Part shown: positions 1-62,352 of the stretch, piece by piece
Layout: each line of letters opens with the position of its first letter
How positions within the stretch are numbered: position 1 is the first letter of the stretch
Source of the DNA: Chloroflexota bacterium
Lineage (GTDB): Bacteria > Chloroflexota > UBA11872
Assembly: GCA_011523785.1 (NCBI GenBank)
Contig: WTFW01000193.1
Coordinates: 1 to 62,352, forward strand
Direction of reading: 5' to 3'
Length of the DNA stretch: 62,352 nt
Notes under the pieces: model-generated
What the model saw: the letters and a program-made list of their open reading frames with translations, nothing else
Told to the model about the DNA's origin: nothing
The model's database searches: none
Position numbers and translations under genes: made by a program

Positions 1-545
1 CGGTCGAGGAGGTTGCGGACGCCGTCGCCGGTCTTGGCGGATACGCGAATGACTTCCGAGGGGTCGGCGCCGAGGAAGTCGGTCAATTCGCGGGCGACCT
101 CCTCGGTGCGGGCGGTGGGCAGGTCGGTCTTGTTGACGACGGGGATGATGGTGAGGTCGAGCTCAAGGGCGGCGTAGGCGTTGGCGAGGGTCTGGGCCTC
201 GATGCCCTGGGTGGCATCGACCAGGAGGACGGCGCCTTCGCAGGCGGCGAGGGAGCGGGAGACCTCGTAGCTGAAGTCGACGTGGCCGGGGGTATCGATG
301 AGATTGAGGGCGTATTCCACCCCGTTGACCTGGTGGCGCATGTGGACCGGGTGGGCCTTGATCGTGATGCCGCGCTCGCGTTCCAGGTCCATGGAGTCGA
401 GCACCTGTTCGCGCATCTCGCGCCGGCTGAGGGTGGCGGTGAGCTCCAGCATCCGGTCGGCCAGCGTCGACTTGCCGTGGTCGATGTGGGCGATGATGCA
501 GAAGTTGCGAGTGCGCGTTTGGTCAGAGGGCTGGACTAGGGGCAT
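1..545 (-). CDS. lepA: Elongation factor 4 (LepA), 5' part; gene runs off the window start
   Basis: Translational GTPase LepA/EF4, which binds the ribosome and is proposed to back-translocate or remodel stalled complexes. Reading the minus strand from the ATG at 545 gives about 181 residues. The GTPase motifs are intact: G1 AHIDHGKST (residues 19-27), the RERGITIKA switch I segment (56-64), G3 DTPGH (84-88) and G4 NKTD (138-141). The spacing and the N-terminal [15 protein letters not shown] signature are those of LepA rather than EF-G or TypA. The C-terminal domains lie beyond base 1. It follows murJ by 9 nt and is probably cotranscribed with it. Confidence 0.95.
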
Positions 546-554
546 GGAGAAAGT

Positions 555-2153
555 CTAGCGGGGGCGTAGGCGGGAGAGGCGGGTGGTGAGTTCGGTGAGT
601 TCGCGGCTGGCGAGGAGCCAGGCGACGGCGAGGTAGGCGAGGGCGGCGGCGGTGAGGTAGGCGGCCAGGAGGAGGGCGGAGTCGAGGCCGATGGGGCCGT
701 CGGTCCAGGTGGTGACTCGGAGGACGGCGATGACGAGGCCCATGAGCGTGGCGGCGGTCAGAGCGGTGGCGGCGACCTGGAGTTCAGGGTTGCCGACCTG
801 GAGGCCGCCGCGGCGATGGAGGATGAAGGCGAGGAGCACGGATTCGACGAGCACGCCGATGGACAGGCCGAGGGCGATGCCGCCGATGCCGAACCACTGG
901 GCCAAGAACCAGGACAGCAGCATGTGGAAGGCCAGAGACGCCGCGGCAATGGCGACGGGGGTGCGGGTGTCCTGCATGGCGAAGAAGCCGCGCACGAGAA
1001 TCTCCACGGCGGCGTGTCCTGCAAGGCCGATGGCGAAGAAGCGGAGGGCGGTAGCGGTGATTTCGGTGGCGTGGGCGTCGAAGGCGCCGCGCTGAAAGAG
1101 GACGGCGACCAGGGGTTCGGCCAGGATGGCGAGGACGACGGCGGCGGGGAGATTGAGGAAAACGATGTGGCGGGCGACGCCACTGACGCGGGCGGCGAAG
1201 AGTTCGCGGTCGCCGCCGGCCCAGCGGCCGGCGAGTTCGGGGAGGGCGGCTTCGCCGAGCGCCATGCCGAAGATGCCTAAGGGCAGCAACATCAGCAGGA
1301 AGCCGTTGTTGAGCGCGGCAACGGCCGACGGGCCTTGCAGCGAGGCCAGGATGTTGACGTAGATCAAGCTGACCTGGAGAACGGCCACGCCAAGAAGCCG
1401 CGGGAGCATAAGGACCACGACGCGCCGAACGTCGGGATTGGCGAGGCCCCAGGTGAACCTGAAGCGGCCCCAGGAGGCCAGGCCAGGCGCCTGGACGCCC
1501 AGGTGCAGGACCGCACCGATGAGGGTTCCCCAGACGAGCCCCTGAAGTCCGAAGACGCGGGCCAGGACCAGGGCGCCGATGATGATGCCGACGTTGTAGA
1601 GCAGCGGGCTGACGGCGGGCGGGACGAAACGTCGCTCGGCTTGCAGGGCGGCCTTGGCGAGAGCGCTCAATCCGAGCACGACGGGCGACAGCATGAGCCA
1701 GCGAGTGGCGTCGACCGCCAGGGCGTGGGTGCCGGGCTCGAAGCCGGGGGCGATGGCCGTCATCAGGGGCTCGGCGATGAGCGCGCCGAGGGCAGCAAGG
1801 ACGGCGGTAGCGAGGAATACCAGGGTGGCGATGCCGCTGAGGAGTTGGCGCAAGGCCTCGGGGTCGCCACGGGACTTGACGTCGGCGTAGACGGGGATGA
1901 CGGCGGAGAGCAGGGCTCCGCCGGCGAGCAGCATGAAGATGGTGTCGGGAATGCGGAAGGCGGCGTACCAGGCGTCGGCTTCGGGTCCTACGCCGAACTG
2001 GGCGTTGATGGCGGCCTGGCGGACGAAGCCCAGCAGCCGGCTGAGGGCGATGGAGGCCAGAACAATGCCGGCGGCGGCGGCGATGCCGCCGCCGAGGCCG
2101 TCAGACGCGTCGCTTTGCCGGGGATCGGGAGACAGACCGCTCTGCGTCACCAT
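555..2153 (-). CDS. murJ: Lipid II flippase MurJ (MviN family)
   Basis: Integral membrane flippase of the MOP superfamily that moves undecaprenyl-linked peptidoglycan precursor across the cytoplasmic membrane. The 532-residue product has about 14 hydrophobic segments. It shows the family's N-terminal pattern (SRLLGFVRQ, then a long loop and RIPDTIFMLLAGG) and a mid-protein MLLPLGIFGMALGEA segment. Length is normal for MurJ. The start is ATG at 2153. A GGAGG lies only 1-2 nt upstream of it, so the GTG one codon later may be the true initiator. The gene is divergent from the glycosyltransferase at 2202. Together with murE in this window it argues for a peptidoglycan-making cell. Confidence 0.93.
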   Translation of the reverse strand: MVTQSGLSPDPRQSDASDGLGGGIAAAAGIVLASIALSRLLGFVRQAAINAQFGVGPEADAWYAAFRIPDTIFMLLAGGALLSAVIPVYADVKSRGDPEALRQLLSGIATLVFLATAVLAALGALIAEPLMTAIAPGFEPGTHALAVDATRWLMLSPVVLGLSALAKAALQAERRFVPPAVSPLLYNVGIIIGALVLARVFGLQGLVWGTLIGAVLHLGVQAPGLASWGRFRFTWGLANPDVRRVVVLMLPRLLGVAVLQVSLIYVNILASLQGPSAVAALNNGFLLMLLPLGIFGMALGEAALPELAGRWAGGDRELFAARVSGVARHIVFLNLPAAVVLAILAEPLVAVLFQRGAFDAHATEITATALRFFAIGLAGHAAVEILVRGFFAMQDTRTPVAIAAASLAFHMLLSWFLAQWFGIGGIALGLSIGVLVESVLLAFILHRRGGLQVGNPELQVAATALTAATLMGLVIAVLRVTTWTDGPIGLDSALLLAAYLTAAALAYLAVAWLLASRELTELTTRLSRLRPR

Positions 2154-2201
2154 TCCTCCCGAGACGAGAGACGGAGGCAGCCAAGTCCGGGGCTAAGATA
2201 G

Positions 2202-3569
2202 TTGGAGCCTTCGCATGCGCCGACAGCGCGACACGCTTTGTCGCGCCGCGCGCCAGAGAACACGCCCGTGCCGCCTGCGTTCACGCCCGACAACCTTGAG
2301 ATCGTGTTTCTCTCATTCGAGGGGCCGGACCAACCCTACTCACAGGCCGGGGGGCTGGGGGTGCGGGTGGCGCAGTTCACGCGGTCGCTGGCGCGGCAGG
2401 GGTTCAATACACATCTGATCTTTGTTGGGGACCCCGACCGACCCGGGTACGAGGTGCAAGAGGAGGGGCGGCTGCATTTGCACCGATGGTGCCAGTGGCT
2501 AAGCGCGCATCACAGGGGCGGGGTGTACGAGGCTGAGATCGAGAAGGTTCACGACTTCCAGGACTCCGTGCCGGCGCACGTGACGTTCGAGATCGCGGCA
2601 CCGGCGGTGGCCGAGGGGCGGAGGGTAGTCGTGATGGCGGAGGAGTGGCACACGGCTGATGCGCTGTCGCGCCTGAGCGATTCCCTGCACTTCAACGGGC
2701 TTCGGCAGAACTGCGTGCTGGTGTGGAACGCGAACAACGACATGTCCTTCAACCGCATGAATTGGGACCGGATTGGTTACGTGGCGGACTTTGCGGCGGT
2801 CTCAAAGTACGTCAAGCATCAGATGTGGGACTGCGGCGTCAACCCGGTGGTGATTCCGAACGGGGTGCCCGAGGAACGACTGGAGGCGGTGGATCCGGAC
2901 GCGGTGGCGGCGTTCCGGCGGGCGATGGACTGCGACGTGTGGTTCTTCAAGATCGGACGGACGGACCCGGACAAGGGTTGGCTGGAGGCCGTGGAGGCCG
3001 TCCACAGACTGCGCGAGCAGGGTGTCAACGCCCGGCTGGTGATCAAGCCGGGCGCGTACGAGGCGCATGGCGACGAGGTTTACCGGCACATGGTGTGGCG
3101 AGGCCTGGATCGCGCGGAGGTGGCGACTGACGACCGCTCGGTGCCGGGGATCGCCACGGCGCTGGGGGCGGCGCCGGAGGCGGCGGTGCTGGATCTGCGG
3201 TTCTTCGTGCCGGACGAGGTTTTGCCGGTCTTTTACGCCGCCGCGGACGGCACGCTAGCCAACAGCGGATATGAACCGTTTGGGCTGGTGGGGCTGGAGG
3301 CGATGGCCGCGGGCGGGATTGCGTACGTGGGGTCCACGGGCGAGGACTACGCGCGGCCGCTGCAGAACTGCGTGGTGCTGGACGACGCGGCGGATCCGGA
3401 TGAGATCGTTCGATTTGCGTTGCAGCTGAAGGATGACCACGCGCTCAATGCGTCGATTCGGGCTGGCGCTCGTCGAGCCGCGGAGCTGTTTACCTGGGAA
3501 GCCGTGACGCCGATTTTCCTGACCCGGATGCGCCACCTGGCGGCCGGGCAGGACGTGGTGGTCGGTTAG
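2202..3569 (+). CDS. GT4-type glycosyltransferase, glycogen/starch-synthase-like
   Basis: Probable retaining GT-B glycosyltransferase of 455 residues. The N-terminal Rossmann domain carries a GGLGVRVAQF loop (about residue 50), like the nucleotide-sugar loop of glycogen synthases. The C-terminal domain has the E-x7-E type motif YEPFGLVGLEAM (from about 356) that binds the donor sugar nucleotide. The start is uncertain: the longest frame begins at TTG 2202 without a clear ribosome site, while GTG at 2268 would start just before the first beta strand (NLEIVFLSFEG). It is followed by a GH57 enzyme, an aldo/keto reductase and a second GT4 gene in the same direction, which suggests alpha-glucan synthesis or trimming. 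The exact donor and acceptor cannot be read from sequence. Confidence 0.85.
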   Translation: MEPSHAPTARHALSRRAPENTPVPPAFTPDNLEIVFLSFEGPDQPYSQAGGLGVRVAQFTRSLARQGFNTHLIFVGDPDRPGYEVQEEGRLHLHRWCQWLSAHHRGGVYEAEIEKVHDFQDSVPAHVTFEIAAPAVAEGRRVVVMAEEWHTADALSRLSDSLHFNGLRQNCVLVWNANNDMSFNRMNWDRIGYVADFAAVSKYVKHQMWDCGVNPVVIPNGVPEERLEAVDPDAVAAFRRAMDCDVWFFKIGRTDPDKGWLEAVEAVHRLREQGVNARLVIKPGAYEAHGDEVYRHMVWRGLDRAEVATDDRSVPGIATALGAAPEAAVLDLRFFVPDEVLPVFYAAADGTLANSGYEPFGLVGLEAMAAGGIAYVGSTGEDYARPLQNCVVLDDAADPDEIVRFALQLKDDHALNASIRAGARRAAELFTWEAVTPIFLTRMRHLAAGQDVVVG

Positions 3570-3632
3570 CATCCGGGGAGCGCCAGCCGGCCGCCCCACC
3601 CCAAAGATCGCGCACCTCCAATCGCCGAACAC

Positions 3633-4820
3633 CTGGTTATCTACACGCTGATTCACCAGCCGCGTCGGGTGCGGATTCCGGCGGTTCCACTTCCGCATGG
3701 GGCGGACGCGGCGACGATCGAAGCGGCGCTGTTCGACGACGAACTGAACCAGTTTTACTTCGAGAAGGTGGCGCGCTGGTGCTATCGGCCGGCAATCAAG
3801 CTGTGGCAGGCATTGCTGGACCGGGGGCTGGCGCTGGGGCTTGGGATTCCGCTGTCGACGCTGCCGCAGTTCGAGGCGTGGGACCCGGACTTGCTGGACG
3901 ACCTGACGGGACTGCTGCGGCACGAGAACTGCGAGCCGGTGGCGACGGAGCCGTATCACGCGGTGAGCATGCTGCTGGACCTGCCGCTGTTTGCACGGGG
4001 GATGGAGCGGTCGGCGGACGGGTTGCAGACGGTCTGTGGAAAGCGACCGCGGGTGGCGGACACGACCGAGATGCTGATGTCGTCGGACATTGCGCGGACG
4101 CTGGGACGGGTTGGGTTCGAGGCGGGGTTCGTGGACGGGCGGCCGTGGATCATGGAGTGGCGGAGCGCGGCTCACCTATACAGAGAACGCGGCGGGCTGC
4201 CGCTGCTGGCCCGGCACTTCGACCTGAGCGACGACGTGGGGTACCGGTTCTCGAACCAGGGGTGGGACGGATGGCCGCTGACGGCGGAGCGGTACGCCGA
4301 CTGGGTTGCGTCGACGCCGGGGGACCTGGTGACGCTGGCGTGGGACTTCGAGACGTTTGGCGAGCACCACAACGTGGATACGGGGATCTTCGAGTTCCTG
4401 GAGGCGCTGCCGGATGAGCTGGCGAAACGAGGGGTGCAGTGCCTGACGCCCAGCGCCGCCGTGGACGAGTTTGGGAGCGAGGCGCATGACTTGCCGCTGT
4501 CGCCGTTTCCGGCTACGTGGGCGGGACAGCATGGCGGGTTGGAGTTCTTCCTTGGGAACCATGCGCAGCAGGCGGTATTCCGGCTGATGACGGCGGCCTA
4601 CGGCACGGCGCAGCTGACGGAGGATCCGGCGCTGATCGACCTGGCGCACCTGCTGTTGCAGTCGGACAACCTGCACTGGTTGCAGTGGGTCGGGCGGGAA
4701 GGCTCGGAGGCGGACGTTTCGGCCTATTTCACGCCGGGCGAGTGGATGTGGCTGGGCGCGGACCGCTTGCTGTGGGAGCACCAGCGGGTGTACATCAACT
4801 TCATCGACGCGATCAGCTAG
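3633..4820 (+). CDS. GH57 family alpha-glucan-active glycoside hydrolase
   Basis: Glycoside hydrolase family 57 enzyme (alpha-amylase or branching-enzyme group) with a (beta/alpha)7 barrel. The HQP motif that opens the GH57 fold is present (IHQPRR), as is the ADTTEM segment. The region around TLAWDFETFGEHH resembles the conserved late motif holding an acidic catalytic residue. The standard start would be GTG 3669, but that removes the HQP strand. The frame stays open upstream to the previous stop without ATG, GTG or TTG. An in-frame CTG at 3633 gives the expected N-terminus (M)VIYTLIHQPRR, so I start the gene there. About 395 residues, a normal length. It ends 10 nt before the aldo/keto reductase. 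Specificity is not readable. Confidence 0.85.
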   Translation: MVIYTLIHQPRRVRIPAVPLPHGADAATIEAALFDDELNQFYFEKVARWCYRPAIKLWQALLDRGLALGLGIPLSTLPQFEAWDPDLLDDLTGLLRHENCEPVATEPYHAVSMLLDLPLFARGMERSADGLQTVCGKRPRVADTTEMLMSSDIARTLGRVGFEAGFVDGRPWIMEWRSAAHLYRERGGLPLLARHFDLSDDVGYRFSNQGWDGWPLTAERYADWVASTPGDLVTLAWDFETFGEHHNVDTGIFEFLEALPDELAKRGVQCLTPSAAVDEFGSEAHDLPLSPFPATWAGQHGGLEFFLGNHAQQAVFRLMTAAYGTAQLTEDPALIDLAHLLLQSDNLHWLQWVGREGSEADVSAYFTPGEWMWLGADRLLWEHQRVYINFIDAIS

Positions 4821-4830
4821 CGAGGCGGGA

Positions 4831-5637
4831 ATGGACGAGGTTTACCTGGGGCCGACACAGACGACCGTGCCGAAGATCGGGCTGGGGACGGCCCGCTATT
4901 TCGGCGGACGGAACGTCCTTGTCAAGGGACTGGCATCCGGGCTGCGGCTGATCGACACGGCGGAGTCGTACAACGCCCGCGGCGATGAGCCCGGGCAGGC
5001 CGAGTTGCAGGTGGGCAAGGAGCTTGCGGGGCACTGGGACCGGGTCTTCATTGCCACGAAGATCTCGCCGCGGAACCTCGCGGCGGACGACGTGCCGGTG
5101 CATGCGCGGGCGAGCGCGCGGCGGCTGGGCGTGGAGGTCCTGGACCTCTACCAGATTCATGGGCCGAACCCGTCGATCCCGATTGGCGAGACGATTGGCG
5201 CGCTGGAGCGGCTGGTGGACGAGGGGCTGATCCGGTTCATTGGGGTGAGCAACTTCTCGGCGGATCAGTTGAAGGCGGCGCAGGACGCGGCGCGGCGGCA
5301 CCCGATCGTGTCGAACCAGATTCGCTACAACCTGTTCGACCGGGGTGTGGCGGATGACGTGCTGGGGCTGTGCCAGGAGACCAAGGTGACCGTGATTGCG
5401 CACACGCCGCTGGCACTTGCGAACTTTGACGGGCACGCCGGATCGGGGGTGCTGCGCGAGGTGAGCCAGGCCACGGGACGGACGCCGGCGCAGGTGATGT
5501 TGAACTGGCTGGTGGGGCAGGACGGCGTGATTGCGATTCCGAAGACGGACCGGCCGGAGCGCGTGGCGGAGCTGGCGTGGTCCGTGGGTTGGGAACTGGA
5601 CCCTGATCAGCGACGCGCCTTGGACGCGTGCGCCTGA
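4831..5637 (+). CDS. Aldo/keto reductase
   Basis: NADP-dependent oxidoreductase of the aldo/keto reductase superfamily (TIM barrel), 268 residues, ATG start 10 nt after the GH57 stop. The catalytic tetrad is visible as D42 (LIDTAESY), Y47, K77 (IATK) and H110 (YQIHGPN). The late segments IRFIGVSNF and IAIPKT match the family's cofactor and substrate-loop regions. It is slightly short, as in bacterial prokaryotic AKR groups. Its place between glycan enzymes suggests a sugar or sugar-derived aldehyde substrate, but that is only context. Confidence 0.9.
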   Translation: MDEVYLGPTQTTVPKIGLGTARYFGGRNVLVKGLASGLRLIDTAESYNARGDEPGQAELQVGKELAGHWDRVFIATKISPRNLAADDVPVHARASARRLGVEVLDLYQIHGPNPSIPIGETIGALERLVDEGLIRFIGVSNFSADQLKAAQDAARRHPIVSNQIRYNLFDRGVADDVLGLCQETKVTVIAHTPLALANFDGHAGSGVLREVSQATGRTPAQVMLNWLVGQDGVIAIPKTDRPERVAELAWSVGWELDPDQRRALDACA

Positions 5638-5681
5638 CCGCCACCGGCGGCACCGCTAGCAGACTCGAGAGGTAGCTGACG

Positions 5682-6884
5682 TTGCGCATTGCGATGGTGG
5701 TGTGGGAGTACCCGCCGCACGTGGTGGGCGGGCTGGGGACGTATTCAGGCGCAATGGCGTCGGCACTGCGGGCGGCGGGGCACGACGTGCAGGTGTTTGC
5801 GGCGCTGCGGGACGGCGACGAGCCGGACCCGCAGCCGGATACGCACTGGGCGCGTCAACTGGATCTGAGCCCGACCTATTTGGGCGTCTACAACCAGGAG
5901 GCGTCGAGTTGGGGCGCGTTTTTTGGGGAGTTGTACTCGACGAACATCCTGTGGGCGGATGCGGTGCGGGCCGAGCATGGGCAGCAGCCGTTCGACGTGA
6001 TCGCGGTGCATGACTGGCTGGGGGCGCCGGCGGGACTGACGCTGGCGCAGCATGTTGACGCGCCGATCGTGTTCCACGTACACAGCGCAGAGTGGGGGCG
6101 TCAGCCGGGCGGGCCTTCGCCGATTGTGTCGCAGTGGGAGACGGCGGCGGGCAGGGCGGCGTCCGCGACGATCACGGTGAGCCAGGCGATGGTTCGCGAC
6201 CTGATCGCGCACGGCTGGGACGCGGACCGGGTGCACGGCGTGTGGAACGGGGTGGACACGGAGGGGTTTTCACCGGACGCGCCGGGCGGGGCGGAGCTAC
6301 GGGAACGGTATGGGTTGCCCGACGACGCGCCGGTGGTCTTCTTCATTGGCCGGTTGACGGGGGTTAAGGGCGCTCGGCCGCTGATTGAAGGGTGGCCACG
6401 GGTGGTGGCACAGCATCCGGAAGCCCGGCTGGTTGCGCTGGGGACAGGCGATCAGGACGACGAGATTCGGGGCCTTGTGGCAGGGCTGGGGATCGAGGAT
6501 TCGGTCACGCTGCGAACGGAGTGGGTTTCGGAGGCCGAGCGCATCGCGCACTTCATGGCCGCCGACCTGGTGGTGTTGCCGTCGACGTATGAGCCGTTTG
6601 GGATCGTGTCCCTGGAGGCGATGGCCTGTGGAAAGCCGGTGGTGGTTGGAGCGCGGGGGGTGGTGGGCTTTCGCGAGCAGGTGCTGAACTACGGGCCGGA
6701 CCAGTGCGGGCTGCACGTGAACGGGGCGGATCCGGCGGACATTGCCTGGGGAATCAGCGAGGCGCTGCGCGATAGCGAGCGGATGCGGCGCTGGGGCGAG
6801 AACGGGCGGCGGCGGGCGGTGACGATGTTTACGTGGGAGCGGTGCGCGGTGAGGACGGCGGAGGTGTACGGGCGGGTTGGGTAA
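5682..6884 (+). CDS. GT4 family glycosyltransferase
   Basis: Retaining GT-B glycosyltransferase of 400 residues, starting at TTG 5682. The N-terminus MRIAMVVWEYPPHVVGGLGTY gives the first beta strand and glycine-rich loop directly, which supports this start. The C-terminal donor-binding motif is EPFGIVSLEAMACG (about 303-316). FFIGRLTGVKGARPL is the typical phosphate-binding K segment. It resembles the first glycosyltransferase at 2202 but has the more standard GT4 layout. It closes the four-gene plus-strand cluster and converges on the small minus-strand genes after a 121-nt spacer. Confidence 0.9.
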   Translation: MRIAMVVWEYPPHVVGGLGTYSGAMASALRAAGHDVQVFAALRDGDEPDPQPDTHWARQLDLSPTYLGVYNQEASSWGAFFGELYSTNILWADAVRAEHGQQPFDVIAVHDWLGAPAGLTLAQHVDAPIVFHVHSAEWGRQPGGPSPIVSQWETAAGRAASATITVSQAMVRDLIAHGWDADRVHGVWNGVDTEGFSPDAPGGAELRERYGLPDDAPVVFFIGRLTGVKGARPLIEGWPRVVAQHPEARLVALGTGDQDDEIRGLVAGLGIEDSVTLRTEWVSEAERIAHFMAADLVVLPSTYEPFGIVSLEAMACGKPVVVGARGVVGFREQVLNYGPDQCGLHVNGADPADIAWGISEALRDSERMRRWGENGRRRAVTMFTWERCAVRTAEVYGRVG

Positions 6885-7005
6885 TCAGCGGCAAGCTACG
6901 AATAGTCGTCCATTCCGCCAGCATTAAAATCCGCCAGCGGCCGCTTCACGAACCTGGGCAACCCGCCCGCAGTTTGCGCGAGCGCGAAATACCGCCGAGT
7001 TGCCG

Positions 7006-7022
7006 GCGCCTGAGTCAGGCGC
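7006..7022. repeat. 17-bp palindrome between convergent genes
   Basis: GCGCCTGA-G-TCAGGCGC is perfect on both arms (7006-7013 and 7015-7022) around one central base. As RNA it would fold as seven base pairs with a three-base loop. It sits between the end of the plus-strand GT4 gene and the stop of the minus-strand small gene, so a bidirectional terminator is the simplest reading. There is no clear U-tract on either side. Confidence 0.45.
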
Positions 7023-7024
7023 AG

Positions 7025-7249
7025 TCAGTCAGGGCGAGCTTCCAGGCGGGCGACGCGCTCGCCGAGTTCGCTGATGCGTTCGGCCAGCACATTGACGCGG
7101 CCATCCAGCGCGCGGATATCCGCACGGACGTCGGTCTCGAGGGCCCGGATGTCGGCGCGAAGCCAGGCAGCCAGCGCCACCATCAGGGCGGCCAGGGCGC
7201 CAGCCGCGCCAATAACGGTTCCGAGAATCGGGATCAGATCAGCGCTCAT
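7025..7249 (-). CDS. Small membrane-anchored coiled-coil protein (third of three paralogs)
   Basis: Not recognised as a named family. From the ATG at 7249 the 74-residue product has one hydrophobic helix (ILGTVIGAAGALAALMVALAA), then WLRADI and a charged heptad-like helix (VRADIRALDGRVNVLAERI, then SELGERVARLEA). This predicts one membrane anchor with a short cytoplasmic coiled coil. A start 33 nt further upstream is possible, but MSADLIPILGT lines up with MSAEAWTILGT of the paralog ending at 7580. The WLRADI junction is shared with the gene at 7320. The three genes lie head to tail. Confidence 0.6.
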   Translation of the reverse strand: MSADLIPILGTVIGAAGALAALMVALAAWLRADIRALETDVRADIRALDGRVNVLAERISELGERVARLEARPD

Positions 7250-7319
7250 GCGGGAACCGTGTCCGGCGGCCGTGTCGAGCACGAGCGACGAGTTACATCG
7301 ACGTCTCTGATCCGCATCG

Positions 7320-7583
7320 TCACTCGATTCCCTCAGATGAGGGCCTGAGCTGGGCAGGATCGACGTCGCGTGGCCGAGGCGATTTGGCTATTGCGTCCCG
7401 AGCCACGTATCCGGCGAGGAATACCTGAATCAAGGCATCCACCTTTGCACCGGTAGCACGCAGGCCGACATTCAGCTTGGCGATGTCGGCCCGAAGCCAA
7501 GCCGACGCGCCTCCAACGACGGCGAGCATGGAGCCAAGGACGATTCCAGCGATGGCCAGGAGATCGGCGGTCTCGAGCGTCAA
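7320..7583 (-). CDS. Small membrane-anchored coiled-coil protein (second of three paralogs)
   Basis: 87 residues with a TTG start at 7583 that overlaps the upstream stop by 4 nt (TTGA), implying translational coupling. The layout repeats its neighbours: an N-terminal hydrophobic helix (LLAIAGIVLGSMLAVVGG), then AWLRADIAKL and a short amphipathic helix with KVDALIQ. Its tail is proline- and charge-rich (SPRPRDVDPAQLRPSS). No catalytic motif is visible. The shared WLRADI junction marks it as a diverged duplicate of the gene at 7025. Confidence 0.6.
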   Translation of the reverse strand: MTLETADLLAIAGIVLGSMLAVVGGASAWLRADIAKLNVGLRATGAKVDALIQVFLAGYVARDAIAKSPRPRDVDPAQLRPSSEGIE

Positions 7584-7864
7584 GGATCTGGCTCTCCGGC
7601 GGTTGGATCGCGGACAGGTTCGCCGAGGCGGGCCAGAGACTGCGCCATTTCGAACTGGCGGGCGTCGATTCTGTCCAGACGTGCGCCATGGTCGGCGCGT
7701 AGGTCGCGAAGGTCGCCGCGCAACACCTGTAGTTCGGCGGCATGCTGCTGGGCCATGTGATCGAGACGCGATTCAAGGCTTCGCCATATCGCTATGACCA
7801 AGCCAGCTAGACCAACAAACAGGGCCCCGCCCGTGCCCAGAATCGTCCACGCTTCGGCGCTCAT
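7580..7864 (-). CDS. Small membrane-anchored coiled-coil protein (first of three paralogs)
   Basis: 94 residues, ATG at 7864. One hydrophobic helix (TILGTGGALFVGLAGLVIAI) is followed by WRSLESRLDHM and a long heptad helix (LQVLRGDLRDLRADHGARL), then an acidic/proline tail. It is the promoter-proximal member of the trio and is divergent from the AAA ATPase gene at 8030 across a 165-nt spacer. The family is unknown. The shape (one membrane helix plus short coiled coil) fits an oligomerising accessory or scaffold protein, but nothing in the sequence proves a role. Confidence 0.6.
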   Translation of the reverse strand: MSAEAWTILGTGGALFVGLAGLVIAIWRSLESRLDHMAQQHAAELQVLRGDLRDLRADHGARLDRIDARQFEMAQSLARLGEPVRDPTAGEPDP

Positions 7865-7993
7865 GCGGCGACGCTCCGGCGGGGTCGGGCATCGGACTCA
7901 ACGTATCACAGGAACTCGACCGCTCGCCCGGTCTTGAGACTGTTGAGACGACGAGGGCTGCGAGCCGCGGTCGGGGATGGGCGGGCGCGCGCC

Positions 7994-7999
7994 TAGAAT
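7994..7999 (+). promoter_or_regulatory. Candidate -10 element upstream of the AAA ATPase gene
   Basis: TAGAAT lies 30 nt before the ATG at 8030, in the divergent spacer. The same hexamer occurs at a comparable place before the aminotransferase gene (26925-26930, plus) and pdxS (33312-33307, minus), which is why I note it. I see no convincing -35 partner here. Confidence 0.35.
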
Positions 8000-8029
8000 G
8001 CGGGCGGTGCGTGGCGGGCGAGCTAGGTA

Positions 8030-10303
8030 ATGCAGAGTTTTCTGAGATCCCTGTTTGGCGCGGAGGGTGCGTCCGAGAGCCGTGACGGCGCGGCGGCGGG
8101 CGTTGGGCGGGCGGTGTTTGGCGAGCACATTGTTCTCGAGAATTCGAGACTCGAGATCCTGGGTGAGAGGTTTGGGCGGCGGAACCTGGGGAGCGGGCGG
8201 TTTCGGGCGGTGCCGGCGGAGGTTCGCGCCGAACTGGGCGGGTTCGGGGACGAGGCGCCGGACGCGGCGCGGTTGGTGCCGACGCGGGACGAGGTGTTTA
8301 TCCGGATAACCGCCTCGATGGCGGAGATCCTTCAGCGGATGGCGCAGATCGAGGCCAATCCGCACCTGCGGACGTTCGTGCTGCTGACGGGGCCGACCGG
8401 CTGCGGCAAGACGACGATGGTGAAGACCTACTGCCACCTGGCGAACGAGCCGTGCGTGGAACTGACGTTCAGCGGCGATACGACGCTGGCGGATTTCTTC
8501 CAGCGGACGGAAGTCGTGCGCCGGGATACGGGGCAGTCAACGGTGGCGGCGCTGGGTCCGGCGGTGCAGGCGATGTTGCACGGGCACAAGCTGCTGATCA
8601 ACGAGATCAACATGCTGCCGCCGGACCTGGTGAGCGCGCTGACGCAGGCGATGGATACGGGGCGGCTGGTGATCTCGGGGACGGACCTGGGGAATATCGA
8701 GATCGAGGTGCACGAGCAGTTCGGGGTGTTTGCGACGGCGAATCCGAACTACGTCGGGGCCGCGGAGATCGGGCGGGCGCTGCAGCGGCGGTTCGGCTGG
8801 GGGCTGGGCGCGATTCCGATGGGGTTCCTGCCGCCGGACGAGGAAGCCGACGCGGTGGCCTTTGAATTCGGCCGGTTGGAGCTTGCAGAGGCGCTGGACC
8901 TGCGGGCGAATCCATCGATCGTCGAGCGACTGGTGGGCGTGGCCGGCCAGTTGCGCGGGCACGCGGAGCTGGGCGGGGCCATGCGGGACCGGATTTCGAC
9001 CCGCTCGCTGGTTCACTGGCTGGCGCTGGGGCACGCGACGGGGCTGCCGCTGGCGGAGATCGGAGCGCAGGCCGTGCTTTCGATCGCGCCCGACGACCTG
9101 ATGCAGCCGGTGGCGGAGACGACGCGGCAGGCGCTGGGGCGCGCGGTGGCGTCGACGGCGTATCCAGACGAGCTGCGGCAGGCCTTGCTGGACGTCGAGC
9201 GACCGGATGCGGGCGCGGCGGTGGGGCTCCCGCCGCCTGCTTCGGTGGCCAGATCCACGTCGGTGGAGGCTGGTTCCGGCGTGACGCTGGACCTGTCGGA
9301 CGGGCGCAAAGTGCGAGTCCGAGGTCGAGCGGACGGTCCGCCCGCGATCGAGAGTGCGAACGGAACCGACGGCGTGGCCGTCGACGAATTGCGGCGGGCG
9401 CTGCGGGCGGAGTACGGGCTCAACCTGGCATCGTCGCTGGGGCACGTGCCGCCGGCCCGGAGCGTCCTGCCGTGCCTGACGGCATCCAGCTGGCAGGCCT
9501 TGCGGCTGACCCAGGGCGCACTGGTGGCGGGGCGGCCGGTGTTCCTGCGCGGGCCGACGGGCTGCGGGAAATCGGCGCTGGCGCGCACGCTGGCGCACCT
9601 TTGGAATCTGCCGGCGGTGGAGTTCAGCCTGACGGGCGAGACCAGCAAGACGGACCTGACGGCGGCGCGGCGACTGACGGGCGGGGCGACTTCGTGGTCG
9701 ATCCAGGGATTCCTGGAGGCGGCCAGCGAGGGGCTGTTCGTGATCGTGAACGAGTACAACCTGGCGTATCCGGACGTGCACTCGATCATCAACGGGCTGT
9801 TCGACAAGGGCGGGCGGCTGCAGCTGCCGGATGGGCGGGTGGTGCACGCGCATCCGGATTTCCGGCTGGTGGCCACCGGGTTTGCCGAGGGGCCGGGCGT
9901 GAAGCCGTTGAACGAGGCGGTGGAGAACCGCTTTGGTGCGGTCATTCGGATGGACTACCCGCCGCTTGAGGAGGAGGCCGCGATCCTGGCGTTCGTTGCG
10001 GACGAGGCGATCGACCCGGCGCTGCTGCACTCGGCGGCGGAATTGGCGGCCACGGGTCGGGCGATTCTGTCCGGCGCCTGGGACCGCGACGCACGGCACC
10101 CGCTGAACGACGTGCCGGCTGATTTAGCCGGGGCGGCGGCCGAACGGGTGAGCCTGACGACGGCCGAACTGGTGACCAGCGCGCGTGCCGGCGACGACGC
10201 GGCCACGTTTGTGCGCTGGTTGCGGCGGGGTGTGCTGGACGGGTCGGGCGACGACATTCGCCCGGTGCTGGAAGCGACGTTGGCCGGCTATGGCCTGGTC
10301 TGA
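8030..10303 (+). CDS. Double-AAA (AAA_5/MoxR-dynein type) ATPase
   Basis: 757 residues with two AAA+ modules in tandem. Module 1: Walker A GPTGCGKT at 121-128, Walker B LLINEIN, sensor region FGVFATANPNY, arginine region ALQRRFGW. Module 2: Walker A GPTGCGKS at about 508-515, Walker B VIVNEYN, VENRFG finger region. This is the architecture of MoxR/CobS/dynein-related chaperone ATPases. In both modules the Walker B aspartate before the catalytic glutamate is asparagine. The stop overlaps the start of the VWA gene by 14 nt. Such ATPases usually act with a VWA partner to remodel or metallate a target; the target here is unknown. Confidence 0.85.
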   Translation: MQSFLRSLFGAEGASESRDGAAAGVGRAVFGEHIVLENSRLEILGERFGRRNLGSGRFRAVPAEVRAELGGFGDEAPDAARLVPTRDEVFIRITASMAEILQRMAQIEANPHLRTFVLLTGPTGCGKTTMVKTYCHLANEPCVELTFSGDTTLADFFQRTEVVRRDTGQSTVAALGPAVQAMLHGHKLLINEINMLPPDLVSALTQAMDTGRLVISGTDLGNIEIEVHEQFGVFATANPNYVGAAEIGRALQRRFGWGLGAIPMGFLPPDEEADAVAFEFGRLELAEALDLRANPSIVERLVGVAGQLRGHAELGGAMRDRISTRSLVHWLALGHATGLPLAEIGAQAVLSIAPDDLMQPVAETTRQALGRAVASTAYPDELRQALLDVERPDAGAAVGLPPPASVARSTSVEAGSGVTLDLSDGRKVRVRGRADGPPAIESANGTDGVAVDELRRALRAEYGLNLASSLGHVPPARSVLPCLTASSWQALRLTQGALVAGRPVFLRGPTGCGKSALARTLAHLWNLPAVEFSLTGETSKTDLTAARRLTGGATSWSIQGFLEAASEGLFVIVNEYNLAYPDVHSIINGLFDKGGRLQLPDGRVVHAHPDFRLVATGFAEGPGVKPLNEAVENRFGAVIRMDYPPLEEEAAILAFVADEAIDPALLHSAAELAATGRAILSGAWDRDARHPLNDVPADLAGAAAERVSLTTAELVTSARAGDDAATFVRWLRRGVLDGSGDDIRPVLEATLAGYGLV

Positions 10304-12248
10304 CGAAGATCGGCTGACGACCGAGCAATTCGAGCTGGCCGGCCGCCTGATCCTGAATGATCTGCCAGTCCGCCTGGAGGCCGGACCGTGGTGGGCCTAT
10401 CGCCCGGCGCAGGAGGTGGTGGACTACCCGAGAGCGCTTCTGTCGGAGTGGCCGCCTGAACTTGTGGTGGCGGCGCTGGCGCACGAAGCGGCCGAAGTGC
10501 GCTTCACCGGCAAGGCTGGCGCGATGGCAACGGCGCGGTGGATCGAGCTTCACGCCAACCCGCTGCTGTCGGCGGCCGCGCTGACGCTGCTGGTGAACGT
10601 GGTCAACGACATGCGGGTCAACCGCCTGCAGATGGCGCGTTACCCCGGAATCGGACGGCTGTTCAGGCGCCTGTACGGTCGCGGGGTCGAGCTGGAACCG
10701 ATGACGGACATGCCGGGCATTCGCGACGCCGGGGGCGCGCCGCTCCATCACCAGTTCCTCGATGCCCACATACACGCGTGGACCGAGCGGCAGTGGCCGG
10801 GCGCGCGAGCGGCACCCGTCCTGGACAGGCCGGCGGCCAGGGCCTTCGAGGACACGCTGCCGGGCGTGCAGCGTGCGTCGGCTCGCGATGAGGTCTCGGG
10901 ACTATTGGAGGAGCTGACGGAGGACGTCTTACCGGCATACCGATTGCTGGTGACGGCGGAGCAGGAGGCGCGGCGGCAGGCGGCCGAGCGGGCTCGAAAC
11001 GCGACGAAGGCTCCCGACACGAGCGATCCGGGCACGACGCCGACGGAAGACGAGCCGGAGCCGCAGGACGCGTCGGCCGAGGAGGCGCCCGACTCGCCGA
11101 CCGGCGCGAGCGCCAGCGACGAACCGGCGGAAGCCGACCAGCATGCGCCGGCCGCAACGACGCAGCCGCTGCAGAGCCGCCGAAGAGAAGGAGCTCCAGA
11201 TGCTCCGGAAGATCGCGCCCCAAGTTCGGTGACCCAGGGCGAGCGGCGGCGGTGGAGCCGACGGCAGGTTCGGGACCGGGTGCTCAGCTCAACGGGGGAG
11301 TCCTGGCATCCGGGGCTGATCTCCTATCTGCGAAAGGGTCGCGGACCGCAGGTCGACTACGACGCGTTCGATTACCTGGCGGCGGTGCGGAAGCTGGATC
11401 CGCTGATCCGGGAGTCCATTCACGGGAGCGGGCGCCGGCGCGGCCTGGCGGAGATCATGGACCGTCGGCGGCACGGGGCGGTGGACCCGTGGCGGCGTCC
11501 GCGCAAGCAGCGGCGGGGCGACACGGGCGAGATCGACCTGGAGCATCCGGAGCGGCTGATTACGGATCCGGCGTCGGCGTTCCTGCGCGGGGTGCGGGTG
11601 GCGCGGGAGGACCGGCAGCGGGACTTCGCCAGCGCCATCCTGCTGGACATCAGCGGGAGCATGGTGCAGCGCGGGTTTCCCACCAAGAAGTTCGACCGGC
11701 TGGTGGAAGCGGCCGTGATCTTCATCGAGATCCACGAGCGGCTGCGGATTCCGTACGCGGTGCTGAGCTTCAGCACGGAGGCGGTGCTGCACTGGCGATT
11801 CGAGCAGAGCGTGTGGACGGCGGCCGGGATTCCCTCAGAGGCGGCCTACCGCCCGCGCGATCACAGCCAGATCGTCCGGACCATCTACAAGCTGGACCAC
11901 CGCGAAACCGACGACGCGGGAGCGATGCGGCGTGCGTTGACGCACATTCAGCCGCAGGCCGGATTGAAGAGCGTGATCGTGATTACCGATGGGATTAGCA
12001 GCGATCCGGCCCAATTGCGTCGGGTGCTGACGGACCTGGACCGCCGGAATCGCAACGGGGCGGGCGGGCAGGCGACGAAGGTGATGGCCTTCGGGGTTGG
12101 GGTGCTGCGGACCGAGTTCGAGCGGGCGTATATGCCGCGAATCGACGGACGGCCACTGGGAGCGTGCTTCGGCGAGATCGTGCACGACAGCCAGTTGCTG
12201 CCGACCTTGATCCGGAATGCCGTGGATCAGCGGATTCGGGCGGCGTAG
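10290..12248 (+). CDS. CobT-like VWA-domain protein, partner of the double-AAA ATPase
   Basis: 652 residues from the ATG at 10290, inside the end of the ATPase gene. The N-terminal region has ALAHEAAEVRFT (about 61-72) followed by VVNDMRVNRLQMARYPG. This recalls the HExxH / EDARIE...YPG layout of CobT-like proteins, but the second zinc histidine is glutamate. A low-complexity acidic middle (about 240-320) leads to a C-terminal VWA domain. Its MIDAS is intact: DISGSM (about 450), a threonine in ETDDAGAM and VITDGISSD. By family analogy (CobS-CobT, RavA-ViaA, CbbQ-CbbO) it would be the substrate-recognition partner of the ATPase. Confidence 0.8.
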   Translation: MAWSDEDRLTTEQFELAGRLILNDLPVRLEAGPWWAYRPAQEVVDYPRALLSEWPPELVVAALAHEAAEVRFTGKAGAMATARWIELHANPLLSAAALTLLVNVVNDMRVNRLQMARYPGIGRLFRRLYGRGVELEPMTDMPGIRDAGGAPLHHQFLDAHIHAWTERQWPGARAAPVLDRPAARAFEDTLPGVQRASARDEVSGLLEELTEDVLPAYRLLVTAEQEARRQAAERARNATKAPDTSDPGTTPTEDEPEPQDASAEEAPDSPTGASASDEPAEADQHAPAATTQPLQSRRREGAPDAPEDRAPSSVTQGERRRWSRRQVRDRVLSSTGESWHPGLISYLRKGRGPQVDYDAFDYLAAVRKLDPLIRESIHGSGRRRGLAEIMDRRRHGAVDPWRRPRKQRRGDTGEIDLEHPERLITDPASAFLRGVRVAREDRQRDFASAILLDISGSMVQRGFPTKKFDRLVEAAVIFIEIHERLRIPYAVLSFSTEAVLHWRFEQSVWTAAGIPSEAAYRPRDHSQIVRTIYKLDHRETDDAGAMRRALTHIQPQAGLKSVIVITDGISSDPAQLRRVLTDLDRRNRNGAGGQATKVMAFGVGVLRTEFERAYMPRIDGRPLGACFGEIVHDSQLLPTLIRNAVDQRIRAA

Positions 12249-12303
12249 CGGTTCCAGGTCGAATACCTGAGAATAGACCTGTCCAGCGAGCGAACGACGA
12301 AGG

Positions 12304-13170
12304 GTGTCCGACGTGTTGACGCGCTTGCAACAGGGCCGGCCCGAAGATCCGCAGCACACGCAGGTCGCGGTACGGGCACTGATCAACGCCGGATATGCGC
12401 CTCACGAAGCCGGCCGGGCATACGTGCAATACCGCGGGCGGGTGCGCGCAGCCATCGCTTCCTGGCCGACGATTGCGATCGCCGGATTCGCAACCGCCGT
12501 GATTCCAGCCGCGGTCCTGATGGTCCTGGGCGCAGCCCCAACAGGGCTGCTGCTCTGCGTATTGGGGATCGGCCTGGGAGTTATCGAGCGGTGGCGCTGG
12601 CGGCGGGAGAACGTTCTGGGAGAGTTCAGGGTCCAGGCCGCCGATCAGCAATACCTGTTGCACCAGGGATTGCTGTGGGTGGTACTGCTCGTTGTGCTGG
12701 CGGTGCAGCAGTTAGCCCAGGCCGGGGCCGTGATTGGGCTTGGGCTGTACCTGGGACTGCCGCTCACGTTCGTCTATCGCTACTACTTCTACCGGACGTA
12801 TCCGACAGCGCTGGCGATGGCGAGCAACGCGACGGCGGGGGCCCAGTCGCGTTCGATCATCGAGGGCGAGATTGCCGACGCCGCCGCGAGCGCCGGGCCG
12901 GATCTCGACAGCGCGGGGCCGGGCCAGACGATGCTGAAGCGGCCAGCCGCAAGCGGCGCGAGCCAACGCCTCAGACTGCGGGTCGTCATCTTTGTGGGCA
13001 GCGTGGCTCTGTGGTGGGTGCTGGCGCGCTGGTGGGTCTGGCAGGGCGCCGAGGAGGGAACGGTTTCCCTGGCGCCGTTCAGCGGCGATGTCGTTGTCGA
13101 CATCGTGGGAATCGTGGTTGGATCGGTGCTGGGCGTGGGTTCGGCGTGGTTCTACGAGAACTTCATGTAG
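12304..13170 (+). CDS. Polytopic membrane protein of unknown function
   Basis: 288 residues, GTG start, 55 nt after the VWA gene and in the same direction. A soluble N-terminal stretch of about 55 residues resembles a small helical domain (VAVRALINAGYAPHEAGRAY). Two membrane helices follow (AIAGFATAVIPAAVLMVLGA and a second ending before RWRWRREN), then a second pair (LLWVVLLVVLAV; GLGLYLGLPLTFVYR), an acidic/polar loop and two C-terminal helices. About six helices in all. I do not recognise the family. Position suggests it may be the membrane client or anchor of the AAA/VWA pair. Confidence 0.65.
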   Translation: MSDVLTRLQQGRPEDPQHTQVAVRALINAGYAPHEAGRAYVQYRGRVRAAIASWPTIAIAGFATAVIPAAVLMVLGAAPTGLLLCVLGIGLGVIERWRWRRENVLGEFRVQAADQQYLLHQGLLWVVLLVVLAVQQLAQAGAVIGLGLYLGLPLTFVYRYYFYRTYPTALAMASNATAGAQSRSIIEGEIADAAASAGPDLDSAGPGQTMLKRPAASGASQRLRLRVVIFVGSVALWWVLARWWVWQGAEEGTVSLAPFSGDVVVDIVGIVVGSVLGVGSAWFYENFM

Positions 13171-13191
13171 GGCCGACCCGGCATAGCGTCC

Positions 13192-14187
13192 CTATTCCTC
13201 GGCCAGGCTGACTCGTTCCAGGACTTCGCGGTTCCAGACGTATTCGGGCATCCGGCCTTGCAGGACGCGGACGACGGACAGCGCGGCGCGTCGTTCAAGC
13301 TCAAGCAGCGATTCCTCGGAGAGGAAGGCGGCGTGCGGGGTGACGATGGCGCGCTCCAGACCGATTAGCGGATGGTTGGGGGGTGGCGGTTCCTGTTCCA
13401 GGACGTCGATGCCGGCGCCTGCAATCCAGCCTTCGTCGATGGCGCGGGCCAGGGCGTACTCGTCGATCAAGGGACCGCGGGCGGTGTTGATGAGGTAGGT
13501 GGTGGGCTTCATGGCCCGAAGTTCAGGTTCGCCGATGGTGTGATGCGTCTCGGGGGTGAGCGGGGCGTGGACGGAGATGAAGTCGGACTCGGTCACCAGG
13601 CGGTCCTTGTCGACCAGCTCGGCGCCGATGTCGGCCACGCGGTCGGCGGTGATGTAGGGATCATGGACAAGAATCTTGAGCCCGTGGGGGATGGCGCGCT
13701 GTGCGAGGGCGTAGCCGATGCGGCCGTAGCCCAGGATGCCGAGCACGCGGCCGCGCATGCGGTGCATCGGCCGGGCGGGCTGGTTGGTCCACGCCCCGGT
13801 GCGCACGCTGCGGTCCAGCACCGAAATGCCGCGGGCCTGGGCCATGAGCAGGGCCATGGCGTGGTCGGCGACCTCCTCATAGCCGTAGTCGGGCACGTAG
13901 GTGACGGGGATGTCCAGGGAGGTGCAGGTGTCGACGTCGATGTTGTCGGTGCCGACGCCGTAACGACCGACGACGCGCAGGCGCGGGGAGGCGCACACGA
14001 CGCGCTCGGTGACCCTGGCAAAGCAGGTGAGGATGCCGGTGACATCGGCGGCCAGTTCGGTGAGGCGGTCTTCGTCGCCGGAGTCGGCTTCGACGACCTC
14101 GGCGTCGAGTTCGGCCAGGACCTCGCGCTCGGGATCGGTGGAAGGCCAGACGTAGTCCGTAATCAAGATCTTGTGCCGCTCGGCCAC
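13192..14187 (-). CDS. D-isomer-specific 2-hydroxyacid dehydrogenase (CtBP/SerA-like)
   Basis: NAD-dependent 2-hydroxyacid dehydrogenase. From GTG 14187 it is 331 residues; the open frame runs 33 codons further but conserved sequence begins at KILITDY. Features include VGRYGVGTDNID, EEVADHAMALLM, the NAD loop GILGYGRIG, the active-site arginine in INTARG, the glutamate region DVLEQEP and the catalytic histidine in VTPHAAF. The substrate cannot be read; phosphoglycerate or other 2-hydroxy acids are possible. A promoter-like pair and a GGGGAG ribosome site lie upstream. Confidence 0.88.
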   Translation of the reverse strand: MAERHKILITDYVWPSTDPEREVLAELDAEVVEADSGDEDRLTELAADVTGILTCFARVTERVVCASPRLRVVGRYGVGTDNIDVDTCTSLDIPVTYVPDYGYEEVADHAMALLMAQARGISVLDRSVRTGAWTNQPARPMHRMRGRVLGILGYGRIGYALAQRAIPHGLKILVHDPYITADRVADIGAELVDKDRLVTESDFISVHAPLTPETHHTIGEPELRAMKPTTYLINTARGPLIDEYALARAIDEGWIAGAGIDVLEQEPPPPNHPLIGLERAIVTPHAAFLSEESLLELERRAALSVVRVLQGRMPEYVWNREVLERVSLAEE

Positions 14188-14225
14188 GAAGTCGACTCCC
14201 CAACTAATCAACTGGCGTCGCGGCG

Positions 14226-14255
14226 AGCTTAGGGAGCGCCGAAAAGCAATGTCAA
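14226..14255 (-). promoter_or_regulatory. Promoter of the 2-hydroxyacid dehydrogenase
   Basis: On the minus strand a perfect -35 TTGACA (14255-14250) and a -10 TAAGCT (14231-14226) are separated by 18 bp. The predicted transcript starts about 30 nt before the GTG at 14187. This supports the shorter start chosen for that gene, since the longer frame would begin upstream of the promoter. Confidence 0.6.
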
Positions 14256-14320
14256 CGCCGCACGCGTCGGTCCGCAATTGCGACAATGCACCAGGCGCTT
14301 CGAGTAGTGGAGCTCATGCC

Positions 14321-16288
14321 ATGCCGCGCGACCTGGCCCTGGGCAACGGATCGTTCCTGGTCAACTTCGACTCGCGTTACCGCGTGCGCGACATCTACTA
14401 CCCGCGGGTTGGCTCCGAGAACCAGACCGGCGGGCGGGCCTGCCGGTTTGGGGTGGGCGTTGACGGGCAGTTCTCGTGGATCAGCAACGACGAATGGTCG
14501 CGGGACCTGGATTACGCGGACAACACGCTGGCGACGAATGTCCGACTTGAGAATGCGCGGCTGGGCGTGGAGTTGGCCTGCGCCGACGCGGTGGACTTTG
14601 ATCGACCGATCTTCGTGCGCCGGGTAGCCGTAAGGAACCTGGCCAACCGCGAACGCACGTTCACGCTCTACTTCCACGCCGACTTCTGGCTGGAGCGGGA
14701 CGGGATTGGCGACACGGCCTACTTCGACCCGTGGACCGAAGGCATCGTGCACTACAAGCGCAACGTGAACTTCCTGTGCAACGCGCAGGTTGGGGACAAG
14801 GTGGGATTCGACGAGTACAGCGTCGGCGGGAAGTCCGAGGACGCCTCGCAGGGGACGTGGCTGGACGCCGAAGACGGACGCCTGGAAGGCAACCCCATCG
14901 CGCAGGGGCAGGTTGACAGTATTGGCTCCGTACGGGTAACGGTTGCGGGCGGCGGCGAGGGCACGGCGCACTACTGGATCGTGGCCTCGGACGACTTCTT
15001 CCGGGCGAAGGACCACAACGACACGGTGGTCGAACGGACGCCGGAGAGTTTCATCCAGCGGACCAGCGACTACTGGTCGTACTGGGTGACGCGGGATCCG
15101 ACCGACCTGTGGCCGCTGGACCCTGCCAGCCGCGACCTGTACCGCCGGAGCATGTTGGTGGTGCGCACGCAGATCGACGACGGCGGCGCAATCATCGCGG
15201 CCAACGACAGCGACATCCTGCAGTTCGGGCGGGATACCTACAGCTACATGTGGCCGAGGGACGGGGCGCTGGTGGCGGAGGCGCTGATCGGGGCCAATCA
15301 GCGGGAACTGGCCGGTCGCTTTTTCCAGTTCTGCCGGCGCGCCCTGCAGCCGGGGGGATTCATGCTGCACAAGTACCACCCGGACGGATCGCCGGGCAGC
15401 AGTTGGCACCCCTGGGCGGACGCCAACCGGCAACGCGTGCTGCCGATCCAGGAGGACGAAACGGCGCTGGTGCTGTGGGCGCTGCGCCTGTACAACCAGC
15501 AATTCATGGACACCGAGTTCATCCGCGGCGTTTACGCCCCGCTGATCAAGGCGTCGGCGGACTTCATGGTCCGGTATCGGCATGAACCCAGCGGACTGCC
15601 GGCGGCCTCGTGGGACCTCTGGGAGGAGCGCCTGGGCATTCACACGTTCACGGTTGCCTCGGTGTGGGCCGGACTGGAAGCGGCGGCGGAGTTTGCGGAG
15701 GGGTTTGGCGAGCTGGACACGGCCGCGCGCTATCGCACGGCGGCGTCCGAGATCCGGGCTGCGACGCTGGAGCACCTGTACAGCGAGGAGCACGGGCGGT
15801 TCATCCGGCGGCTGGAGGTGAACGCGGACGGATCGCTGACGCCGGACCTGAACGTGGACGCCAGCGTGCATGGGGTCTGGCGGTTCGGGATGTTCGACGC
15901 GGACGACTCGCGGGTGCGGTCCACGATGGAAAGCGTGCGGGACGAGCTGACGGTGAAGACCGCGGTGGGCGGTGTGGCGCGCTACCAAAACGACTACTAC
16001 CACCAGGTCAGCGGCGACATTCGGAACGTGCCCGGCAATCCCTGGTTCATCTGCACGCTGTGGCTGGCGCAGTGGCACGTGGCGTTGGCCGAGTCGGAGG
16101 CGGATCTGAAGCCGGCCCGGGACGTCCTGGCCTGGGTGGCCGATCGCGCGCTGCCCAGTGGAACGCTGGCGGAGCAGGTCCATCCGTATTCGGGCGCGCC
16201 GCTGAGCGTGAGCCCGCTGACCTGGAGTCACGCGGAGTTCGCGACCACCGTGCAGAAGTACGCGGAGAAGGCGGCGCAGATTGCGTAG
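14321..16288 (+). CDS. GH15 family glucoamylase-like hydrolase
   Basis: Glycoside hydrolase family 15 enzyme releasing glucose from alpha-glucans or dextran-type substrates. From ATG 14321 the product is 655 residues: an N-terminal beta-sandwich (about 1-260, starting LALGNGSFLVNFD) and an (alpha/alpha)6 barrel. The barrel carries the YSYMWPRDG substrate loop, the general-acid region SWDLWEERLG and the late general-base region LTWSHAEFA. The open frame extends 50 codons upstream, but that part overlaps the promoter of the divergent dehydrogenase. No signal peptide is seen, so it is probably cytoplasmic and could degrade the glucan made by the 2.2-6.9 kb cluster. Confidence 0.9.
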   Translation: MPRDLALGNGSFLVNFDSRYRVRDIYYPRVGSENQTGGRACRFGVGVDGQFSWISNDEWSRDLDYADNTLATNVRLENARLGVELACADAVDFDRPIFVRRVAVRNLANRERTFTLYFHADFWLERDGIGDTAYFDPWTEGIVHYKRNVNFLCNAQVGDKVGFDEYSVGGKSEDASQGTWLDAEDGRLEGNPIAQGQVDSIGSVRVTVAGGGEGTAHYWIVASDDFFRAKDHNDTVVERTPESFIQRTSDYWSYWVTRDPTDLWPLDPASRDLYRRSMLVVRTQIDDGGAIIAANDSDILQFGRDTYSYMWPRDGALVAEALIGANQRELAGRFFQFCRRALQPGGFMLHKYHPDGSPGSSWHPWADANRQRVLPIQEDETALVLWALRLYNQQFMDTEFIRGVYAPLIKASADFMVRYRHEPSGLPAASWDLWEERLGIHTFTVASVWAGLEAAAEFAEGFGELDTAARYRTAASEIRAATLEHLYSEEHGRFIRRLEVNADGSLTPDLNVDASVHGVWRFGMFDADDSRVRSTMESVRDELTVKTAVGGVARYQNDYYHQVSGDIRNVPGNPWFICTLWLAQWHVALAESEADLKPARDVLAWVADRALPSGTLAEQVHPYSGAPLSVSPLTWSHAEFATTVQKYAEKAAQIA

Positions 16289-16351
16289 CTTCAGCCCAGC
16301 CGCCGCGGGGTTGCTAAGGTCGGACCGCACGCGCTTGACCGGATCCCCACG

Positions 16352-16729
16352 ATGTCCAGAGCAATCACGATCACGGTTGGCGACATTGAAATGGATGCCG
16401 TGCTGAGCGATAGCCCGACGGCCGACGCCATATGGTGTGCACTGCCGATCGCGCGGACGGTGAACACCTGGGGGCACGAGTTCTATTTCGACATCGGCGT
16501 GCAGGCCGAGCCGGAACCGGGCGCCTCGGACGTGGTGGAGGTCGGGGACCTGGCCTACTGGCCGCCGGGAATGGCGTTCTGCGTGTTTTTCGGGCGGACG
16601 CCGGCCAGCCAGGGGAACGAAGTTCGAGCGGCGAGTCCGGTGAACGTGGTGGGACGGATCGACGATCCGCCGGTGGACGCCCTGCGACGGGTGCGCACCG
16701 GCACGGCTATCCGGATCGAGGCGGCCTGA
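16352..16729 (+). CDS. Cyclophilin-like fold protein (TM1367 type)
   Basis: 125-residue single-domain protein. The run NTWGHEFYFDI, VEVGDLAYWPPG, CVFFGRTPAS and ASPVNVVGRI is the signature of the small cyclophilin-like family represented by TM1367. The family has a cyclophilin-type beta barrel, but the prolyl-isomerase active site is not established for it. The cell role is unknown. It lies 63 nt after the GH15 gene and about 100 nt before the lexA promoter elements. Confidence 0.8.
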   Translation: MSRAITITVGDIEMDAVLSDSPTADAIWCALPIARTVNTWGHEFYFDIGVQAEPEPGASDVVEVGDLAYWPPGMAFCVFFGRTPASQGNEVRAASPVNVVGRIDDPPVDALRRVRTGTAIRIEAA

Positions 16730-16766
16730 GCCAAGGGCAGGCGGGATCGCTTGCCAACGATCCAGG

Positions 16767-16795
16767 TTGACCGTTCGCTTATTGTCCGGTAACCT
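16767..16795 (+). promoter_or_regulatory. lexA promoter with embedded SOS-type operator
   Basis: -35 TTGACC (16767-16772) and -10 TAACCT (16790-16795) are 17 bp apart. The spacer contains a direct repeat GTTC-N7-GTCC (16773-16787). The same arrangement occurs before dinB, so this is best read as the LexA autoregulatory operator. Bound repressor would cover the spacer of its own promoter. It lies about 90 nt before the lexA start. Confidence 0.65.
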
Positions 16796-16882
16796 GCAAG
16801 CGCTTGAACGGATCTCGGCCCCGGCGACCAGTCAGTGCCTGGTGAGCCTCGGAGCACGAGCAACAGACAAGGACGGCTTGCC

Positions 16883-17482
16883 GTGGGCGATCCGCTAACC
16901 CAACGCCAGCACCGCGTCTTGCAGACCATTGAACGGTTCGTGCAGGACGAGGGCTATACGCCCAGTGTTCGCGAGATTGGCTCGGTCCTGGGGCTGGCGC
17001 CGGCCACCGTGCAACAGCACCTGGAAGTGCTGGAACGCAAGGGCTACATCCGGCGCTCGGGGCAGTCGCACGGCATCGAAATCCTGAGCGGCGGCATGCC
17101 CGGCGGCGTGGTGAACGTGCCGATTGTGGGCGAGATTGCCGCGGGAGCTCCGATCGATGCGTACGAGGAGCGCCTGGACACCATTGCAGTGGCTGCCGAC
17201 ATGTCGCCCAACGGCAGCGCCTACGCCTTGCGCGTGCGCGGCGACAGCATGATTGAGGATCACATCTGCGACGGCGACATCGTAATCGTGGAACCCGTTG
17301 CGACAGTTCGAGACGGTGAGATTGGCGTGGCGATGCTGGACGACGGCGCGGTGACGCTGAAGCGAATCTTCCGCGAGGCCGACCGGGTTCGCCTGCAACC
17401 GGCCAATGCCGACATGGCGCCGATCTATGCCGAGGACGTTCGCGTCCAGGGTCGGGTGACCTCGATCATGCGGCGGCTCTGA
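16883..17482 (+). CDS. lexA: SOS repressor LexA
   Basis: Autocleaving transcriptional repressor of the DNA-damage response (S24 peptidase). From GTG 16883, preceded by AAGGA, it is 199 residues. The N-terminal winged helix spans about 1-65 (TQRQHRVLQTIERFV; PSVREIGSVLGLAP). The cleavage site is A87-G88 in EIAAGAPI. The catalytic dyad is S122 (RGDSM) and K160 (VTLKRIF). All elements for RecA-stimulated self-cleavage are present. An in-frame start 48 nt earlier lacks family similarity. A TPR gene follows by 13 nt and dinB after that. Confidence 0.95.
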   Translation: MGDPLTQRQHRVLQTIERFVQDEGYTPSVREIGSVLGLAPATVQQHLEVLERKGYIRRSGQSHGIEILSGGMPGGVVNVPIVGEIAAGAPIDAYEERLDTIAVAADMSPNGSAYALRVRGDSMIEDHICDGDIVIVEPVATVRDGEIGVAMLDDGAVTLKRIFREADRVRLQPANADMAPIYAEDVRVQGRVTSIMRRL

Positions 17483-17495
17483 CGCGGCCGACGGC

Positions 17496-18203
17496 GTGCC
17501 GCACATCCAGGATCGCCGAGACGACATTGCGGACTTGTTGACGGCAGGCGCCGTCGATGCCGCCGCCCAATGCGCCCTGCTGGCGATTGACGACGCCGCC
17601 CCAGGACCGGCAGTCCGGCTGTCGGCGCTGCATCTGGTCAGCCTGGGGGTTCGCTACGCCGCCGAAGGAAACAGCTCGGCGGCCCGCGAGGCCTTTGACC
17701 ACGCGCTGGACACGGCAACCGGCGAAGCCGGAGACGACGATCTGCGGCCGCGGCTCTATCGCAACGTAGCGGCCGCGCTGGACGCCGAAGGCCACCACGC
17801 CGCGGCCGCACGGTGCCTGGAAGCCGCGGTGGAGCATGGCGCTGAAGGCCCGGCGGTGTGGCAAGCGTTGGGTCGCGCACGCCTCAGGGCCGACGATCCA
17901 GTTGGCGCCCTCGAAGCGCTCAATCACGCTCAGCGACTCAAGCCCACGGCAGCGGTCACCGCGGACCTCGTGCTGGCTGAACTGGCTGTTGAAGCGTCGC
18001 CGGCTGCGGCGCGGCGTGCACTCGCGCGCCTGGAAGCCAGTCGGCCGGATCGTCCCGCCGTCCGCTGGGATTTCGCCCTGGCTCGCGCCCATCAAATGGC
18101 CGGAGACTCCGAGACGGCCAGGGCCGCCTTCCGCCGCGTTCTGGAACACGCCGACGGAGAACTTGGCGCGCAGGAGCTGGCGCAGGCTCGCGGCAGCCTC
18201 TAG
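17496..18203 (+). CDS. TPR-like repeat protein
   Basis: 235 residues, GTG start 13 nt after lexA, so very likely cotranscribed. The sequence is almost all alpha-helical with degenerate tetratricopeptide repeats: AAREAFDHALDTA, AAARCLEAAVEHG, GALEALNHAQRLKP and ARAAFRRVLEHAD, spaced 34-45 residues apart. No catalytic domain or signal peptide is visible. TPR proteins mediate protein-protein contacts. Its place between lexA and dinB suggests a role in, or regulation with, the damage response, but that is inference. Confidence 0.75.
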   Translation: MPHIQDRRDDIADLLTAGAVDAAAQCALLAIDDAAPGPAVRLSALHLVSLGVRYAAEGNSSAAREAFDHALDTATGEAGDDDLRPRLYRNVAAALDAEGHHAAAARCLEAAVEHGAEGPAVWQALGRARLRADDPVGALEALNHAQRLKPTAAVTADLVLAELAVEASPAAARRALARLEASRPDRPAVRWDFALARAHQMAGDSETARAAFRRVLEHADGELGAQELAQARGSL

Positions 18204-18314
18204 CGGAAAGCCTCAGCCGCTCAACAACGCTTCGCGACCGGACACTGCATGGGGCCTACGCGTGCAGTCCGTCAAACGACCGTTCGCCGTCGACTGTTCA
18301 CATCCCCTTCGCAT

Positions 18315-18352
18315 GTTCGTCATTTGTCCGTACGTCTTTTGTTCGGTATTAT
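18315..18352 (+). promoter_or_regulatory. dinB promoter with two tandem SOS-type operators
   Basis: Two direct-repeat boxes abut: GTTC-N7-GTCC (18315-18329) and GTAC-N7-GTTC (18330-18344). A promoter fits on them: -35 TTGTCC (18324-18329), a 17-bp spacer filled by box 2, and -10 TATTAT (18347-18352). The first box matches the lexA operator in 12 of its 15 positions, including both GTTC/GTCC halves and the TT before the second half. The -10 ends only 6 nt before the dinB ATG. Confidence 0.68.
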
Positions 18353-18358
18353 TCGGGC

Positions 18359-19612
18359 ATGGACACGACTCGCACGAGCATCCCGGGGCGCCCTTTGCTG
18401 CCCGCTGCCTGGCGCGGACAGCGAGTAATCATGCACGCGGACATGGACGCCTTCTATGCGTCCGTCGAGCAGCGGGACAATCCGGCGCTGCGAGGCCGCC
18501 CCGTCATCGTCGGCGGTCCACGGGATGCCCGGGGCGTCGTAACGGCCGCGTCCTATGAAGCCCGCGCATATGGCGTTCGGGCGGCAATGCCGCTGAGACA
18601 AGCCGCCGGGCTTTGTCCTGACGCTGAGTTCGTGCCGGGCCGCATGCGGCTGTACTCGGACGTTTCGCTTGAGGTGATGCGGATCTTCCGATCTTGCACG
18701 CCGTTGGTGGAGCCCCTGTCGCTGGATGAGGCGTTTCTGGACGTTACGGGCTGCGAGCGTCGCTACGGAAGTCCCGGCGAAATCGCCGAACACGTGCGGG
18801 ACGCGGTCCGAACCGCAGTGGATCTGCCAATTTCGGTGGGTGTGGCGGCTAGCAAGTCGGTCGCCAAGATTGCCTCGACGCTGGCCAAGCCCGACGGGCG
18901 CCGCCTTGTGCCTCCAGGATCCGAGCAGGATTTCCTGGATCCCCTGCCAGTGCGAATGATCTGGGGGGTCGGGCCGAAGAGCGAAGCGCGCCTGGCCGCG
19001 CGCGGCATCCACACCATCGGCGACCTTGCGCGGCACGACCCGGAGCGGATGCGCGAGCTTCGCAGGCCGGCCACCCTGGCGCGCGCTATCGATCCGCGTG
19101 ACGTTGCAAGTGAGCGTACGGCCAAGTCCGTGGGCAACGAGGTGACATTTGGCCGCGACACCAGCGACCGCGAGCTGGTGTTGCGGTATCTGCGACAGCT
19201 TTCGGATCACGTTGGGCGACGGCTGCGCGCTCGAGGACTGACGGGCCGAACGGTCGCTCTCAAGCTGCGATATGCGGACTTCCACACCATCACACGGCAA
19301 GTCACGCTCGACGCGCCGACCGACCAGACGCGCGACGTCTTTGGGGCGGTGCGAGATCTCTTCGCTCGGGAAGTCAACGACCGCGACGTTTACCGGCTCG
19401 TCGGCGTTCACGTCACCGGCATTGGGGCGCAGACCGCGCGGCAACTCGCCTTCAGGATGGGTGACGAGCGCGAACGGAGGCCGCTGGAAACCGCGCTAGA
19501 CGAAGTTCGCGCGCGCTTTGGCGATGCCGTGATCACACATGCCGCCCTGCTGGGATCAAGCGCCCGCATGGACAGCGAACGTTACGCCTGGCGGGAGGAC
19601 GTCCTGGGATGA
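18359..19612 (+). CDS. dinB: DNA polymerase IV (Y-family translesion polymerase)
   Basis: Error-prone lesion-bypass polymerase, 417 residues. The palm carries the metal ligands D28 (HADMDAFYASVE) and D123/E124 (SLDEAFLDV). ISVGVAASKSVAKIASTLAKP is split across the palm/thumb region, IWGVGPK gives the helix-hairpin-helix turn, and a little-finger domain occupies about residues 260-370. The C-terminus lacks an obvious beta-clamp peptide. The ATG at 18359 has no upstream ribosome site and coincides with the expected transcription start, so the mRNA may be leaderless. LexA-type boxes overlap the promoter. Confidence 0.95.
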   Translation: MDTTRTSIPGRPLLPAAWRGQRVIMHADMDAFYASVEQRDNPALRGRPVIVGGPRDARGVVTAASYEARAYGVRAAMPLRQAAGLCPDAEFVPGRMRLYSDVSLEVMRIFRSCTPLVEPLSLDEAFLDVTGCERRYGSPGEIAEHVRDAVRTAVDLPISVGVAASKSVAKIASTLAKPDGRRLVPPGSEQDFLDPLPVRMIWGVGPKSEARLAARGIHTIGDLARHDPERMRELRRPATLARAIDPRDVASERTAKSVGNEVTFGRDTSDRELVLRYLRQLSDHVGRRLRARGLTGRTVALKLRYADFHTITRQVTLDAPTDQTRDVFGAVRDLFAREVNDRDVYRLVGVHVTGIGAQTARQLAFRMGDERERRPLETALDEVRARFGDAVITHAALLGSSARMDSERYAWREDVLG

Positions 19613-19675
19613 CCCGTTGCGTTGATCGGCTCCGGAACGTTGAACCAGGAACCGTTGCCTACAAGGGAGCACCGA

Positions 19676-20233
19676 ATGTCGCGACTGCCCGATGAGTTTC
19701 GCGCCCTGCTCCGCCTAGAAGCGGACAGCGGCCACGCCACAGCCGAGGCTGCGGCGCCGGACACATCCGCCCACCGCATGGCCATGGCCAAGCTTGGCCG
19801 GCTCTATCGCTACGCCTTGCGGCATCCGGCCGGAGGACGGGATGAGGTGCTTCGTATAGTCGCCCGGCAAACGCTGCGTCACGGCCCGGGGCACGTGCTG
19901 GGCCGACGGACGCGCGAAGCCCGGCTCTTCATGAGCTGGGGGCACCAGGTGCACCGCGAGGTGTTTGCGGCGCGCGCCGGCCTGCGCTTCGAACCAGGCA
20001 GAACGCCTCGCCAGCTGGTGGCCGCCTGGCGATTCCAGTTTCCGGTCGCGGACCTGGTGCTACGCGACCTGCATCGACGGATGCGCGGCTACACCCTGGT
20101 CATCGAAGATGGCTCACGCCGCTACGTGCATGACGGGTGCGGTATCCGGCTGGAGACCGTACCGGCGCGTACGCTGTTCGGGACAGCACGAAACCTGGGA
20201 CGGCGTCCTCCACCGCTCTTCGCATCGGCCTAG
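19676..20233 (+). CDS. Basic protein of unknown function, possible divergent DUF4130-type DNA-metabolism protein
   Basis: 185 residues from ATG 19676, preceded by AAGGGA. Very arginine-rich and predicted mostly helical with a C-terminal beta segment (MRGYTLVIEDGSRRYVHDG). The order of segments (VHREVFAARAGLRFEP; VADLVLRDLHRRM; a short hairpin ending in DG) loosely follows the DUF4130 family that often travels with DNA-repair genes. The family's hallmark tryptophans are not clear, so this match is weak. It sits between dinB and the SbcD-like gene on the same strand. Confidence 0.65.
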   Translation: MSRLPDEFRALLRLEADSGHATAEAAAPDTSAHRMAMAKLGRLYRYALRHPAGGRDEVLRIVARQTLRHGPGHVLGRRTREARLFMSWGHQVHREVFAARAGLRFEPGRTPRQLVAAWRFQFPVADLVLRDLHRRMRGYTLVIEDGSRRYVHDGCGIRLETVPARTLFGTARNLGRRPPPLFASA

Positions 20234-20367
20234 GCGCCGAGCTTTCAGGCCACTTTTTCATCGCCCACTGACGACGGCTACGGGCGTAGCGGGTGCTACC
20301 ATCGCTCACGTCAGGCCGTGCGGATTGTGCAGCCAGCGACACGGGGGGCAAGGATGAGCTTGTCTCC

Positions 20368-21465
20368 GTGCGTATCGTTCGGACTCTCGAAGGGCGCGCC
20401 CGTCTCGCCGTAGCGGCCGGGTTTCACCTGGGCGCGCGGCCAGCCGCGCTGGCACCGTCGCAACGCGAACTCTTCAGCACGCTCACTCAGCGCGCCTTTG
20501 CGAGTGTCCTGGACCAGGCGGCGCGCGCCGGGTGCCAGGCCTTTGTCTGTGGTGGCGAGTTGTTTGCGGCCTCGCTTCCGTCGCTTCAAGACGTACGCGC
20601 CGCGATGGCCCCGCTGGGCTCCGCACGGCAAGCCGGCATGACCATCATTGCCAGCGACGAACAGCCAGGCCACGCAACCGACGGCACAAGTTTTCTGGCC
20701 GACGTCGGTCTGATCGACGCTGTGCTGAATGCACGAGGACCCGCATCGGTGCTGGTGTCGGCCGCGAACGTCCAGGTCGCCCTTGTGACCGGCGGCGGAA
20801 GCGGAGATCTGGCAGCAGCCGATCTCATCCTCGCGCTGGATGCGCCCCGCGGCGACACCCTTGAACCGGCGCCGCCGGCCAGCTTTGTTGACACCGTTAT
20901 CGACACCCGCGCCCTCAATGCACCGTCCGATCGCGCGTGGGACGTGCCGGTGATCGAAACCGGCTGGGCCGGTCCATCGCTGGACCGCGAGCGGCGGCCC
21001 GGCTTCGTGATCCTGGACATCGATCCCAGCGCGGGTGTCATCCCCACATTCGTCGAGACCGAAGCCTTGCGACCCGAGCGGGTCGTGATCAAATCACCAC
21101 AGGCGGGCGGCGAGGTTGAGCACACGGTCGCACCGCACCTGGGCGCCTCCGCCATCGTGGACGTCGAGCTGCGCGGGCGGACTTCGCGCTCGGTCTGGCA
21201 CGACGTCGATCCCGCCGGACTGATTGAGCGGGCCGCCGCGGCCGGCACGCTGCTGCGCTTTGCCATCGACCGGTTGGTCGTCGATGACTCACATGGAGAC
21301 GTTGGTGTGACGGAGCGCGCGTCGTTCCTTGTCAATGCCCGGCGCGTGAGCGACGGCCTTGCGGCGGCGGCAGGCGACGACGGTCAACGGGACGCGGTGG
21401 CCGCAGCACGGGCGCGCGTTGTCGAGATCGCCCGCCGCCGAGAACCGGCGGCAGTCATCGCATGA
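20368..21465 (+). CDS. SbcD/Mre11/YhaO-like protein lacking phosphoesterase residues
   Basis: 365 residues from GTG 20368 (AAGGA upstream). The order of segments follows the Mre11/SbcD exonuclease fold, but the metal-ligand positions are changed. The usual ADLHLG is AGFHLG (17-22), the usual AGDLFD is CGGELFA (61-67), and the usual GNHD position reads SDEQ (96-99). A family-like late strand, FVILDIDPSAGVIPTFVE, is kept. It is therefore probably a structural pseudo-nuclease. The last 4 nt overlap the start of the coiled-coil partner (ATGA), the normal SbcD-SbcC or YhaO-YhaN arrangement. An open frame 25 codons longer exists but shows no similarity. Confidence 0.7.
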   Translation: MRIVRTLEGRARLAVAAGFHLGARPAALAPSQRELFSTLTQRAFASVLDQAARAGCQAFVCGGELFAASLPSLQDVRAAMAPLGSARQAGMTIIASDEQPGHATDGTSFLADVGLIDAVLNARGPASVLVSAANVQVALVTGGGSGDLAAADLILALDAPRGDTLEPAPPASFVDTVIDTRALNAPSDRAWDVPVIETGWAGPSLDRERRPGFVILDIDPSAGVIPTFVETEALRPERVVIKSPQAGGEVEHTVAPHLGASAIVDVELRGRTSRSVWHDVDPAGLIERAAAAGTLLRFAIDRLVVDDSHGDVGVTERASFLVNARRVSDGLAAAAGDDGQRDAVAAARARVVEIARRREPAAVIA

Positions 21466-24449
21466 TTTTCCTGGAGCGCCTGGTCGCTCGGCGCGTCGGC
21501 GCGATTGACGATGTCGAGATCGCCTTTGCGCCGCGCGGACTTCACCTGATCGAAGCGTCGCCCGAGGCGTCAATCACGCTAAGGTCCGCTCTTCGCTGCG
21601 CGCTGTTTGGCGACGTGGCGCCGGGATTCGGCGACCGTGACGGCGCGTTGGTGGGTGCGTCCATCGTTGCCGGTGGCGCGTCCTATGCCATCGAGCGGCA
21701 GATTGCGCGTGATGGTCGCCTCACCACGTCCCTGGCACGAGGCGGGCCGTCCGGCCTGGTTCCGACTACCGGCAGCGAACGCATTGAGCGTGAACTCGAA
21801 CGCGTGCTCGGGGCCGATCGTGAGGCAATGGCCGCGCTGATCTGGCCGCCAAGCGAGTTGGAATCCCTGTCGGACCGGCTGCGCGACTTCCTTCGGGCGT
21901 GGCTCGGTTCGCGCCGAATGAACGTGCTGGCGGCCAGCGTTGAGGTGAGCCAGGACCTCCAGGAAGCCGAGCGTGTGGCGTCGCTACACGTCGCGCTGGC
22001 CAAGGCGGCTGAGGCCCGCGACGCAGCCGTTTCCGAGGTCCGACAGCTTGAGTACGGGCGCAAGCGCGACCGGGCCGCGCGCGCCGTTCATCAGCTCGAG
22101 GAAGCCGAGCGCCTGGTCGCCCAGGCCGAGGACGAGCGCGTTCGGATGGCGACGCTGGCTGAAGGTTTTGAGCGCCACGTCCAACGGGCCGAGCAGGCGC
22201 TGGCGCTGGCGCACCTGCTGGACCAGCGGGACGCGGCCATGAAGCGGCTTGAAGCCGCGCGGGCACGGCGAATCGAGCACGAGACGCAGGTCACTGAACT
22301 CAGCGAATTGCGCTCCAAGTTGACGATCAGCGAAGCGCGGTTGACGAAGCTGGAACGCGGCCTGGCCGCTTACGACCGAGCCGACGCGGCGGCCACCGCC
22401 GCCGACCAGGCACGCCGCGCCAGCTCGGCCGTTGGCGACGACGTAGCTGCCCTGGAACGCGCTCGCCAGGAGCTTTCGGCCAGCCGAAGCAAGTCGGAAC
22501 GCCTCGCCGCGCAGGCGAAACGTGCACGGACGCTCAGCGAGCGAGCCAACGAAGAAGCCCATTTGCCCGCCGCACATCGCCTGTGGGGCGAGTGGATGGG
22601 CCAGGCGGCCGAAGATGCGGGTGACGCGGAGGCAGCCGAAGCCGAAGCGTCGGCGCTGCACGAGCAGGTGAGCGCCCTTGAGAACGCGGTTCGCGTCCAG
22701 GAACGCGAGGCCCAGCTACGGGCCGGCTGGCGGCGGCTGGCTGCCGGCGGCGCAGCGGCGGGGCTGGCGGCGGGCGTGTTGGGACTTCTGGCTGTTGCCC
22801 CGCTGGCGCCGCTGGGCCTGGCGGTGGGCATGGTGGGCGCTCTGGCCGGTATCTGGCTGACTCTCGCGGACCGTGGCAACGCCGAGAACTCGGACGAGCT
22901 GGAACGCGAACTGGACCACGTGGCGCGTGCACTCGAACAGACGGAACACCGAATGCTGGCGACCGCCCGGAAAGGGGACGCCCGAGCTCGCATCGAACGC
23001 CAGCTTGACGAGTTGGGCCTGGAGATCCCGTCCGACACCCGCAGGGCCATGGTTCTACGTGACAGTGCCACGACCCGTCTCCGCCACATCGCTGACGGTG
23101 ACCGTCGGGGCAATTCAGCTGAAGTTGGCGTGGAAGCGGATGCCGCGGCGCAGGCCGCCGAAGATGCCGCGCGGGAAGTTCGCCGATTGGAAGCACGCGT
23201 AGCAGCCATGTACCACAGCAACCCGGAACAACAACTGATCGCCACCTCAGCAGAGCGACGTGTGCAACTGGAAACTGCGGCCGACGCCCGACGAGCGGCG
23301 GAGCGCCTGGCCGACGAGTTGCACATCGGGACTTCTCGAGAGGACATTGCGGCGTCGCGACGAGACACGCTGCGCCAGATCCAGGAGCTCCAACAGCAGT
23401 TGAGCGGCGGGCCGGATCTGGAGCTCAAGCGGCAGGTGGCGATCCGGGACGAGTCCCGTGCTTCCGACGACCTCGCCGCACTGGACGTTGAGATATCCAG
23501 GCGGCGCGGAGCGGATACCGACCGCGCGACCGATCGTGCGCGAGCCGTAGCGCTTGCGGAGTTCGCGGCCGTGGCCGCGCACGTTGGAAGCGAGCGGGCC
23601 CACGGCGCCGCGCGCGGCGCTGACCTCCGCCGCCGAACCGTGCGCGCAGCTTCAAGGCGGCATCGGACAGACCTGGCAGCGGCGATGCGGGCGCTGGGAA
23701 TCGACGCCGACGCCAATCCCACCGCGGCCGAAGCGCGGGCCGCCATTCCGGACCTTGACGCCGAGCCGGGCGATTCCGATCAGATTCGACGCTCGCTACG
23801 CCAGGCGCGTGAGGCGGCACGCCGGACCGAGACACGCGTGCAGACATTGGAATTGCGGGCCGGCCTGGACCACACGGACCTTGACCACGCCGACGCCCAA
23901 GACCGCCTGGACCGAGCCTTGCGAGCGCGCCAGGTTCGCGAGATCGGACAGAGCATCGTGCGCGATGCGCTGGACGCCTCGCTGGCGAGCTTGCCGGCGG
24001 CTATCGAACGCGAGTTGCGGATCATCCTGCCGGCCGCCAGCGCCGGCCGTTACTGGGACGCGCGTTGTGGCGAGAGCCTGGATGTGGAGGTGTGGGACGC
24101 GAAGTCGGCCACCTGGCATGCCCCACGCGAACTGGATGGGCCGGGCCGCGAGGGGGTGGGGCGGGCAGTGGCCCTGGCCTTTGCCGCCGCCGGTCCGCCG
24201 CTGGACGCGACGGATCTACCGGCGTTTCTCTGGCTGGAACAGTCGGCAACGGATCACGACGGATCGATCCTGCAAGCCGCGGCGGCGGCCGCCAGCCTGG
24301 GCGCGGCGGCGCAGCGCTATCCACAGGTCATAACAACTGGCCAGTCGCTGGCGGCCAGCCTGGGGCGGTTCGACCGGGTGACACGACTGACCAACGGAAA
24401 CCCGGCCAATGTCATGCAACCGGCCAGCGAAATCCGGGAGGCCGTTTGA
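21462..24449 (+). CDS. SbcC/Rad50/YhaN-like coiled-coil protein with degenerate ATPase motifs
   Basis: 995 residues. The two ends match the SMC/Rad50 head layout: N-terminal MIFLERLVARRVGAIDDVEI and C-terminal LPAFLWLEQSATD. Long coiled-coil arms lie between them, broken by a hydrophobic hairpin (about 424-469, AAGLAAGVLGLLAVAPLAPL and onward) as in YhaN proteins. Where a P-loop GPNEAGKST is expected the sequence is EASPEASITL (31-40), with no invariant lysine or glycines. The Walker B DE is EQ (about 920). The signature loop is LDGPGREGVGRA. No zinc-hook CxxC is seen. ATP hydrolysis is unlikely. A membrane-bound structural role with the SbcD-like neighbour is inferred. Confidence 0.72.
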   Translation: MIFLERLVARRVGAIDDVEIAFAPRGLHLIEASPEASITLRSALRCALFGDVAPGFGDRDGALVGASIVAGGASYAIERQIARDGRLTTSLARGGPSGLVPTTGSERIERELERVLGADREAMAALIWPPSELESLSDRLRDFLRAWLGSRRMNVLAASVEVSQDLQEAERVASLHVALAKAAEARDAAVSEVRQLEYGRKRDRAARAVHQLEEAERLVAQAEDERVRMATLAEGFERHVQRAEQALALAHLLDQRDAAMKRLEAARARRIEHETQVTELSELRSKLTISEARLTKLERGLAAYDRADAAATAADQARRASSAVGDDVAALERARQELSASRSKSERLAAQAKRARTLSERANEEAHLPAAHRLWGEWMGQAAEDAGDAEAAEAEASALHEQVSALENAVRVQEREAQLRAGWRRLAAGGAAAGLAAGVLGLLAVAPLAPLGLAVGMVGALAGIWLTLADRGNAENSDELERELDHVARALEQTEHRMLATARKGDARARIERQLDELGLEIPSDTRRAMVLRDSATTRLRHIADGDRRGNSAEVGVEADAAAQAAEDAAREVRRLEARVAAMYHSNPEQQLIATSAERRVQLETAADARRAAERLADELHIGTSREDIAASRRDTLRQIQELQQQLSGGPDLELKRQVAIRDESRASDDLAALDVEISRRRGADTDRATDRARAVALAEFAAVAAHVGSERAHGAARGADLRRRTVRAASRRHRTDLAAAMRALGIDADANPTAAEARAAIPDLDAEPGDSDQIRRSLRQAREAARRTETRVQTLELRAGLDHTDLDHADAQDRLDRALRARQVREIGQSIVRDALDASLASLPAAIERELRIILPAASAGRYWDARCGESLDVEVWDAKSATWHAPRELDGPGREGVGRAVALAFAAAGPPLDATDLPAFLWLEQSATDHDGSILQAAAAAASLGAAAQRYPQVITTGQSLAASLGRFDRVTRLTNGNPANVMQPASEIREAV

Positions 24450-25210
24450 AGCTCTCCAGCGAGGCCAAACGCCGTGCGTCAAGCAGTGGCGCCAGCGCGC
24501 GCAGGCCGCGCCGGCGGCTCCCCACGCGGTCCGGCAGCGGTCGCCCTCGGATGAAGACTGCGGTTGATGCCAACGCTAGGAACCGAGCGGCAACCGCTTC
24601 TCGCGAGATCACCGCGGGAGGGACACGCCGTATTCGAGTTCGCTCCAGCAATGACGCCGAAACCCCAAAGGCCGCCACGAACTCTCCGGGCAACGGAATT
24701 CGCCGACGCGCGCGGCGAGCGCTGGACGCCGCTGCGCGGAGCGAGGGTGATCCCGACGACCAGTTGCAACTGACGCTGGACTTGAACGAACCGAAACCGC
24801 GCGGCTATGAGGTAACAGCCAAGCCGCCGCGCCAGCGAATCGAAACGACCCGCTGGCTGTGGTGGGCCATGGGTGTAGGCGCCGTGACCTGTCCATTCCT
24901 GCTCGGATTCCAGCTGGTCTTTACCGACCCGGCGCACGGAGCGAATGTGCTGGCCGTCGTGGCTACGATGTCGTTCGGCGCGCTGTTCGCCACCTGGACC
25001 TTTGAGTATTGGCTGCGGCGCGGAACCGCCGCCACCGCACGCAATCTGGCGATCTGGACGCTCACCCGCCATTCCATCCTGGCGTCGGTGGGCGTGGCCG
25101 CGATGGCCGTGAGCGCACTGAATCGCACGGCAAGCTTCGGCCTGCTGCTCCTGGTGATCCTCACGCTGGTCGTGGCCGACATCGTGCTGCGCAGGCTGCG
25201 CATCCGGTAG
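24446..25210 (+). CDS. Four-helix membrane protein with basic disordered N-terminus
   Basis: From TTG 24446, overlapping the upstream stop by 4 nt behind a GGGAGG site, the product is 254 residues; ATG 24551 is the alternative. Residues 1-120 are rich in R, A and S and low in hydrophobics (RRPRRRLPTRSGSGRPR), so probably disordered or nucleic-acid/phospholipid-binding. Four membrane helices follow: WLWWAMGVGAVTCPFLLGF, VLAVVATMSFGALFATW, ILASVGVAAMAVSAL and FGLLLLVILTLVVADIVL. Family unknown. Tight coupling to the YhaN-like gene suggests a shared membrane-associated task. Confidence 0.65.
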   Translation: MKLSSEAKRRASSSGASARRPRRRLPTRSGSGRPRMKTAVDANARNRAATASREITAGGTRRIRVRSSNDAETPKAATNSPGNGIRRRARRALDAAARSEGDPDDQLQLTLDLNEPKPRGYEVTAKPPRQRIETTRWLWWAMGVGAVTCPFLLGFQLVFTDPAHGANVLAVVATMSFGALFATWTFEYWLRRGTAATARNLAIWTLTRHSILASVGVAAMAVSALNRTASFGLLLLVILTLVVADIVLRRLRIR

Positions 25211-25986
25211 TGGACGACGACAAGTCGAACGATCCGTACGCGCGCATCGCCGACCTGTACGAGGCTGAGCACCGCGGCTGGACCGATGACCTGGATCTGT
25301 ATCGAGCGCTGGCAGCGCGGGCCGGCGACCCGGTGCTGGAACTGGGCTGCGGCTCGGGCCGCGTGGCCATCGCCCTGGCCGACGCCGGGTATGACGTGCG
25401 CGGCATCGATATGTCGGAGGCCATGCTGGCGATTGCGCGGGCCAACGTGGCTGGCCGGCAATTGCGCGTTGCCTTTGCCAGCGGCGACATGCGGCACGTC
25501 GCCAGCCACCGCCAGTTTGGCCTCGTCTTCTGCGCGCTGGACACCCTGTTGCATCTGCAGTCCACCCGCGACGTTCTGGACACAATGGCCTCGGCGCACC
25601 GCGTTCTGCGTGCAGGGGGGCTGCTGGCCTTCGACATCGTGAATCCGACGCCGGAAGTGCTGGCCATGGGCGACCGGGTGGTGCGCCACCAGTCGACCTT
25701 CACAGGCCCAGAAGGCGCTGAGGTCACGCACTTCGTGTCCTGGGACATCGATCCGGACGCTCAAACCATCGAAACAACGCATTTTTACGATTGGCTGAGT
25801 GACGGCGGAGCGGTGCGCCGGCGCACAACGTCTTTCCGGCTGCGCTACCTGGAACGGGACGAGGTGGAAGCGGCACTGCGGGCCGCAGGTTTCAAGAGGC
25901 TGGAACTCTACGGAAGCGAGCAGCTCGATCCCTTCGAGCCAGACAGTGACCGCATGATCGTCGTCGCAACCAAACCCGACGCGTAG
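25210..25986 (+). CDS. Class I SAM-dependent methyltransferase
   Basis: 258 residues from GTG 25210, which shares one base with the preceding TAG. Motif I LELGCGSGR (43-51) binds SAM, with the acidic ribose-binding position in VRGIDMSEAML. ALDTLLHL and VLRAGGLLAFDIVNP are motifs II-III. The C-terminal beta-meander (YDWLSDGGAVRRRTTSFRLRY, split by strands) is of the kind found in small-molecule and glycine/sarcosine-type methyltransferases. The substrate is not readable. It ends the long plus-strand series that started at lexA. Confidence 0.85.
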   Translation: MDDDKSNDPYARIADLYEAEHRGWTDDLDLYRALAARAGDPVLELGCGSGRVAIALADAGYDVRGIDMSEAMLAIARANVAGRQLRVAFASGDMRHVASHRQFGLVFCALDTLLHLQSTRDVLDTMASAHRVLRAGGLLAFDIVNPTPEVLAMGDRVVRHQSTFTGPEGAEVTHFVSWDIDPDAQTIETTHFYDWLSDGGAVRRRTTSFRLRYLERDEVEAALRAAGFKRLELYGSEQLDPFEPDSDRMIVVATKPDA

Positions 25987-25989
25987 GCG

Positions 25990-26913
25990 CTAGAACGACC
26001 AGCGGCCTATCGGCCCGTTGCGGCTTCGCCACGCCCGGTAGGCGCCGAGATCACTGACCAGTCGGAGCGTGGATGCGATTGGTGTCAGCCCCTGGCTTCG
26101 CAGCCGACGAAGCAAGGTCCCGCCGGCCAGCGCCAGGTCAACATCAACCGACGAAAGGCCACGGACCAGTGCCGAGTGAGCGGCCGCACGAACCCAAGCA
26201 TCGACGTCTTGATCTCGCGGGGCGCTTACCATGGCCAGGCGAAGGTCCAGCGAGCCACCGGCGGCGGGTATCAACGGATCCGGGTCACAGAGCAGCGTGA
26301 CGTTGGATCCAATGAGTACGTAGCTCGCCGATGACTGCGGCTGAGCATTGATCTTGGCGGCAAGTGTCGGTTCGCGGCCCGGGATTTGGTCGTTGAGGTC
26401 CGAGCACGCGACTTCTCGCCAGGTGCCTGGCTGGACTGGCCCAGTGAGTTTCGCGGCCGCGCCACGCAGACGAACCGTGAGATCGGCCGGACGAAAGCCA
26501 CGGCGTGCGTACATCCCCACGGCGCCTACCGCCGATGGCGCCGCCTCCATGCCAGTGACCGGGCGCCCGCCGGCCTGCAGAAACTCGATCGCGCAGTCCG
26601 TCAACGCGGCGCCCACCCCGGCGCCACGAAAGTCTGGCGCGACGCCCAGGCCGGCAAACCAGGCCGCTTCAGGCTCGACCACCGCAAACACGGCGCCAAC
26701 CGGGCCGTAACCGGGGACCTCGGCAATCCAGGCGGCCGCGGAACCCTGACGCCACCGGCGAACACGGCTCGCGGTCAGCGGCAGATCGGGACCGACCGCC
26801 GACGCAATCGCTCCGGCGTCGGGCGTTCCGTACGCGGCGCGCAGCAACCGGGCCGCCGCCTCGGCGTCATCGTCGCGCATGCGACGGACCCTTGCGCGCG
26901 TGTTTTGGTTCAA
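25990..26913 (-). CDS. GNAT family N-acetyltransferase with C-terminal extension
   Basis: An acetyl-CoA-binding GNAT domain (about residues 1-170) starts at RVRRMRDDDAEAAARLL and has the A-motif APDFRGAGVGAALTD (Q/RxxGxG/A loop), then GMYARRGFRP. The remaining 140 residues form a second domain without a clear motif (LRLAMVSAPRDQDVDAW; LRSQGLTPIASTLRLV), possibly a degenerate second GNAT. I use TTG 26913. The frame is open to ATG 27000, but that would overlap the divergent aminotransferase start. Substrate unknown. Confidence 0.72.
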   Translation of the reverse strand: MNQNTRARVRRMRDDDAEAAARLLRAAYGTPDAGAIASAVGPDLPLTASRVRRWRQGSAAAWIAEVPGYGPVGAVFAVVEPEAAWFAGLGVAPDFRGAGVGAALTDCAIEFLQAGGRPVTGMEAAPSAVGAVGMYARRGFRPADLTVRLRGAAAKLTGPVQPGTWREVACSDLNDQIPGREPTLAAKINAQPQSSASYVLIGSNVTLLCDPDPLIPAAGGSLDLRLAMVSAPRDQDVDAWVRAAAHSALVRGLSSVDVDLALAGGTLLRRLRSQGLTPIASTLRLVSDLGAYRAWRSRNGPIGRWSF

Positions 26914-26924
26914 GGCAGCCACGA

Positions 26925-26930
26925 TAGAAT
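26925..26930 (+). promoter_or_regulatory. Candidate -10 element upstream of the aminotransferase
   Basis: TAGAAT at 26925-26930, about 60 nt before the aminotransferase ATG. T-rich TGTTTTGG at 26901-26908 could contain a weak -35. The hexamer equals those before the AAA ATPase gene and pdxS. Confidence 0.35.
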
Positions 26931-26989
26931 CCGTACGGCGGCCCTCAAGCAGCCGCAGTTTGTCCCCCCCGAAACGAATTGCCACACCC

Positions 26990-28177
26990 ATGACCACCAT
27001 GCCTCATCCCGACCTGGCCGGCGCCATGAGCCGTCTGGGCACCGAGACCGCCTTCTCAGTCCTGGCGCGAGCCAAGGCCCTGGAACGCGAAGGTCGCGAC
27101 ATCATTCACCTGGAGATTGGGGAGCCGGACTTTGACACGCCGGCCAACATCATTGAAGCGGCCAAGCGGGCACTGGACGAGGGATTCACGCACTACGGAC
27201 CGTCGGCCGGGATTCCCGAGGCCCGGGAGGCCATCGCCACGGACGTGGCCGAGTCGCGAGGGATCGAGGTCGCACCTGAGCAGGTCGTCATCACGCCGGG
27301 CGCCAAGCCGATCATGTACTTCGGGATCACGGCGCTGTGCGGTCCGGGAGACGAAGTGATCTATCCGGACCCGGGCTTCCCGATTTACGAGTCGGTGATC
27401 CGGTTCGTGGGCGCCACGCCGGTGCCGGTGGCACTGCGGCCGGAGAACCATTTCCGGCTGGATTTGGACGAATTGAAGGCCAAACTCTCCGACCGAACCA
27501 AGCTGCTGATTCTCAATTCGCCGCAGAATCCGACCGGCGGCGTGCTGCCACCGGAGGACATTGCCGCCATCGCGGATCTCGTCGTGGACCGGCCGCTCTA
27601 TGTGCTGAGCGATGAGATATACGGGCGAATCATGTACGGCGAGGTGGAGCACGCTTCAATTGCGGCACGCCCGGGAATGGCCGACAAGACGATGATCCTC
27701 GACGGCTTCTCGAAGACGTACGCCATGACCGGCTGGCGGCTGGGCTACGGCGTCATGAACGCGGGGCTGGCCGAGGCCGTGGCCCAGCTGCAAACCAACT
27801 GCACCAGTTGCACCGCCGCGTTTATCCAGATGGCGGGAATCGAAGCGCTTACCGGGCCGCAGGACGCCGTGGACGACTTTGTGGCCGAATTCCAGCGGCG
27901 GCGCGATGTCATCGTCGATGGGCTCAACAGCCTGGAAGGCGTGGACTGCCAGCGGCCGGCCGGCGCCTTCTACGTGTTTCCGCAGCTCAGCGGATTTCGC
28001 ATCAGCACCGACGAGATCGCCGATCGCCTGCTGAACGAAGCGGGCGTGGCGGTGCTAGCGGGAACCGCCTTTGGCGCGGTGGGCGCCGACTCGTTGCGCC
28101 TGTCATTCGCAAACTCTGTCGAAAACCTGGAGCGCGCCGTGGAGCGCATGCGCCCCGTGCTGGCCGCCTGCCGCTAG
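26990..28177 (+). CDS. PLP-dependent aminotransferase, class I/II
   Basis: Fold-type I aminotransferase of 395 residues from ATG 26990. The N-terminal arm shows IIHLEIGEPDFDTP, then HYGPSAGIPEAREAIA, the NPTGG loop (SPQNPTGG), the YVLSDEIYG aspartate/tyrosine that hold the PLP ring, and the Schiff-base lysine (about K242) in DGFSKTYAMTGWRLGY. The substrate-carboxylate arginine lies in SLRLSFANS. This is the aspartate/aromatic or alanine aminotransferase group; the amino donor is not certain. It converges on darA. Confidence 0.92.
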   Translation: MTTMPHPDLAGAMSRLGTETAFSVLARAKALEREGRDIIHLEIGEPDFDTPANIIEAAKRALDEGFTHYGPSAGIPEAREAIATDVAESRGIEVAPEQVVITPGAKPIMYFGITALCGPGDEVIYPDPGFPIYESVIRFVGATPVPVALRPENHFRLDLDELKAKLSDRTKLLILNSPQNPTGGVLPPEDIAAIADLVVDRPLYVLSDEIYGRIMYGEVEHASIAARPGMADKTMILDGFSKTYAMTGWRLGYGVMNAGLAEAVAQLQTNCTSCTAAFIQMAGIEALTGPQDAVDDFVAEFQRRRDVIVDGLNSLEGVDCQRPAGAFYVFPQLSGFRISTDEIADRLLNEAGVAVLAGTAFGAVGADSLRLSFANSVENLERAVERMRPVLAACR

Positions 28178-28193
28178 GCCCGCGCGGCGCCGG

Positions 28194-28523
28194 CTAGATC
28201 TGTTCGACGCGATCGAGGTCAAACATGAACATGGTGGCCCCACCGACCTGAACCTCGACCGGGAAAGGCAATCGGGCGTCCCCTGAATCCTGCACCGACT
28301 GAGCGGGACTAACGATCTGCATGCGGGTTGTCGCATTGCGCCGCACGATGCCGAGCAGGGAACCGATTCGATCCTCGTCGACGCCAATGATGAAGGTCGT
28401 GTTGCCTTCGCGCAGGAATCCTCCCGCGGTCGGTACCCGCGTGAACCGAAATCCGCCTGAGACGAGCGCGTCGGCCAGCAGGTCCGCATCCGGCTCCTGC
28501 ACGATCCCGAAGAAGAGCTTCAG
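28194..28523 (-). CDS. darA: Cyclic di-AMP receptor-like protein (DarA/PstA, PII-like)
   Basis: Small PII-like trimeric signal receptor. VQEPDADLLADALVSGGFRF, then TAGGFLREGNTTFIIGVDED and NATTRMQIV, match the DarA/PstA (YaaQ, DUF970) family that binds c-di-AMP. The only standard start, GTG 28502, cuts the first beta strand. An in-frame CTG at 28523 gives (M)KLFFGIVQEPDAD, which fits the family N-terminus (KLIxAIVQ), and GGA lies 7 nt upstream. I therefore use CTG; the product is 109 residues. It lies directly after tmk, the same order as in Firmicutes, and is in the same frame as tmk. Confidence 0.85.
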   Translation of the reverse strand: MKLFFGIVQEPDADLLADALVSGGFRFTRVPTAGGFLREGNTTFIIGVDEDRIGSLLGIVRRNATTRMQIVSPAQSVQDSGDARLPFPVEVQVGGATMFMFDLDRVEQI

Positions 28524-28565
28524 CTGAGATCCAATCAGGCAGGCCTGGGACGCGTCGCGGGCAGC

Positions 28566-29279
28566 TTACGCGATGCTGAGCGGCAGAAGGCGCTGAACGG
28601 GTGAGGTGACTCGCCGGAGTTCGCGGGCGTCGACTTCGGGCTGCACGCGACTCAGGATGTCGGCGGCAATGTCTTGTGGTGGGTTCAGCCCGTCCACCAC
28701 CAGCCATCGGTCGGGATCGTCGGCCGCCTGGTCCAGGTAGGAATTTCGCACGCGCCGGTGAAACGGCAACCCGTGCCAATTGATGCCGCCAGCCTTTTCC
28801 CAGTCCACATTGCGGTGGCTGAGGCTTCGTTTCAGCCCCGCCTCGACCTCAACGTCCAAGAGAACTGTCACGGCAGGCGTGACGCCCTGGATAGCGAAGG
28901 AGGTCAGGATTTCAAGGTCGCGTCGGCGCAGGCGAAAACCGCCGCCCTGGTAGGCGCGGGTCGAGGCGGCAAAGCGATCGCAGATGACGACCCCACCACG
29001 TTCGAGGTGCGGTCGGATGCGTTCCGTCACATGCTGCGAGCGGGCGGCCGACATGAGCAACGCCTGCACTCGTGGGTCCACCGCCTGCATGTCCTGTTCC
29101 TGGAGCAGCAGGCGCCGAAGGCGTTCGCCCAACGGGGTTCCGCCAGGCTCTCGAGTCAGGTCCACGTCAAACCCTTGCTGACGAAGCGCGTCACCCAGCA
29201 ACTGGGCCTGCGTCGTCTTGCCGCTGCCCTCGGGGCCTTCGAAGACGATGAACAGTCCGGCCGGTTTCTCGTCGGTCAT
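28566..29279 (-). CDS. tmk: Thymidylate kinase
   Basis: dTMP kinase, essential for dTTP synthesis. 237 residues from ATG 29279, which overlaps the upstream stop (ATGA). P-loop EGPEGSGKTT (14-23), LTREPGGTPLGERLR with the DRX-type dTMP-binding arginine, VICDRFAASTRAYQGGG, and a lid region around RNVDWEKAGG. The longer open frame up to 29414 lies inside the upstream gene and has no family similarity. Slightly longer than E. coli Tmk (213 aa), with an extended C-terminus. Confidence 0.93.
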   Translation of the reverse strand: MTDEKPAGLFIVFEGPEGSGKTTQAQLLGDALRQQGFDVDLTREPGGTPLGERLRRLLLQEQDMQAVDPRVQALLMSAARSQHVTERIRPHLERGGVVICDRFAASTRAYQGGGFRLRRRDLEILTSFAIQGVTPAVTVLLDVEVEAGLKRSLSHRNVDWEKAGGINWHGLPFHRRVRNSYLDQAADDPDRWLVVDGLNPPQDIAADILSRVQPEVDARELRRVTSPVQRLLPLSIA

Positions 29280-30763
29280 ACGAGTCTCGGCCGTGAACTG
29301 AGGGGTGTACGCAAGTGCTGGCGGGGAGCACCGTTGCCGCGCGCGGTCGCGTTCGGCTGAGCCGGCTGCGGCGGCTCTTCGGGGCCTTCCATGTCGAGCA
29401 GGGTCGCCAAGCAAGCTTCCATTTGCGTCACCGTGTTGTTTCGCAATACGTAGACCGGGACGCCGCGGGCCTCGGCATCCCGCAGGACACGAGCGCGTTT
29501 GCGGTGAAAGCTGCGTAGCGTGACGACGACATCGGCCTGGGCCAGGTGGCGCACCAGCCGGACCATGTCGGTCGCACTGTTGGCGATCGCGTGTTCCAGG
29601 CGACTGCGGCTGACCCCGAAGGGAAACACACGAAGGCGCCCGTCGTCCCCAGGGTCGTCGACGGGGTCCTTTGGCTGGGGCAAAGTGTTCTCCACGCTCA
29701 CGCGGGCTTCAGCGTTGGTGTCGCGCAGCACGCGGCCATCGGGCAACCGCATGCGCGACTCGGCGCGCACCGCCCCGCCACGAAGGATGGCGTCGACCGA
29801 GCCAGCCACGTTGTGGTGGATGACAAAGGCGTCTCTCGAGTGCAATTCGATCAGCGTGTCGAAGGTCGGAGGCGAGCGTCGCTCGAGCACGGTTTTCTGC
29901 GTGCGGCGGCGGCGGGCCTCGTCGTCGCTGAGGGTTACGGATTCGACGCCGCCGACGAGGTCGCTCAGCAAGGGATTGAGGAGCACGTTGTCGAGCGTCT
30001 GGCCGTGTGCGGTGGCAATGAGACGCACCCCGCGTTCGGCGATCGTGCGGGCCGCCTCGGCTTCGAGATCGGTCCCGATTTCGTCCACCACGATGACCTC
30101 GGGCATGTGATTCTCGACCGCCTCAATCATGACGCGGTGCTGACGATCCGGGGCGGCCACCTGCATGCGCCGGGCACGGCCGATGCCGGGGTGGGGAATG
30201 TCGCCGTCGCCGCCGATCTCGTTCGAGGTATCAACGATGACGACGCGAGCACCGTGATCGTTGGCCAGCACGCGCGCCATCTCGCGCAGCATGGTGGTCT
30301 TGCCCACGCCGGGAGGTCCGAGGAGCAGCAGGCTGCGGTCACCGGCGACGATGTCCCGAACAATCGCGGTGGTGCCGTGGAGGGCACGCCCGCGTCGAAC
30401 CGTCAGGCCGACCACTCGACCCGATCGATTGCGAATTGCAGAGAAGCGATGCAGGGTTCCCGGCACGCCGGCCCGGTTGTCGTCTGTGAACTCGCCGATG
30501 GCCTCCACAACCGCCGCGATATGCCCGGCTTCGACCTTCCAGGGCAGCAGACGCTCGGATCCGTCGCTGATACGAACCTCAGGTACGCGGCCAAGGTCGA
30601 GCACGATCTCGACGACCTCGGTCCAGCCAGCCACGGTGCGTAGGTCGTCCTGCAGTCTGTCCGGCAATGCGGCGACCAGGTCCCTGAGTTCCTCATCATC
30701 CCCCGACCGAATGTGCGGTGCGTCAACCGCCTGCGGAGGCTGCAGTAGTTCAGGGCTTGCCAC
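29276..30763 (-). CDS. R3H / SpoIIIAA-like (Ycf45 type) AAA ATPase
   Basis: 495 residues. An N-terminal helical region is followed by a RecA/AAA-like ATPase core with Walker A LLGPPGVGKTTM (about 147), Walker B EVIVVDEIGTDLEAEA and the sensor LIATAHGQTLDN. That is the core of the SpoIIIAA/Ycf45 family. The C-terminal part (RLEHAIANSATDMVRLVRHL; VYVLRNNTVTQMEACLATLL) corresponds to the single-strand nucleic-acid-binding R3H-containing half. Function in non-sporulating bacteria is not established. It is tightly packed between an acetyltransferase gene (6 nt) and tmk (4-nt overlap). Confidence 0.85.
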   Translation of the reverse strand: MASPELLQPPQAVDAPHIRSGDDEELRDLVAALPDRLQDDLRTVAGWTEVVEIVLDLGRVPEVRISDGSERLLPWKVEAGHIAAVVEAIGEFTDDNRAGVPGTLHRFSAIRNRSGRVVGLTVRRGRALHGTTAIVRDIVAGDRSLLLLGPPGVGKTTMLREMARVLANDHGARVVIVDTSNEIGGDGDIPHPGIGRARRMQVAAPDRQHRVMIEAVENHMPEVIVVDEIGTDLEAEAARTIAERGVRLIATAHGQTLDNVLLNPLLSDLVGGVESVTLSDDEARRRRTQKTVLERRSPPTFDTLIELHSRDAFVIHHNVAGSVDAILRGGAVRAESRMRLPDGRVLRDTNAEARVSVENTLPQPKDPVDDPGDDGRLRVFPFGVSRSRLEHAIANSATDMVRLVRHLAQADVVVTLRSFHRKRARVLRDAEARGVPVYVLRNNTVTQMEACLATLLDMEGPEEPPQPAQPNATARGNGAPRQHLRTPLSSRPRLV

Positions 30764-30769
30764 GCCGAC

Positions 30770-31753
30770 CTAGCTCGTCGCCCTGTCGAGTGCCTGTGCC
30801 GGCACTTCAGCCGCTATCCGCACCGTCATGTGCTTGACCAGCAACTCGCGTTCCTCGGTCATTGCGAAGCCCTCAGCCTCGGCGGCGCGTCGCAACGCAT
30901 CTTCGTGGGCGTGTACGACGACGCGAACCGGCAGTCGCCGCGTGTCCATGAGCGACCACACGGCAAAGCGCAACAGCTGGCGCGTCAGCGCTGCGCGTCG
31001 CGGATGAACCATCAGCGCCGCCGTGTGGCGTCCTCGGGCGCCGGCATGCACGCGCAACCAGCCATCAAGTCCGCGCTCGCCGTCGACGACGAATTCCTGG
31101 GGCCCTGGTCTCCCACCAAGCAGCGAGAACCGGCGACGAGACAACGTGGGGCGTTCGCCGCCCGGCGATTCCGCCAGTTGCAAAGCTGCCGGCGTGATGG
31201 TGCGGTAGAGCTGGGAGATGTCCCAGGCGTCCGCCTGCTCCACATTCCGAAGACCGGCGATATCTCCCGGATCGGCGATCGGGCCAGGGCGACGCGTGTA
31301 CACGTCCTCGCTGACCGCGCCGACAAAGCCCAGGCGTCCAAACACGTCGCGAAAACGGCTGTCACGCGGCAGGCGGGCAAAGACGCTGACATAGCCGCGT
31401 CCAGCGGCATCCAACGTCAGGCGTTCCAGCAGTGCCTCGCAGGCCGCGAGTTCAATGGACTCGGGGGAGGCATTTTCGGCCGTCAGGGCGATGGTGAGCG
31501 CGGAGACATTGGCCCGACGCCGGTCGGGAACCAGTTCCGCCAGCGCGAAGCCCAGCAAGTCGTCGCCAGTCCACGCCGCGTAGCCCTGGACGTCCGGCAC
31601 CAGGCCGGGAAGCGTGGCCGCCAGGGCCATGAGCGCCGGGGGGGTTGGTCCGGCCACGGGCGTCACGTGCTCACGTGGACCTGTCGTGAGAATGAAGTTG
31701 CGCGCCAGCGCCGGCGCGTGCCAGGGGCGGAGTCGCGAGACCCGCGGCGTCAC
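30770..31753 (-). CDS. GNAT-type acetyltransferase, divergent
   Basis: 327 residues, GTG start overlapping the pdxT stop (GTGA). Two halves with GNAT-like strand/helix patterns are visible: a first (LLGFALAELVPDRRRANVSAL, with a terminal GYVSVFARLPRDSRF and GRLGFVGAVSEDVYTR) and a second (GLDGWLRVHAGARGRHTAALM; RRAAEAEGFAMTEERELLVKH). The canonical Q/RxxGxG/A loop is not clear, so catalytic competence is uncertain. Substrate unknown. Operon position between pdxT and the R3H gene gives no obvious clue. Confidence 0.65.
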   Translation of the reverse strand: MTPRVSRLRPWHAPALARNFILTTGPREHVTPVAGPTPPALMALAATLPGLVPDVQGYAAWTGDDLLGFALAELVPDRRRANVSALTIALTAENASPESIELAACEALLERLTLDAAGRGYVSVFARLPRDSRFRDVFGRLGFVGAVSEDVYTRRPGPIADPGDIAGLRNVEQADAWDISQLYRTITPAALQLAESPGGERPTLSRRRFSLLGGRPGPQEFVVDGERGLDGWLRVHAGARGRHTAALMVHPRRAALTRQLLRFAVWSLMDTRRLPVRVVVHAHEDALRRAAEAEGFAMTEERELLVKHMTVRIAAEVPAQALDRATS

Positions 31754-32328
31754 GCCTGTCCGGCCATTTCGACAAAGCTGGCGTGCAGCCGCGTATCTCC
31801 GGTCAGCTCGGGATGGAAAGCCGTGCCGAAGAGCCGACCGCGCCGGACCGCCACAATCGTTCCGTCCTCAAGTCGGCTCAGCACTTGAACACCGGGTCCG
31901 ACGTCGCGCACGACGGGCGCGCGAATGAAGACCGCGGGGAATGGACCGCCGCTAATGCCCTCGATTTCGAGATCCGTTTCAAAGCTGTCGGTCTGCCGGC
32001 CGAAGGCGTTGCGCTCCACGGTTATGTCAAGCAAATTGAGTAACGGCTGGCAGCGGCCGACATCCCGCGCCATGAGAATCAATCCGGCGCAGGTGCCCCA
32101 GATCGGCTTTCCGGACTGGGCAAGGTCACGGATCGGCTCGCGGAAACCGTAGCGCTCCATCAGCTTGCCGATGGTGGTGCTCTCGCCGCCGGGAATGATC
32201 AATCCGGCGATCCCGTCCATGTCGGACGTCTGCCGTACTTCCACGGGTTCGGCGTCAAGCCTGCCGAGCATGGCGCCATGTTCGGCGAAATCGCCTTGAA
32301 GCGCGAGGACGCCAATGCGAACGCTCAC
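31750..32328 (-). CDS. pdxT: PLP synthase glutaminase subunit PdxT
   Basis: Class I glutamine amidotransferase that supplies ammonia to PdxS in the DXP-independent vitamin B6 pathway. 192 residues. IGVLALQGDFAEH at the N-terminus, the oxyanion segment IPGGEST, the nucleophile C80 in WGTCAGLI, and the H172/E174 pair in FHPEL. Length and all catalytic residues are normal. It begins 15 nt after the pdxS stop. Confidence 0.96.
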   Translation of the reverse strand: MSVRIGVLALQGDFAEHGAMLGRLDAEPVEVRQTSDMDGIAGLIIPGGESTTIGKLMERYGFREPIRDLAQSGKPIWGTCAGLILMARDVGRCQPLLNLLDITVERNAFGRQTDSFETDLEIEGISGGPFPAVFIRAPVVRDVGPGVQVLSRLEDGTIVAVRRGRLFGTAFHPELTGDTRLHASFVEMAGQA

Positions 32329-32343
32329 GCGTGCCTCGTGTCG

Positions 32344-33243
32344 TTACCACCCGCGACCGGCAAGCATCTCCTCGGGCTGAAGCGAGCTGTTGGCGATACC
32401 AACCATCGGCTCACCGAGATTTCGCGAGACCTCCGCGACGAGCGCCGAGTCCTCGAAGTTCGTGGTGGCTTCCACGATTGCTCGGGCGCGCTGGGCGGGA
32501 TCCCCGGACTTGAAGATTCCGCTGCCTACGAAGTTGCCGTCACAGCCAAGTCGCATCATCAGCGCGGCGTCGGCCGGAGTGGCGATGCCACCGGCGGCGA
32601 AGTTGACGACCGGCATTCGGCCCAGCTCGGCGGCCTCCTGCACCAGGTGCAACGGGGCCTGAATGTCTTTCGCGTAGGCGTACAACTCGTCCGGCCGCAT
32701 GTGTTGGATCTGTCGCAACTCCGACATGACCCGGCGCATGTGGCGGACGGCCTCGACGACATCGCCGGTACCGGCTTCACCCTTGGTACGAATCATGGCG
32801 GCGCCTTCGCCGATGCGGCGCAGCGCCTCGCCGAGGTTTCGGCATCCGCAGACAAACGGCACGTCGAATCCGGACTTGGCGACGTGGTGCTCCTCGTCGG
32901 CGGGCGTCAGGACTTCAGACTCGTCGATGTAGTCCACACCGAGCGATTGCAGGACCTCGGCCTCCACAAAGTGGCCAATCCGGCACTTCGCCATGACCGG
33001 GATGGTGACCGCGGCCTGGATCTCCAGGATCTTTTCCGGGTCCGCCATGCGGGCCACGCCGCCCTCGGCGCGGATGTCGGCCGGCACGCGCTCCAGGGCC
33101 ATCACGGCCGCGGCGCCAGCGTCTTCCGCAATCCGGGCCTGCTCAGCGGTGACGACGTCCATGATGACGCCGCCCTTGAGCATCTGCGCCAGGCCGCGCT
33201 TGACGGTTTCGGTGTTCTTGCTGACAGAGCCGTTGGAACTCAT
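32344..33243 (-). CDS. pdxS: PLP synthase lyase subunit PdxS
   Basis: Catalytic subunit of PLP synthase, condensing ribose 5-phosphate, glyceraldehyde 3-phosphate and ammonia. 299 residues, (beta/alpha)8 barrel. Diagnostic segments are [34 protein letters not shown] (catalytic lysine), the second active lysine in [14 protein letters not shown] and [19 protein letters not shown] 33243 is first of the tight operon pdxS-pdxT-GNAT-R3H-tmk-darA. Confidence 0.97.
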
Positions 33244-33270
33244 GGCTACCCCAGACGCATCTCCGCGATG

Positions 33271-33312
33271 GAGTCTCTAGCTCCTGATTGGAGACTCTTA
33301 GCCCACATTCTA
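33271..33312 (-). promoter_or_regulatory. Leader region of pdxS: -10 element and inverted repeat
   Basis: On the minus strand a TAGAAT (33312-33307) is followed by an inverted repeat GAGTCTC (33297-33291) / GAGACTC (33277-33271) with a 13-nt loop, ending 27 nt before the pdxS ATG. The repeat would be in the transcript leader, so it could be a protein operator or an RNA hairpin. No -35 is clear. Confidence 0.4.
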
Positions 33313-33331
33313 GCGTGAGCGGACGCCAGAC

Positions 33332-34705
33332 CTAAGCGGCCTTATCTGTCCTGGCCAAATGCGCGACCGGGGTGTCCAGTCCGGCTGCAAGCGCGCCATG
33401 CAGCACGGCTGACGCCAGCTCGGCATCGACCGGTTCGGTGGCTGCCAGAAATTTCGCCTGGAGTTCGGCGTCGCTGAGTGGTCGTCGGGGGTCGCCGCGC
33501 GGGTCCTCGACCAAGACTCGTCGCACTTCGCCGGCAACGGATTCCGCCGTCAATTCGCAACCCCAGCGCTGGGGATAGGCCCGGTCCAGTCCGGCGTGGC
33601 TCGCAACCTCGATGCGGTCAGCCATGCGCAGCACCTCAGTGTCCGAGAGATGCGGTTCGTCGAAGCGATCAGGCGTGGGCGGTCCGTGCACCAGGGCCTG
33701 GGCCGCGACGAAGTAGACGCTGAATTGGGCGTCCACGCGGTTGGTCGGGCGCCGCTTGGGAGCAGCCGGCTCGGCAACGATGGTTCCGCCACCCGGCAAT
33801 ACGCTGACGGTTACGCGGTGGAGGTCGTCCGGCCGGAAGCCGTTGCTCACTCGGACTTCGCGGCAGGCATCGATTACCGGATGGATGTAGCGACAGCAGG
33901 CGTAGGGCTTGATGGCGACATCGAGCAGGGCTGGATGATCCGGATCCAGTAGTCCCAGGTCTTCGGCTCGCGGTCCGTCGCTGACGGCATCCAGGAGTCC
34001 GTAGGTCCCGGTCAGCGCGTCAGGCGGGCCTGGCGTCCCGACCGCCGCCAAATCGGCGGCGACGACCCCGGCATGGGCGGCCCACCCGGCGTTGAGTCGC
34101 TTGCCGTCACTGCCGTTCTGGACGTAGGCCATTGACCCCGCGGCCATGCCGCCGGCCAGGCCCAGCGCATTGAGAATCCCGTCGGCATCCAGACCCATCG
34201 CGTGCGCCGCTGCCACCGCAGCACCCACGGCGCCCGCGATACCGGTGGGGTGAAACCCGCGGGCATATGTCGCAGGCGCGTTGAGTGCGTCGCCGACCCG
34301 CATCGTGACTTCGTACCCCGCAACACCCGCGGCGAGGAGATCCGCCATCGTGCCGCCGGCGCGCTCCACCACCGCCATCGCGGCCGGCCAGACAACCACG
34401 CCCGGATGCAGCGAGGACACGTTGGTGACGTCGTCGAGCTCCAGGGCATGTGCCGTCATGCCGTTGGCCAGCGCGGCCGTGGACGCCGGAGCGGAGCCGC
34501 GCAACTGAACCGAGGACTCGCCGGGCCCGGCCTGACCCGCATAGGACGCCGCGCGCTCGCCCACCGGCAGGGCGCTGCCGCCGATGAGCACGCCCAGGTA
34601 GTCCAGCAGCAGGCCGCGGGCCCGGGCTTCGACTTCCGGCTGCAGGGCGGCCGGGGAAACGGTGGCCGCAAACTCGGCGAGAGCGCGTGAGGGGTTTTGC
34701 GTCAT
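33332..34705 (-). CDS. MmgE/PrpD family protein
   Basis: 457 residues from ATG 34705 (ATG 34738 is the alternative). The family includes 2-methylcitrate dehydratase and cis-aconitate decarboxylase. LLLDYLGVLIGGS, ANGMTAHALELDDV, HPGVVVWPAAMAV, the GFHPTGIAGAVGAAVAAA helix and CCRYIHPVIDA follow the order of PrpD. The actual substrate is unknown, because many environmental MmgE/PrpD paralogs act on other hydroxy-polycarboxylates. It is downstream of the lipocalin-like gene and the thiamine ABC operon with 52-85 nt gaps. Confidence 0.87.
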   Translation of the reverse strand: MTQNPSRALAEFAATVSPAALQPEVEARARGLLLDYLGVLIGGSALPVGERAASYAGQAGPGESSVQLRGSAPASTAALANGMTAHALELDDVTNVSSLHPGVVVWPAAMAVVERAGGTMADLLAAGVAGYEVTMRVGDALNAPATYARGFHPTGIAGAVGAAVAAAHAMGLDADGILNALGLAGGMAAGSMAYVQNGSDGKRLNAGWAAHAGVVAADLAAVGTPGPPDALTGTYGLLDAVSDGPRAEDLGLLDPDHPALLDVAIKPYACCRYIHPVIDACREVRVSNGFRPDDLHRVTVSVLPGGGTIVAEPAAPKRRPTNRVDAQFSVYFVAAQALVHGPPTPDRFDEPHLSDTEVLRMADRIEVASHAGLDRAYPQRWGCELTAESVAGEVRRVLVEDPRGDPRRPLSDAELQAKFLAATEPVDAELASAVLHGALAAGLDTPVAHLARTDKAA

Positions 34706-34790
34706 GCCCACAAGCTCAACTGCGCGTGGCTCGACCATGATGCCAAGCCTCGTCCCAGGCGTGGCGGCGTCGAACCTCGCTTCCGACCGG

Positions 34791-35225
34791 TCAGTCGCGA
34801 GGCGCCGCCCGTTCCCACTGGAGCCGCCCCGAACGCGACATGCCGTGGATGACCATAGGCGGGGTCGTCAAGAGCAGCTCATCACCGTTGAGCTGAATGA
34901 ACCTCGTCTGCTCCGTGCCAACGCGATTGGGATAGAACGCCGTCTGGATCTTGTGAATCACCCGGTCTCCCAGGAACTCATACCGGCCGGCGTAGGCAAT
35001 GAACGTGCTGGCCGCCTCCAGCTTCTCCTCATCAGTGCCGCCCAGAATGTCGTTCGACGCAAAGTTGGCCCGGCCGCCGGCCATGATGAGGACGGACATG
35101 TAGCCGTCGGCCGTGTACATGATGTAGCCCGAGGCGTCCTCGCCCAACGGGTACGACACCTCATCCCCCGCGTGGGCCTCGTAAGTCACGAGCCGCCAGG
35201 CGCCGACCAGCGGGTTTGGGTTCAT
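34791..35225 (-). CDS. Lipocalin-like domain protein
   Basis: 144 residues from ATG 35225. The sequence LVGAWRLVTYEA, SGYIMYTADGYMSVLIM, FIAYAGRYEFLGDRVIH and RFIQLNGDELLLTTPP is the bacterial lipocalin-like barrel (Lipocalin_5). Its members are small ligand-binding or enzyme-accessory proteins. No signal peptide, so probably cytoplasmic. It lies 48 nt after the thiamine-type ABC ATPase gene, and could be cotranscribed with it. Confidence 0.8.
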   Translation of the reverse strand: MNPNPLVGAWRLVTYEAHAGDEVSYPLGEDASGYIMYTADGYMSVLIMAGGRANFASNDILGGTDEEKLEAASTFIAYAGRYEFLGDRVIHKIQTAFYPNRVGTEQTRFIQLNGDELLLTTPPMVIHGMSRSGRLQWERAAPRD

Positions 35226-35273
35226 GGCTCCATCTCCATCGCTTCGCTGGTCGGCCATCTTGCCAATCCGGCG

Positions 35274-36047
35274 CTAGGCCGTGTCAGCCAGCAAGGCGTC
35301 CAGCAAGCGCTGCTTGAGCGCCGCAAAGCCGGCTGTTCCACGCATGTCGCGCGTCCGGGGCCTGGGCAGGTCAACGGCCAGGTCGAGCTGAATACTCCCG
35401 GGGCGTCGCGACATGACGTAGACGCGATCCGAGAGCCAGAGGGCTTCCTCGACGTCGTGGGTGACAAAGAGCACCGCCGCCTTGAGCCGCTCCCAGACGT
35501 CGAGCAGCCATTCCTGGAGCGCAGCGCGCGTCAGTGCATCGAGCGCGCCGAATGGCTCATCAAGCAGCAGGATTTCTCGCTCGAGCAGCACCGTGCGCAG
35601 CAGGGCCGCGCGCTGCCGCATGCCGCCCGAGAGTGTGTGCGGCAATGCGTCGGCAAAGCCCTCAAGACCGAATGAGGGCAGGAGTGACTGCGCGCGCTTG
35701 CGCGCCACGGCGCGGTCGCCGCCGCCGACCTCGGCGCCCAGCGTGGCGTTGTCCAGCAGCGAGCGCCAGGGCAGCAGCAGATCGCGCTGCGGCATGTAGG
35801 CTACGCGACCCGGCGAAACGTCGGTCTCAGCCGCGATTTCGATGGCGCCGTCCGTCGGAGCCTCGAGGCCCGCGATCAGTCCCAACAGGGTGCTCTTGCC
35901 GCACCCGCTGGGACCGACCAGCGAGACGAACTCGCCTCGGCCGACTTCCATGCTCACCTCGCGCAACGCACGGAGAGAGTGCCCGCCATTCGAGGCATAC
36001 GTCTTGGAAACGCCGGACAGCCGCAAGACCGGCGGTCCAACGCCCAT
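35274..36047 (-). CDS. thiZ: ABC transporter ATP-binding protein (thiamine/precursor uptake)
   Basis: Nitrate/sulfonate/taurine-class ABC ATPase, 257 residues. Walker A GPSGCGKST, Q-loop YMPQRDLLLPWRSL, signature LSGGMRQRAAL, Walker B ILLLDEPFGALD, H-loop FVTHDVEEALW. Because it ends the TPP-riboswitch operon with a permease, an NMT1/ThiY-like binding protein and a thiamine-binding small protein, the likely role is import of a thiamine pyrimidine precursor. The specific precursor is inferred from context. It starts 6 nt after the binding protein stop. Confidence 0.88.
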   Translation of the reverse strand: MGVGPPVLRLSGVSKTYASNGGHSLRALREVSMEVGRGEFVSLVGPSGCGKSTLLGLIAGLEAPTDGAIEIAAETDVSPGRVAYMPQRDLLLPWRSLLDNATLGAEVGGGDRAVARKRAQSLLPSFGLEGFADALPHTLSGGMRQRAALLRTVLLEREILLLDEPFGALDALTRAALQEWLLDVWERLKAAVLFVTHDVEEALWLSDRVYVMSRRPGSIQLDLAVDLPRPRTRDMRGTAGFAALKQRLLDALLADTA

Positions 36048-36053
36048 TGGCAG

Positions 36054-37046
36054 CTAGCTGTTCCGGATGAAGCTGTTGTCCATCGCGTCGCCCGTGTTAA
36101 TCACCCGCGACTGCAAGCCGTTTTGGACCATCCAGTTGGAGTAGGCGTCCCAGACCGACTGCGACTGGTCACCCCAACGGTCGGCGCCCTCGGCATAGCG
36201 AGCACTCAGCCACGGCTGACTCAGGCGCACCAGATCCGCGTTGATGCCTTCCGCATTCGCGATCAGGATTTCGGCCCCATCCTCCGGGTATCTGATCGCA
36301 TAGTCGTAGCCACGCTTCACCGCCCGCGTCCAGCGCTGGACCACGTCGGGCCGATCGGCAATCAACTGTTCACCGGTGACGAAGACCGGCGTGTAGTAGT
36401 CCGGCACGCAGTCCAGGTCCACCATCCGTACGAAGTTCAACTCGATACCGCGCAACTGGGCCTCGATGCCGGTCCAACCCTCGAAGATCCAGACGAAATC
36501 GACGTCGCCGCGCTCCCAGGCCACGAACGGGTCGGTGAAGCCGATATCCACAAACTCGATCTGGTTCACGTCGCCGCCGTCACATTCCATGAGCGACGTG
36601 AGCACCTGGCGCTCGACGTCGGAGCCAAAAGCCCCGTACTTCTTGCCTTCGAAGTCCTTGGGCCGGCGAATGCGACGGTCGACCGGCGAAGCGAAGCCTG
36701 ACGAGTTGTGCTGGATAACCGCCGCAATGGAAACCACCGGCACATCCTCAACGCGCGCCAGGGTGACGGCTTCCTGATAGCTGACACCAAAGCTGGCCGC
36801 GCCGGAGCCCACGGCGGCCTCGACGCCAGCCGTGCCGGGCTCCACGATCGTGACGTCAAGCTCCTCCTCCGCGAAGTAGCCGTTGGCCTGCGCCACGTAG
36901 AGGCCGGTGTGGTTGGTGTTGGGCACCCAGTCAAGCATCACCGTGACGCCGGCCGGACCGGACGATGCTTCGCCGCAAGCGCTGAGCAGCGGAATCGCCG
37001 CCGCCGCGCCGAGGGCGCCTAGAGCGCGCCGTCGTGTGAGCTTCAT
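36054..37046 (-). CDS. thiY: ABC substrate-binding lipoprotein, ThiY/NMT1-like
   Basis: 330 residues from ATG 37046, overlapping the permease stop by 4 nt. The N-terminus KLTRRRALGALGAAAAIPL has paired arginines followed by a lipobox LSAC at about 23, so a lipoprotein possibly exported by Tat. The mature domain is periplasmic-binding-protein type II of the NMT1/ThiY family: VMLDWVPNTNHTGLYVAQAN, GSGAASFGVSYQEAV, DFEGKKYGAFGSDVE. The LDWVPNTNHTG motif is typical of pyrimidine (HMP/FAMP) binders. A longer open frame reaches into the permease but is not real. Confidence 0.9.
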   Translation of the reverse strand: MKLTRRRALGALGAAAAIPLLSACGEASSGPAGVTVMLDWVPNTNHTGLYVAQANGYFAEEELDVTIVEPGTAGVEAAVGSGAASFGVSYQEAVTLARVEDVPVVSIAAVIQHNSSGFASPVDRRIRRPKDFEGKKYGAFGSDVERQVLTSLMECDGGDVNQIEFVDIGFTDPFVAWERGDVDFVWIFEGWTGIEAQLRGIELNFVRMVDLDCVPDYYTPVFVTGEQLIADRPDVVQRWTRAVKRGYDYAIRYPEDGAEILIANAEGINADLVRLSQPWLSARYAEGADRWGDQSQSVWDAYSNWMVQNGLQSRVINTGDAMDNSFIRNS

Positions 37047-37819
37047 GTTTGAGCCTCCTCCGTTCGAACGTATATCCAGGGCGCAATCCAGCGCCCAACG
37101 ACATCGACAGCTAGAAACGCGGCAACGCTCAAGACCGCAATGACCGCGATGACCGCAAAGACGCGCGCGGTCTGGAAGGAACTGGACGCGCGCAGCATGT
37201 AGAGACCGAGCCCCTGGCTGGCGCCAACCCATTCGCCGATGACCGCCGCGATGACGCTGTAGCTGGCGGCAATCTTCATACCGCTGAGCAGCGCCGGGAT
37301 CGCCGACGGCAGCTTCACCTTGCTGAATACTTGCCGGCGGCTTCCGCCCATCGAGCGCACGAGGGCCTGCATGTCCGGGTCGGCGTTGCGCAGACCGCCC
37401 GCCAGGCTGACCGCGATGGGAAAGAAGCAGGCGAGGGCGACGATCAGGATCTTGGGCGTGATGCCGAAGCCGAACCAGATAGCCAGCAACGGCGCCAGGG
37501 CAAAGATTGGAATCGTCTGCGAGGTCACCAACAGCGGGGACAACGCGCGCCGGGCAAGGCCCGACTGGTCGATCAGTGTGGCAACCGCGAATGCCAGAAC
37601 CAGCGCTGCGCCGTAGCCGACGGACGCTTCCAAGAGCGTGCGGGCCGTGTGTGGCGCCAGTTGCGGGAGCGATTCCGCGAACTCGACCACAATCACCGTC
37701 GGGCTCGGCAGCAGCCATTCCGGAACGGCGGCCAGCCGGGCAACCAACTCCCAGATGCCGACCAGCGCCGCCAGAACCACAAGCGCCGGAGCGATCCGTG
37801 CGAAGCGGCTTCGGTTCAT
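37043..37819 (-). CDS. thiX: ABC transporter permease, ThiX/SsuC type
   Basis: 258 residues with six membrane helices. The conserved cytoplasmic EAA loop (QALVRSMGGSRRQVFSKVKL with PSAIPALLSGMKIAAS following) contacts the ATPase. LLPSPTVIVVEF is the usual N-terminal periplasmic segment. The start overlaps the upstream thiamine-binding gene stop by 4 nt, and the end overlaps thiY, so the four genes form one translationally coupled unit. Confidence 0.9.
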   Translation of the reverse strand: MNRSRFARIAPALVVLAALVGIWELVARLAAVPEWLLPSPTVIVVEFAESLPQLAPHTARTLLEASVGYGAALVLAFAVATLIDQSGLARRALSPLLVTSQTIPIFALAPLLAIWFGFGITPKILIVALACFFPIAVSLAGGLRNADPDMQALVRSMGGSRRQVFSKVKLPSAIPALLSGMKIAASYSVIAAVIGEWVGASQGLGLYMLRASSSFQTARVFAVIAVIAVLSVAAFLAVDVVGRWIAPWIYVRTEEAQT

Positions 37820-38121
37820 TCGGTGGTTTGGTTCCGATAGGGCGCGACGCGCTCGCGCATCGTGTCCAGCCCGCTGGGCCGCTCCAGCAGGCGGATATTG
37901 CTCTGGATCGCGTCGGCGCCTTTGGCGATGGCCGCGCGATGGGCGTCGATCGCAACCTGCATCAACTCGCCAGCGTCGTCGCCCTCGATGGTCGTTTCCA
38001 GCGATCCGACTTCGTAGTTGAAACCAGCCTGCTGGATCAACTCGATGGCCGCGTTGATCGGTTCCAGGTCGTCGCAGCCGGCCAGCGACTGCACTTGAAT
38101 TGCCAGCGTTGCTCGTGGCAT
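37816..38121 (-). CDS. Thiamine-binding protein of the MTH1187/YkoF type
   Basis: 101 residues from ATG 38121, with GAGGAGG 6 nt upstream; another ATG two codons earlier directly abuts the Shine-Dalgarno. ATLAIQVQSL, FNYEVGSLETTIEGD and AIDAHRAAIAKGADAIQSNIR correspond to the ferredoxin-like alpha/beta sandwich of MTH1187/YkoF (DUF77) that binds thiamine or its pyrimidine. It is the first gene after the TPP riboswitch and may act as a cytoplasmic carrier or sensor for the imported compound. Confidence 0.85.
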   Translation of the reverse strand: MPRATLAIQVQSLAGCDDLEPINAAIELIQQAGFNYEVGSLETTIEGDDAGELMQVAIDAHRAAIAKGADAIQSNIRLLERPSGLDTMRERVAPYRNQTTE

Positions 38122-38132
38122 CGCCATCCTCC

Positions 38133-38175
38133 TCAAGAACGACGAAATCCGCGGGTTGCCGTGCAACCTGCGGAT
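38133..38175 (-). terminator. Intrinsic terminator, expression platform of the TPP riboswitch
   Basis: On the minus strand ATCCGC-A-GGTTG / CAACC-C-GCGGAT forms an 11-bp stem with one mismatch and a 5-nt loop (38175-38147). A U-rich stretch TTTCGTCGTTCTT follows. It lies between the aptamer and the first start codon, so TPP binding would be expected to favour termination. Confidence 0.75.
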
Positions 38176-38186
38176 CTGCCCAAGCC

Positions 38187-38280
38187 TGTTCCCTACGCTG
38201 GCATTACCCAGATCAGGTTCCACGGGTCGGTGACGGCGTTGGTCACCTTCTCAGCCGGGCTAGCCCCCGGCTCCCCCACG
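38187..38280 (-). promoter_or_regulatory. TPP riboswitch (THI element)
   Basis: The minus strand contains the thi-box blocks in correct order: GGGGGAGCC, then GGCTGAGA, a variable P3 arm, GGAACCTGATCTGGGTAATG and CCAGCGTAGGGAA. The CUGAGA and CCUGAUC...UAAUGCC...GCGUAGGGA elements are the pyrimidine- and pyrophosphate-binding cores. It precedes a four-gene thiamine/precursor uptake operon and lies 75 nt after the thiamine pyrophosphokinase gene. Confidence 0.95.
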
Positions 38281-38355
38281 ATTCAGTTGTTGGGGCTCGT
38301 CGCAACGCGAGCCGTTACGTCATGCACCTAACGCTCGCACGCGCAAATTGACCTG

Positions 38356-39021
38356 TCAATTGCGGGACGAACCGTACTCGTGCACCAGCAGCAACATGCC
38401 TGAGCCGACCTGCAGCGTCGCTGTTGAGCCGGTGAGTTCATTGCTGACGCCGAGGCTTGTTCCGACCTCCAGGCTACGGCCGTCAAGCTCGTAGGCCAGG
38501 CCGCTGGAGTGGATGGTCTCCACGGGTCCGCCGACCGCCAGCAGGGTCACGATGTCGCCCGCCTGACCATGTATCTCGGCTCGATCAGTCAGCAGCCGGA
38601 CATCGCGGCAACCGTCGGCCAGCACCACATCGCGGTCTCGCCAGTTCGGGTTGGCGAGCAGCAAGACGCTGGCCAGTTCGTGGTCGAGGCGGGCGCCGCC
38701 GAAGGCGCCCACGACCACGATGCGCTCGGGGTCGGCTTCCAGCGCGGTCCGCATCGCCAGCTCGGCGTCGGTGGCGTCCTTGGCGGTGGGAAACCGGCGG
38801 ATTTTCACGTCCGGATTGGCCGCCCGCGCCTGGGCGAACCCCGCCTCGCCCAGTGAGTCGCCGTCGCCCACGATGACGTCGCAGATCCCGCCGGCCGCCG
38901 TCACCGCCCCCGCCCCGCCGTCGGCGGCGACGACTCGATCCGCCGTGGCTAGCTGCTGAGCGAGAAACGCCGGGTCGATGTCGCCGTTCAGCACCACCAG
39001 CACCGTCAGGCCGGAGCCCAC
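38356..39021 (-). CDS. thiN: Thiamine pyrophosphokinase
   Basis: 221 residues. Transfers pyrophosphate from ATP to thiamine to make TPP. RVVAADGGAGAV, the DVIVGDGDSL acidic metal motif, FPTAKDATDAELAM and the VVGAFGGARLDHELA segment match the TPK catalytic domain, and the C-terminal beta barrel (SSGLAYELDGRSLEVGTSLG) is the thiamine-binding domain. It sits upstream of, and in the same direction as, the TPP-riboswitch operon; its own expression is not under that riboswitch. It begins 15 nt after the preceding binding-protein gene. Confidence 0.92.
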   Translation of the reverse strand: MGSGLTVLVVLNGDIDPAFLAQQLATADRVVAADGGAGAVTAAGGICDVIVGDGDSLGEAGFAQARAANPDVKIRRFPTAKDATDAELAMRTALEADPERIVVVGAFGGARLDHELASVLLLANPNWRDRDVVLADGCRDVRLLTDRAEIHGQAGDIVTLLAVGGPVETIHSSGLAYELDGRSLEVGTSLGVSNELTGSTATLQVGSGMLLLVHEYGSSRN

Positions 39022-39036
39022 GCGACGCCCTCCGGT

Positions 39037-41235
39037 CTACAGATCCGTTCGGTAGACGTAGCGAACATCCCAGAGTCCGAACAGCGTGGGCGTCAGGTTG
39101 CCAAACACATTGCGCACGGCAGTAAGCCGCTCCGAGTGCGTCGTGTAGATCACGGGCACGTTGTCAGCCACAATCTCCTGCGCCTCGTGGTAAAGCCGAA
39201 CGCGCTGCTCGTGATCCAGCTCCTGGCTGCCCCGAATGAACAGGGAGTCGATGTCGGCCTCCCAGGTCGTGGCCGGTTCGGACTGGTTCGGGTTCCAGAG
39301 ATGCAGCGCCTCGCCGCTGTGCCAGAGCGCGATGCTGAAGTGGGGTTCCGAACTGCCGCCGAAGCCAATCAGGATCGATTCCCAACTGTAGCTAGTGGTC
39401 AACTGGTCGACGAGCTCGCCGAAGTCAATCACCTCAATGTCGCCCTGAATGCCGATGCTGGTAAGACCGTCCTGGATGATCTCCAGCACTCGGAGGCGAA
39501 CTTCATTGCGCGAGTTGGTCGTCAACCTGAACCTGATGTTGTTGCCGGCGTAGTCCTCGCGGATGCCGTCACCGTCCCCATCCATCCAGCCCAGGCCGTC
39601 AAGGATGGCGTTGGCCTCTTCGATGTCGTATTCGTAGCGCTGCACGTTCGGGTTGTGGAAGTCGCCCGCGGCCGGACTGACGAAGGCCCACTGCGGGTAG
39701 CCCAATCCATGATTGACATCGCGGATGATGGCGTTCTTGTCCACCGCATGCGCCACGGCCTGCCTGAATCGCGTGTTCTCGAACCAGCGCAGCTTTTCGG
39801 GCGCCACGAACGGCTCACCGGACTCGGCGTCGCTGCCAGGGTTCACGTTGAAGACGAGGAATCTCGAACCGAACGCTGGCCCGCGACTGTAGAGCGTGAA
39901 GTTCTCCTCCCCCTGTAACGGATCGAGCGTCGCGAACTCCTCGCCCAGCACGCCGTGGACGTCCGTCTCACCCGACCGGAACATCGGAAGTTCATCAGCC
40001 AGGCCGTCGACGATTTCGTACCTGACCTCCTCCAGGTATGGCAGCCGGTTCCCGGCGCTGTCGGTGAGCCAGTAGTTGGGGTTGCGCCGCAGGACGATGC
40101 GCTCATCGTGCTCGAGGACTGCAATGGTGAAAGGACCTGTGCCGATGATCTCGGTCGGGTCGGTGTCGATGCCCCAGACCGAATTAAATGTCCCGTCGTC
40201 CACGTGCGGTTCGAGGATATGCCGGGGATATATAGCGTTGCCCATGGAACGCAAGAAGGGCGCAAATGGCACGGGCAGTACGAACTGGACGGTGTAGTCG
40301 TCGATGGTGCTGACGGTCATGCGCTCTTCGCGCCACGAGGCGGACTCCTCGTCGAAGACCCGGAATGTGAAGGAGGCGCGATCACCGGTCGGGAGGTCGT
40401 CGTTGTAGATGACGCGATTGAAGGTGAAGTCCACGTCGTGAGCCGTAAACGGCTGGCCGTCATGCCAACTCACGTCCCGACGCAGGTGGAACGTCCAGGT
40501 CAGCCCGTCGTCCGAGTGCTCCCAGGATTGCGCCAGACTCGGCTCGACCTGGTTGTTCAGCCAGGAGGTCTCGGTGAGCCCCTCGAACAGATAGCCGAGG
40601 ATTCCGGTTGAGGACGAGTCGTTGGCCAGGGCCAGGTTCAAGGTCAGCGGTCCGCCGATGGTGGAATAGGTGACGCTCCCACCCGGCGTGCCCACGGTGT
40701 ATTCGAAGGCCTCGGCATTGGCTTGCAATTCGGCGACGGTCGCGCTGCGAGGCCCGGGTGCGGTGTCGGCAGCGGGCGGTGCGACCAGTGGAGTGGTGGC
40801 GTATGCCCACGCCTCGGCCGTCTGATCGCTGTCGGCTCCGAAGGTCTGAACCAGCGGGCCGGGCAGATCGTCGGCGGTCACCGTGTAAGAGGTGAGCACG
40901 ATCAGGGATTCGTGGGTCGCCAGGTCGCCCAACTGCAACGGCGGGTAGCCCGCGTAGTTCGGTGTGGGGCGATCCGTCTGGTATGGGTAGTGCAGCAGGA
41001 AGAGACCGGTCAGCATGGCGCCGCCGGTGTTCGAGATTCGGACCCTGCAGTCCAGGGTGTCGTCGGGCGCTGCCGACGCACCGTCGCAGGTGGCGCTGAC
41101 TGACAGGCCCGGCGCGCCGGAGTGCGACGCGGCCGCGTTCGACGGGCTCACAACCAGGGCTGCCACCGCAGCGAGAACTGCCAGGATGACGGCAAGACGG
41201 GTTAAACGGAATCGGGTCACACGGGTAGCAGACAT
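39037..41235 (-). CDS. ABC substrate-binding protein, family 5, with N-terminal beta-sandwich
   Basis: 732 residues from ATG 41235. A signal peptide (LAVILAVLAAVAALVVSPSNA) has no lipobox cysteine. Residues of about 35-110 resemble a CARDB/DUF11-like secreted beta-sandwich (SATCDGASAAPDDTLDCRVRI; ISNTGGAMLTGL). A spacer leads into a full SBP_bac_5 domain (LNNQVEPSLAQSWEHSDDGL; TWTFHLRRDVSWHDGQPFTA; ending near PVIYTTHSERL). This domain binds oligopeptides, nickel or other solutes for ABC import. No permease or ATPase genes are adjacent. The N-terminal fusion is unusual. Confidence 0.85.
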   Translation of the reverse strand: MSATRVTRFRLTRLAVILAVLAAVAALVVSPSNAAASHSGAPGLSVSATCDGASAAPDDTLDCRVRISNTGGAMLTGLFLLHYPYQTDRPTPNYAGYPPLQLGDLATHESLIVLTSYTVTADDLPGPLVQTFGADSDQTAEAWAYATTPLVAPPAADTAPGPRSATVAELQANAEAFEYTVGTPGGSVTYSTIGGPLTLNLALANDSSSTGILGYLFEGLTETSWLNNQVEPSLAQSWEHSDDGLTWTFHLRRDVSWHDGQPFTAHDVDFTFNRVIYNDDLPTGDRASFTFRVFDEESASWREERMTVSTIDDYTVQFVLPVPFAPFLRSMGNAIYPRHILEPHVDDGTFNSVWGIDTDPTEIIGTGPFTIAVLEHDERIVLRRNPNYWLTDSAGNRLPYLEEVRYEIVDGLADELPMFRSGETDVHGVLGEEFATLDPLQGEENFTLYSRGPAFGSRFLVFNVNPGSDAESGEPFVAPEKLRWFENTRFRQAVAHAVDKNAIIRDVNHGLGYPQWAFVSPAAGDFHNPNVQRYEYDIEEANAILDGLGWMDGDGDGIREDYAGNNIRFRLTTNSRNEVRLRVLEIIQDGLTSIGIQGDIEVIDFGELVDQLTTSYSWESILIGFGGSSEPHFSIALWHSGEALHLWNPNQSEPATTWEADIDSLFIRGSQELDHEQRVRLYHEAQEIVADNVPVIYTTHSERLTAVRNVFGNLTPTLFGLWDVRYVYRTDL

Positions 41236-41317
41236 TCCGGGGTTCAACTGCTTCCGATCGGCACGGGCGCCAACGTCATGTATCAGCATATGACTGTCAA
41301 GCGCGCTTGCGGCGGCT

Positions 41318-42586
41318 GTGCGATCTTCGGTCGGTGCAGCCGGCTGGCGAAGGAACAGGCCCATTCCCCTGTTCGGTGAACTCAAGCGTCCGGCGGATGC
41401 CGGCGACATCCGATCGCTGACCTTTGACGAGTCCGAATTTCAGCGCCGCCACGAGGCGCTGCGGACCGCGATGCGGACCGAAGGATTGGACGCGCTGGTG
41501 TGCACCTTTGCGCCCAGCGTCTGCTATGTCAGCGGCTACGAGACGCTGGCGTCGTTCGCGCCCATGTTCCTCATCGTCGGGACTGACCGCGAGCCCACGC
41601 TGCTGGTGGACGACTTCGAGGCCTTCAACGCCATCGTGTCGAGTTGGGTCGAGGACGTGGTCACGTTTCCGTGGGGAGAAGATCCCGCCGCCGTTCTGGT
41701 GGACGTGCTGCGGCAGCGGGGCTGGGCCAGGGCGAGGCTGGGCTGGGAGCACCATCAGCACGGCGGGGCGTACCAGAGTTATCTGCGCGCCGCGGAGTCG
41801 GTGGGCGCCTCGTGGAGCTACGTCCACTTGCTGGTGGACGGGGTGCGGGCGCGGAAGAGCGCCGCCGAGATCGCCGCCATTCGTTCCGCCGGGGCGATCA
41901 CGCCGCGCGGATTCGACGCCGCCCGGGCCGAGCTGCGCCCGGAGGCGCCCGACACCAACGTGGCGGCGGCCGCCTATCGGGCGTTGGTGGGCGCCGGCAG
42001 CGAGCGCATGTCGATTCAGCCCATCGTCACCGCCGGCCGGAACTCCGGCATTCCGCACACGACGTTCGGGCGTTCACGGCTCACGCCCGGCCATCCGGCG
42101 ATTCTGGAGTGGGGCGCGTGCGTCAAGCGCTATACCGCGCCCATGATCCGCACGGGCGTGATCGGCGAGCTGGCCGATCCGCTTTGGGACGCGATGTACG
42201 CGGCGTGCCTGGCGGCGGTGGAACGAACGATCGCCGGCATGCGGCCGGGGGTGTCCACGCGCGAGCTCGGGGAGCACGCATCCGAGCCGCTCAACGAGTT
42301 GCCGCCGCGCGTCTTCAGGGACGGCCTTCGCGGGTATTCGGTGGGGCTGAGCTTCGAGCCGGACTGGCTGGACGTGCCCGGGCTGCGAATTAGTCCCCCC
42401 GTCGGCCACAGCGAGCGGTTGCTGGCCGCCTATCCAACGCTTGAGCCCGGCCACGTGTTTCACGTGCGGGCGGTGGTGCGCGACGTGGGCCGGGCGGGCG
42501 TGGGCGTGAGCGAGACGGTGGCCGTCACCGCCGACGGCTGCGAGGTGCTGACCGACTATCCGCGCGACCCGATTCGCCTCGGCTAG
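41318..42586 (+). CDS. M24-fold (creatinase/aminopeptidase P-like) protein lacking metal ligands
   Basis: 422 residues, GTG start. The two-domain creatinase layout is present: an N-terminal domain (ALRTAMRTEGLDALVCTFAP; NVCYVSGYET-like region) and a C-terminal pita-bread domain (ARKSAAEIAAIRSAGAI; GRNSGIPHTTFG; LEPGHVFHV; GVGVSETVAVTADGCEVLT). Compared with Xaa-Pro peptidases the D, D, H and first E metal ligands read E, A/P, S and R, while IPH and the last E remain. It is therefore probably a metal-free amidinohydrolase/ectoine-hydrolase-like enzyme or a pseudo-enzyme. Substrate unknown. Confidence 0.82.
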   Translation: MRSSVGAAGWRRNRPIPLFGELKRPADAGDIRSLTFDESEFQRRHEALRTAMRTEGLDALVCTFAPSVCYVSGYETLASFAPMFLIVGTDREPTLLVDDFEAFNAIVSSWVEDVVTFPWGEDPAAVLVDVLRQRGWARARLGWEHHQHGGAYQSYLRAAESVGASWSYVHLLVDGVRARKSAAEIAAIRSAGAITPRGFDAARAELRPEAPDTNVAAAAYRALVGAGSERMSIQPIVTAGRNSGIPHTTFGRSRLTPGHPAILEWGACVKRYTAPMIRTGVIGELADPLWDAMYAACLAAVERTIAGMRPGVSTRELGEHASEPLNELPPRVFRDGLRGYSVGLSFEPDWLDVPGLRISPPVGHSERLLAAYPTLEPGHVFHVRAVVRDVGRAGVGVSETVAVTADGCEVLTDYPRDPIRLG

Positions 42587-42639
42587 CGGACGACCGGGGG
42601 AGACCGAGCCATGTGAGCCGGCGGTTGGGCCGTTGCGGC

Positions 42640-43701
42640 TCAGGCGAAGCGGTCGGGTCCGAAGGGTCTGAGGAGCGGGTCCAGGCGGCCGTCGCAGATG
42701 AGGTCGGCCACGAGTTCGGCAGTGACCGGCGCCAGGGCGATGCCCTTGGTGAAGTGGCCGGTGGCGACGACCAGGCCCTCGACGGGAGTCGGGCCGATGA
42801 CGGGAAAACCGTCGGCCGACTGGGGGCGGAAGCCCATCCAGGTCTCCACGATCTCAGCGTTGGCAAGCCCGGGGACGATGGCGGCGGCATCGCGGTGGAC
42901 CTGCCGGATGGCGTCCGCGTCGATGTGCGCGTCGAAGCCCACGTCTTCCTGGGTGGCGCCGAGGGCGACCCGGCCGCCGGCGCGCGGGACGATGACGCCT
43001 TCGGGAAAGTTGACGGAGCGACGCGGTCCCTCGGCGCGGACCGCGCACATCTGGCCCTTGCAGGGCCGGACGGGCAACCGGAACCCCGGCGCAAGGCTCG
43101 CGCACCAGGCGCCCGCGGCCAGGACCACGGCAGGCGTCGCCACGATCTCATCGACCAGGTCCACACCCGTTACACGGCTGCCATCGGTCTCGATGGAGGT
43201 TGCCTTCGCGTCCGTTCGCACCTCGACGCCCACCGAGCGAACGGCGGACTCCAGGTCAGCGGCCAGCAGCCGCGGATCAAGCGATCCGTCAGCCGGGAAC
43301 AAGGCCGCGGTCTCCACGCGTCCCGTGCACAGCGGTTCCAGGGTGCGCAACTCCCAGGGCGTGAGCAACTCGGCTTCGTATCCGGCCTCCGTCAGCCAGG
43401 AAACCCGCGCCGTGAGTTCCGCCGATTCGTCGGCGGTGCGCGCCACGGCCAGCATCCCGTCGGAACACCAGTCCACCTCGTCAGCCCCGACGTTCTCCAG
43501 GAACTCCGGATAGGCCGCCAGCGACCGCCGCAGCAGGTCGAACAGCGGGCCGGGCCCAGCCCCGTAGTGATGCGCCGCGATCACCCCCGCCGCGGCCCAG
43601 GTGGACTCGCGCCCCGGGCGCCCGCGCTCGATCAGGGTGACGCTCAGGCCGCGCCGGCGTAACTCCCAGGCGCAGGCCAGGCCAACGATGCCCCCGCCCA
43701 C
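42640..43701 (-). CDS. FAD-dependent amine oxidoreductase (ThiO/DAO family)
   Basis: 353 residues as listed from GTG 43701. The FAD Rossmann loop GGGIVGLACAWEL, ESTWAAAGVI, the C-terminal FRPQSADGFPVIGPTP and GHFTKGIALAP are typical of glycine oxidase ThiO and related D-amino acid or sarcosine oxidases. The GTG start omits the first beta strand: upstream codons read DAAVV in frame, but no ATG, GTG, TTG or CTG occurs before the previous gene's TAG. The true start is therefore unresolved. Neighbours are sugar-acid or hydroxy-acid catabolic genes, so amino-acid catabolism is as likely as thiazole synthesis. Confidence 0.85.
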   Translation of the reverse strand: MGGGIVGLACAWELRRRGLSVTLIERGRPGRESTWAAAGVIAAHHYGAGPGPLFDLLRRSLAAYPEFLENVGADEVDWCSDGMLAVARTADESAELTARVSWLTEAGYEAELLTPWELRTLEPLCTGRVETAALFPADGSLDPRLLAADLESAVRSVGVEVRTDAKATSIETDGSRVTGVDLVDEIVATPAVVLAAGAWCASLAPGFRLPVRPCKGQMCAVRAEGPRRSVNFPEGVIVPRAGGRVALGATQEDVGFDAHIDADAIRQVHRDAAAIVPGLANAEIVETWMGFRPQSADGFPVIGPTPVEGLVVATGHFTKGIALAPVTAELVADLICDGRLDPLLRPFGPDRFA

Positions 43702-43767
43702 GACGGCCGCATCCGCGGTTCTCTGGCGGCTCGCGGTCTCTACACCTTTCGGCGTTGCAGGCTCTGC

Positions 43768-44562
43768 CTACGCCCCGTCGACGGCCGCGCGCAGGGCTTC
43801 GCCGTTCTGCGCCCACCAGTTGGAGAGGATGCCGAGGTCGGTGCCGATCGAGAAGTGGGTGACGCCCATGTCGAGGTAGCGCTTGGCGTGGTCGGGCGAG
43901 CCGATCTCGGCGCGCGGCTGTATGCCCATGCCCAGCGCGGTCTTGATGACGTAGGCCTCGGCTTCGCGGACCTCAGGGGCGCCGCCCTGGCCGGGCTTGT
44001 CGATGCTCATGGCGTAGTCGGTGGGACCGAACTGGACCATGTCCACGCCGCCGACGCCGAGCACGTTTTCGAGATTGCGGACGGCCTCGTCCTTCTCGAT
44101 CATCAGCATCACCACGGCTTGTTCCAGCGCATCGACGAAGGCTTGGCTGCCGCCTTCGCGTCCGTAGCCCACGTCACGTCGGGCGCCGGCGCCATGGACG
44201 CCGCCCGTGGATGGCGTGCTGGCGCGAACGGCCTGCACGCACTCGCGGGCTTCCTCCGGGGTTCGCACGTCGGCGAACAGCACGTTCTGAATGCCGGAGC
44301 CGATGGCCCGCACAGTCAGGTAGGTCCGGGGCTCCTGTTCGATCTTCATCATGCCGCTGAAGTTGTCGAAGAGATCGATGGCGCGCCCGATGTTCTCCAG
44401 CGCGTACAAGTCGTAGGGCGCGTACTCGGCCACGAACTCGACGTAGTCGTACTGACCGGTCTGGCCGACCAGTTCAACGATCGCCGGCCAGGAGATCATG
44501 ACGTGCGTGCTGTAGCTGGGCTTGCCGGCATCCAGCAGTTCGCGAAGACGGTTGGGGCGCAT
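43768..44562 (-). CDS. HpcH/HpaI aldolase family protein
   Basis: 264-residue TIM-barrel class II aldolase cleaving or forming 2-keto-3-deoxy acids. YVEFVAEYAPYDLYALENI, VRAIGSGIQNVLFADVRTPE, VMLMIEKDEAVRNLENVL (metal-binding glutamate), VDMVQFGPTDYAMSI (aspartate) and RAEIGSPDHAKRYLDMG follow the family. Substrate not readable. On the same strand as the enolase-superfamily gene (77-nt gap) and the FAD oxidase, suggesting a small catabolic operon. Confidence 0.9.
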   Translation of the reverse strand: MRPNRLRELLDAGKPSYSTHVMISWPAIVELVGQTGQYDYVEFVAEYAPYDLYALENIGRAIDLFDNFSGMMKIEQEPRTYLTVRAIGSGIQNVLFADVRTPEEARECVQAVRASTPSTGGVHGAGARRDVGYGREGGSQAFVDALEQAVVMLMIEKDEAVRNLENVLGVGGVDMVQFGPTDYAMSIDKPGQGGAPEVREAEAYVIKTALGMGIQPRAEIGSPDHAKRYLDMGVTHFSIGTDLGILSNWWAQNGEALRAAVDGA

Positions 44563-44639
44563 GGAGGTTTACCAGTCCGTGTCGGCTGCCGCGCAGTGTT
44601 TCACACCGCTGGTCGCCTCGCCCGCAGGCGGCGAGGCGC

Positions 44640-45752
44640 TCAGGCCACCAGGTATTGGCTGAGCCCCTCCCAGTTGACGTTCATGCCAAGGCCGGGACCC
44701 TGCGGGAGACGAACCGTGCCCCGATCAGTCAACTCCAACTTCTCGTGAAACATGACCTCGTTCAACCCGGCCACGTTGGGGTTGTAGAACTCCAGGATCA
44801 GCGGCATCGGGAAGGCGGCGAGCAGGTGAATGTGAACTTCCTGCAGGCCGTGGGGCGCAATGGGAATCTCGTAGGCAGCGGCCAGGGCGGCGACCTTGCG
44901 GTATTCGGTGATGCCGCCGAGCACCATGGCGTCGGGGTTGAGGATGTCCACGGCTCCGGTCTCGAGGAGTTCGCGGAAGCCCCAGCGGGTGTATTCGTTT
45001 TCTCCCGCCGCCACCGGAACCGTTGACGATCGAGCTGTCGCGGCGCTGCCGCGCATGTTGTCGGGCGAGACCGGCTCCTCGAACCAGAAGGCGTCGTATT
45101 CCTCGAGGATTCGGGCCATGCGCACCGCGTCGGCCTGCACGTAGGCGTTGTTGGCGTCCACGAGGAGGTCGATGTCGGGGCCGATGGCGTCGCGTACGGC
45201 GCGAATACGGACTTCGTCTTCCCGCAGCGGGACGGCGCCGACTTTCATCTTCACGGCATTGGCGCCCTGTTCCACGTAACTGAGCATCTCGTCCTGCAAC
45301 TCGGCCAGGCCCTTGCCCTCGGCGTAGTAGCCGCCGGCGATGTAGGCGCGAACCTCGTCCGTGAAGCCACCGAGCACCTGGTAGAGCGGGCACTCAAAGG
45401 ACTTGGCCACGATGTCCCACAACGCGATGTCAATGGCGGAGATTGCCCGCGTGGTCAGACCCTTGCGGCCGAAGATCTTGGGCTGGTAGAGCGAGTCCCA
45501 GATCCGTTCGACGTTGCGCGGGTCCTCGCCGATTAGGGCCTGCCGCATGTCGTTGACGGTGGCGATGGTGGCGTCGCCGTCCGCCCTCGCCGCGATGCCG
45601 CCCGCGCCGCAGATACCAAAGCCCTCCAGGCCATCGTCCGTTGATATCCGCACGACCACGCTCTTGGACGCGGTGTAGGTGTACTTGCCATTACTGATCG
45701 GCGTGTCGTACGGCTTGGCGTACAACGCGGCGGAAACCTCGGTGATCTTCAC
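44640..45752 (-). CDS. Mandelate racemase / muconate lactonizing enzyme family protein
   Basis: Enolase-superfamily enzyme of 370 residues from GTG 45752 (KITEVSAALYAKP). The capping domain is followed by the barrel with the KMKVG lysine, metal ligands in VDANNAY, FEEPVSP and AGENEY, and the late HGLQEVHIHL histidine region. This places it with sugar-acid dehydratases/racemases rather than OSBS. The reaction is unknown; acid-sugar dehydration feeding the HpcH/HpaI aldolase next door is a reasonable inference. Confidence 0.88.
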   Translation of the reverse strand: MKITEVSAALYAKPYDTPISNGKYTYTASKSVVVRISTDDGLEGFGICGAGGIAARADGDATIATVNDMRQALIGEDPRNVERIWDSLYQPKIFGRKGLTTRAISAIDIALWDIVAKSFECPLYQVLGGFTDEVRAYIAGGYYAEGKGLAELQDEMLSYVEQGANAVKMKVGAVPLREDEVRIRAVRDAIGPDIDLLVDANNAYVQADAVRMARILEEYDAFWFEEPVSPDNMRGSAATARSSTVPVAAGENEYTRWGFRELLETGAVDILNPDAMVLGGITEYRKVAALAAAYEIPIAPHGLQEVHIHLLAAFPMPLILEFYNPNVAGLNEVMFHEKLELTDRGTVRLPQGPGLGMNVNWEGLSQYLVA

Positions 45753-45816
45753 GCGGCGGCTCGCATCGGCTGAAGGGAACGCGCGCAGCAAACCACGAGG
45801 GCGGGCCGGCGGTCAA

Positions 45817-46668
45817 TCACTGGCGCGTGACGCTGGGCTGGTTCACCACCACGAATGAAGTCTCAGCCGCCACGGCGCCGTCGACGGTGATCTCCACTGC
45901 ATGCTCGCCGAGGCAGTTCGCCTCGTCCACGTAAAACGCAAAGAAGCCGCGGCGAAGCGCCTGTTGCGGACCGGTTTCGTAGTCGCCGCCGCAACTGGCG
46001 GAACTCCAGCGGAAGCCGAGTCGGGCGCCCTCGCGCACATCGCGGAATTCGACGCTGATGTAGATGCGATCGTCGAGCCCAAATACTTCCGACACGTCCT
46101 GCGGACGCTGGAGACCATCCACGGTGAGCGCGGTGGCGATACGACCGACATTCGCGCGCAGCGGCGTGGGCGCCGGCGTAGGACTCGGCGAGGGCGACGC
46201 CACCGGCGCCAGGGTTGCCGTCGGCGATGCCGTCGCGGCCGCCGTGGTTGGGTCGGGGGACGGCGACGGCGATGCGACCGGCGGAGCGGTTGGCGACGGG
46301 CTTGGCGAAGGCGGCGCCACCGTGCCGCTTGCCGTGGGCGGCGGCTGGGTTGGGGGCGCCGTGACGGCGGGCGTTCCGCTGGGTGGCGTGGGCGTCGTCG
46401 CCGGCGCCGTGGGCGAAGAGGTTGAGGCGGCACGCGGCACGGCCGCCACGGGTACCGTCGTTGGCGTCATTGGCGTCGCCGCGACCGTCGGCGCCGGGCT
46501 CTCGGCGGCGGGCGGCGGCCGCGTGGGGACTGTGACACTGGGCGTCTCCGCGACAGCGCCATTGCACGCCGCCAGGGAAGCCAGTATCAGCCCCAGGCAT
46601 ACGTAGCGAATCGACGCCCTGGCACGGGACCTCGCTCGTGTTGTGCAGCGTCGCACGGTGGCCCTCAA
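45817..46668 (-). CDS. Secreted Pro/Thr/Ser-rich lipoprotein
   Basis: 283 residues. Signal peptide with a basic head and lipobox LAAC at about residue 35. Residues about 40-168 are a low-complexity spacer of P, T, S and A (PTQPPPTASGTV; PSPSPSPTAPP repeats), then a compact C-terminal beta domain (VDGLQRPQDVSEVFGLDDRI; WSSASCGGDYETGPQ) with a CxG...C pair that could form a disulfide. The layout fits a cell-surface protein standing off the membrane on a flexible stalk. Function unknown. Confidence 0.75.
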   Translation of the reverse strand: MRATVRRCTTRARSRARASIRYVCLGLILASLAACNGAVAETPSVTVPTRPPPAAESPAPTVAATPMTPTTVPVAAVPRAASTSSPTAPATTPTPPSGTPAVTAPPTQPPPTASGTVAPPSPSPSPTAPPVASPSPSPDPTTAAATASPTATLAPVASPSPSPTPAPTPLRANVGRIATALTVDGLQRPQDVSEVFGLDDRIYISVEFRDVREGARLGFRWSSASCGGDYETGPQQALRRGFFAFYVDEANCLGEHAVEITVDGAVAAETSFVVVNQPSVTRQ

Positions 46669-46823
46669 CAGTCGCCGCAGCCTTTATCGAGCGTCCGGCT
46701 CGGACTCAACCAAGCAGCCACGACACTCTTCCAGCGTGCGCCAAGTCTACCAACGACAGTCCTTTTGCCCTTAGTCACTATGAGACCGGAACAGATGGTC
46801 ACTACGTTACGTGAGGTGTGAAA

Positions 46824-47807
46824 TCACTTTCCGCTGAGTTCCTCACCCAAGCGCGCCAGCACCTGCTCGGTCGCAACGTCGAGCGGTTCGGCCAGGGTAG
46901 CGCCAGCGGCGAGCGCATGGCCGCCGCCACCGAAGGTCGCTGCCACGCCGTCGATCCGCGCCTGCCGCGAGCGCAGGCTCACTCGGGTGCGCGCAGCGTC
47001 CATTTCGTAGAAGACGGCCACGGCCTCCACGTCCGCGATGTCTTGCAAGGCATTCGGAATGCCCTGGGCATCGGCAATGCGGGCGCCGACGTCCGCCGCC
47101 ATGCGTGCGCTGACCTGGGTCCAGACGATCTGCCCGTCCTTCGACCGCACCGCCGCGGCCAGCGCGGCGCCCAGCAGCCGGGACGCCTCGAAGGTTCGCA
47201 CGTTGAGCACCCGACGTGGGATGTCCGACGTGACACCGCCGAGCGCATGCAGTCCGGCGGCGGCGCGCAGCGTTCGCGGCCCGGTCTCCTTGGTCTGAAA
47301 CCCCAGCGTGTCGGCCACCAGCCCGGCCTGCAGCGCGATCGCGCCGTCGCGCGAAATGCCGCCGCCCAGGGTGCTCAACAGCATCCAGATCACTTCCGCC
47401 GCGGCGGCGGCGTCCGAAACCACGTAGTTCACGTCGCCATATCGCTCGTTGGTGACATGGTGGTCAATGTTCACGATCGGACGAATCGCGCGCAGCGCCG
47501 ATCGGACTCCCTCGTCCGGACTCAGCAGATCGATGCTGGCCGTGTCGACGGAAAAAAGGATGTCAAATGGTCGACCGTTCGGCGGCGCCGACAGCACGTC
47601 AGCAGTCAAGGCCCGGAACCGCGCAGTGCCCGGGATCGAGGCCATCACCGGGTCGATGTTCTCGGGCTGATCGACCGCCAACACGGGCGCCGCACCGCAC
47701 GCCTCGAGAATCGACGCCAGGCCAAGGGCCGACCCAAGGCTGTCGGGGTCCGGGTTCCGATGTGAAACGATCAGCGGACGCTTGGCCCGCCGAATCTGAG
47801 CCACCAC
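46824..47807 (-). CDS. nrnA: DHH/DHHA1 phosphoesterase (NrnA-type nanoRNase / pAp phosphatase)
   Basis: 327 residues. Motifs: VSHRNPDPDSLGSALG (H16, D20, D22 metal site), LFSVDTAS, NIDHHVTNERYGDVN (DHH), and the C-terminal DHHA1 motif FGGGGHALAAGA. NrnA-type enzymes degrade 2-5 nt RNAs and dephosphorylate pAp; some members also hydrolyse linear di-nucleotides such as pApA. With a c-di-AMP receptor homolog in this window, a role in c-di-AMP breakdown is possible but not shown. Confidence 0.9.
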   Translation of the reverse strand: MVAQIRRAKRPLIVSHRNPDPDSLGSALGLASILEACGAAPVLAVDQPENIDPVMASIPGTARFRALTADVLSAPPNGRPFDILFSVDTASIDLLSPDEGVRSALRAIRPIVNIDHHVTNERYGDVNYVVSDAAAAAEVIWMLLSTLGGGISRDGAIALQAGLVADTLGFQTKETGPRTLRAAAGLHALGGVTSDIPRRVLNVRTFEASRLLGAALAAAVRSKDGQIVWTQVSARMAADVGARIADAQGIPNALQDIADVEAVAVFYEMDAARTRVSLRSRQARIDGVAATFGGGGHALAAGATLAEPLDVATEQVLARLGEELSGK

Positions 47808-47998
47808 CGCGCCGCGTGCGTCAGGCTGACAGGATGCGTCGCGGATGGCTGAGTGTCCTTGGGCGTCGGGGCGCAGTCTGCGCCCATCTTATCGGCGCAG
47901 CGGGCCATTTCGGGACCCCGTTACCGGCTGAGCGGTTTCGCGTGCTAGGTTCAGGGGAGCGAACGGAACACTGTGTCCAACAGTCGTTGGGGGATCGC

Positions 47999-48466
47999 AT
48001 GAGCGCGGTTGAAACGGGCGAACGCATTGGCCTGCCGCAAGACAAGCCACCGGCCGAGCGGATGTCGCTGCCGATGGCCGCACCGCCGCCACCCGAACCG
48101 CCCGCCGCGGTGACGCTGTCCCAGCGCGCCGCCCGCGCCTTTCGCGAGATCCTGGAGGGCAAGGGCGAGTCTTACGGAGCGCTGAAGGTCGCCGTCATGG
48201 GCGGCGGCTGCGCCGGCAACCAGTACGCCATGGCTATCGCCCGCGCGCCCGAACCCACCGACATCGTCCTGGAGTCCCGCGGCGTGGACATCTTTGTCGA
48301 CAGCTCCAGCGCCCACATGATGGTTGGGGCCGAAATCGACTTCGTCGACAGCATGATGGGCCGCGGTTTCACGGTCAGGAACCCGAGCGCCGAGCAGACC
48401 TGTGGTTGCGGGAGCTCCTTCAACACCAACGGCGGTGGCGTCAAGCCGGGGGGCTGCACCGCCTGA
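47999..48466 (+). CDS. A-type iron-sulfur cluster carrier (IscA/ErpA/HesB family)
   Basis: 155 residues from ATG 47999 with GGGGGA upstream. An unusual 37-residue proline-rich N-terminal tail precedes the HesB-like domain (VTLSQRAARAFREILEG). The three ligand cysteines are present: one in GGGCAGNQY and a CGC pair in EQTCGCGSSF. It carries or transfers Fe-S clusters to apo-proteins. A stand-alone gene, divergent from nrnA and convergent with murE; no suf or isc partners nearby. Confidence 0.88.
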   Translation: MSAVETGERIGLPQDKPPAERMSLPMAAPPPPEPPAAVTLSQRAARAFREILEGKGESYGALKVAVMGGGCAGNQYAMAIARAPEPTDIVLESRGVDIFVDSSSAHMMVGAEIDFVDSMMGRGFTVRNPSAEQTCGCGSSFNTNGGGVKPGGCTA

Positions 48467-48479
48467 GCGCCGGCTGCTC

Positions 48480-49979
48480 TCAGCCTCCGCCGTAGCCCAG
48501 ATCGGCCAGCGCCTCGCGGGCGGCCGTGGCTTCGTCCCACGGCGCTTCGCGGTCTGCAAACTGAATCGACTGCTCGTGGCCCTTGCCGGCCAGCACCACG
48601 GTGTCGCCGGCGCGGGCCAGTTCGAACGCCCGAGCGATGGCCTCGCGCCGGTCGTGAATGGTCTCGAAGCGCGCGCCGCCGCCGGTGCTCCCGGCGATCA
48701 CGGCCCGGGCAATGTCCCCGGGGTCTTCGCGTCGCGGGTCCTCGTTGGTCACGATCGCCACGTCCGCCCCCTCCCCCGCGGCGCGGCCCAGCATCGGGCG
48801 CTTCTCCTCGTCCTGGTCCCCAGCGCTGCCAAACACCGCCAGCACCCGGCCCGAGGTGTGCGTTCGGACCTCGGCCAAGCAAGCGGCCAGCGCGGCCGGC
48901 GTATGCGCAAAGTCCACAATCACTCGGAACGGCTGGCCCGCGTCGATGGTCTCCATCCGACCCTTTACAGGGGCGAACGAGGAAAGCCGCTCCACGCCGG
49001 CCGACACGTCGCCGGTAATGCTGCCAAGGCAGGCCACCGCGGCCGATACGTTGGCCACGTTCCAGCGGCCGCGCAGGCGCGTATGCGCCTCCCAATTGCC
49101 CCAGGGCGAGGAGCCGGCGACGACCAGTCCGTCAGGCGTGACGCCAGCGCAGCGTGCCGAGACGTCTGCCGGATTGGCTTGCCCGAAGCTCACGACGTCA
49201 ACAGGGCATCCGTCGGCGAAGCCAGCCGTCACGGGATCGTCGGCATTGAGCACCGCGGCCTTGCCGCGTCCGTCGTCCGGACCCTGGGCCAGCAGGTCGA
49301 GCAGCCGACGCTTGGCCGCGCGATAGGCCTCCAGCGAGCCGTGCAGATCGAGGTGCTCATGGGTCACGTTGGTGATCACGGCCCGGTCGAAGGCAAAGCC
49401 ATCCACGCGCGCCAGTTCCAGGGCGTGGGACGCCACTTCCACCACGGCCCAGGCATCACCGCCCTGAACCATGCGCGCCAGCAGGCGGGCCACGGTGGGA
49501 GCTTCAGGAGTTGTGAGTCGTCCGGTCTTTTTCAGATCGGCCCCACCGGCCCGCGTGTTGACGGTGGTCAGCTCGCCGACCCCGGGCACGTATGCGCCCA
49601 GCATCCAGGCGATCAGTCGCGACGTGCTGGTCTTACCGTCCGTGCCGGTTACCCCAACCAGCCCCAGCCGGCGGTCCGGCTCGCCCCAGAATCGTCGCGC
49701 CAGGCTGGCCAGTGCCACGCGACCGTCCGGCACGATCGCCAGACCAGCCTCGGCCGGCGTCTCGATCGGACGTTCGGCCACGATCGCCGCGGCGCCCGCG
49801 GCCAGGGCGGCGGGTACATAGTCGTGGCCGTCGACCCGTAAACCTCGCCGGCAAACAAAGCACGACCCCGGCCGTACGTCGCGGGAGTCATGGACGACGT
49901 CCCCAATGGCCGACGCGGGCGCCCGAATCAGCTCCGCCCCCGGCAGGCCCGCGATCAACGACTCGAACGTCACATCCAC
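48480..49979 (-). CDS. murE: UDP-N-acetylmuramoyl-tripeptide synthetase
   Basis: Mur ligase adding the third stem-peptide residue of peptidoglycan. About 499 residues from GTG 49979. The ATP loop GVTGTDGKTSTSR (109 onward) includes K116; NTRAGG and VTHEHLDLHG and the late domain (VIVDFAHTPAALAAC; LAVFGSAGDQDEEKRP) are as in MurE. The amino-acid selectivity motif is NEDPRREDP, in the position of DNPR of diaminopimelate enzymes, so mDAP is likely but not certain. It starts 11 nt after the FemAB-like stop. Confidence 0.92.
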   Translation of the reverse strand: MDVTFESLIAGLPGAELIRAPASAIGDVVHDSRDVRPGSCFVCRRGLRVDGHDYVPAALAAGAAAIVAERPIETPAEAGLAIVPDGRVALASLARRFWGEPDRRLGLVGVTGTDGKTSTSRLIAWMLGAYVPGVGELTTVNTRAGGADLKKTGRLTTPEAPTVARLLARMVQGGDAWAVVEVASHALELARVDGFAFDRAVITNVTHEHLDLHGSLEAYRAAKRRLLDLLAQGPDDGRGKAAVLNADDPVTAGFADGCPVDVVSFGQANPADVSARCAGVTPDGLVVAGSSPWGNWEAHTRLRGRWNVANVSAAVACLGSITGDVSAGVERLSSFAPVKGRMETIDAGQPFRVIVDFAHTPAALAACLAEVRTHTSGRVLAVFGSAGDQDEEKRPMLGRAAGEGADVAIVTNEDPRREDPGDIARAVIAGSTGGGARFETIHDRREAIARAFELARAGDTVVLAGKGHEQSIQFADREAPWDEATAAREALADLGYGGG

Positions 49980-49990
49980 CGTGACTCGCC

Positions 49991-51028
49991 TCAGTTCTGC
50001 GGCCGTCCGCGCCAGCGCTGCAGGGCCGCGCGCGCGCGCAGCGCGCCGGACGTCAGCGCCCAGGCCCGGACCGGCTGGAGCGGCAGGTCGTACGTGCCGG
50101 GGTATTCCACCAGCCGCGGGTTGAACCCCAGCTTGAAGCGATGCACGCCGGCCATCGGGTCGTTGGGATCGTTCGGGTCGGCCATTCCCCACAGGTCATA
50201 GTGGCGACAGCCGCGTGTGCGCGCCCACTGCATGGCGGCCCACTGCGTGGCGTGCGGGGCCATGCGTCCACGCTCGGCGTCTGACGACGCGCCGTATAGA
50301 TACACCGCCTCCGGACCGAACGCCACGCTCATCAGCGCCGCCAGCGGCCGGCCCTCAAATCTCGCCACAAATAGCGCCGCGTCATCCCCAAACGTATGCG
50401 CCACATCTCGGTAGTACGACTTCGCATGCACCGCGAATCCCTGGCGTGCCGCCGTGGCCCTGGTCATTTCATAGAAGTCGTCAAGGGCGGGCTCGCCGGC
50501 ATCTTGCTCAATACCGACCCCGCGCCGAGCCGCCAGCCGGATGTTGTATCGCATCTTCGACTTGAACGAGGCCAACAGCTCCGCGTCATCTCCGGCCAGG
50601 TCCACGATGCCGGTCCGCGGAATCTGTACGAAGGCTTCGGTCGGGCGAAAGCCCCGCGACTCCAGCATCGCCGCGTGGACGGAGCATGTTGGTTCAACTC
50701 GCAGCAGCGAAGCCCCGTGGCCGCGTGCTTCGTCGATCGACGCCTCGATGAGCGCCTCGGCGCCCGCCTCCGACTCCGCCAGCGGCCCTCGCGGAACGTA
50801 CGCCAGGCCGACTGAAGGTCCCAGCGGCGGCACGCGACGCGTTCGGATCAACACCTGCACGCCTCCGCCGGCCGCATCGGAGTCGTCCAGGGCCAGCCGC
50901 ACGGCCCGCCAGCCGTAGCGCGACTTCAAGTCGCCCCAGGCGCCGGACTGCAGGAGGTTGGCGCCCGGGAACCCGGCCGCCAGCCGATTCCACTCGTGGA
51001 CCGATGACACGCGCCGAACGGCCTGCAC
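49991..51028 (-). CDS. FemAB-like peptidoglycan interpeptide-bridge acyltransferase
   Basis: About 345 residues from GTG 51028, 2 nt after the menG stop. Two GNAT-fold domains in tandem: NLLQSGAWGDLKSRYGWRAV is the family's N-terminal sequence, SLLRVEPTCSVHA, then LASFKSKMRYNIRLAARRGV, LYGASSDAERGRMAPHATQW and HYDLWGMADPNDPNDPMAGV complete it. Enzymes of this class use aminoacyl-tRNA to add amino acids to lipid II. Adjacent murE supports a cell-wall role. Confidence 0.88.
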   Translation of the reverse strand: MQAVRRVSSVHEWNRLAAGFPGANLLQSGAWGDLKSRYGWRAVRLALDDSDAAGGGVQVLIRTRRVPPLGPSVGLAYVPRGPLAESEAGAEALIEASIDEARGHGASLLRVEPTCSVHAAMLESRGFRPTEAFVQIPRTGIVDLAGDDAELLASFKSKMRYNIRLAARRGVGIEQDAGEPALDDFYEMTRATAARQGFAVHAKSYYRDVAHTFGDDAALFVARFEGRPLAALMSVAFGPEAVYLYGASSDAERGRMAPHATQWAAMQWARTRGCRHYDLWGMADPNDPNDPMAGVHRFKLGFNPRLVEYPGTYDLPLQPVRAWALTSGALRARAALQRWRGRPQN

Positions 51029-51030
51029 AG

Positions 51031-51738
51031 CTACGCCCGGGTCGCCGTGTGCAGGGCCACGCTGCCAAGCCCAAGTCGACGCACGCGCACATCCGAAAAC
51101 CCGGCCGCCGCAATCAGGCTGGCCAGCGCCTCCGCACTGATGAATTCGTCCACCGACTGCGGTAGCCACGTATAAGCGCTGGCATGGCGACTCACCACGC
51201 GTCCCAGCATCGGGACCCAGCGATTGAAGTACAGGCGAAAGAAGGGGCGCAGCAGCCGGCGGCGCATCGGCGTCATTTCCAGGATCACCAGCCGGCCGCC
51301 GGGCCGCAGCACCCGCGCCATGGCCGCAAAAACCTCCGGCAACCCGTCAACATTCCGTAGCAGAAACCCGCTCACCACCGCGTCCACGGAACCATCCGCC
51401 AGCGGCGGGTGCAACGCATCGCCCATCACGAACCGTGCGCGCTCCCCGGCCCGGGCCGCCTGGGCGCGTCGCCTGGCGATCGTGAGCATGCTTCCCGCGA
51501 AATCGAGGCCCACGACCGCTGGCCCGCCGCCTCCCCCGCGCAGCAGCGCCAGCGCCAGGTCGCCCGTCCCCGTGCCCATGTCCAGCACCACGCGCGGCTC
51601 ATGCCGCAGCGTCTCGCGCACCGCGCGTCGACGCCACCCGTGATGCATGCCGAAGCTGATCAGGAAGTTGAGCAGGTCATAGCGAGGCGCGATCGCCTCG
51701 AACATCGGCCGCACCCAGGCGGCCTTGCGCTCAGGCAC
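51031..51738 (-). CDS. menG: Demethylmenaquinone methyltransferase (UbiE/MenG family)
   Basis: SAM-dependent C-methyltransferase of quinone synthesis, 235 residues. MFEAIAPRYDLLNFLISFGM, the motif I DMGTGTGDLALAL, VVGLDFAGSMLTIAR, VVSGFLLRNVDG and the TWLPQSVDEF segment (near the UbiE signature) are all present. Next to a long-chain polyprenyl synthase, menaquinone is the likelier product. It lies 17 nt after the polyprenyl synthase stop. Confidence 0.9.
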   Translation of the reverse strand: MPERKAAWVRPMFEAIAPRYDLLNFLISFGMHHGWRRRAVRETLRHEPRVVLDMGTGTGDLALALLRGGGGGPAVVGLDFAGSMLTIARRRAQAARAGERARFVMGDALHPPLADGSVDAVVSGFLLRNVDGLPEVFAAMARVLRPGGRLVILEMTPMRRRLLRPFFRLYFNRWVPMLGRVVSRHASAYTWLPQSVDEFISAEALASLIAAAGFSDVRVRRLGLGSVALHTATRA

Positions 51739-51755
51739 GGCGGCCGCCGGCGAAC

Positions 51756-52751
51756 CTAGGAATGCCGATCCGTCGCGTACGTGACGAGATCGCCAAGGGC
51801 ATCGAATCCCGGATGGACCGGCAGGCGCCCCAGGGCCGAGCGCGCCTGGTCGGCAAACTCCTCGGCCACCGCGCGCGCCGCGTCCACCGCGCCCGAATCC
51901 CGCAACGTGGCGATGGCCTCCGCGGACTCGGCCTCCGACAGGCCTTCGCCCTCGGCCAGCCGCCGCATCACGGGCGTTGGCTCGTCGACCGCATCCAGGT
52001 ATTCGACGACCGGCAAAGTGAGCAACCCGGCCCGCAGATCGCCGCCCACCGGCTTGCCGGTCTCCTGGGATACGCCCGCAATGTCCAGCACGTCATCCGT
52101 GACTTGAAACGCCATGCCCAGCGACCACCCGAAGTCGTGCAGCGCCTGCGCCTCGTCGTCCGGCGCGTCGGCAAGCACCCCGGTCGCGTCGCAGGCCAGG
52201 GCGATCAGCGCGGCGGTCTTGCCGCCGATCTTCTCCAGGTACTGCTGACGCGTCGCATCGGGATCGCCGTTGAAACTCGGGAACACGAACTCGCTGCGCG
52301 ACATCACGTGAATGGTGTCCGCGAACTGCCGCACGATCCTGGGACGGTTCAGCCGGGCCACCAGGTCCGCCGCGCTGGCGAAGAGATAGTCGCCCGCCAG
52401 GACCGCGACCTTTGCGGACCAGGCCGCGTGAACCGATGGCTGGCCGCGGCGCGAGTCCGCCTCATCCACGATGTCGTCGTGAACCAGCGTGGCGCTGTGC
52501 AGAACCTCCGTCCCCGCCGCCAGCAGCACGACGTCAGCCTGATCGACGCCGTAGGCCTGCCCGATCAGGAGCGCGATCGCCGGCCGCAGGCGCTTCCCTT
52601 GGCCACCCAGGACCGAGGCCAGCACGGTCTGCAGCAGCGGGAGCTGGCTGTCCGCCACGCAGCGGTCCAACTCCGCCTCGACGTGTGCTTGCCCGATCTG
52701 TACCGGGGCCAGGATCTGCGAGAGGTCCCGCGGCGACCGCCGACCCGTCAC
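51756..52751 (-). CDS. Long-chain polyprenyl diphosphate synthase
   Basis: 331 residues from GTG 52751, overlapping the tatD stop by 4 nt (GTGA). E-type prenyltransferase making the isoprenoid tail of quinones. First aspartate-rich motif HDDIVDEADSRRG, second DDVLDIAG, and GKRLRPAIALL at the IPP-binding arginine region. The residues before the first motif are small or aliphatic, consistent with a long product. Named HepT/IspB/SdsA in other bacteria; chain length not determined here. Confidence 0.9.
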   Translation of the reverse strand: MTGRRSPRDLSQILAPVQIGQAHVEAELDRCVADSQLPLLQTVLASVLGGQGKRLRPAIALLIGQAYGVDQADVVLLAAGTEVLHSATLVHDDIVDEADSRRGQPSVHAAWSAKVAVLAGDYLFASAADLVARLNRPRIVRQFADTIHVMSRSEFVFPSFNGDPDATRQQYLEKIGGKTAALIALACDATGVLADAPDDEAQALHDFGWSLGMAFQVTDDVLDIAGVSQETGKPVGGDLRAGLLTLPVVEYLDAVDEPTPVMRRLAEGEGLSEAESAEAIATLRDSGAVDAARAVAEEFADQARSALGRLPVHPGFDALGDLVTYATDRHS

Positions 52752-53518
52752 GGCGTGGGAGCGCACCGAAAAAGCTCTCGTGCGTTTCGCGTCGTGGTTG
52801 CGCGCAGCGAGGATACCGAGACATTTCGCACCGACGCGACCACGGCCGCCGTATGCGCCAGGTAGGCCGGCTCATTGCGGCGCCCACGCATCGGCGTGGG
52901 CGCCAGGTACGGCGCATCGGTCTCGATCAGCAGCCGATCGTCCGGAACGGCCGCCGCCGTCGCCCGCACCTCGTCCGCGCGCTTGAACGTGACGATCCCG
53001 GAGATCGAGATGTGCATGCCCAGGGCCACGAACCGCGGCACCGATGCTGGCGGTCCCGTGAAGCTGTGCATCACCCCGCCCGCGGCGCCAAGCTCCTCAG
53101 CCAGCACGAGCTCGACGTCGTCCAGGCTGTCCCGCTGATGCACGACCACCGGCAGGTCCAGTTCCGCCGCCAACCGGCAGTGGGCGCGGAACGCGCGTTC
53201 CTGCAGCGTGGGTGGCTGATGCTCACGGTAAAAGTCCAGGCCGGTTTCACCGATCGCCCGCACGTTGGCGTCCTTGGTCAGGTCGCGCAGGGCATTGACG
53301 GTCGCCGCGTCAAAACCGCCGCAGTCGTGCGGATGCACCCCCACCGTGGCGTACCAGCCGTCGAAGTCCCGGCAGATCTCAGTCGCACGCTGGCTGGTAG
53401 CCAGGTCGGTCGCCACCACCAACGCCTCGGACACGCCGGCGCTGCGGGCGCGCTCGTGGATGGCGTCCAGGTCCTCGACAAACCCCGGATCGGCCAGGTG
53501 CGCGTGACTGTCGAACAG
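52748..53518 (-). CDS. tatD: TatD family metal-dependent hydrolase
   Basis: About 256 residues. TIM-barrel amidohydrolase-like DNase/deacylase. Metal ligands: LFDSHAHLADP (HxH), GETGLDFYRE, VVVHQRDS, GVMHSFTG and ETDAPYLAP. The first standard in-frame start is GTG 53434, but that removes the HxH motif. The only reasonable upstream codon is CTG 53518, 5 nt after the metG stop, giving (M)FDSHAHL as expected for the family. I use it. The order metG-tatD is common in bacteria. Confidence 0.87.
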   Translation of the reverse strand: MFDSHAHLADPGFVEDLDAIHERARSAGVSEALVVATDLATSQRATEICRDFDGWYATVGVHPHDCGGFDAATVNALRDLTKDANVRAIGETGLDFYREHQPPTLQERAFRAHCRLAAELDLPVVVHQRDSLDDVELVLAEELGAAGGVMHSFTGPPASVPRFVALGMHISISGIVTFKRADEVRATAAAVPDDRLLIETDAPYLAPTPMRGRRNEPAYLAHTAAVVASVRNVSVSSLRATTTRNARELFRCAPTP

Positions 53519-53523
53519 CCGGA

Positions 53524-55047
53524 CTACCCGTCCAAACGCGGGAACAGCGGCGGACCGCCGGGGACGTGCTGGCCGGCTCTGATCACGCCGGCGTCATCCC
53601 CCCAGGCTGCCGACCGGCCTTCGATGCCAAGTTGCGACTCGATGGCATCCGCCGTCTGTGGCATCGCCGGCCGGATCATCGTCGCAATGCGGGGTAGCGC
53701 GTCCATCAGCATGGCGAGCACCGTTCGCAGCCGCGATTGCTGTGCGTCGTCCCTTGCCAGCCGCCAGGGTTCAGTGCGATCGATGTATTGATTCACCGCC
53801 GTGATGTACTGCCAGACGGCGGCCAGGGCGAGATGGAAGCGCCAGTTCTCTAACTGCTGCGCCGCTACTTCCCAGGCCTTCTGCTCAGCCGCCCGCAACT
53901 CGGACTCCTGGCTGGTCAGGCCGGTCAATTCAGGCGCCACCCCGTCCAGGTAGCGGTGCAACATGGAGGTGCTGCGCAGCACCAGGTTGCCGAGGTCGTT
54001 GCCCAGGTCGTGCTGGTAGCGGCGCGCCATGCCTTCCCAGGTGAAGTCGCCGTCGCGCTCGTAGGCAACCTCGCGCAGCAGGAAGTAGCGCAGCGCGTCC
54101 GTGCCGAACCGCTCGACAACCTCGGCCGGTCGCACCACGTGGCCACCGCTCTGGCTCAGCTCCTCACCGGCAAAGTTCACCCACCCATGCACACAGACCT
54201 GCCGCGGCACCTCGATCCCCGCCGCCATCAGCATGGCGGGCCAGTAGATCGCGTGAAAGCGCACGATGTCCTTGCCCACCACATGCACGTCCGCCGGCCA
54301 GCGCTGCTTGAACAGGTCGTCACCTCCCGGCTGACCGAATCCAATCCCCGTGATGTAGTTGATCAGCGCGTCAAACCACACGTAGATGACGTGGTCGGGA
54401 TCATTGGGCAGTGGCAGGCCCCATGTGCCCTCGGCCCGCGAGATGCTGAAGTCCTTCAGGCCCTGGCGCAGGAATCCCAACATCTCGTTCCGCCGCGATT
54501 CCGGCCAGACGAAGTCCGGGCGCTGCTCGTAGAGCTCAAGCAGCGGCTCCTGGTACCGCGACAGAGCGAAGAAATAGTTGTCCTCCTCCACCCACTCGGG
54601 CGGCACCCGGTGCGTCGGGCAACAGCCGTCCACCAGTTCCTCGTCGCCGTAGAAGGCCTCGCAGCGCACGCAGTACCAGCCCTCATATCGGCCCTTGTAG
54701 ATGTCGCCGTTCTCGTACACGCGGTTGTAGAACGCCTGCACCGTCTGCAAGTGCCGCGGTTCGGTCGTGCGCACGAAGTCGTCAAACTGCACCCCCACCA
54801 CGTCCCAGGCGGTCTGGAAGCGCACCGCCGCCTGATCCACATACGTCTGGGTGTCGATCCCCTCCTCCTGGGCCGAACGGCTGACGCGCTGGCTGTTCTC
54901 GTCCAGACCGCCCAGGAAGAACACGTCCTGCCCGCGCAGCCGCCGGTAGCGCGCCATGGCATCGGCCGTGATCATCTCGAACGAGTGCCCCACGTGCGGC
55001 TCGCCGCTGGGGTAAGGAATGGCAGTGGTCAAGTAGTAGCGGGACAC
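53524..55047 (-). CDS. metG: Methionyl-tRNA synthetase with atypical KMSKS loop
   Basis: Class I aminoacyl-tRNA synthetase, 507 residues from GTG 55047 (SRYYLTTAIPYPSGEPHVGH; the HIGH motif reads HVGH). The zinc-type insert YCVRCEAFYGDEELVDGCCP has CxxC and CC. The place of the KMSKS loop, GEKMSKSLGN in normal enzymes, reads GEELSQSGGH (residues 294-303; ELSQS at 296-300), so both lysines are missing. The context HGWVNFAG and RFGTDALRYFLLREV is otherwise standard. The C-terminal anticodon domain is complete; no tRNA-binding appendix. Confidence 0.92.
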   Translation of the reverse strand: MSRYYLTTAIPYPSGEPHVGHSFEMITADAMARYRRLRGQDVFFLGGLDENSQRVSRSAQEEGIDTQTYVDQAAVRFQTAWDVVGVQFDDFVRTTEPRHLQTVQAFYNRVYENGDIYKGRYEGWYCVRCEAFYGDEELVDGCCPTHRVPPEWVEEDNYFFALSRYQEPLLELYEQRPDFVWPESRRNEMLGFLRQGLKDFSISRAEGTWGLPLPNDPDHVIYVWFDALINYITGIGFGQPGGDDLFKQRWPADVHVVGKDIVRFHAIYWPAMLMAAGIEVPRQVCVHGWVNFAGEELSQSGGHVVRPAEVVERFGTDALRYFLLREVAYERDGDFTWEGMARRYQHDLGNDLGNLVLRSTSMLHRYLDGVAPELTGLTSQESELRAAEQKAWEVAAQQLENWRFHLALAAVWQYITAVNQYIDRTEPWRLARDDAQQSRLRTVLAMLMDALPRIATMIRPAMPQTADAIESQLGIEGRSAAWGDDAGVIRAGQHVPGGPPLFPRLDG

Positions 55048-55084
55048 AACGCGATCAGTGGGCAAGGGTGTGCAGCGCGCGATT

Positions 55085-55930
55085 CTACGCGCTGCCGGCC
55101 GGGGGCTCGCGCAACTCCCTCGCGATTCGGTAGACATCGTCCCGCGGCAGTTCCAGCGCCCGCGCTACGGCCCCGGCCGCTTTCGCCGGGCGAATGCCGG
55201 CTTCCAGGTGGCTTCGCAACTGCTCTTCCACCGTCGCCCGGTCGACCTCGGGCGACTCTGTCACGCCGCCAACGTCCACCACCACGGTCAGCTCGCCGCG
55301 CGCGCCAACCACCGCCACGTGGTTCGCAATGTCGGCCAGCGTGGACTCCAGGATTTCCTCGTGCAGCTTGGTGAGTTCACGGCACAGCGCCGCCGGCACA
55401 TCGCCCAGCCATGCCTCCAGTTCGGCCAGGCGCTCCGCCGCGCCGTGCGGCGGGAGGTAGATCACCAGCGTTCGCGCCGTGTCCGCGGCGCGGCGCACCA
55501 GGCGCTCGCGCCGAACTCGCCGCTCCGGCAGAAACGCCAGGAAGGCCACCGGCTGGCGGGCAAACGACACCACGGACAGCGCTGTCGTCAGCGCCGAAGG
55601 TCCCGGAATCGGGACGATGGGCAGCCCTTCGGCTCGCACGCGTGCCAGCAGATCAGGCCCGGGATCTGAGACGCCGGGCGTTCCCGCGTCCACAATCAGC
55701 GCCACGTCGCCCCCCCGCAGCCGTTCGATGACGGCGTCCTCGCGACTCTCCGGACTGTCCTCGCGGTAGGTGATGACCTTCGGGTTACAACCCACGTGCC
55801 CCAGCAACTTGCGGGCGCGTTGTGCGTCCTCAGCCACGACGACGTCAACGGTGCGCAGCACTCGCGCCGCCCTCAAGGTCAGGTCTTCAAGATTGCCGAT
55901 TGGCGTGCCGACAACAAAAAGCGTGCCCAT
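55085..55930 (-). CDS. rsmI: 16S rRNA 2'-O-methyltransferase RsmI
   Basis: 281 residues. Methylates C1402 of 16S rRNA. LFVVGTPIGNLEDLTLRAARVL, VVAEDAQRARKLLGH (usual AEDTR), VDAGTPGVSDPG and PGPSALTTALSV are the tetrapyrrole-methylase-type signature blocks; FLPERRVRRERL follows. A C-terminal helical extension (GIRPAKAAGAVARALELPRDD) is family-typical. It is first of the minus-strand housekeeping run and lies 37 nt upstream of the metG start. Confidence 0.94.
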   Translation of the reverse strand: MGTLFVVGTPIGNLEDLTLRAARVLRTVDVVVAEDAQRARKLLGHVGCNPKVITYREDSPESREDAVIERLRGGDVALIVDAGTPGVSDPGPDLLARVRAEGLPIVPIPGPSALTTALSVVSFARQPVAFLAFLPERRVRRERLVRRAADTARTLVIYLPPHGAAERLAELEAWLGDVPAALCRELTKLHEEILESTLADIANHVAVVGARGELTVVVDVGGVTESPEVDRATVEEQLRSHLEAGIRPAKAAGAVARALELPRDDVYRIARELREPPAGSA

Positions 55931-55975
55931 GTGGCGAGTCTACGCAGCGCCGAAGGCGCTGGATGGAACCGGCAA

Positions 55976-56012
55976 GAGGCGGGGCCTTGACTGCACGTCG
56001 CGGCCCCGCCTC
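55976..56012 (-). terminator. GC-rich hairpin after the secreted glycosidase gene
   Basis: GAGGCGGGGCC (55976-55986) and GGCCCCGCCTC (56002-56012) are perfect 11-bp arms around a 15-nt loop, 17 nt past the glycosidase stop. There is no T-tract on the minus strand after it, so it may be a weak or factor-assisted terminator, or an mRNA-stabilising stem. Confidence 0.5.
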
Positions 56013-56028
56013 CTAAGCCGTCGCTTTG

Positions 56029-57966
56029 CTACTTGGGCATCGCCTTGATGGCGTCGTAGGCCGGCCGCGGCGACAGGTCGGGTCGCAGGATGCCGAAGGC
56101 CCACTTCTCATCGGTGTTGGGCACGACCTGCTGGAAGTTGAGGTTCCACATGATCATGTGCGTGACGTATGGACTCTCGGCCCGCACCTTGGCGAATGAC
56201 CGGACAAAGAAGTTGGCCTGATCGGTCTCCGAGTTGCAGGCCGCGTACTCGTAGCCCTTGGCCGGGGCCGCGGGGGCGCCCGGACCGTCAATGGTGGCCC
56301 AGCCGAATTCGGTGAACCAGACGGTCTTCTCCGGGTGACCACGTGCCGCCATCATGTTGTACAGCTCCTTGTAGCGGTCGAAGAAGAAGCTGGGGTGCGT
56401 GGACCAACCGCCGCCACACTTGGCGTTGCTGTTGTGCGCGCGGCCAACCCAGTCGTCCGGTGCGTTCGGTCCACCGTTGGGGTGAACGCCCAAGGCTTCA
56501 AAGTAGTTGAAGACCTCGCCGTTATTGAAGTCGAAGATGCGCTGAAGGTAGATCGCGTCATCGATGGCGATGTTGTTGTTCACCACGCCAGTAGGCGTGG
56601 GCGCGCCGAGCACCACGATCGCGTTGGGATCGGACTCCTTGACGCCCCAGTAGCCGTTCTTGAGCAGTTGGATGAACTGGCTGTAGGAGTGCTGGGAAAA
56701 GGTGCCCCACTCGAGGGAGAGGTTCTCCTCGTTCCAGATTTCATACGCCTGGACACGGCCCTTGTAGCGATCCGCCATAACGCGCATGAAGTCGCGCAGC
56801 GTCTCCGGACTGTGGGGGCGTCCGTGGGTGGTGCCGACTTTGCTTTGCTCGGCCTTGTAGAAGTCCGGAGACTTCACGATGCTCAGCAGAATGTTCAGGC
56901 CCTTGCCGCGCATGGTGTTGACGAAGCGGTCGGTGGGCCCCCAGTTAAAGACGCCCGGACGGGTCTCGACTTCCTGCCAGGGGATCTGTTGCTTCACCCA
57001 GTTCAGCCCGGCGCCGGTAACCAAATCAGCCAACCGACCGTCGTCAGGACGACGGAACTCACCCTGGATGCCGAAGCCTGTCAGCCCACGGGGGAGCGTG
57101 CGCGGCCCGGGGATTGAACTCACGGGCACCGGGCCACTACGGGGCGTGGTCGAGGGCGTGGCCACCGGGGTCGGAACGACTGTCACGACCGGCTGCGTTA
57201 CCGGCGGCGACGTTGGCGTCGCGGCACCGGCCTGGCTCGCCGTGATCGGCGGCTTGGCCGCGTCCGGGATGATCACGTTGCTGAGCTTTTTCACCTTGTC
57301 TGGCACGTTCTGCCGGCCGACGGCTCCCAGTGAAGTCCCCGGCGCGGGCACGTTCCAGACCTCAAACACAATGCGCTGCGCGCGCAGCAACTGGAGGCCC
57401 TGCGGATTCCCGTTGACTTCCCGTTCCTCGTAGCGGATGGGGAGGCCGTAGAGATTCAGCCAGTTCGGATCCCGTAGAAACTCGGCCTTGATCTTGGGAT
57501 TGGCATCAAGCAGCGCCAAGTGGTTCTGGCGGATGATCGAGAAGTCGGTCACGCCCTGGTCCTCGGGAAGGACCTGGTGGGGAGGCACATTTGGCAAATC
57601 AACGTGTGGATAGCGATTGGCCAGCGCATCGAGCGTGTTGTACCAGTTCATTCGGCGGTTTGCGGAATCCCACTGCAGGATCACTTTCTGGAAGGCCTGC
57701 AGCGTGAACGGGCCTTCCACCCAGCGGCCGCTGATCGGGTAACCCAGCGCTTGCAAGTCCTTGTCGCGAATGAAGTCCCACATCGGGACCCCGCCGGCGT
57801 TGGTCACGGCGTACCCGTCATCGTCCCGGTTCGGGGTATCGCCGCCGGTGGCGGTGAACAGACACCCGTCGCTCAGTGAAATGCCGTCGCAATCGAAGGC
57901 ATGGACCGGAGCGGCCAAGGCGAACACGACCATCGCAACAACTAGGCCTAAGACAAGCTTTCGCAT
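56029..57966 (-). CDS. Secreted glycoside hydrolase (clan-A, GH39/GH5-like) with N-terminal module
   Basis: 645 residues from ATG 57966. Signal peptide KLVLGLVVAMVVFALAAPVHA. Residues about 30-235 form a module with LGYPISGRWVEGPFTLQAFQ and LYGLPIRYEEREVNGNPQGL, then QRIVFEVWNVPAP, a style I associate with Chloroflexota secreted proteins. A Thr/Pro/Val linker follows, then a TIM-barrel with acid/base E413 in YEIWNEENL and nucleophile E553 in WFTEFGWAT. The clan-A fold acts on xylans, glucosides or similar; substrate not readable. A hairpin follows the stop. Confidence 0.83.
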   Translation of the reverse strand: MRKLVLGLVVAMVVFALAAPVHAFDCDGISLSDGCLFTATGGDTPNRDDDGYAVTNAGGVPMWDFIRDKDLQALGYPISGRWVEGPFTLQAFQKVILQWDSANRRMNWYNTLDALANRYPHVDLPNVPPHQVLPEDQGVTDFSIIRQNHLALLDANPKIKAEFLRDPNWLNLYGLPIRYEEREVNGNPQGLQLLRAQRIVFEVWNVPAPGTSLGAVGRQNVPDKVKKLSNVIIPDAAKPPITASQAGAATPTSPPVTQPVVTVVPTPVATPSTTPRSGPVPVSSIPGPRTLPRGLTGFGIQGEFRRPDDGRLADLVTGAGLNWVKQQIPWQEVETRPGVFNWGPTDRFVNTMRGKGLNILLSIVKSPDFYKAEQSKVGTTHGRPHSPETLRDFMRVMADRYKGRVQAYEIWNEENLSLEWGTFSQHSYSQFIQLLKNGYWGVKESDPNAIVVLGAPTPTGVVNNNIAIDDAIYLQRIFDFNNGEVFNYFEALGVHPNGGPNAPDDWVGRAHNSNAKCGGGWSTHPSFFFDRYKELYNMMAARGHPEKTVWFTEFGWATIDGPGAPAAPAKGYEYAACNSETDQANFFVRSFAKVRAESPYVTHMIMWNLNFQQVVPNTDEKWAFGILRPDLSPRPAYDAIKAMPK

Positions 57967-58172
57967 CTCAACTCCCGGGGGGACAGAAAAGTAGTAACCG
58001 ACGGACGGCTCGGCGCTACAAAGGTCAACGGCATCCAGGCCAGTCTGTGACGCAATCCGACGAGACGCAAGGGCATGAGGCAAGCGGACTTCGTCACGTG
58101 TCGGCCAAGGCCTGCGCCAGCGGCAATGAGTCCGAGCCTGGAGAACCCATGCCGCCGGTCAACGCCGGGCGT

Positions 58173-59867
58173 TCACGGGTGTCGTCTGACCAAGATGTAG
58201 TAGGCACCGGCCAGCTTGTTGCCGCGGGCGTCAAGCCACCAAGTCGTGAGCGATACCTGGCCAGCGGCCAAGGCGGCCGAGAATACCGCGCAGCGATCCT
58301 CACGTCCCACGCTGGTTTCACCCTGAAAGTCCCCAACCTTCAACCAGGCGCGTGCAGCCGGTAGCGCTCTGCCCGCCGGCAGCGACCCATCGACTCCATG
58401 CATTTCGGGGGCGGGGACCGAGATTGGCAGATCCGACTCGCGCGGCCAACGGTAGAGCGAAAACTCGTAGGTTCCGGGCCGGTCGACCTGGAGGTGCCAG
58501 GTGCCGCTGTCCATGACGCAGCCGCGGATGTTGCCGGGGTTGTCGCAGTAGACGTAGGCCCAGTCGCAGCTGCACAGCCGCGTGGGGCTTTCCTCGTCAG
58601 AGCCAATCGTAATTGGGTGATAGCTGTCGAGGTTTCCACCGAGGCGATCCCACCAGGCGTCGTACTCGGCTTGCATGAGGGCCTGAACGTCCGGGTACGC
58701 GCTCGCCACGTCGGTCTGCTGTCCCGGGTCGCGCGAGAGATCGAAGAGCTGCTCACCAAGCAGACGCCATCTGTTCCAGATCACGGCCGCGTCGCCCCGG
58801 CGCGTTTCGCCCGATTGGCCGGCGCTGGCGTGGCCGTATTGCACAAACAGCATCCGGTCGGCGATTGGCTCATTCTGTTGAAGGGTCGCCGTTAGCGAAG
58901 TCCCATCGAAATCAGCGGGCGCAGGCCCCACCAGATCGCACAGGTCGATCAGCGTGGGAAGAATGTCCTGGCACTGGGTGGGTTGATCGATTCGGCGTGG
59001 GCCCACCAGTCCTCCGGACGGCCAGCGGACGAAGCACGGGACCCGGTGGCCGCCCTCGTATAGGGATCGCTTCTTGCCTCGCATGCCCGCATTGAAGACG
59101 TCTTCACCCGTGGCCGTGCCGTTGTCGCCCATGAAGATCAGGATGGTGTTGTCGCGGAGTCCAGACTCAGTGAGGTAGGCGTCCAGGCGACCGAAGTTCT
59201 CATCGATATTGGCGATCATGCCGAAGAAGCTGGCGACGTCGTGGTCGACGCGGCCGAGGTACGGCTGCCGGTACCTGTCGGGCACCCAGTGCGGGCCGTG
59301 CGGCGTGTTTGTCGCCAGGAAGGCGAAGAACGGCGTGTCCTTGTCCTGTTCGATCCACTCGATCGTCTCGTCGAACCAGATGTCGGTGCAGTACCCCTGG
59401 AGTTGCTCAATGGCGTCGCCGCGCCTGACGTGGGGATTGAAGTAGTCGTTCTCGAAGTAGTCGGCCGCCGACGTGATGCCCCAGGAGGGGTGATGGATTG
59501 TGGTGTCAAACCCTCGATCCTGCGGCCGGTAGGGGTAGTTGTCGCCCAGGTGCCACTTGCCGAAGTGGCCGGTTCGGTAGCCGTTGGAAGCAAAGACATC
59601 GGCCATGGTGGGGAGCGCGGGATCAAGCAGCGATCGACCCATGCACACGAACGTGGCGCCGTTTCGCAGCGCGTCCTGCCCTGTCAAGAGCTGGCCGCGG
59701 GTGGGCGTGCACATGGGCGCGACGTGAAAGTCATCGAGTCGGACGCTCTCCGCGTGGAGACGGTCCAGGTTGGGCGTGCGAAGTACTGGATTACCGTGGC
59801 AGGACAGGTCGCCGTAGCCCTGATCGTCGGTCAGCAGAACGATGATGTTGGGCTTTGGGTTCGGCAC
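58173..59867 (-). CDS. Sulfatase (arylsulfatase type, formylglycine dependent)
   Basis: 564 residues. Type I sulfatase: metal aspartates in LLTDDQGYGD, the modification motif C53-T-P-T-R57 in PMCTPTRGQLLTG, HFGKWHLGD, FLATNTPHGPH and IFMGDNGTATGED. The cysteine needs conversion to formylglycine. No signal peptide is evident. A C-terminal module of about 125 residues (VMDSGTWHLQVDRPGTYEFS onward) looks like a beta-rich carbohydrate-binding add-on common in marine sulfatases. Substrate not readable. Confidence 0.92.
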   Translation of the reverse strand: MPNPKPNIIVLLTDDQGYGDLSCHGNPVLRTPNLDRLHAESVRLDDFHVAPMCTPTRGQLLTGQDALRNGATFVCMGRSLLDPALPTMADVFASNGYRTGHFGKWHLGDNYPYRPQDRGFDTTIHHPSWGITSAADYFENDYFNPHVRRGDAIEQLQGYCTDIWFDETIEWIEQDKDTPFFAFLATNTPHGPHWVPDRYRQPYLGRVDHDVASFFGMIANIDENFGRLDAYLTESGLRDNTILIFMGDNGTATGEDVFNAGMRGKKRSLYEGGHRVPCFVRWPSGGLVGPRRIDQPTQCQDILPTLIDLCDLVGPAPADFDGTSLTATLQQNEPIADRMLFVQYGHASAGQSGETRRGDAAVIWNRWRLLGEQLFDLSRDPGQQTDVASAYPDVQALMQAEYDAWWDRLGGNLDSYHPITIGSDEESPTRLCSCDWAYVYCDNPGNIRGCVMDSGTWHLQVDRPGTYEFSLYRWPRESDLPISVPAPEMHGVDGSLPAGRALPAARAWLKVGDFQGETSVGREDRCAVFSAALAAGQVSLTTWWLDARGNKLAGAYYILVRRHP

Positions 59868-59918
59868 AGGGTCACCTCTCTTGCCGCCAATCGCGGCTTC
59901 GAGCTTGCCGGATGGAAT

Positions 59919-60446
59919 CTAGCTGGCGTGCGCGGCCACCGTTCGTCCCAGGTCGCCGTCACGAACGAAAGCCTCGAACTCAGCCAGGTCCCCGAACACG
60001 CGGTTCGAAAGGAAGCGGACCGCCCAGTTCGTCGCCATCGGCGACACCGTGAAGACCAGCCGGCCAGCCGCGTGGGCCCGATACATTTCGACGGCGGTTC
60101 CCATCGTGGCCACCGGCGCATAGGCCACGAGCACGTCGGTCTCCGCCGCCAGGTCCAGTTCGCCCATGAACGCGCGGCGCGCGGCTTCGGTGTCGTAGGC
60201 AACCGAGTCCGGGTTCAGTTCCGCGGGACAGACCACCTCGGCCTCGGGGTGCTCGGCGGTGATGATGTCGCGCAGGCGCCGCCGATAGTCCTGGGCGTGG
60301 AGCGAATTGTCCGCGTGGGAACCCTGCATGACCCCGGAGAGGAAGACCGTAAACGGCGGCCGTCCGTCCATCGGTCCGTTTGAAAGCTCGCGACGCACGG
60401 AAGCTGTCGCACTCTTCTCATCGCTCATGGCATCAATCGCACGCAT
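59919..60446 (-). CDS. Nucleoside 2-deoxyribosyltransferase-fold protein
   Basis: 175 residues, ATG 60446 sharing one base with the upstream stop. TVFLSGVMQGSHADNSL, VVCPAELNPDS, AAETDVLVAYAPVATMGTA and VEMYRAHAAGRLVFTVSP follow the nucleoside 2-deoxyribosyltransferase/TIR-like Rossmann fold. The acidic E of VEMYRA sits where the nucleophilic glutamate would be. Whether it works on nucleosides is unknown. It is last in the DUF4432-thioesterase operon. Confidence 0.7.
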   Translation of the reverse strand: MRAIDAMSDEKSATASVRRELSNGPMDGRPPFTVFLSGVMQGSHADNSLHAQDYRRRLRDIITAEHPEAEVVCPAELNPDSVAYDTEAARRAFMGELDLAAETDVLVAYAPVATMGTAVEMYRAHAAGRLVFTVSPMATNWAVRFLSNRVFGDLAEFEAFVRDGDLGRTVAAHAS

Positions 60447-60856
60447 TAGGCCTCCTGAAGTGCCAGCCAGAATGGGTCGTCGCGTTTCAGTCGCAGTGGT
60501 CGTCCCGCCGCGTCGACATACGCGTGCGTCGATTCGGCGGTCGCGGTCACCTGTTCACCGCGCAGGATCTCGTACGTCAAGCCAACCCGAACGCGAGTCA
60601 CCTCGTCCAGATTGAGATGCACGTCTACTCGCTCGCCCGCGTAGACGGGCGCCTGAAACGTGCAGCTACAGGCTGTGAGCGGCAAGAAGATTCCTCGCTC
60701 GGTCAGTTTCCCGTAGGGCTGTCCGATGGCTTCCAGCCAGCCGATCCGCGCCTCCTCCAGCCACCTGAAGTAGTTGGAGTGGTGGACGATGCCCTGCGCG
60801 TCCGTGTCGGAATAGCGCACGCGCAGGGTCTCGACGTGGTCGCAGGCGTCACTCAC
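60446..60856 (-). CDS. Hotdog-fold acyl-CoA thioesterase (YbgC/4HBT type)
   Basis: 136 residues from GTG 60856, overlapping the upstream stop by 8 nt. The YbgC/4HBT pattern VRYSDTDAQGIVHHSNYFRW has the catalytic aspartate (DTD), and ARIGWLEAIGQPY and LTYEILRGEQVTATAEST complete the hotdog. Substrate is an acyl-CoA, chain unknown. The upstream open frame (43 codons) lies inside the DUF4432 gene and is not used. Confidence 0.85.
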   Translation of the reverse strand: MSDACDHVETLRVRYSDTDAQGIVHHSNYFRWLEEARIGWLEAIGQPYGKLTERGIFLPLTACSCTFQAPVYAGERVDVHLNLDEVTRVRVGLTYEILRGEQVTATAESTHAYVDAAGRPLRLKRDDPFWLALQEA

Positions 60857-61931
60857 CGATGGTGGCGAGAAAGGCGCCGATGGCGTCGGACCCGGCCAGG
60901 ACCGACAGTTCGATGTCGAACTCAGTCGTCTCGCCCGGCTCCAGGATCTGCAGCGTGCCGTCCGCGCGGTTGGTGGCGCGCCCAAGGACGGTGCAATTGG
61001 CCGGCTCGATGCCGGTAACGTAGTTGCCCACGCCCAGGAACTTCCACTGATTGAGGAAGGGCAGCTGGGCCTTCGGGTAGGCGAATCCCAGGCCGATCCC
61101 GTCTCCGAACGAGCGGTTCACGAGCGCTGCGTGCACCAGGCCGTCGGCATCCGGCTCCACGTCGTGGATCCAGACCGTGTTCTGCCAGCCGGGCGTCGGC
61201 GGACCGTAGGTGTCCCAGCCGGGCTCAAGCGAGGCCGAGTGGTCGTCGTAGGGGCGCCGGGAGCGGCTGCGTACGTGCAACCGGGAACCATCGTCGACCA
61301 GGGGATAACCGGGATTGAAGTGGAAGAGGATCATTGCCGGCTCGGGCTCGGATCCCAGGTTCGTGACCTCGTCGTGAATGCGAATTGAGGTCGATCCGAG
61401 CGATGTCGAGATCCTTCGCTTGAGCTCCAGGCTCTCGCCGAACAGCGCCGCCTGCCGCACGCGGCCCTGGACCCACATTTCAAACTCATCGCCGCTCCAC
61501 TCGCCGTCGGCGTGCACGTTGGAAGCGGCAAGGTTCGAGAGGCGGCCGTGCAGACCCAGGTCGGTGTATAGCCGGTCCGGGTCCACCGCGGGATCGCCCA
61601 CATTGTCGAGGCCCCCGGTGACCAGCAGCCCGAGCACGGTGCTGCGTACCCAGCCCCAGCCTTGGGGTTCGTAGTAGGCCCCGTGCATCTCGCCGGCGGC
61701 GCTTCGAAATCCGAGGGGGATGCCGTTGAACCAGGCCCCGGTAATGTCCAGAGCACGACCCGGAATGACAGTGAATCGCAGTCCCGAACCGGTGTTGACG
61801 TCAACAACAGCCAACCCGTCGCCGGCCCCGCCGTCGAGGCGGTATTCGCGAACGCCGCCGACTTGCGATACGTCTCCGACGCGCGCCATCAATTCGGCGC
61901 GGCTGTACTGGCGACCCCACAGATTCGGCAT
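60849..61931 (-). CDS. DUF4432 family aldose-1-epimerase-like protein
   Basis: 360 residues. Beta-sandwich of the galactose-mutarotase superfamily: GSGLRFTVIPGRALDITGAW, HGAYYEPQGWGWVRSTVLGL, LVTGGLDNVG, HFNPGYPLVDDGSRLHV and GVGNYVTGIEPANCTVLGR match the DUF4432 set. Likely binds or epimerises a sugar; the particular substrate is unknown. It precedes the thioesterase and deoxyribosyltransferase-fold genes in one overlapping unit. Confidence 0.85.
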   Translation of the reverse strand: MPNLWGRQYSRAELMARVGDVSQVGGVREYRLDGGAGDGLAVVDVNTGSGLRFTVIPGRALDITGAWFNGIPLGFRSAAGEMHGAYYEPQGWGWVRSTVLGLLVTGGLDNVGDPAVDPDRLYTDLGLHGRLSNLAASNVHADGEWSGDEFEMWVQGRVRQAALFGESLELKRRISTSLGSTSIRIHDEVTNLGSEPEPAMILFHFNPGYPLVDDGSRLHVRSRSRRPYDDHSASLEPGWDTYGPPTPGWQNTVWIHDVEPDADGLVHAALVNRSFGDGIGLGFAYPKAQLPFLNQWKFLGVGNYVTGIEPANCTVLGRATNRADGTLQILEPGETTEFDIELSVLAGSDAIGAFLATIGE

Positions 61932-61984
61932 GGCGGCTCTCGGCTGGCGACGATCGAGCGGCGCCTATTGTAGGCGGGAGGTCT

Positions 61985-62352
61985 CTAAGCGCCCGCCGGT
62001 GCTCGAGTGGCCGCCCGCTCCCAGCCGAGCGCGACCAACAACAGCAGTGCTGAAATCAGTCCCGCGGCGCCAAGCCAGCCCATGCCAGCGCCACCCACCA
62101 GCAGCGGGCCGGACGCAAAGCTGCTAAACACGCCGACGACGCCTATCAGGACCTCAACCCGCCCCTGAACCCGGGCACGAACGTTTAACGGCACGCCGCG
62201 CGCCAGCATGGTCGACCCGGCGACGAAGCACGCATTCCAGCCATAGCCGAGAAAGAACATGGCCGGCAGCACGGTGCCCAGACCAGTGTCCAGCCCCGCC
62301 AGCGCGCTGGCCAGCATCAAGAGCACCGCACCGAGCAGTACCATTGGCCGGG
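61985..62352 (-). CDS. MFS transporter, C-terminal part; gene runs off the window end
   Basis: The last ~120 residues of a membrane protein on the minus strand, entering from beyond base 62352. Four helices: MVLLGAVLLMLASALAGL, GTVLPAMFFLGYGWNACFVAGST, VEVLIGVVGVFSSFASGPLL and LGAAGLISALLLLVALGWE. The loop MLARGVPLNVRARVQGRVE is of the MFS kind between helices 10 and 11. Substrate unknown. It ends 53 nt before the DUF4432 start. Confidence 0.7.
   Translation of the reverse strand, partial: RPMVLLGAVLLMLASALAGLDTGLGTVLPAMFFLGYGWNACFVAGSTMLARGVPLNVRARVQGRVEVLIGVVGVFSSFASGPLLVGGAGMGWLGAAGLISALLLLVALGWERAATRAPAGA

Follow-up and report, generated by a model that had tools for sequence, protein, structure and literature searches.

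Why would a bacterium keep, as complete reading frames, both genes of a Mre11–Rad50-type machine whose nuclease and ATPase motifs are gone, and do so beside two intact paralogous complexes? The window that raises this question is the whole stretch of DNA analysed here, 62,352 nucleotides from a Chloroflexota genome. On its forward strand, where all features given below also lie, the pseudo-Mre11/SbcD subunit (D, 365 aa) runs from GTG at 20368 to TGA at 21465; its start codon is uncertain, there being a second in-frame GTG at 20293, and D residues are counted here from 20362. The pseudo-Rad50/SbcC subunit (C, 995 aa) follows from ATG at 21462 to TGA at 24449, and both frames are uninterrupted and overlap by 4 nt, just as a sequence-only reading of this DNA had described them.

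Homology and catalytic motifs of the two subunits

Profile matches identify D as a homologue of Mre11/SbcD and C as a homologue of Rad50/SbcC. Profiles that included two sister-family rows matched Mre11 (1ii7) at E 1.2e-9 and Rad50 (3qf7) at E 1.4e-10, and family-only profiles matched the Mre11 and Rad50 structures at E 2.5e-5 and 6.1e-4, respectively; these matches to solved structures put the homology beyond chance. D also aligned with the intact YhaO-type profile (E 6.7e-9 across 255 columns), and full-length C gave no useful alignment with the intact YhaN-type profile (probability 1.6%), so that the comparison of C is based on head segments and on the Rad50 profile match. At E<=1, neither D nor C of the window matched any Pfam family, and AAA_27 (PF13514) in particular was not matched by this C. 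At E<=0.1, no phosphoesterase was found among 20 D sequences, and 21 C sequences gave scattered AAA matches only, with AAA_23 in 2/21 and AAA_27 in one of the 21 aligned C (family plus two sister-family rows; E 0.0042). PADLOC at E<=0.1 returned no match for D, C or the neighbouring membrane protein.

The loss of catalytic residues is extensive on both sides. Where intact relatives of the class read ADNHLN, AGDTFD and GNHD, D of the window reads AGFHLG, CGGELFA and ASDEQ, retaining one of eight aligned active-site residues. In C, LIEASPEAS-ITL stands where LIEGNNEAGKSTL is expected, so the former P-loop (residues 29-40, 21546 to 21581; LIEASPEASITL) has neither the G-K-S/T pattern nor its lysine; the former Walker B strand (residues 920-933, 24219 to 24260; PAFLWLEQSATDHD) shows FLWLEQ in place of FLFLDEP, and C likewise lacks the SGGTQ signature and the residues of the Q- and H-loops. 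The loss extends across the family: 0-1 of the 8 active-site residues of motifs I-V are left in 18/18 D of the family, and 0-3 of 11 residues (Walker A, Q-loop, signature, Walker B, H-loop) in 19/19 C, the P-loop Lys being present in none of the 19. None of the members examined, in this family or its sister, has intact nuclease motifs. The alignment with intact class relatives thus bears out the replaced metal-binding motifs of D, the replaced P-loop of C and its EQ for the Walker B DE, all of which the sequence-only reading had pointed out, and supports its view of a non-enzymatic SbcD/SbcC-type derivative; judged from sequence, the pseudoenzyme status of the pair is well supported.

The general architecture of SbcCD/Mre11-Rad50, from which the pair differs by the missing nuclease and ATPase motifs, appears to be retained: homologous subunits encoded by adjacent, overlapping genes, and N- and C-terminal head halves that flank a long predicted helical region. 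The hook position of SbcC/Rad50 is occupied in C by 44 uncharged residues (426-469, 22737 to 22868), a hydrophobic, putative membrane hairpin placed centrally in the predicted helical region. A charge-free run of 42-52 residues recurs in 19/19 family C, which substantiates the YhaN-type central hairpin proposed earlier and, with the conserved gene for a small hydrophobic protein next to the pair, makes membrane tethering plausible on sequence grounds; a central hydropathy peak is seen in only 2/5 sister-family C proteins. The CxxC zinc hook is absent from 19/19 family C, which is a weak test, as CxxC is also absent from the four intact SbcC-type proteins scanned, where a C-x6-C pair takes its place. 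In D, residues 319-333 (21316 to 21360; RASFLVNARRVSDGL) lie in a predicted C-terminal helix and are the joint top-conserved 15-residue stretch of the protein; the corresponding region of Mre11 binds the base of the Rad50 coil. Single-sequence AlphaFold2 models are of low confidence (mean pLDDT 43.6 for D and 47.8 for C); they place helices at 316-336 and 340-360 of D, a conserved region, and predict that C is largely helical between residues 130 and 855. With the D model, Foldseek gave no match at E<=0.001, Mre11 ranking first at E 0.065.

Maintenance, relatives and order of loss

The D-C pair is present in 19/19 family genomes and dead family-wide, which rules out decay in a single genome. 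Genomes whose contig stops before the queried place were left out of the counts. The 4-nt overlap is kept in 18/18 tested members, and no internal stop occurs in the 19 C or in D of 19 genomes (D of G010 is split over two contig pieces and does not enter the D residue counts or tree; D of G005 lacks its first residues at a contig end). The dN/dS ratio falls between 0.17 and 0.35 in 16/17 whole-gene comparisons, namely 0.18-0.35 for D (8 pairs) and 0.17-0.28 for C in 8/9 pairs; the near-identical genomes G000/G010, with few changes, gave 0.66 for C and about 0.1 and 0.75 for the two D pieces. These mostly low values, indicating purifying selection, together with universal presence and overlap, sustain the earlier impression that the genes are maintained and not decaying. 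Constraint nevertheless looks looser here, because the pair has diverged more quickly than the genes around it (identity within genus 57-83% for D vs 88-92% for lexA, with G010, G002 and G003 set aside) and the intact YhaON-type paralogues have somewhat lower dN/dS (0.12-0.22). Within the family, C 913-927, at the former Walker B strand, is the top-conserved 15-residue stretch of C, further peaks lie at the D C-terminal helix, D 13-27, D 67-81, the C N-terminus and the coil base (144-158), and three stretches of the arms (C 532-546, 361-375 and 752-766) are also among the top-conserved ones of C.

Because the same genome has an intact YhaO/YhaN-type pair (contig C151) and an intact SbcCD-type pair at other loci, D and C are not its YhaO/YhaN. 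Both subunit trees place them outside the intact YhaO/YhaN-type clade, which rules out a recent origin by duplication from the YhaO/YhaN of this genome, and by phylogeny they constitute a third, separate Mre11-Rad50 subfamily. The label "YhaO/YhaN-like" given to the pair earlier accordingly stands as a description of architecture and fails as one of identity. The C151 pair is similar to D/C in size and gene order and also has a 4-nt overlap and a central hydrophobic hairpin, but retains all motifs (GPNESGKS, FLDEM, ADIHLD, GDLFD, GNHD and GHIH). (The YhaO/YhaN-type row of G002, whose motifs are intact, was set aside in the head-segment alignment and residue counts.) The closest catalytic relatives are an intact third pair of the class (G026, G028, G030, G032, G034, G037-G040) and of some other Chloroflexota, tied to D/C by the C-head tree and a common VWDER-type segment; it differs in having all catalytic residues (9/9) and a longer C (1121-1293 aa as read, those of G032 and G039 ending at a contig edge).

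Comparison across these relatives reveals an order in the losses. In class relatives, D has 8/8 and C 11/11 catalytic residues in all 9 pairs found. In the sister family, 1-2 of the 8 D residues are left in 4/4 whole copies, and C retains the P-loop GK[ST] in 4/4 readable; the D of G023, a contig-end fragment of which motifs I-III only can be read, has lost both motif I residues and retains GDLFD. Read from these alignments, the loss is stepwise: the nuclease site is gone throughout the order, and the ATPase site is also gone in the window's family. The class search at 1e-12 left 9/41 genomes unmatched (G023, all 6 of f4, and G024 and G036 of f3). The phylum search (1e-9) matched at least 30 of 400 genomes, with misses likely because at most five candidates were scored per genome; G020, G021 and G023 of the sister family were missed by it and found by other searches. 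Five of its matches lie outside the class: three are intact by eye, G061 has changes in two motifs (GTHD, AGYHH) and G253 in a single one (GDVH), and a C with visible P-loop lies beside D in 3/5.

Genomic neighbourhood and SOS context

Directly downstream of C lies a gene for a small hydrophobic protein (24803 to 25210), by eye a putative multi-pass membrane protein without Pfam match, followed by a syntenic class I SAM-dependent methyltransferase gene (25237 to 25986); the start given for each of the two genes is provisional. The former gene occurs in 19/19 family genomes, the window's included, and in 3/4 testable sister-family genomes (G019 is without it, and the contig of G022 ends before), the latter in 18/18 and 3/4 testable genomes, respectively. 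The order D-C-TM-MTase-AAT is common to both families, with the D-C-TM-MTase linkage seen in G020, G021 and G023 of the sister family. Methyltransferase neighbours at class level share 33-34% identity, and orthology is not claimed for them.

The position beside LexA/DinB, mentioned in the sequence-only reading, holds for the window's family, where lexA lies near the pair in 16/17 and dinB in 16/18 testable genomes; it does not extend further, no such neighbourhood being seen at the sister family's locus. Upstream comparison revealed a LexA-type box, a GTTC-N7-GTCC direct repeat that differs from the canonical CGAACN4GTTCG, before lexA (16772 to 16791) and two overlapping ones before dinB (18314 to 18348; the box at 18314 is weaker than that at 18329). 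In the 17 genomes scanned, none was found within 300 nt before D, and D-C may be transcribed by read-through from dinB. The canonical box, allowing up to 2 mismatches, gave no signal in the window (49 found vs 49.6 expected), and a promoter and terminator scan of 19500-26000 found nothing above chance.

Possible roles of the pair

That a whole family of uncultured Chloroflexota keeps a dead pair complete suggests that a machine well known from DNA-break repair has been turned into a scaffold, non-enzymatic and probably anchored in the membrane. We infer such a function as follows. D and C would still assemble as D2C2 through the retained C-terminal helices of D and the coil base of C, with no ATP cycling and no DNA cutting; the hairpin at the coiled-coil tip would anchor this static scaffold or tether in the membrane, and its partner would be the small membrane protein encoded next door; and the assembly would keep DNA close to the membrane, or else a repair protein. 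Such a maintained, ATP-independent and membrane-anchored pseudo-Mre11–Rad50 complex is a reading that we would as readily defend as question. More tentatively, the losses may have taken place in two steps, nuclease and then ATPase, and what survives would be a DNA tether or sensor that needs no ATP, is anchored in the membrane and has a membrane protein of its own, beside two active paralogous complexes.

Mre11-Rad50 is regarded as an ATP-driven nuclease, and its tethering and signalling have long been discussed apart from catalysis. In this pair, both activities appear to have been lost in a visible order with the architecture retained, providing a natural separation-of-function system in which any remaining role of the pair must stem from structure alone, and suggesting that two-subunit enzymes can become paired pseudoenzymes jointly. 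Eukaryotic DNA polymerase B-subunits are pseudo-phosphoesterases in which an inactivated Mre11-type fold serves as a structural subunit; unlike D/C, they have no Rad50-type partner and belong to an unrelated complex. A search of paper listings found no precedent for such a dead Mre11-Rad50-type pair.

Pseudoenzymes often restrain their active relatives, and the dead pair might thus be a regulatory decoy for the intact YhaO/YhaN or SbcCD of its cell, forming mixed complexes with them or competing against them. Two candidate targets do exist in the same genome, and the dead C (995 aa) is close in length to the intact YhaN-type C (993 aa), both having a central hairpin. However, the dead pair comes from a different, anciently separated subfamily and has kept its own partner in 19/19 genomes, which argues for a homotypic complex, and no YhaN-type C was found in G003 (76% complete); we consider a decoy unlikely. 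Equally doubtful is a role away from DNA, in which the membrane-anchored coiled coil would serve as a scaffold to the membrane protein and the methyltransferase encoded next to it. The linkage to these two genes, being wider than that to lexA/dinB and reaching the sister family, would fit it, as would the lack of a LexA-type box before D; against it, the heads still match Mre11/Rad50 profiles, several conserved stretches map to the core of the heads and to the coil base, and lexA is near in nearly all testable family genomes.

The pair might also be a divergent active enzyme, with unrecognised substitute residues that bind metal or ATP, as could be argued from the Walker B Asp position, which is acidic in 18/19 family C (Glu in g1, Asp in g2), and from the top conservation of C 913-927; yet the P-loop Lys missing from 19/19 C, a loop one residue shorter in the alignment and the wide variation of D motifs III-V among members render this very improbable. 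Least credible of all is a functionless pseudogene pair in slow decay, for which faster evolution than that of the neighbours and the high G000/G010 ratios could be cited, and which the stop-free frames, the conserved overlap and the otherwise low dN/dS largely contradict.

Loss of the catalytic residues on both subunits

The window, which is contig C120 from a draft genome of 3.3 Mb, carries on its forward strand D (20368-21465, GTG start) and C (21462-24449), the pseudo-Mre11/SbcD and pseudo-Rad50/SbcC subunits, whose frames are open throughout and share 4 nt. C is 97% identical in contig JAPPFO010000287.1 ('Chloroflexota bacterium isolate RHO1_bin_32'), from a close relative. Pfam gave no match for D or C at E<=1, and NCBIfam gave a single weak one for D, to an Mre11 model (E 6.5e-4, far below the model cut-off). 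A profile of 20 D sequences matched P. furiosus Mre11 (1ii7) at E 1.2e-9, and one built from 21 C sequences matched the Rad50 structure 3qf7, presumably from T. maritima, at E 1.4e-10 with the old P-loop in register. Since these profiles include two rows from the sister family (f2), whose C retains the P-loop, the search was redone with profiles of the window's own family (f1) only, which still matched (D to Mre11, E 2.5e-5; C to Rad50, E 6.1e-4). D also matched an intact YhaO-type profile (E 6.7e-9 across 255 columns); the comparison of full-length C with an intact YhaN-type profile failed (probability 1.6%). Single-sequence structure models of both proteins were poor, and Foldseek found nothing significant for the D model.

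Catalytic residues, whose numbering and roles we took as given, were counted in alignments at 8 positions in D and 11 in C. The loss on both subunits that the sequence-only reading had described was confirmed throughout f1: D keeps 0-1 of its 8 residues (18/18 copies) and C 0-3 of its 11 (19/19), the P-loop Lys surviving in 0/19. The f2 pairs keep 1-2 of the 8 D residues in all four whole copies and the P-loop GK[ST] in all four C proteins that include the N-terminus, and Asp replaces the catalytic Glu of Walker B in 4/5; a D fragment of f2 (G023) has lost both motif I residues and retains GDLFD. Pairs from two other families of the class (f3 and f5) are intact at 8/8 and 11/11 positions in 9/9 cases. 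On these residue patterns, the simplest history would be that the nuclease was lost in the ancestor of the order (f1 and f2) and the ATPase later in f1; parallel loss of the catalytic sites could still account for them.

One f2 pair (G022, L077) combines a dead D with a C retaining P-loop and Walker B DE, and is possibly an ATPase-only intermediate. Five other relatives come from Chloroflexota outside the class. By eye, three of them are intact; the D relatives of G061 (L229; GTHD and AGYHH) and G253 (L224; GDVH) have two motifs and one motif altered, respectively, and the others intact, which may represent early steps of independent loss.

Ancestry and distribution

The tree of C heads places f1, f2 and the intact class pairs together (99/97), with f1 joined to f2 at 90/70, and separates this group from SbcCD and from the intact YhaO/YhaN-type pairs. 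A quick D tree gave the same split from both paralogues and left f2 versus the intact class pairs unresolved (support 0.06). With a number of long branches present, and a warning from the software about long branches coming together, the split deserves more confidence than the inner branching order. The description of the pair as SbcD/SbcC (YhaO/YhaN)-like stands as regards the Mre11/Rad50 profile matches, but not as membership of the YhaO/YhaN-type clade. The window's genome also holds an intact YhaO/YhaN-type pair (contig C151) and an intact SbcCD-type pair (contig C79).

Both genes occur in 19/19 f1 genomes (13 of genus g1, 6 of g2), adjoining in 18; in G010, D is split across two contig ends. 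A search of 61 genomes at E<=1e-3 gave 24 with D and 22 with C, the matches outside f1 being weak and some to intact relatives. A profile of f1 and f2 found a match in 24/24 genomes of the order compared, the D of the pair itself in G023 being a contig-end fragment. At 1e-12, 32/41 genomes of the class matched, those without a match being G023, all six of family f4, and G024 and G036 of f3.

Maintenance and neighbourhood

The two frames had been judged maintained rather than decaying, and the comparisons agree. The 4-nt overlap is exact in 18/18 f1 pairs tested and 3/4 f2 pairs; for D, eight genome pairs gave dN/dS of 0.18-0.35, and for C, 8/9 pairs gave 0.17-0.28. In the ninth C pair (G000/G010) the value was 0.66, and the two pieces of D there had values of about 0.1 and 0.75; few changes underlie all three figures. 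In 16 comparisons of the intact YhaO/YhaN-type paralogues, dN/dS was 0.12-0.22, which suggests that selection keeps the dead pair but constrains it less tightly than the active ones; the pair also diverges faster than neighbouring genes. The most conserved 15-residue windows are 319-333, 13-27 and 67-81 in D (counted from 20362) and 913-927, the former Walker B strand, in C, followed by 532-546, 361-375, 752-766, 787-801, 144-158, 569-583 and 1-15; by position, several of these C windows lie in the arms. As a separate observation, the dead pair (20362-24449) is nearly identical between G000 (L143) and G010 (L159) (dS 0.01-0.03) and their intact YhaO/YhaN-type pair strongly different (dS 0.5-0.95), the kind of pattern that exchange or recombination of the intact pair might leave.

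The gene directly downstream of C (24803-25210; 19/19 f1 genomes) encodes a small hydrophobic protein that matches nothing in Pfam, and a methyltransferase gene comes next (25237-25986; 18/18 testable f1 genomes); both counts include the window. The methyltransferase partially matches the PADLOC model mad2 (E 1.2e-19), perhaps only through its methyltransferase domain. Both genes are present at the f2 loci of G020, G021 and G023, and neither at G019; the same aminotransferase gene lies downstream in G019, G020 and G021, with tmk and spoIIIAA-like genes in G021. (Downstream gene names are in part our presumption; the domains were computed.) Given these shared downstream genes, the f1 and f2 loci are orthologous. 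Upstream, the proximity to LexA/DinB reported earlier holds within f1 (lexA in 16/17 testable genomes, dinB in 16/18; neither in G002, no dinB in G003), but the f2 loci G019-G022 have, by eye, a hisC-like aminotransferase gene there. Between dinB and D, the gene at 19622-20233 has a weak DUF4130-like match (E 0.0084, below cut-off), and across the nine g1 genomes that yielded it, its product is 72-100% identical.

Possible role and SOS control

Judged by sequence comparison, the pair is demonstrably dead, conserved, paired and linked to the hydrophobic-protein gene. The centre of C has a charge-free stretch of 42-52 residues in 19/19 f1 proteins, in keeping with the YhaN-type membrane hairpin previously read there, and CxxC is absent from all 19. 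A central hydropathy peak occurs in only 2/5 f2 and 3/9 intact class C proteins, so the subfamily as a whole does not share the stretch. We infer that D and C would assemble as D2C2, independently of ATP, through the C-terminal helices of D and the coil base of C, and that the complex, anchored by the C hairpin, would act as a scaffold or tether. Rival explanations would make it a scaffold with no DNA role, or a decoy of the active complexes. In a paper collection with few subscription titles and no bioRxiv preprints, none of the matches listed described an Mre11-Rad50/SbcCD pair that is catalytically dead, and searches for YhaN together with SbcC, or for pseudoenzymes of this kind, gave no papers.

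Of 18 genomes scanned, 15 have a match ahead of lexA and 12 ahead of dinB to the box CGTTCGNTTATTGTCCGGTA or a close variant, a GTTC-N7-GTCC direct repeat followed by GGTA, with variants at dinB; within the window it scores highest at 16772-16791 (lexA) and 18314-18348 (dinB). It is a putative LexA box for the Chloroflexota family studied here and resembles the alphaproteobacterial direct-repeat box. The 300 nt upstream of D held no such box in any of 17 genomes, so SOS control of the pair is unproven; expression by read-through from dinB is possible. A weak match to the same box type lies on the reverse strand at 39099-39118 (score 11; the lexA and dinB sites in the window score 30-34).
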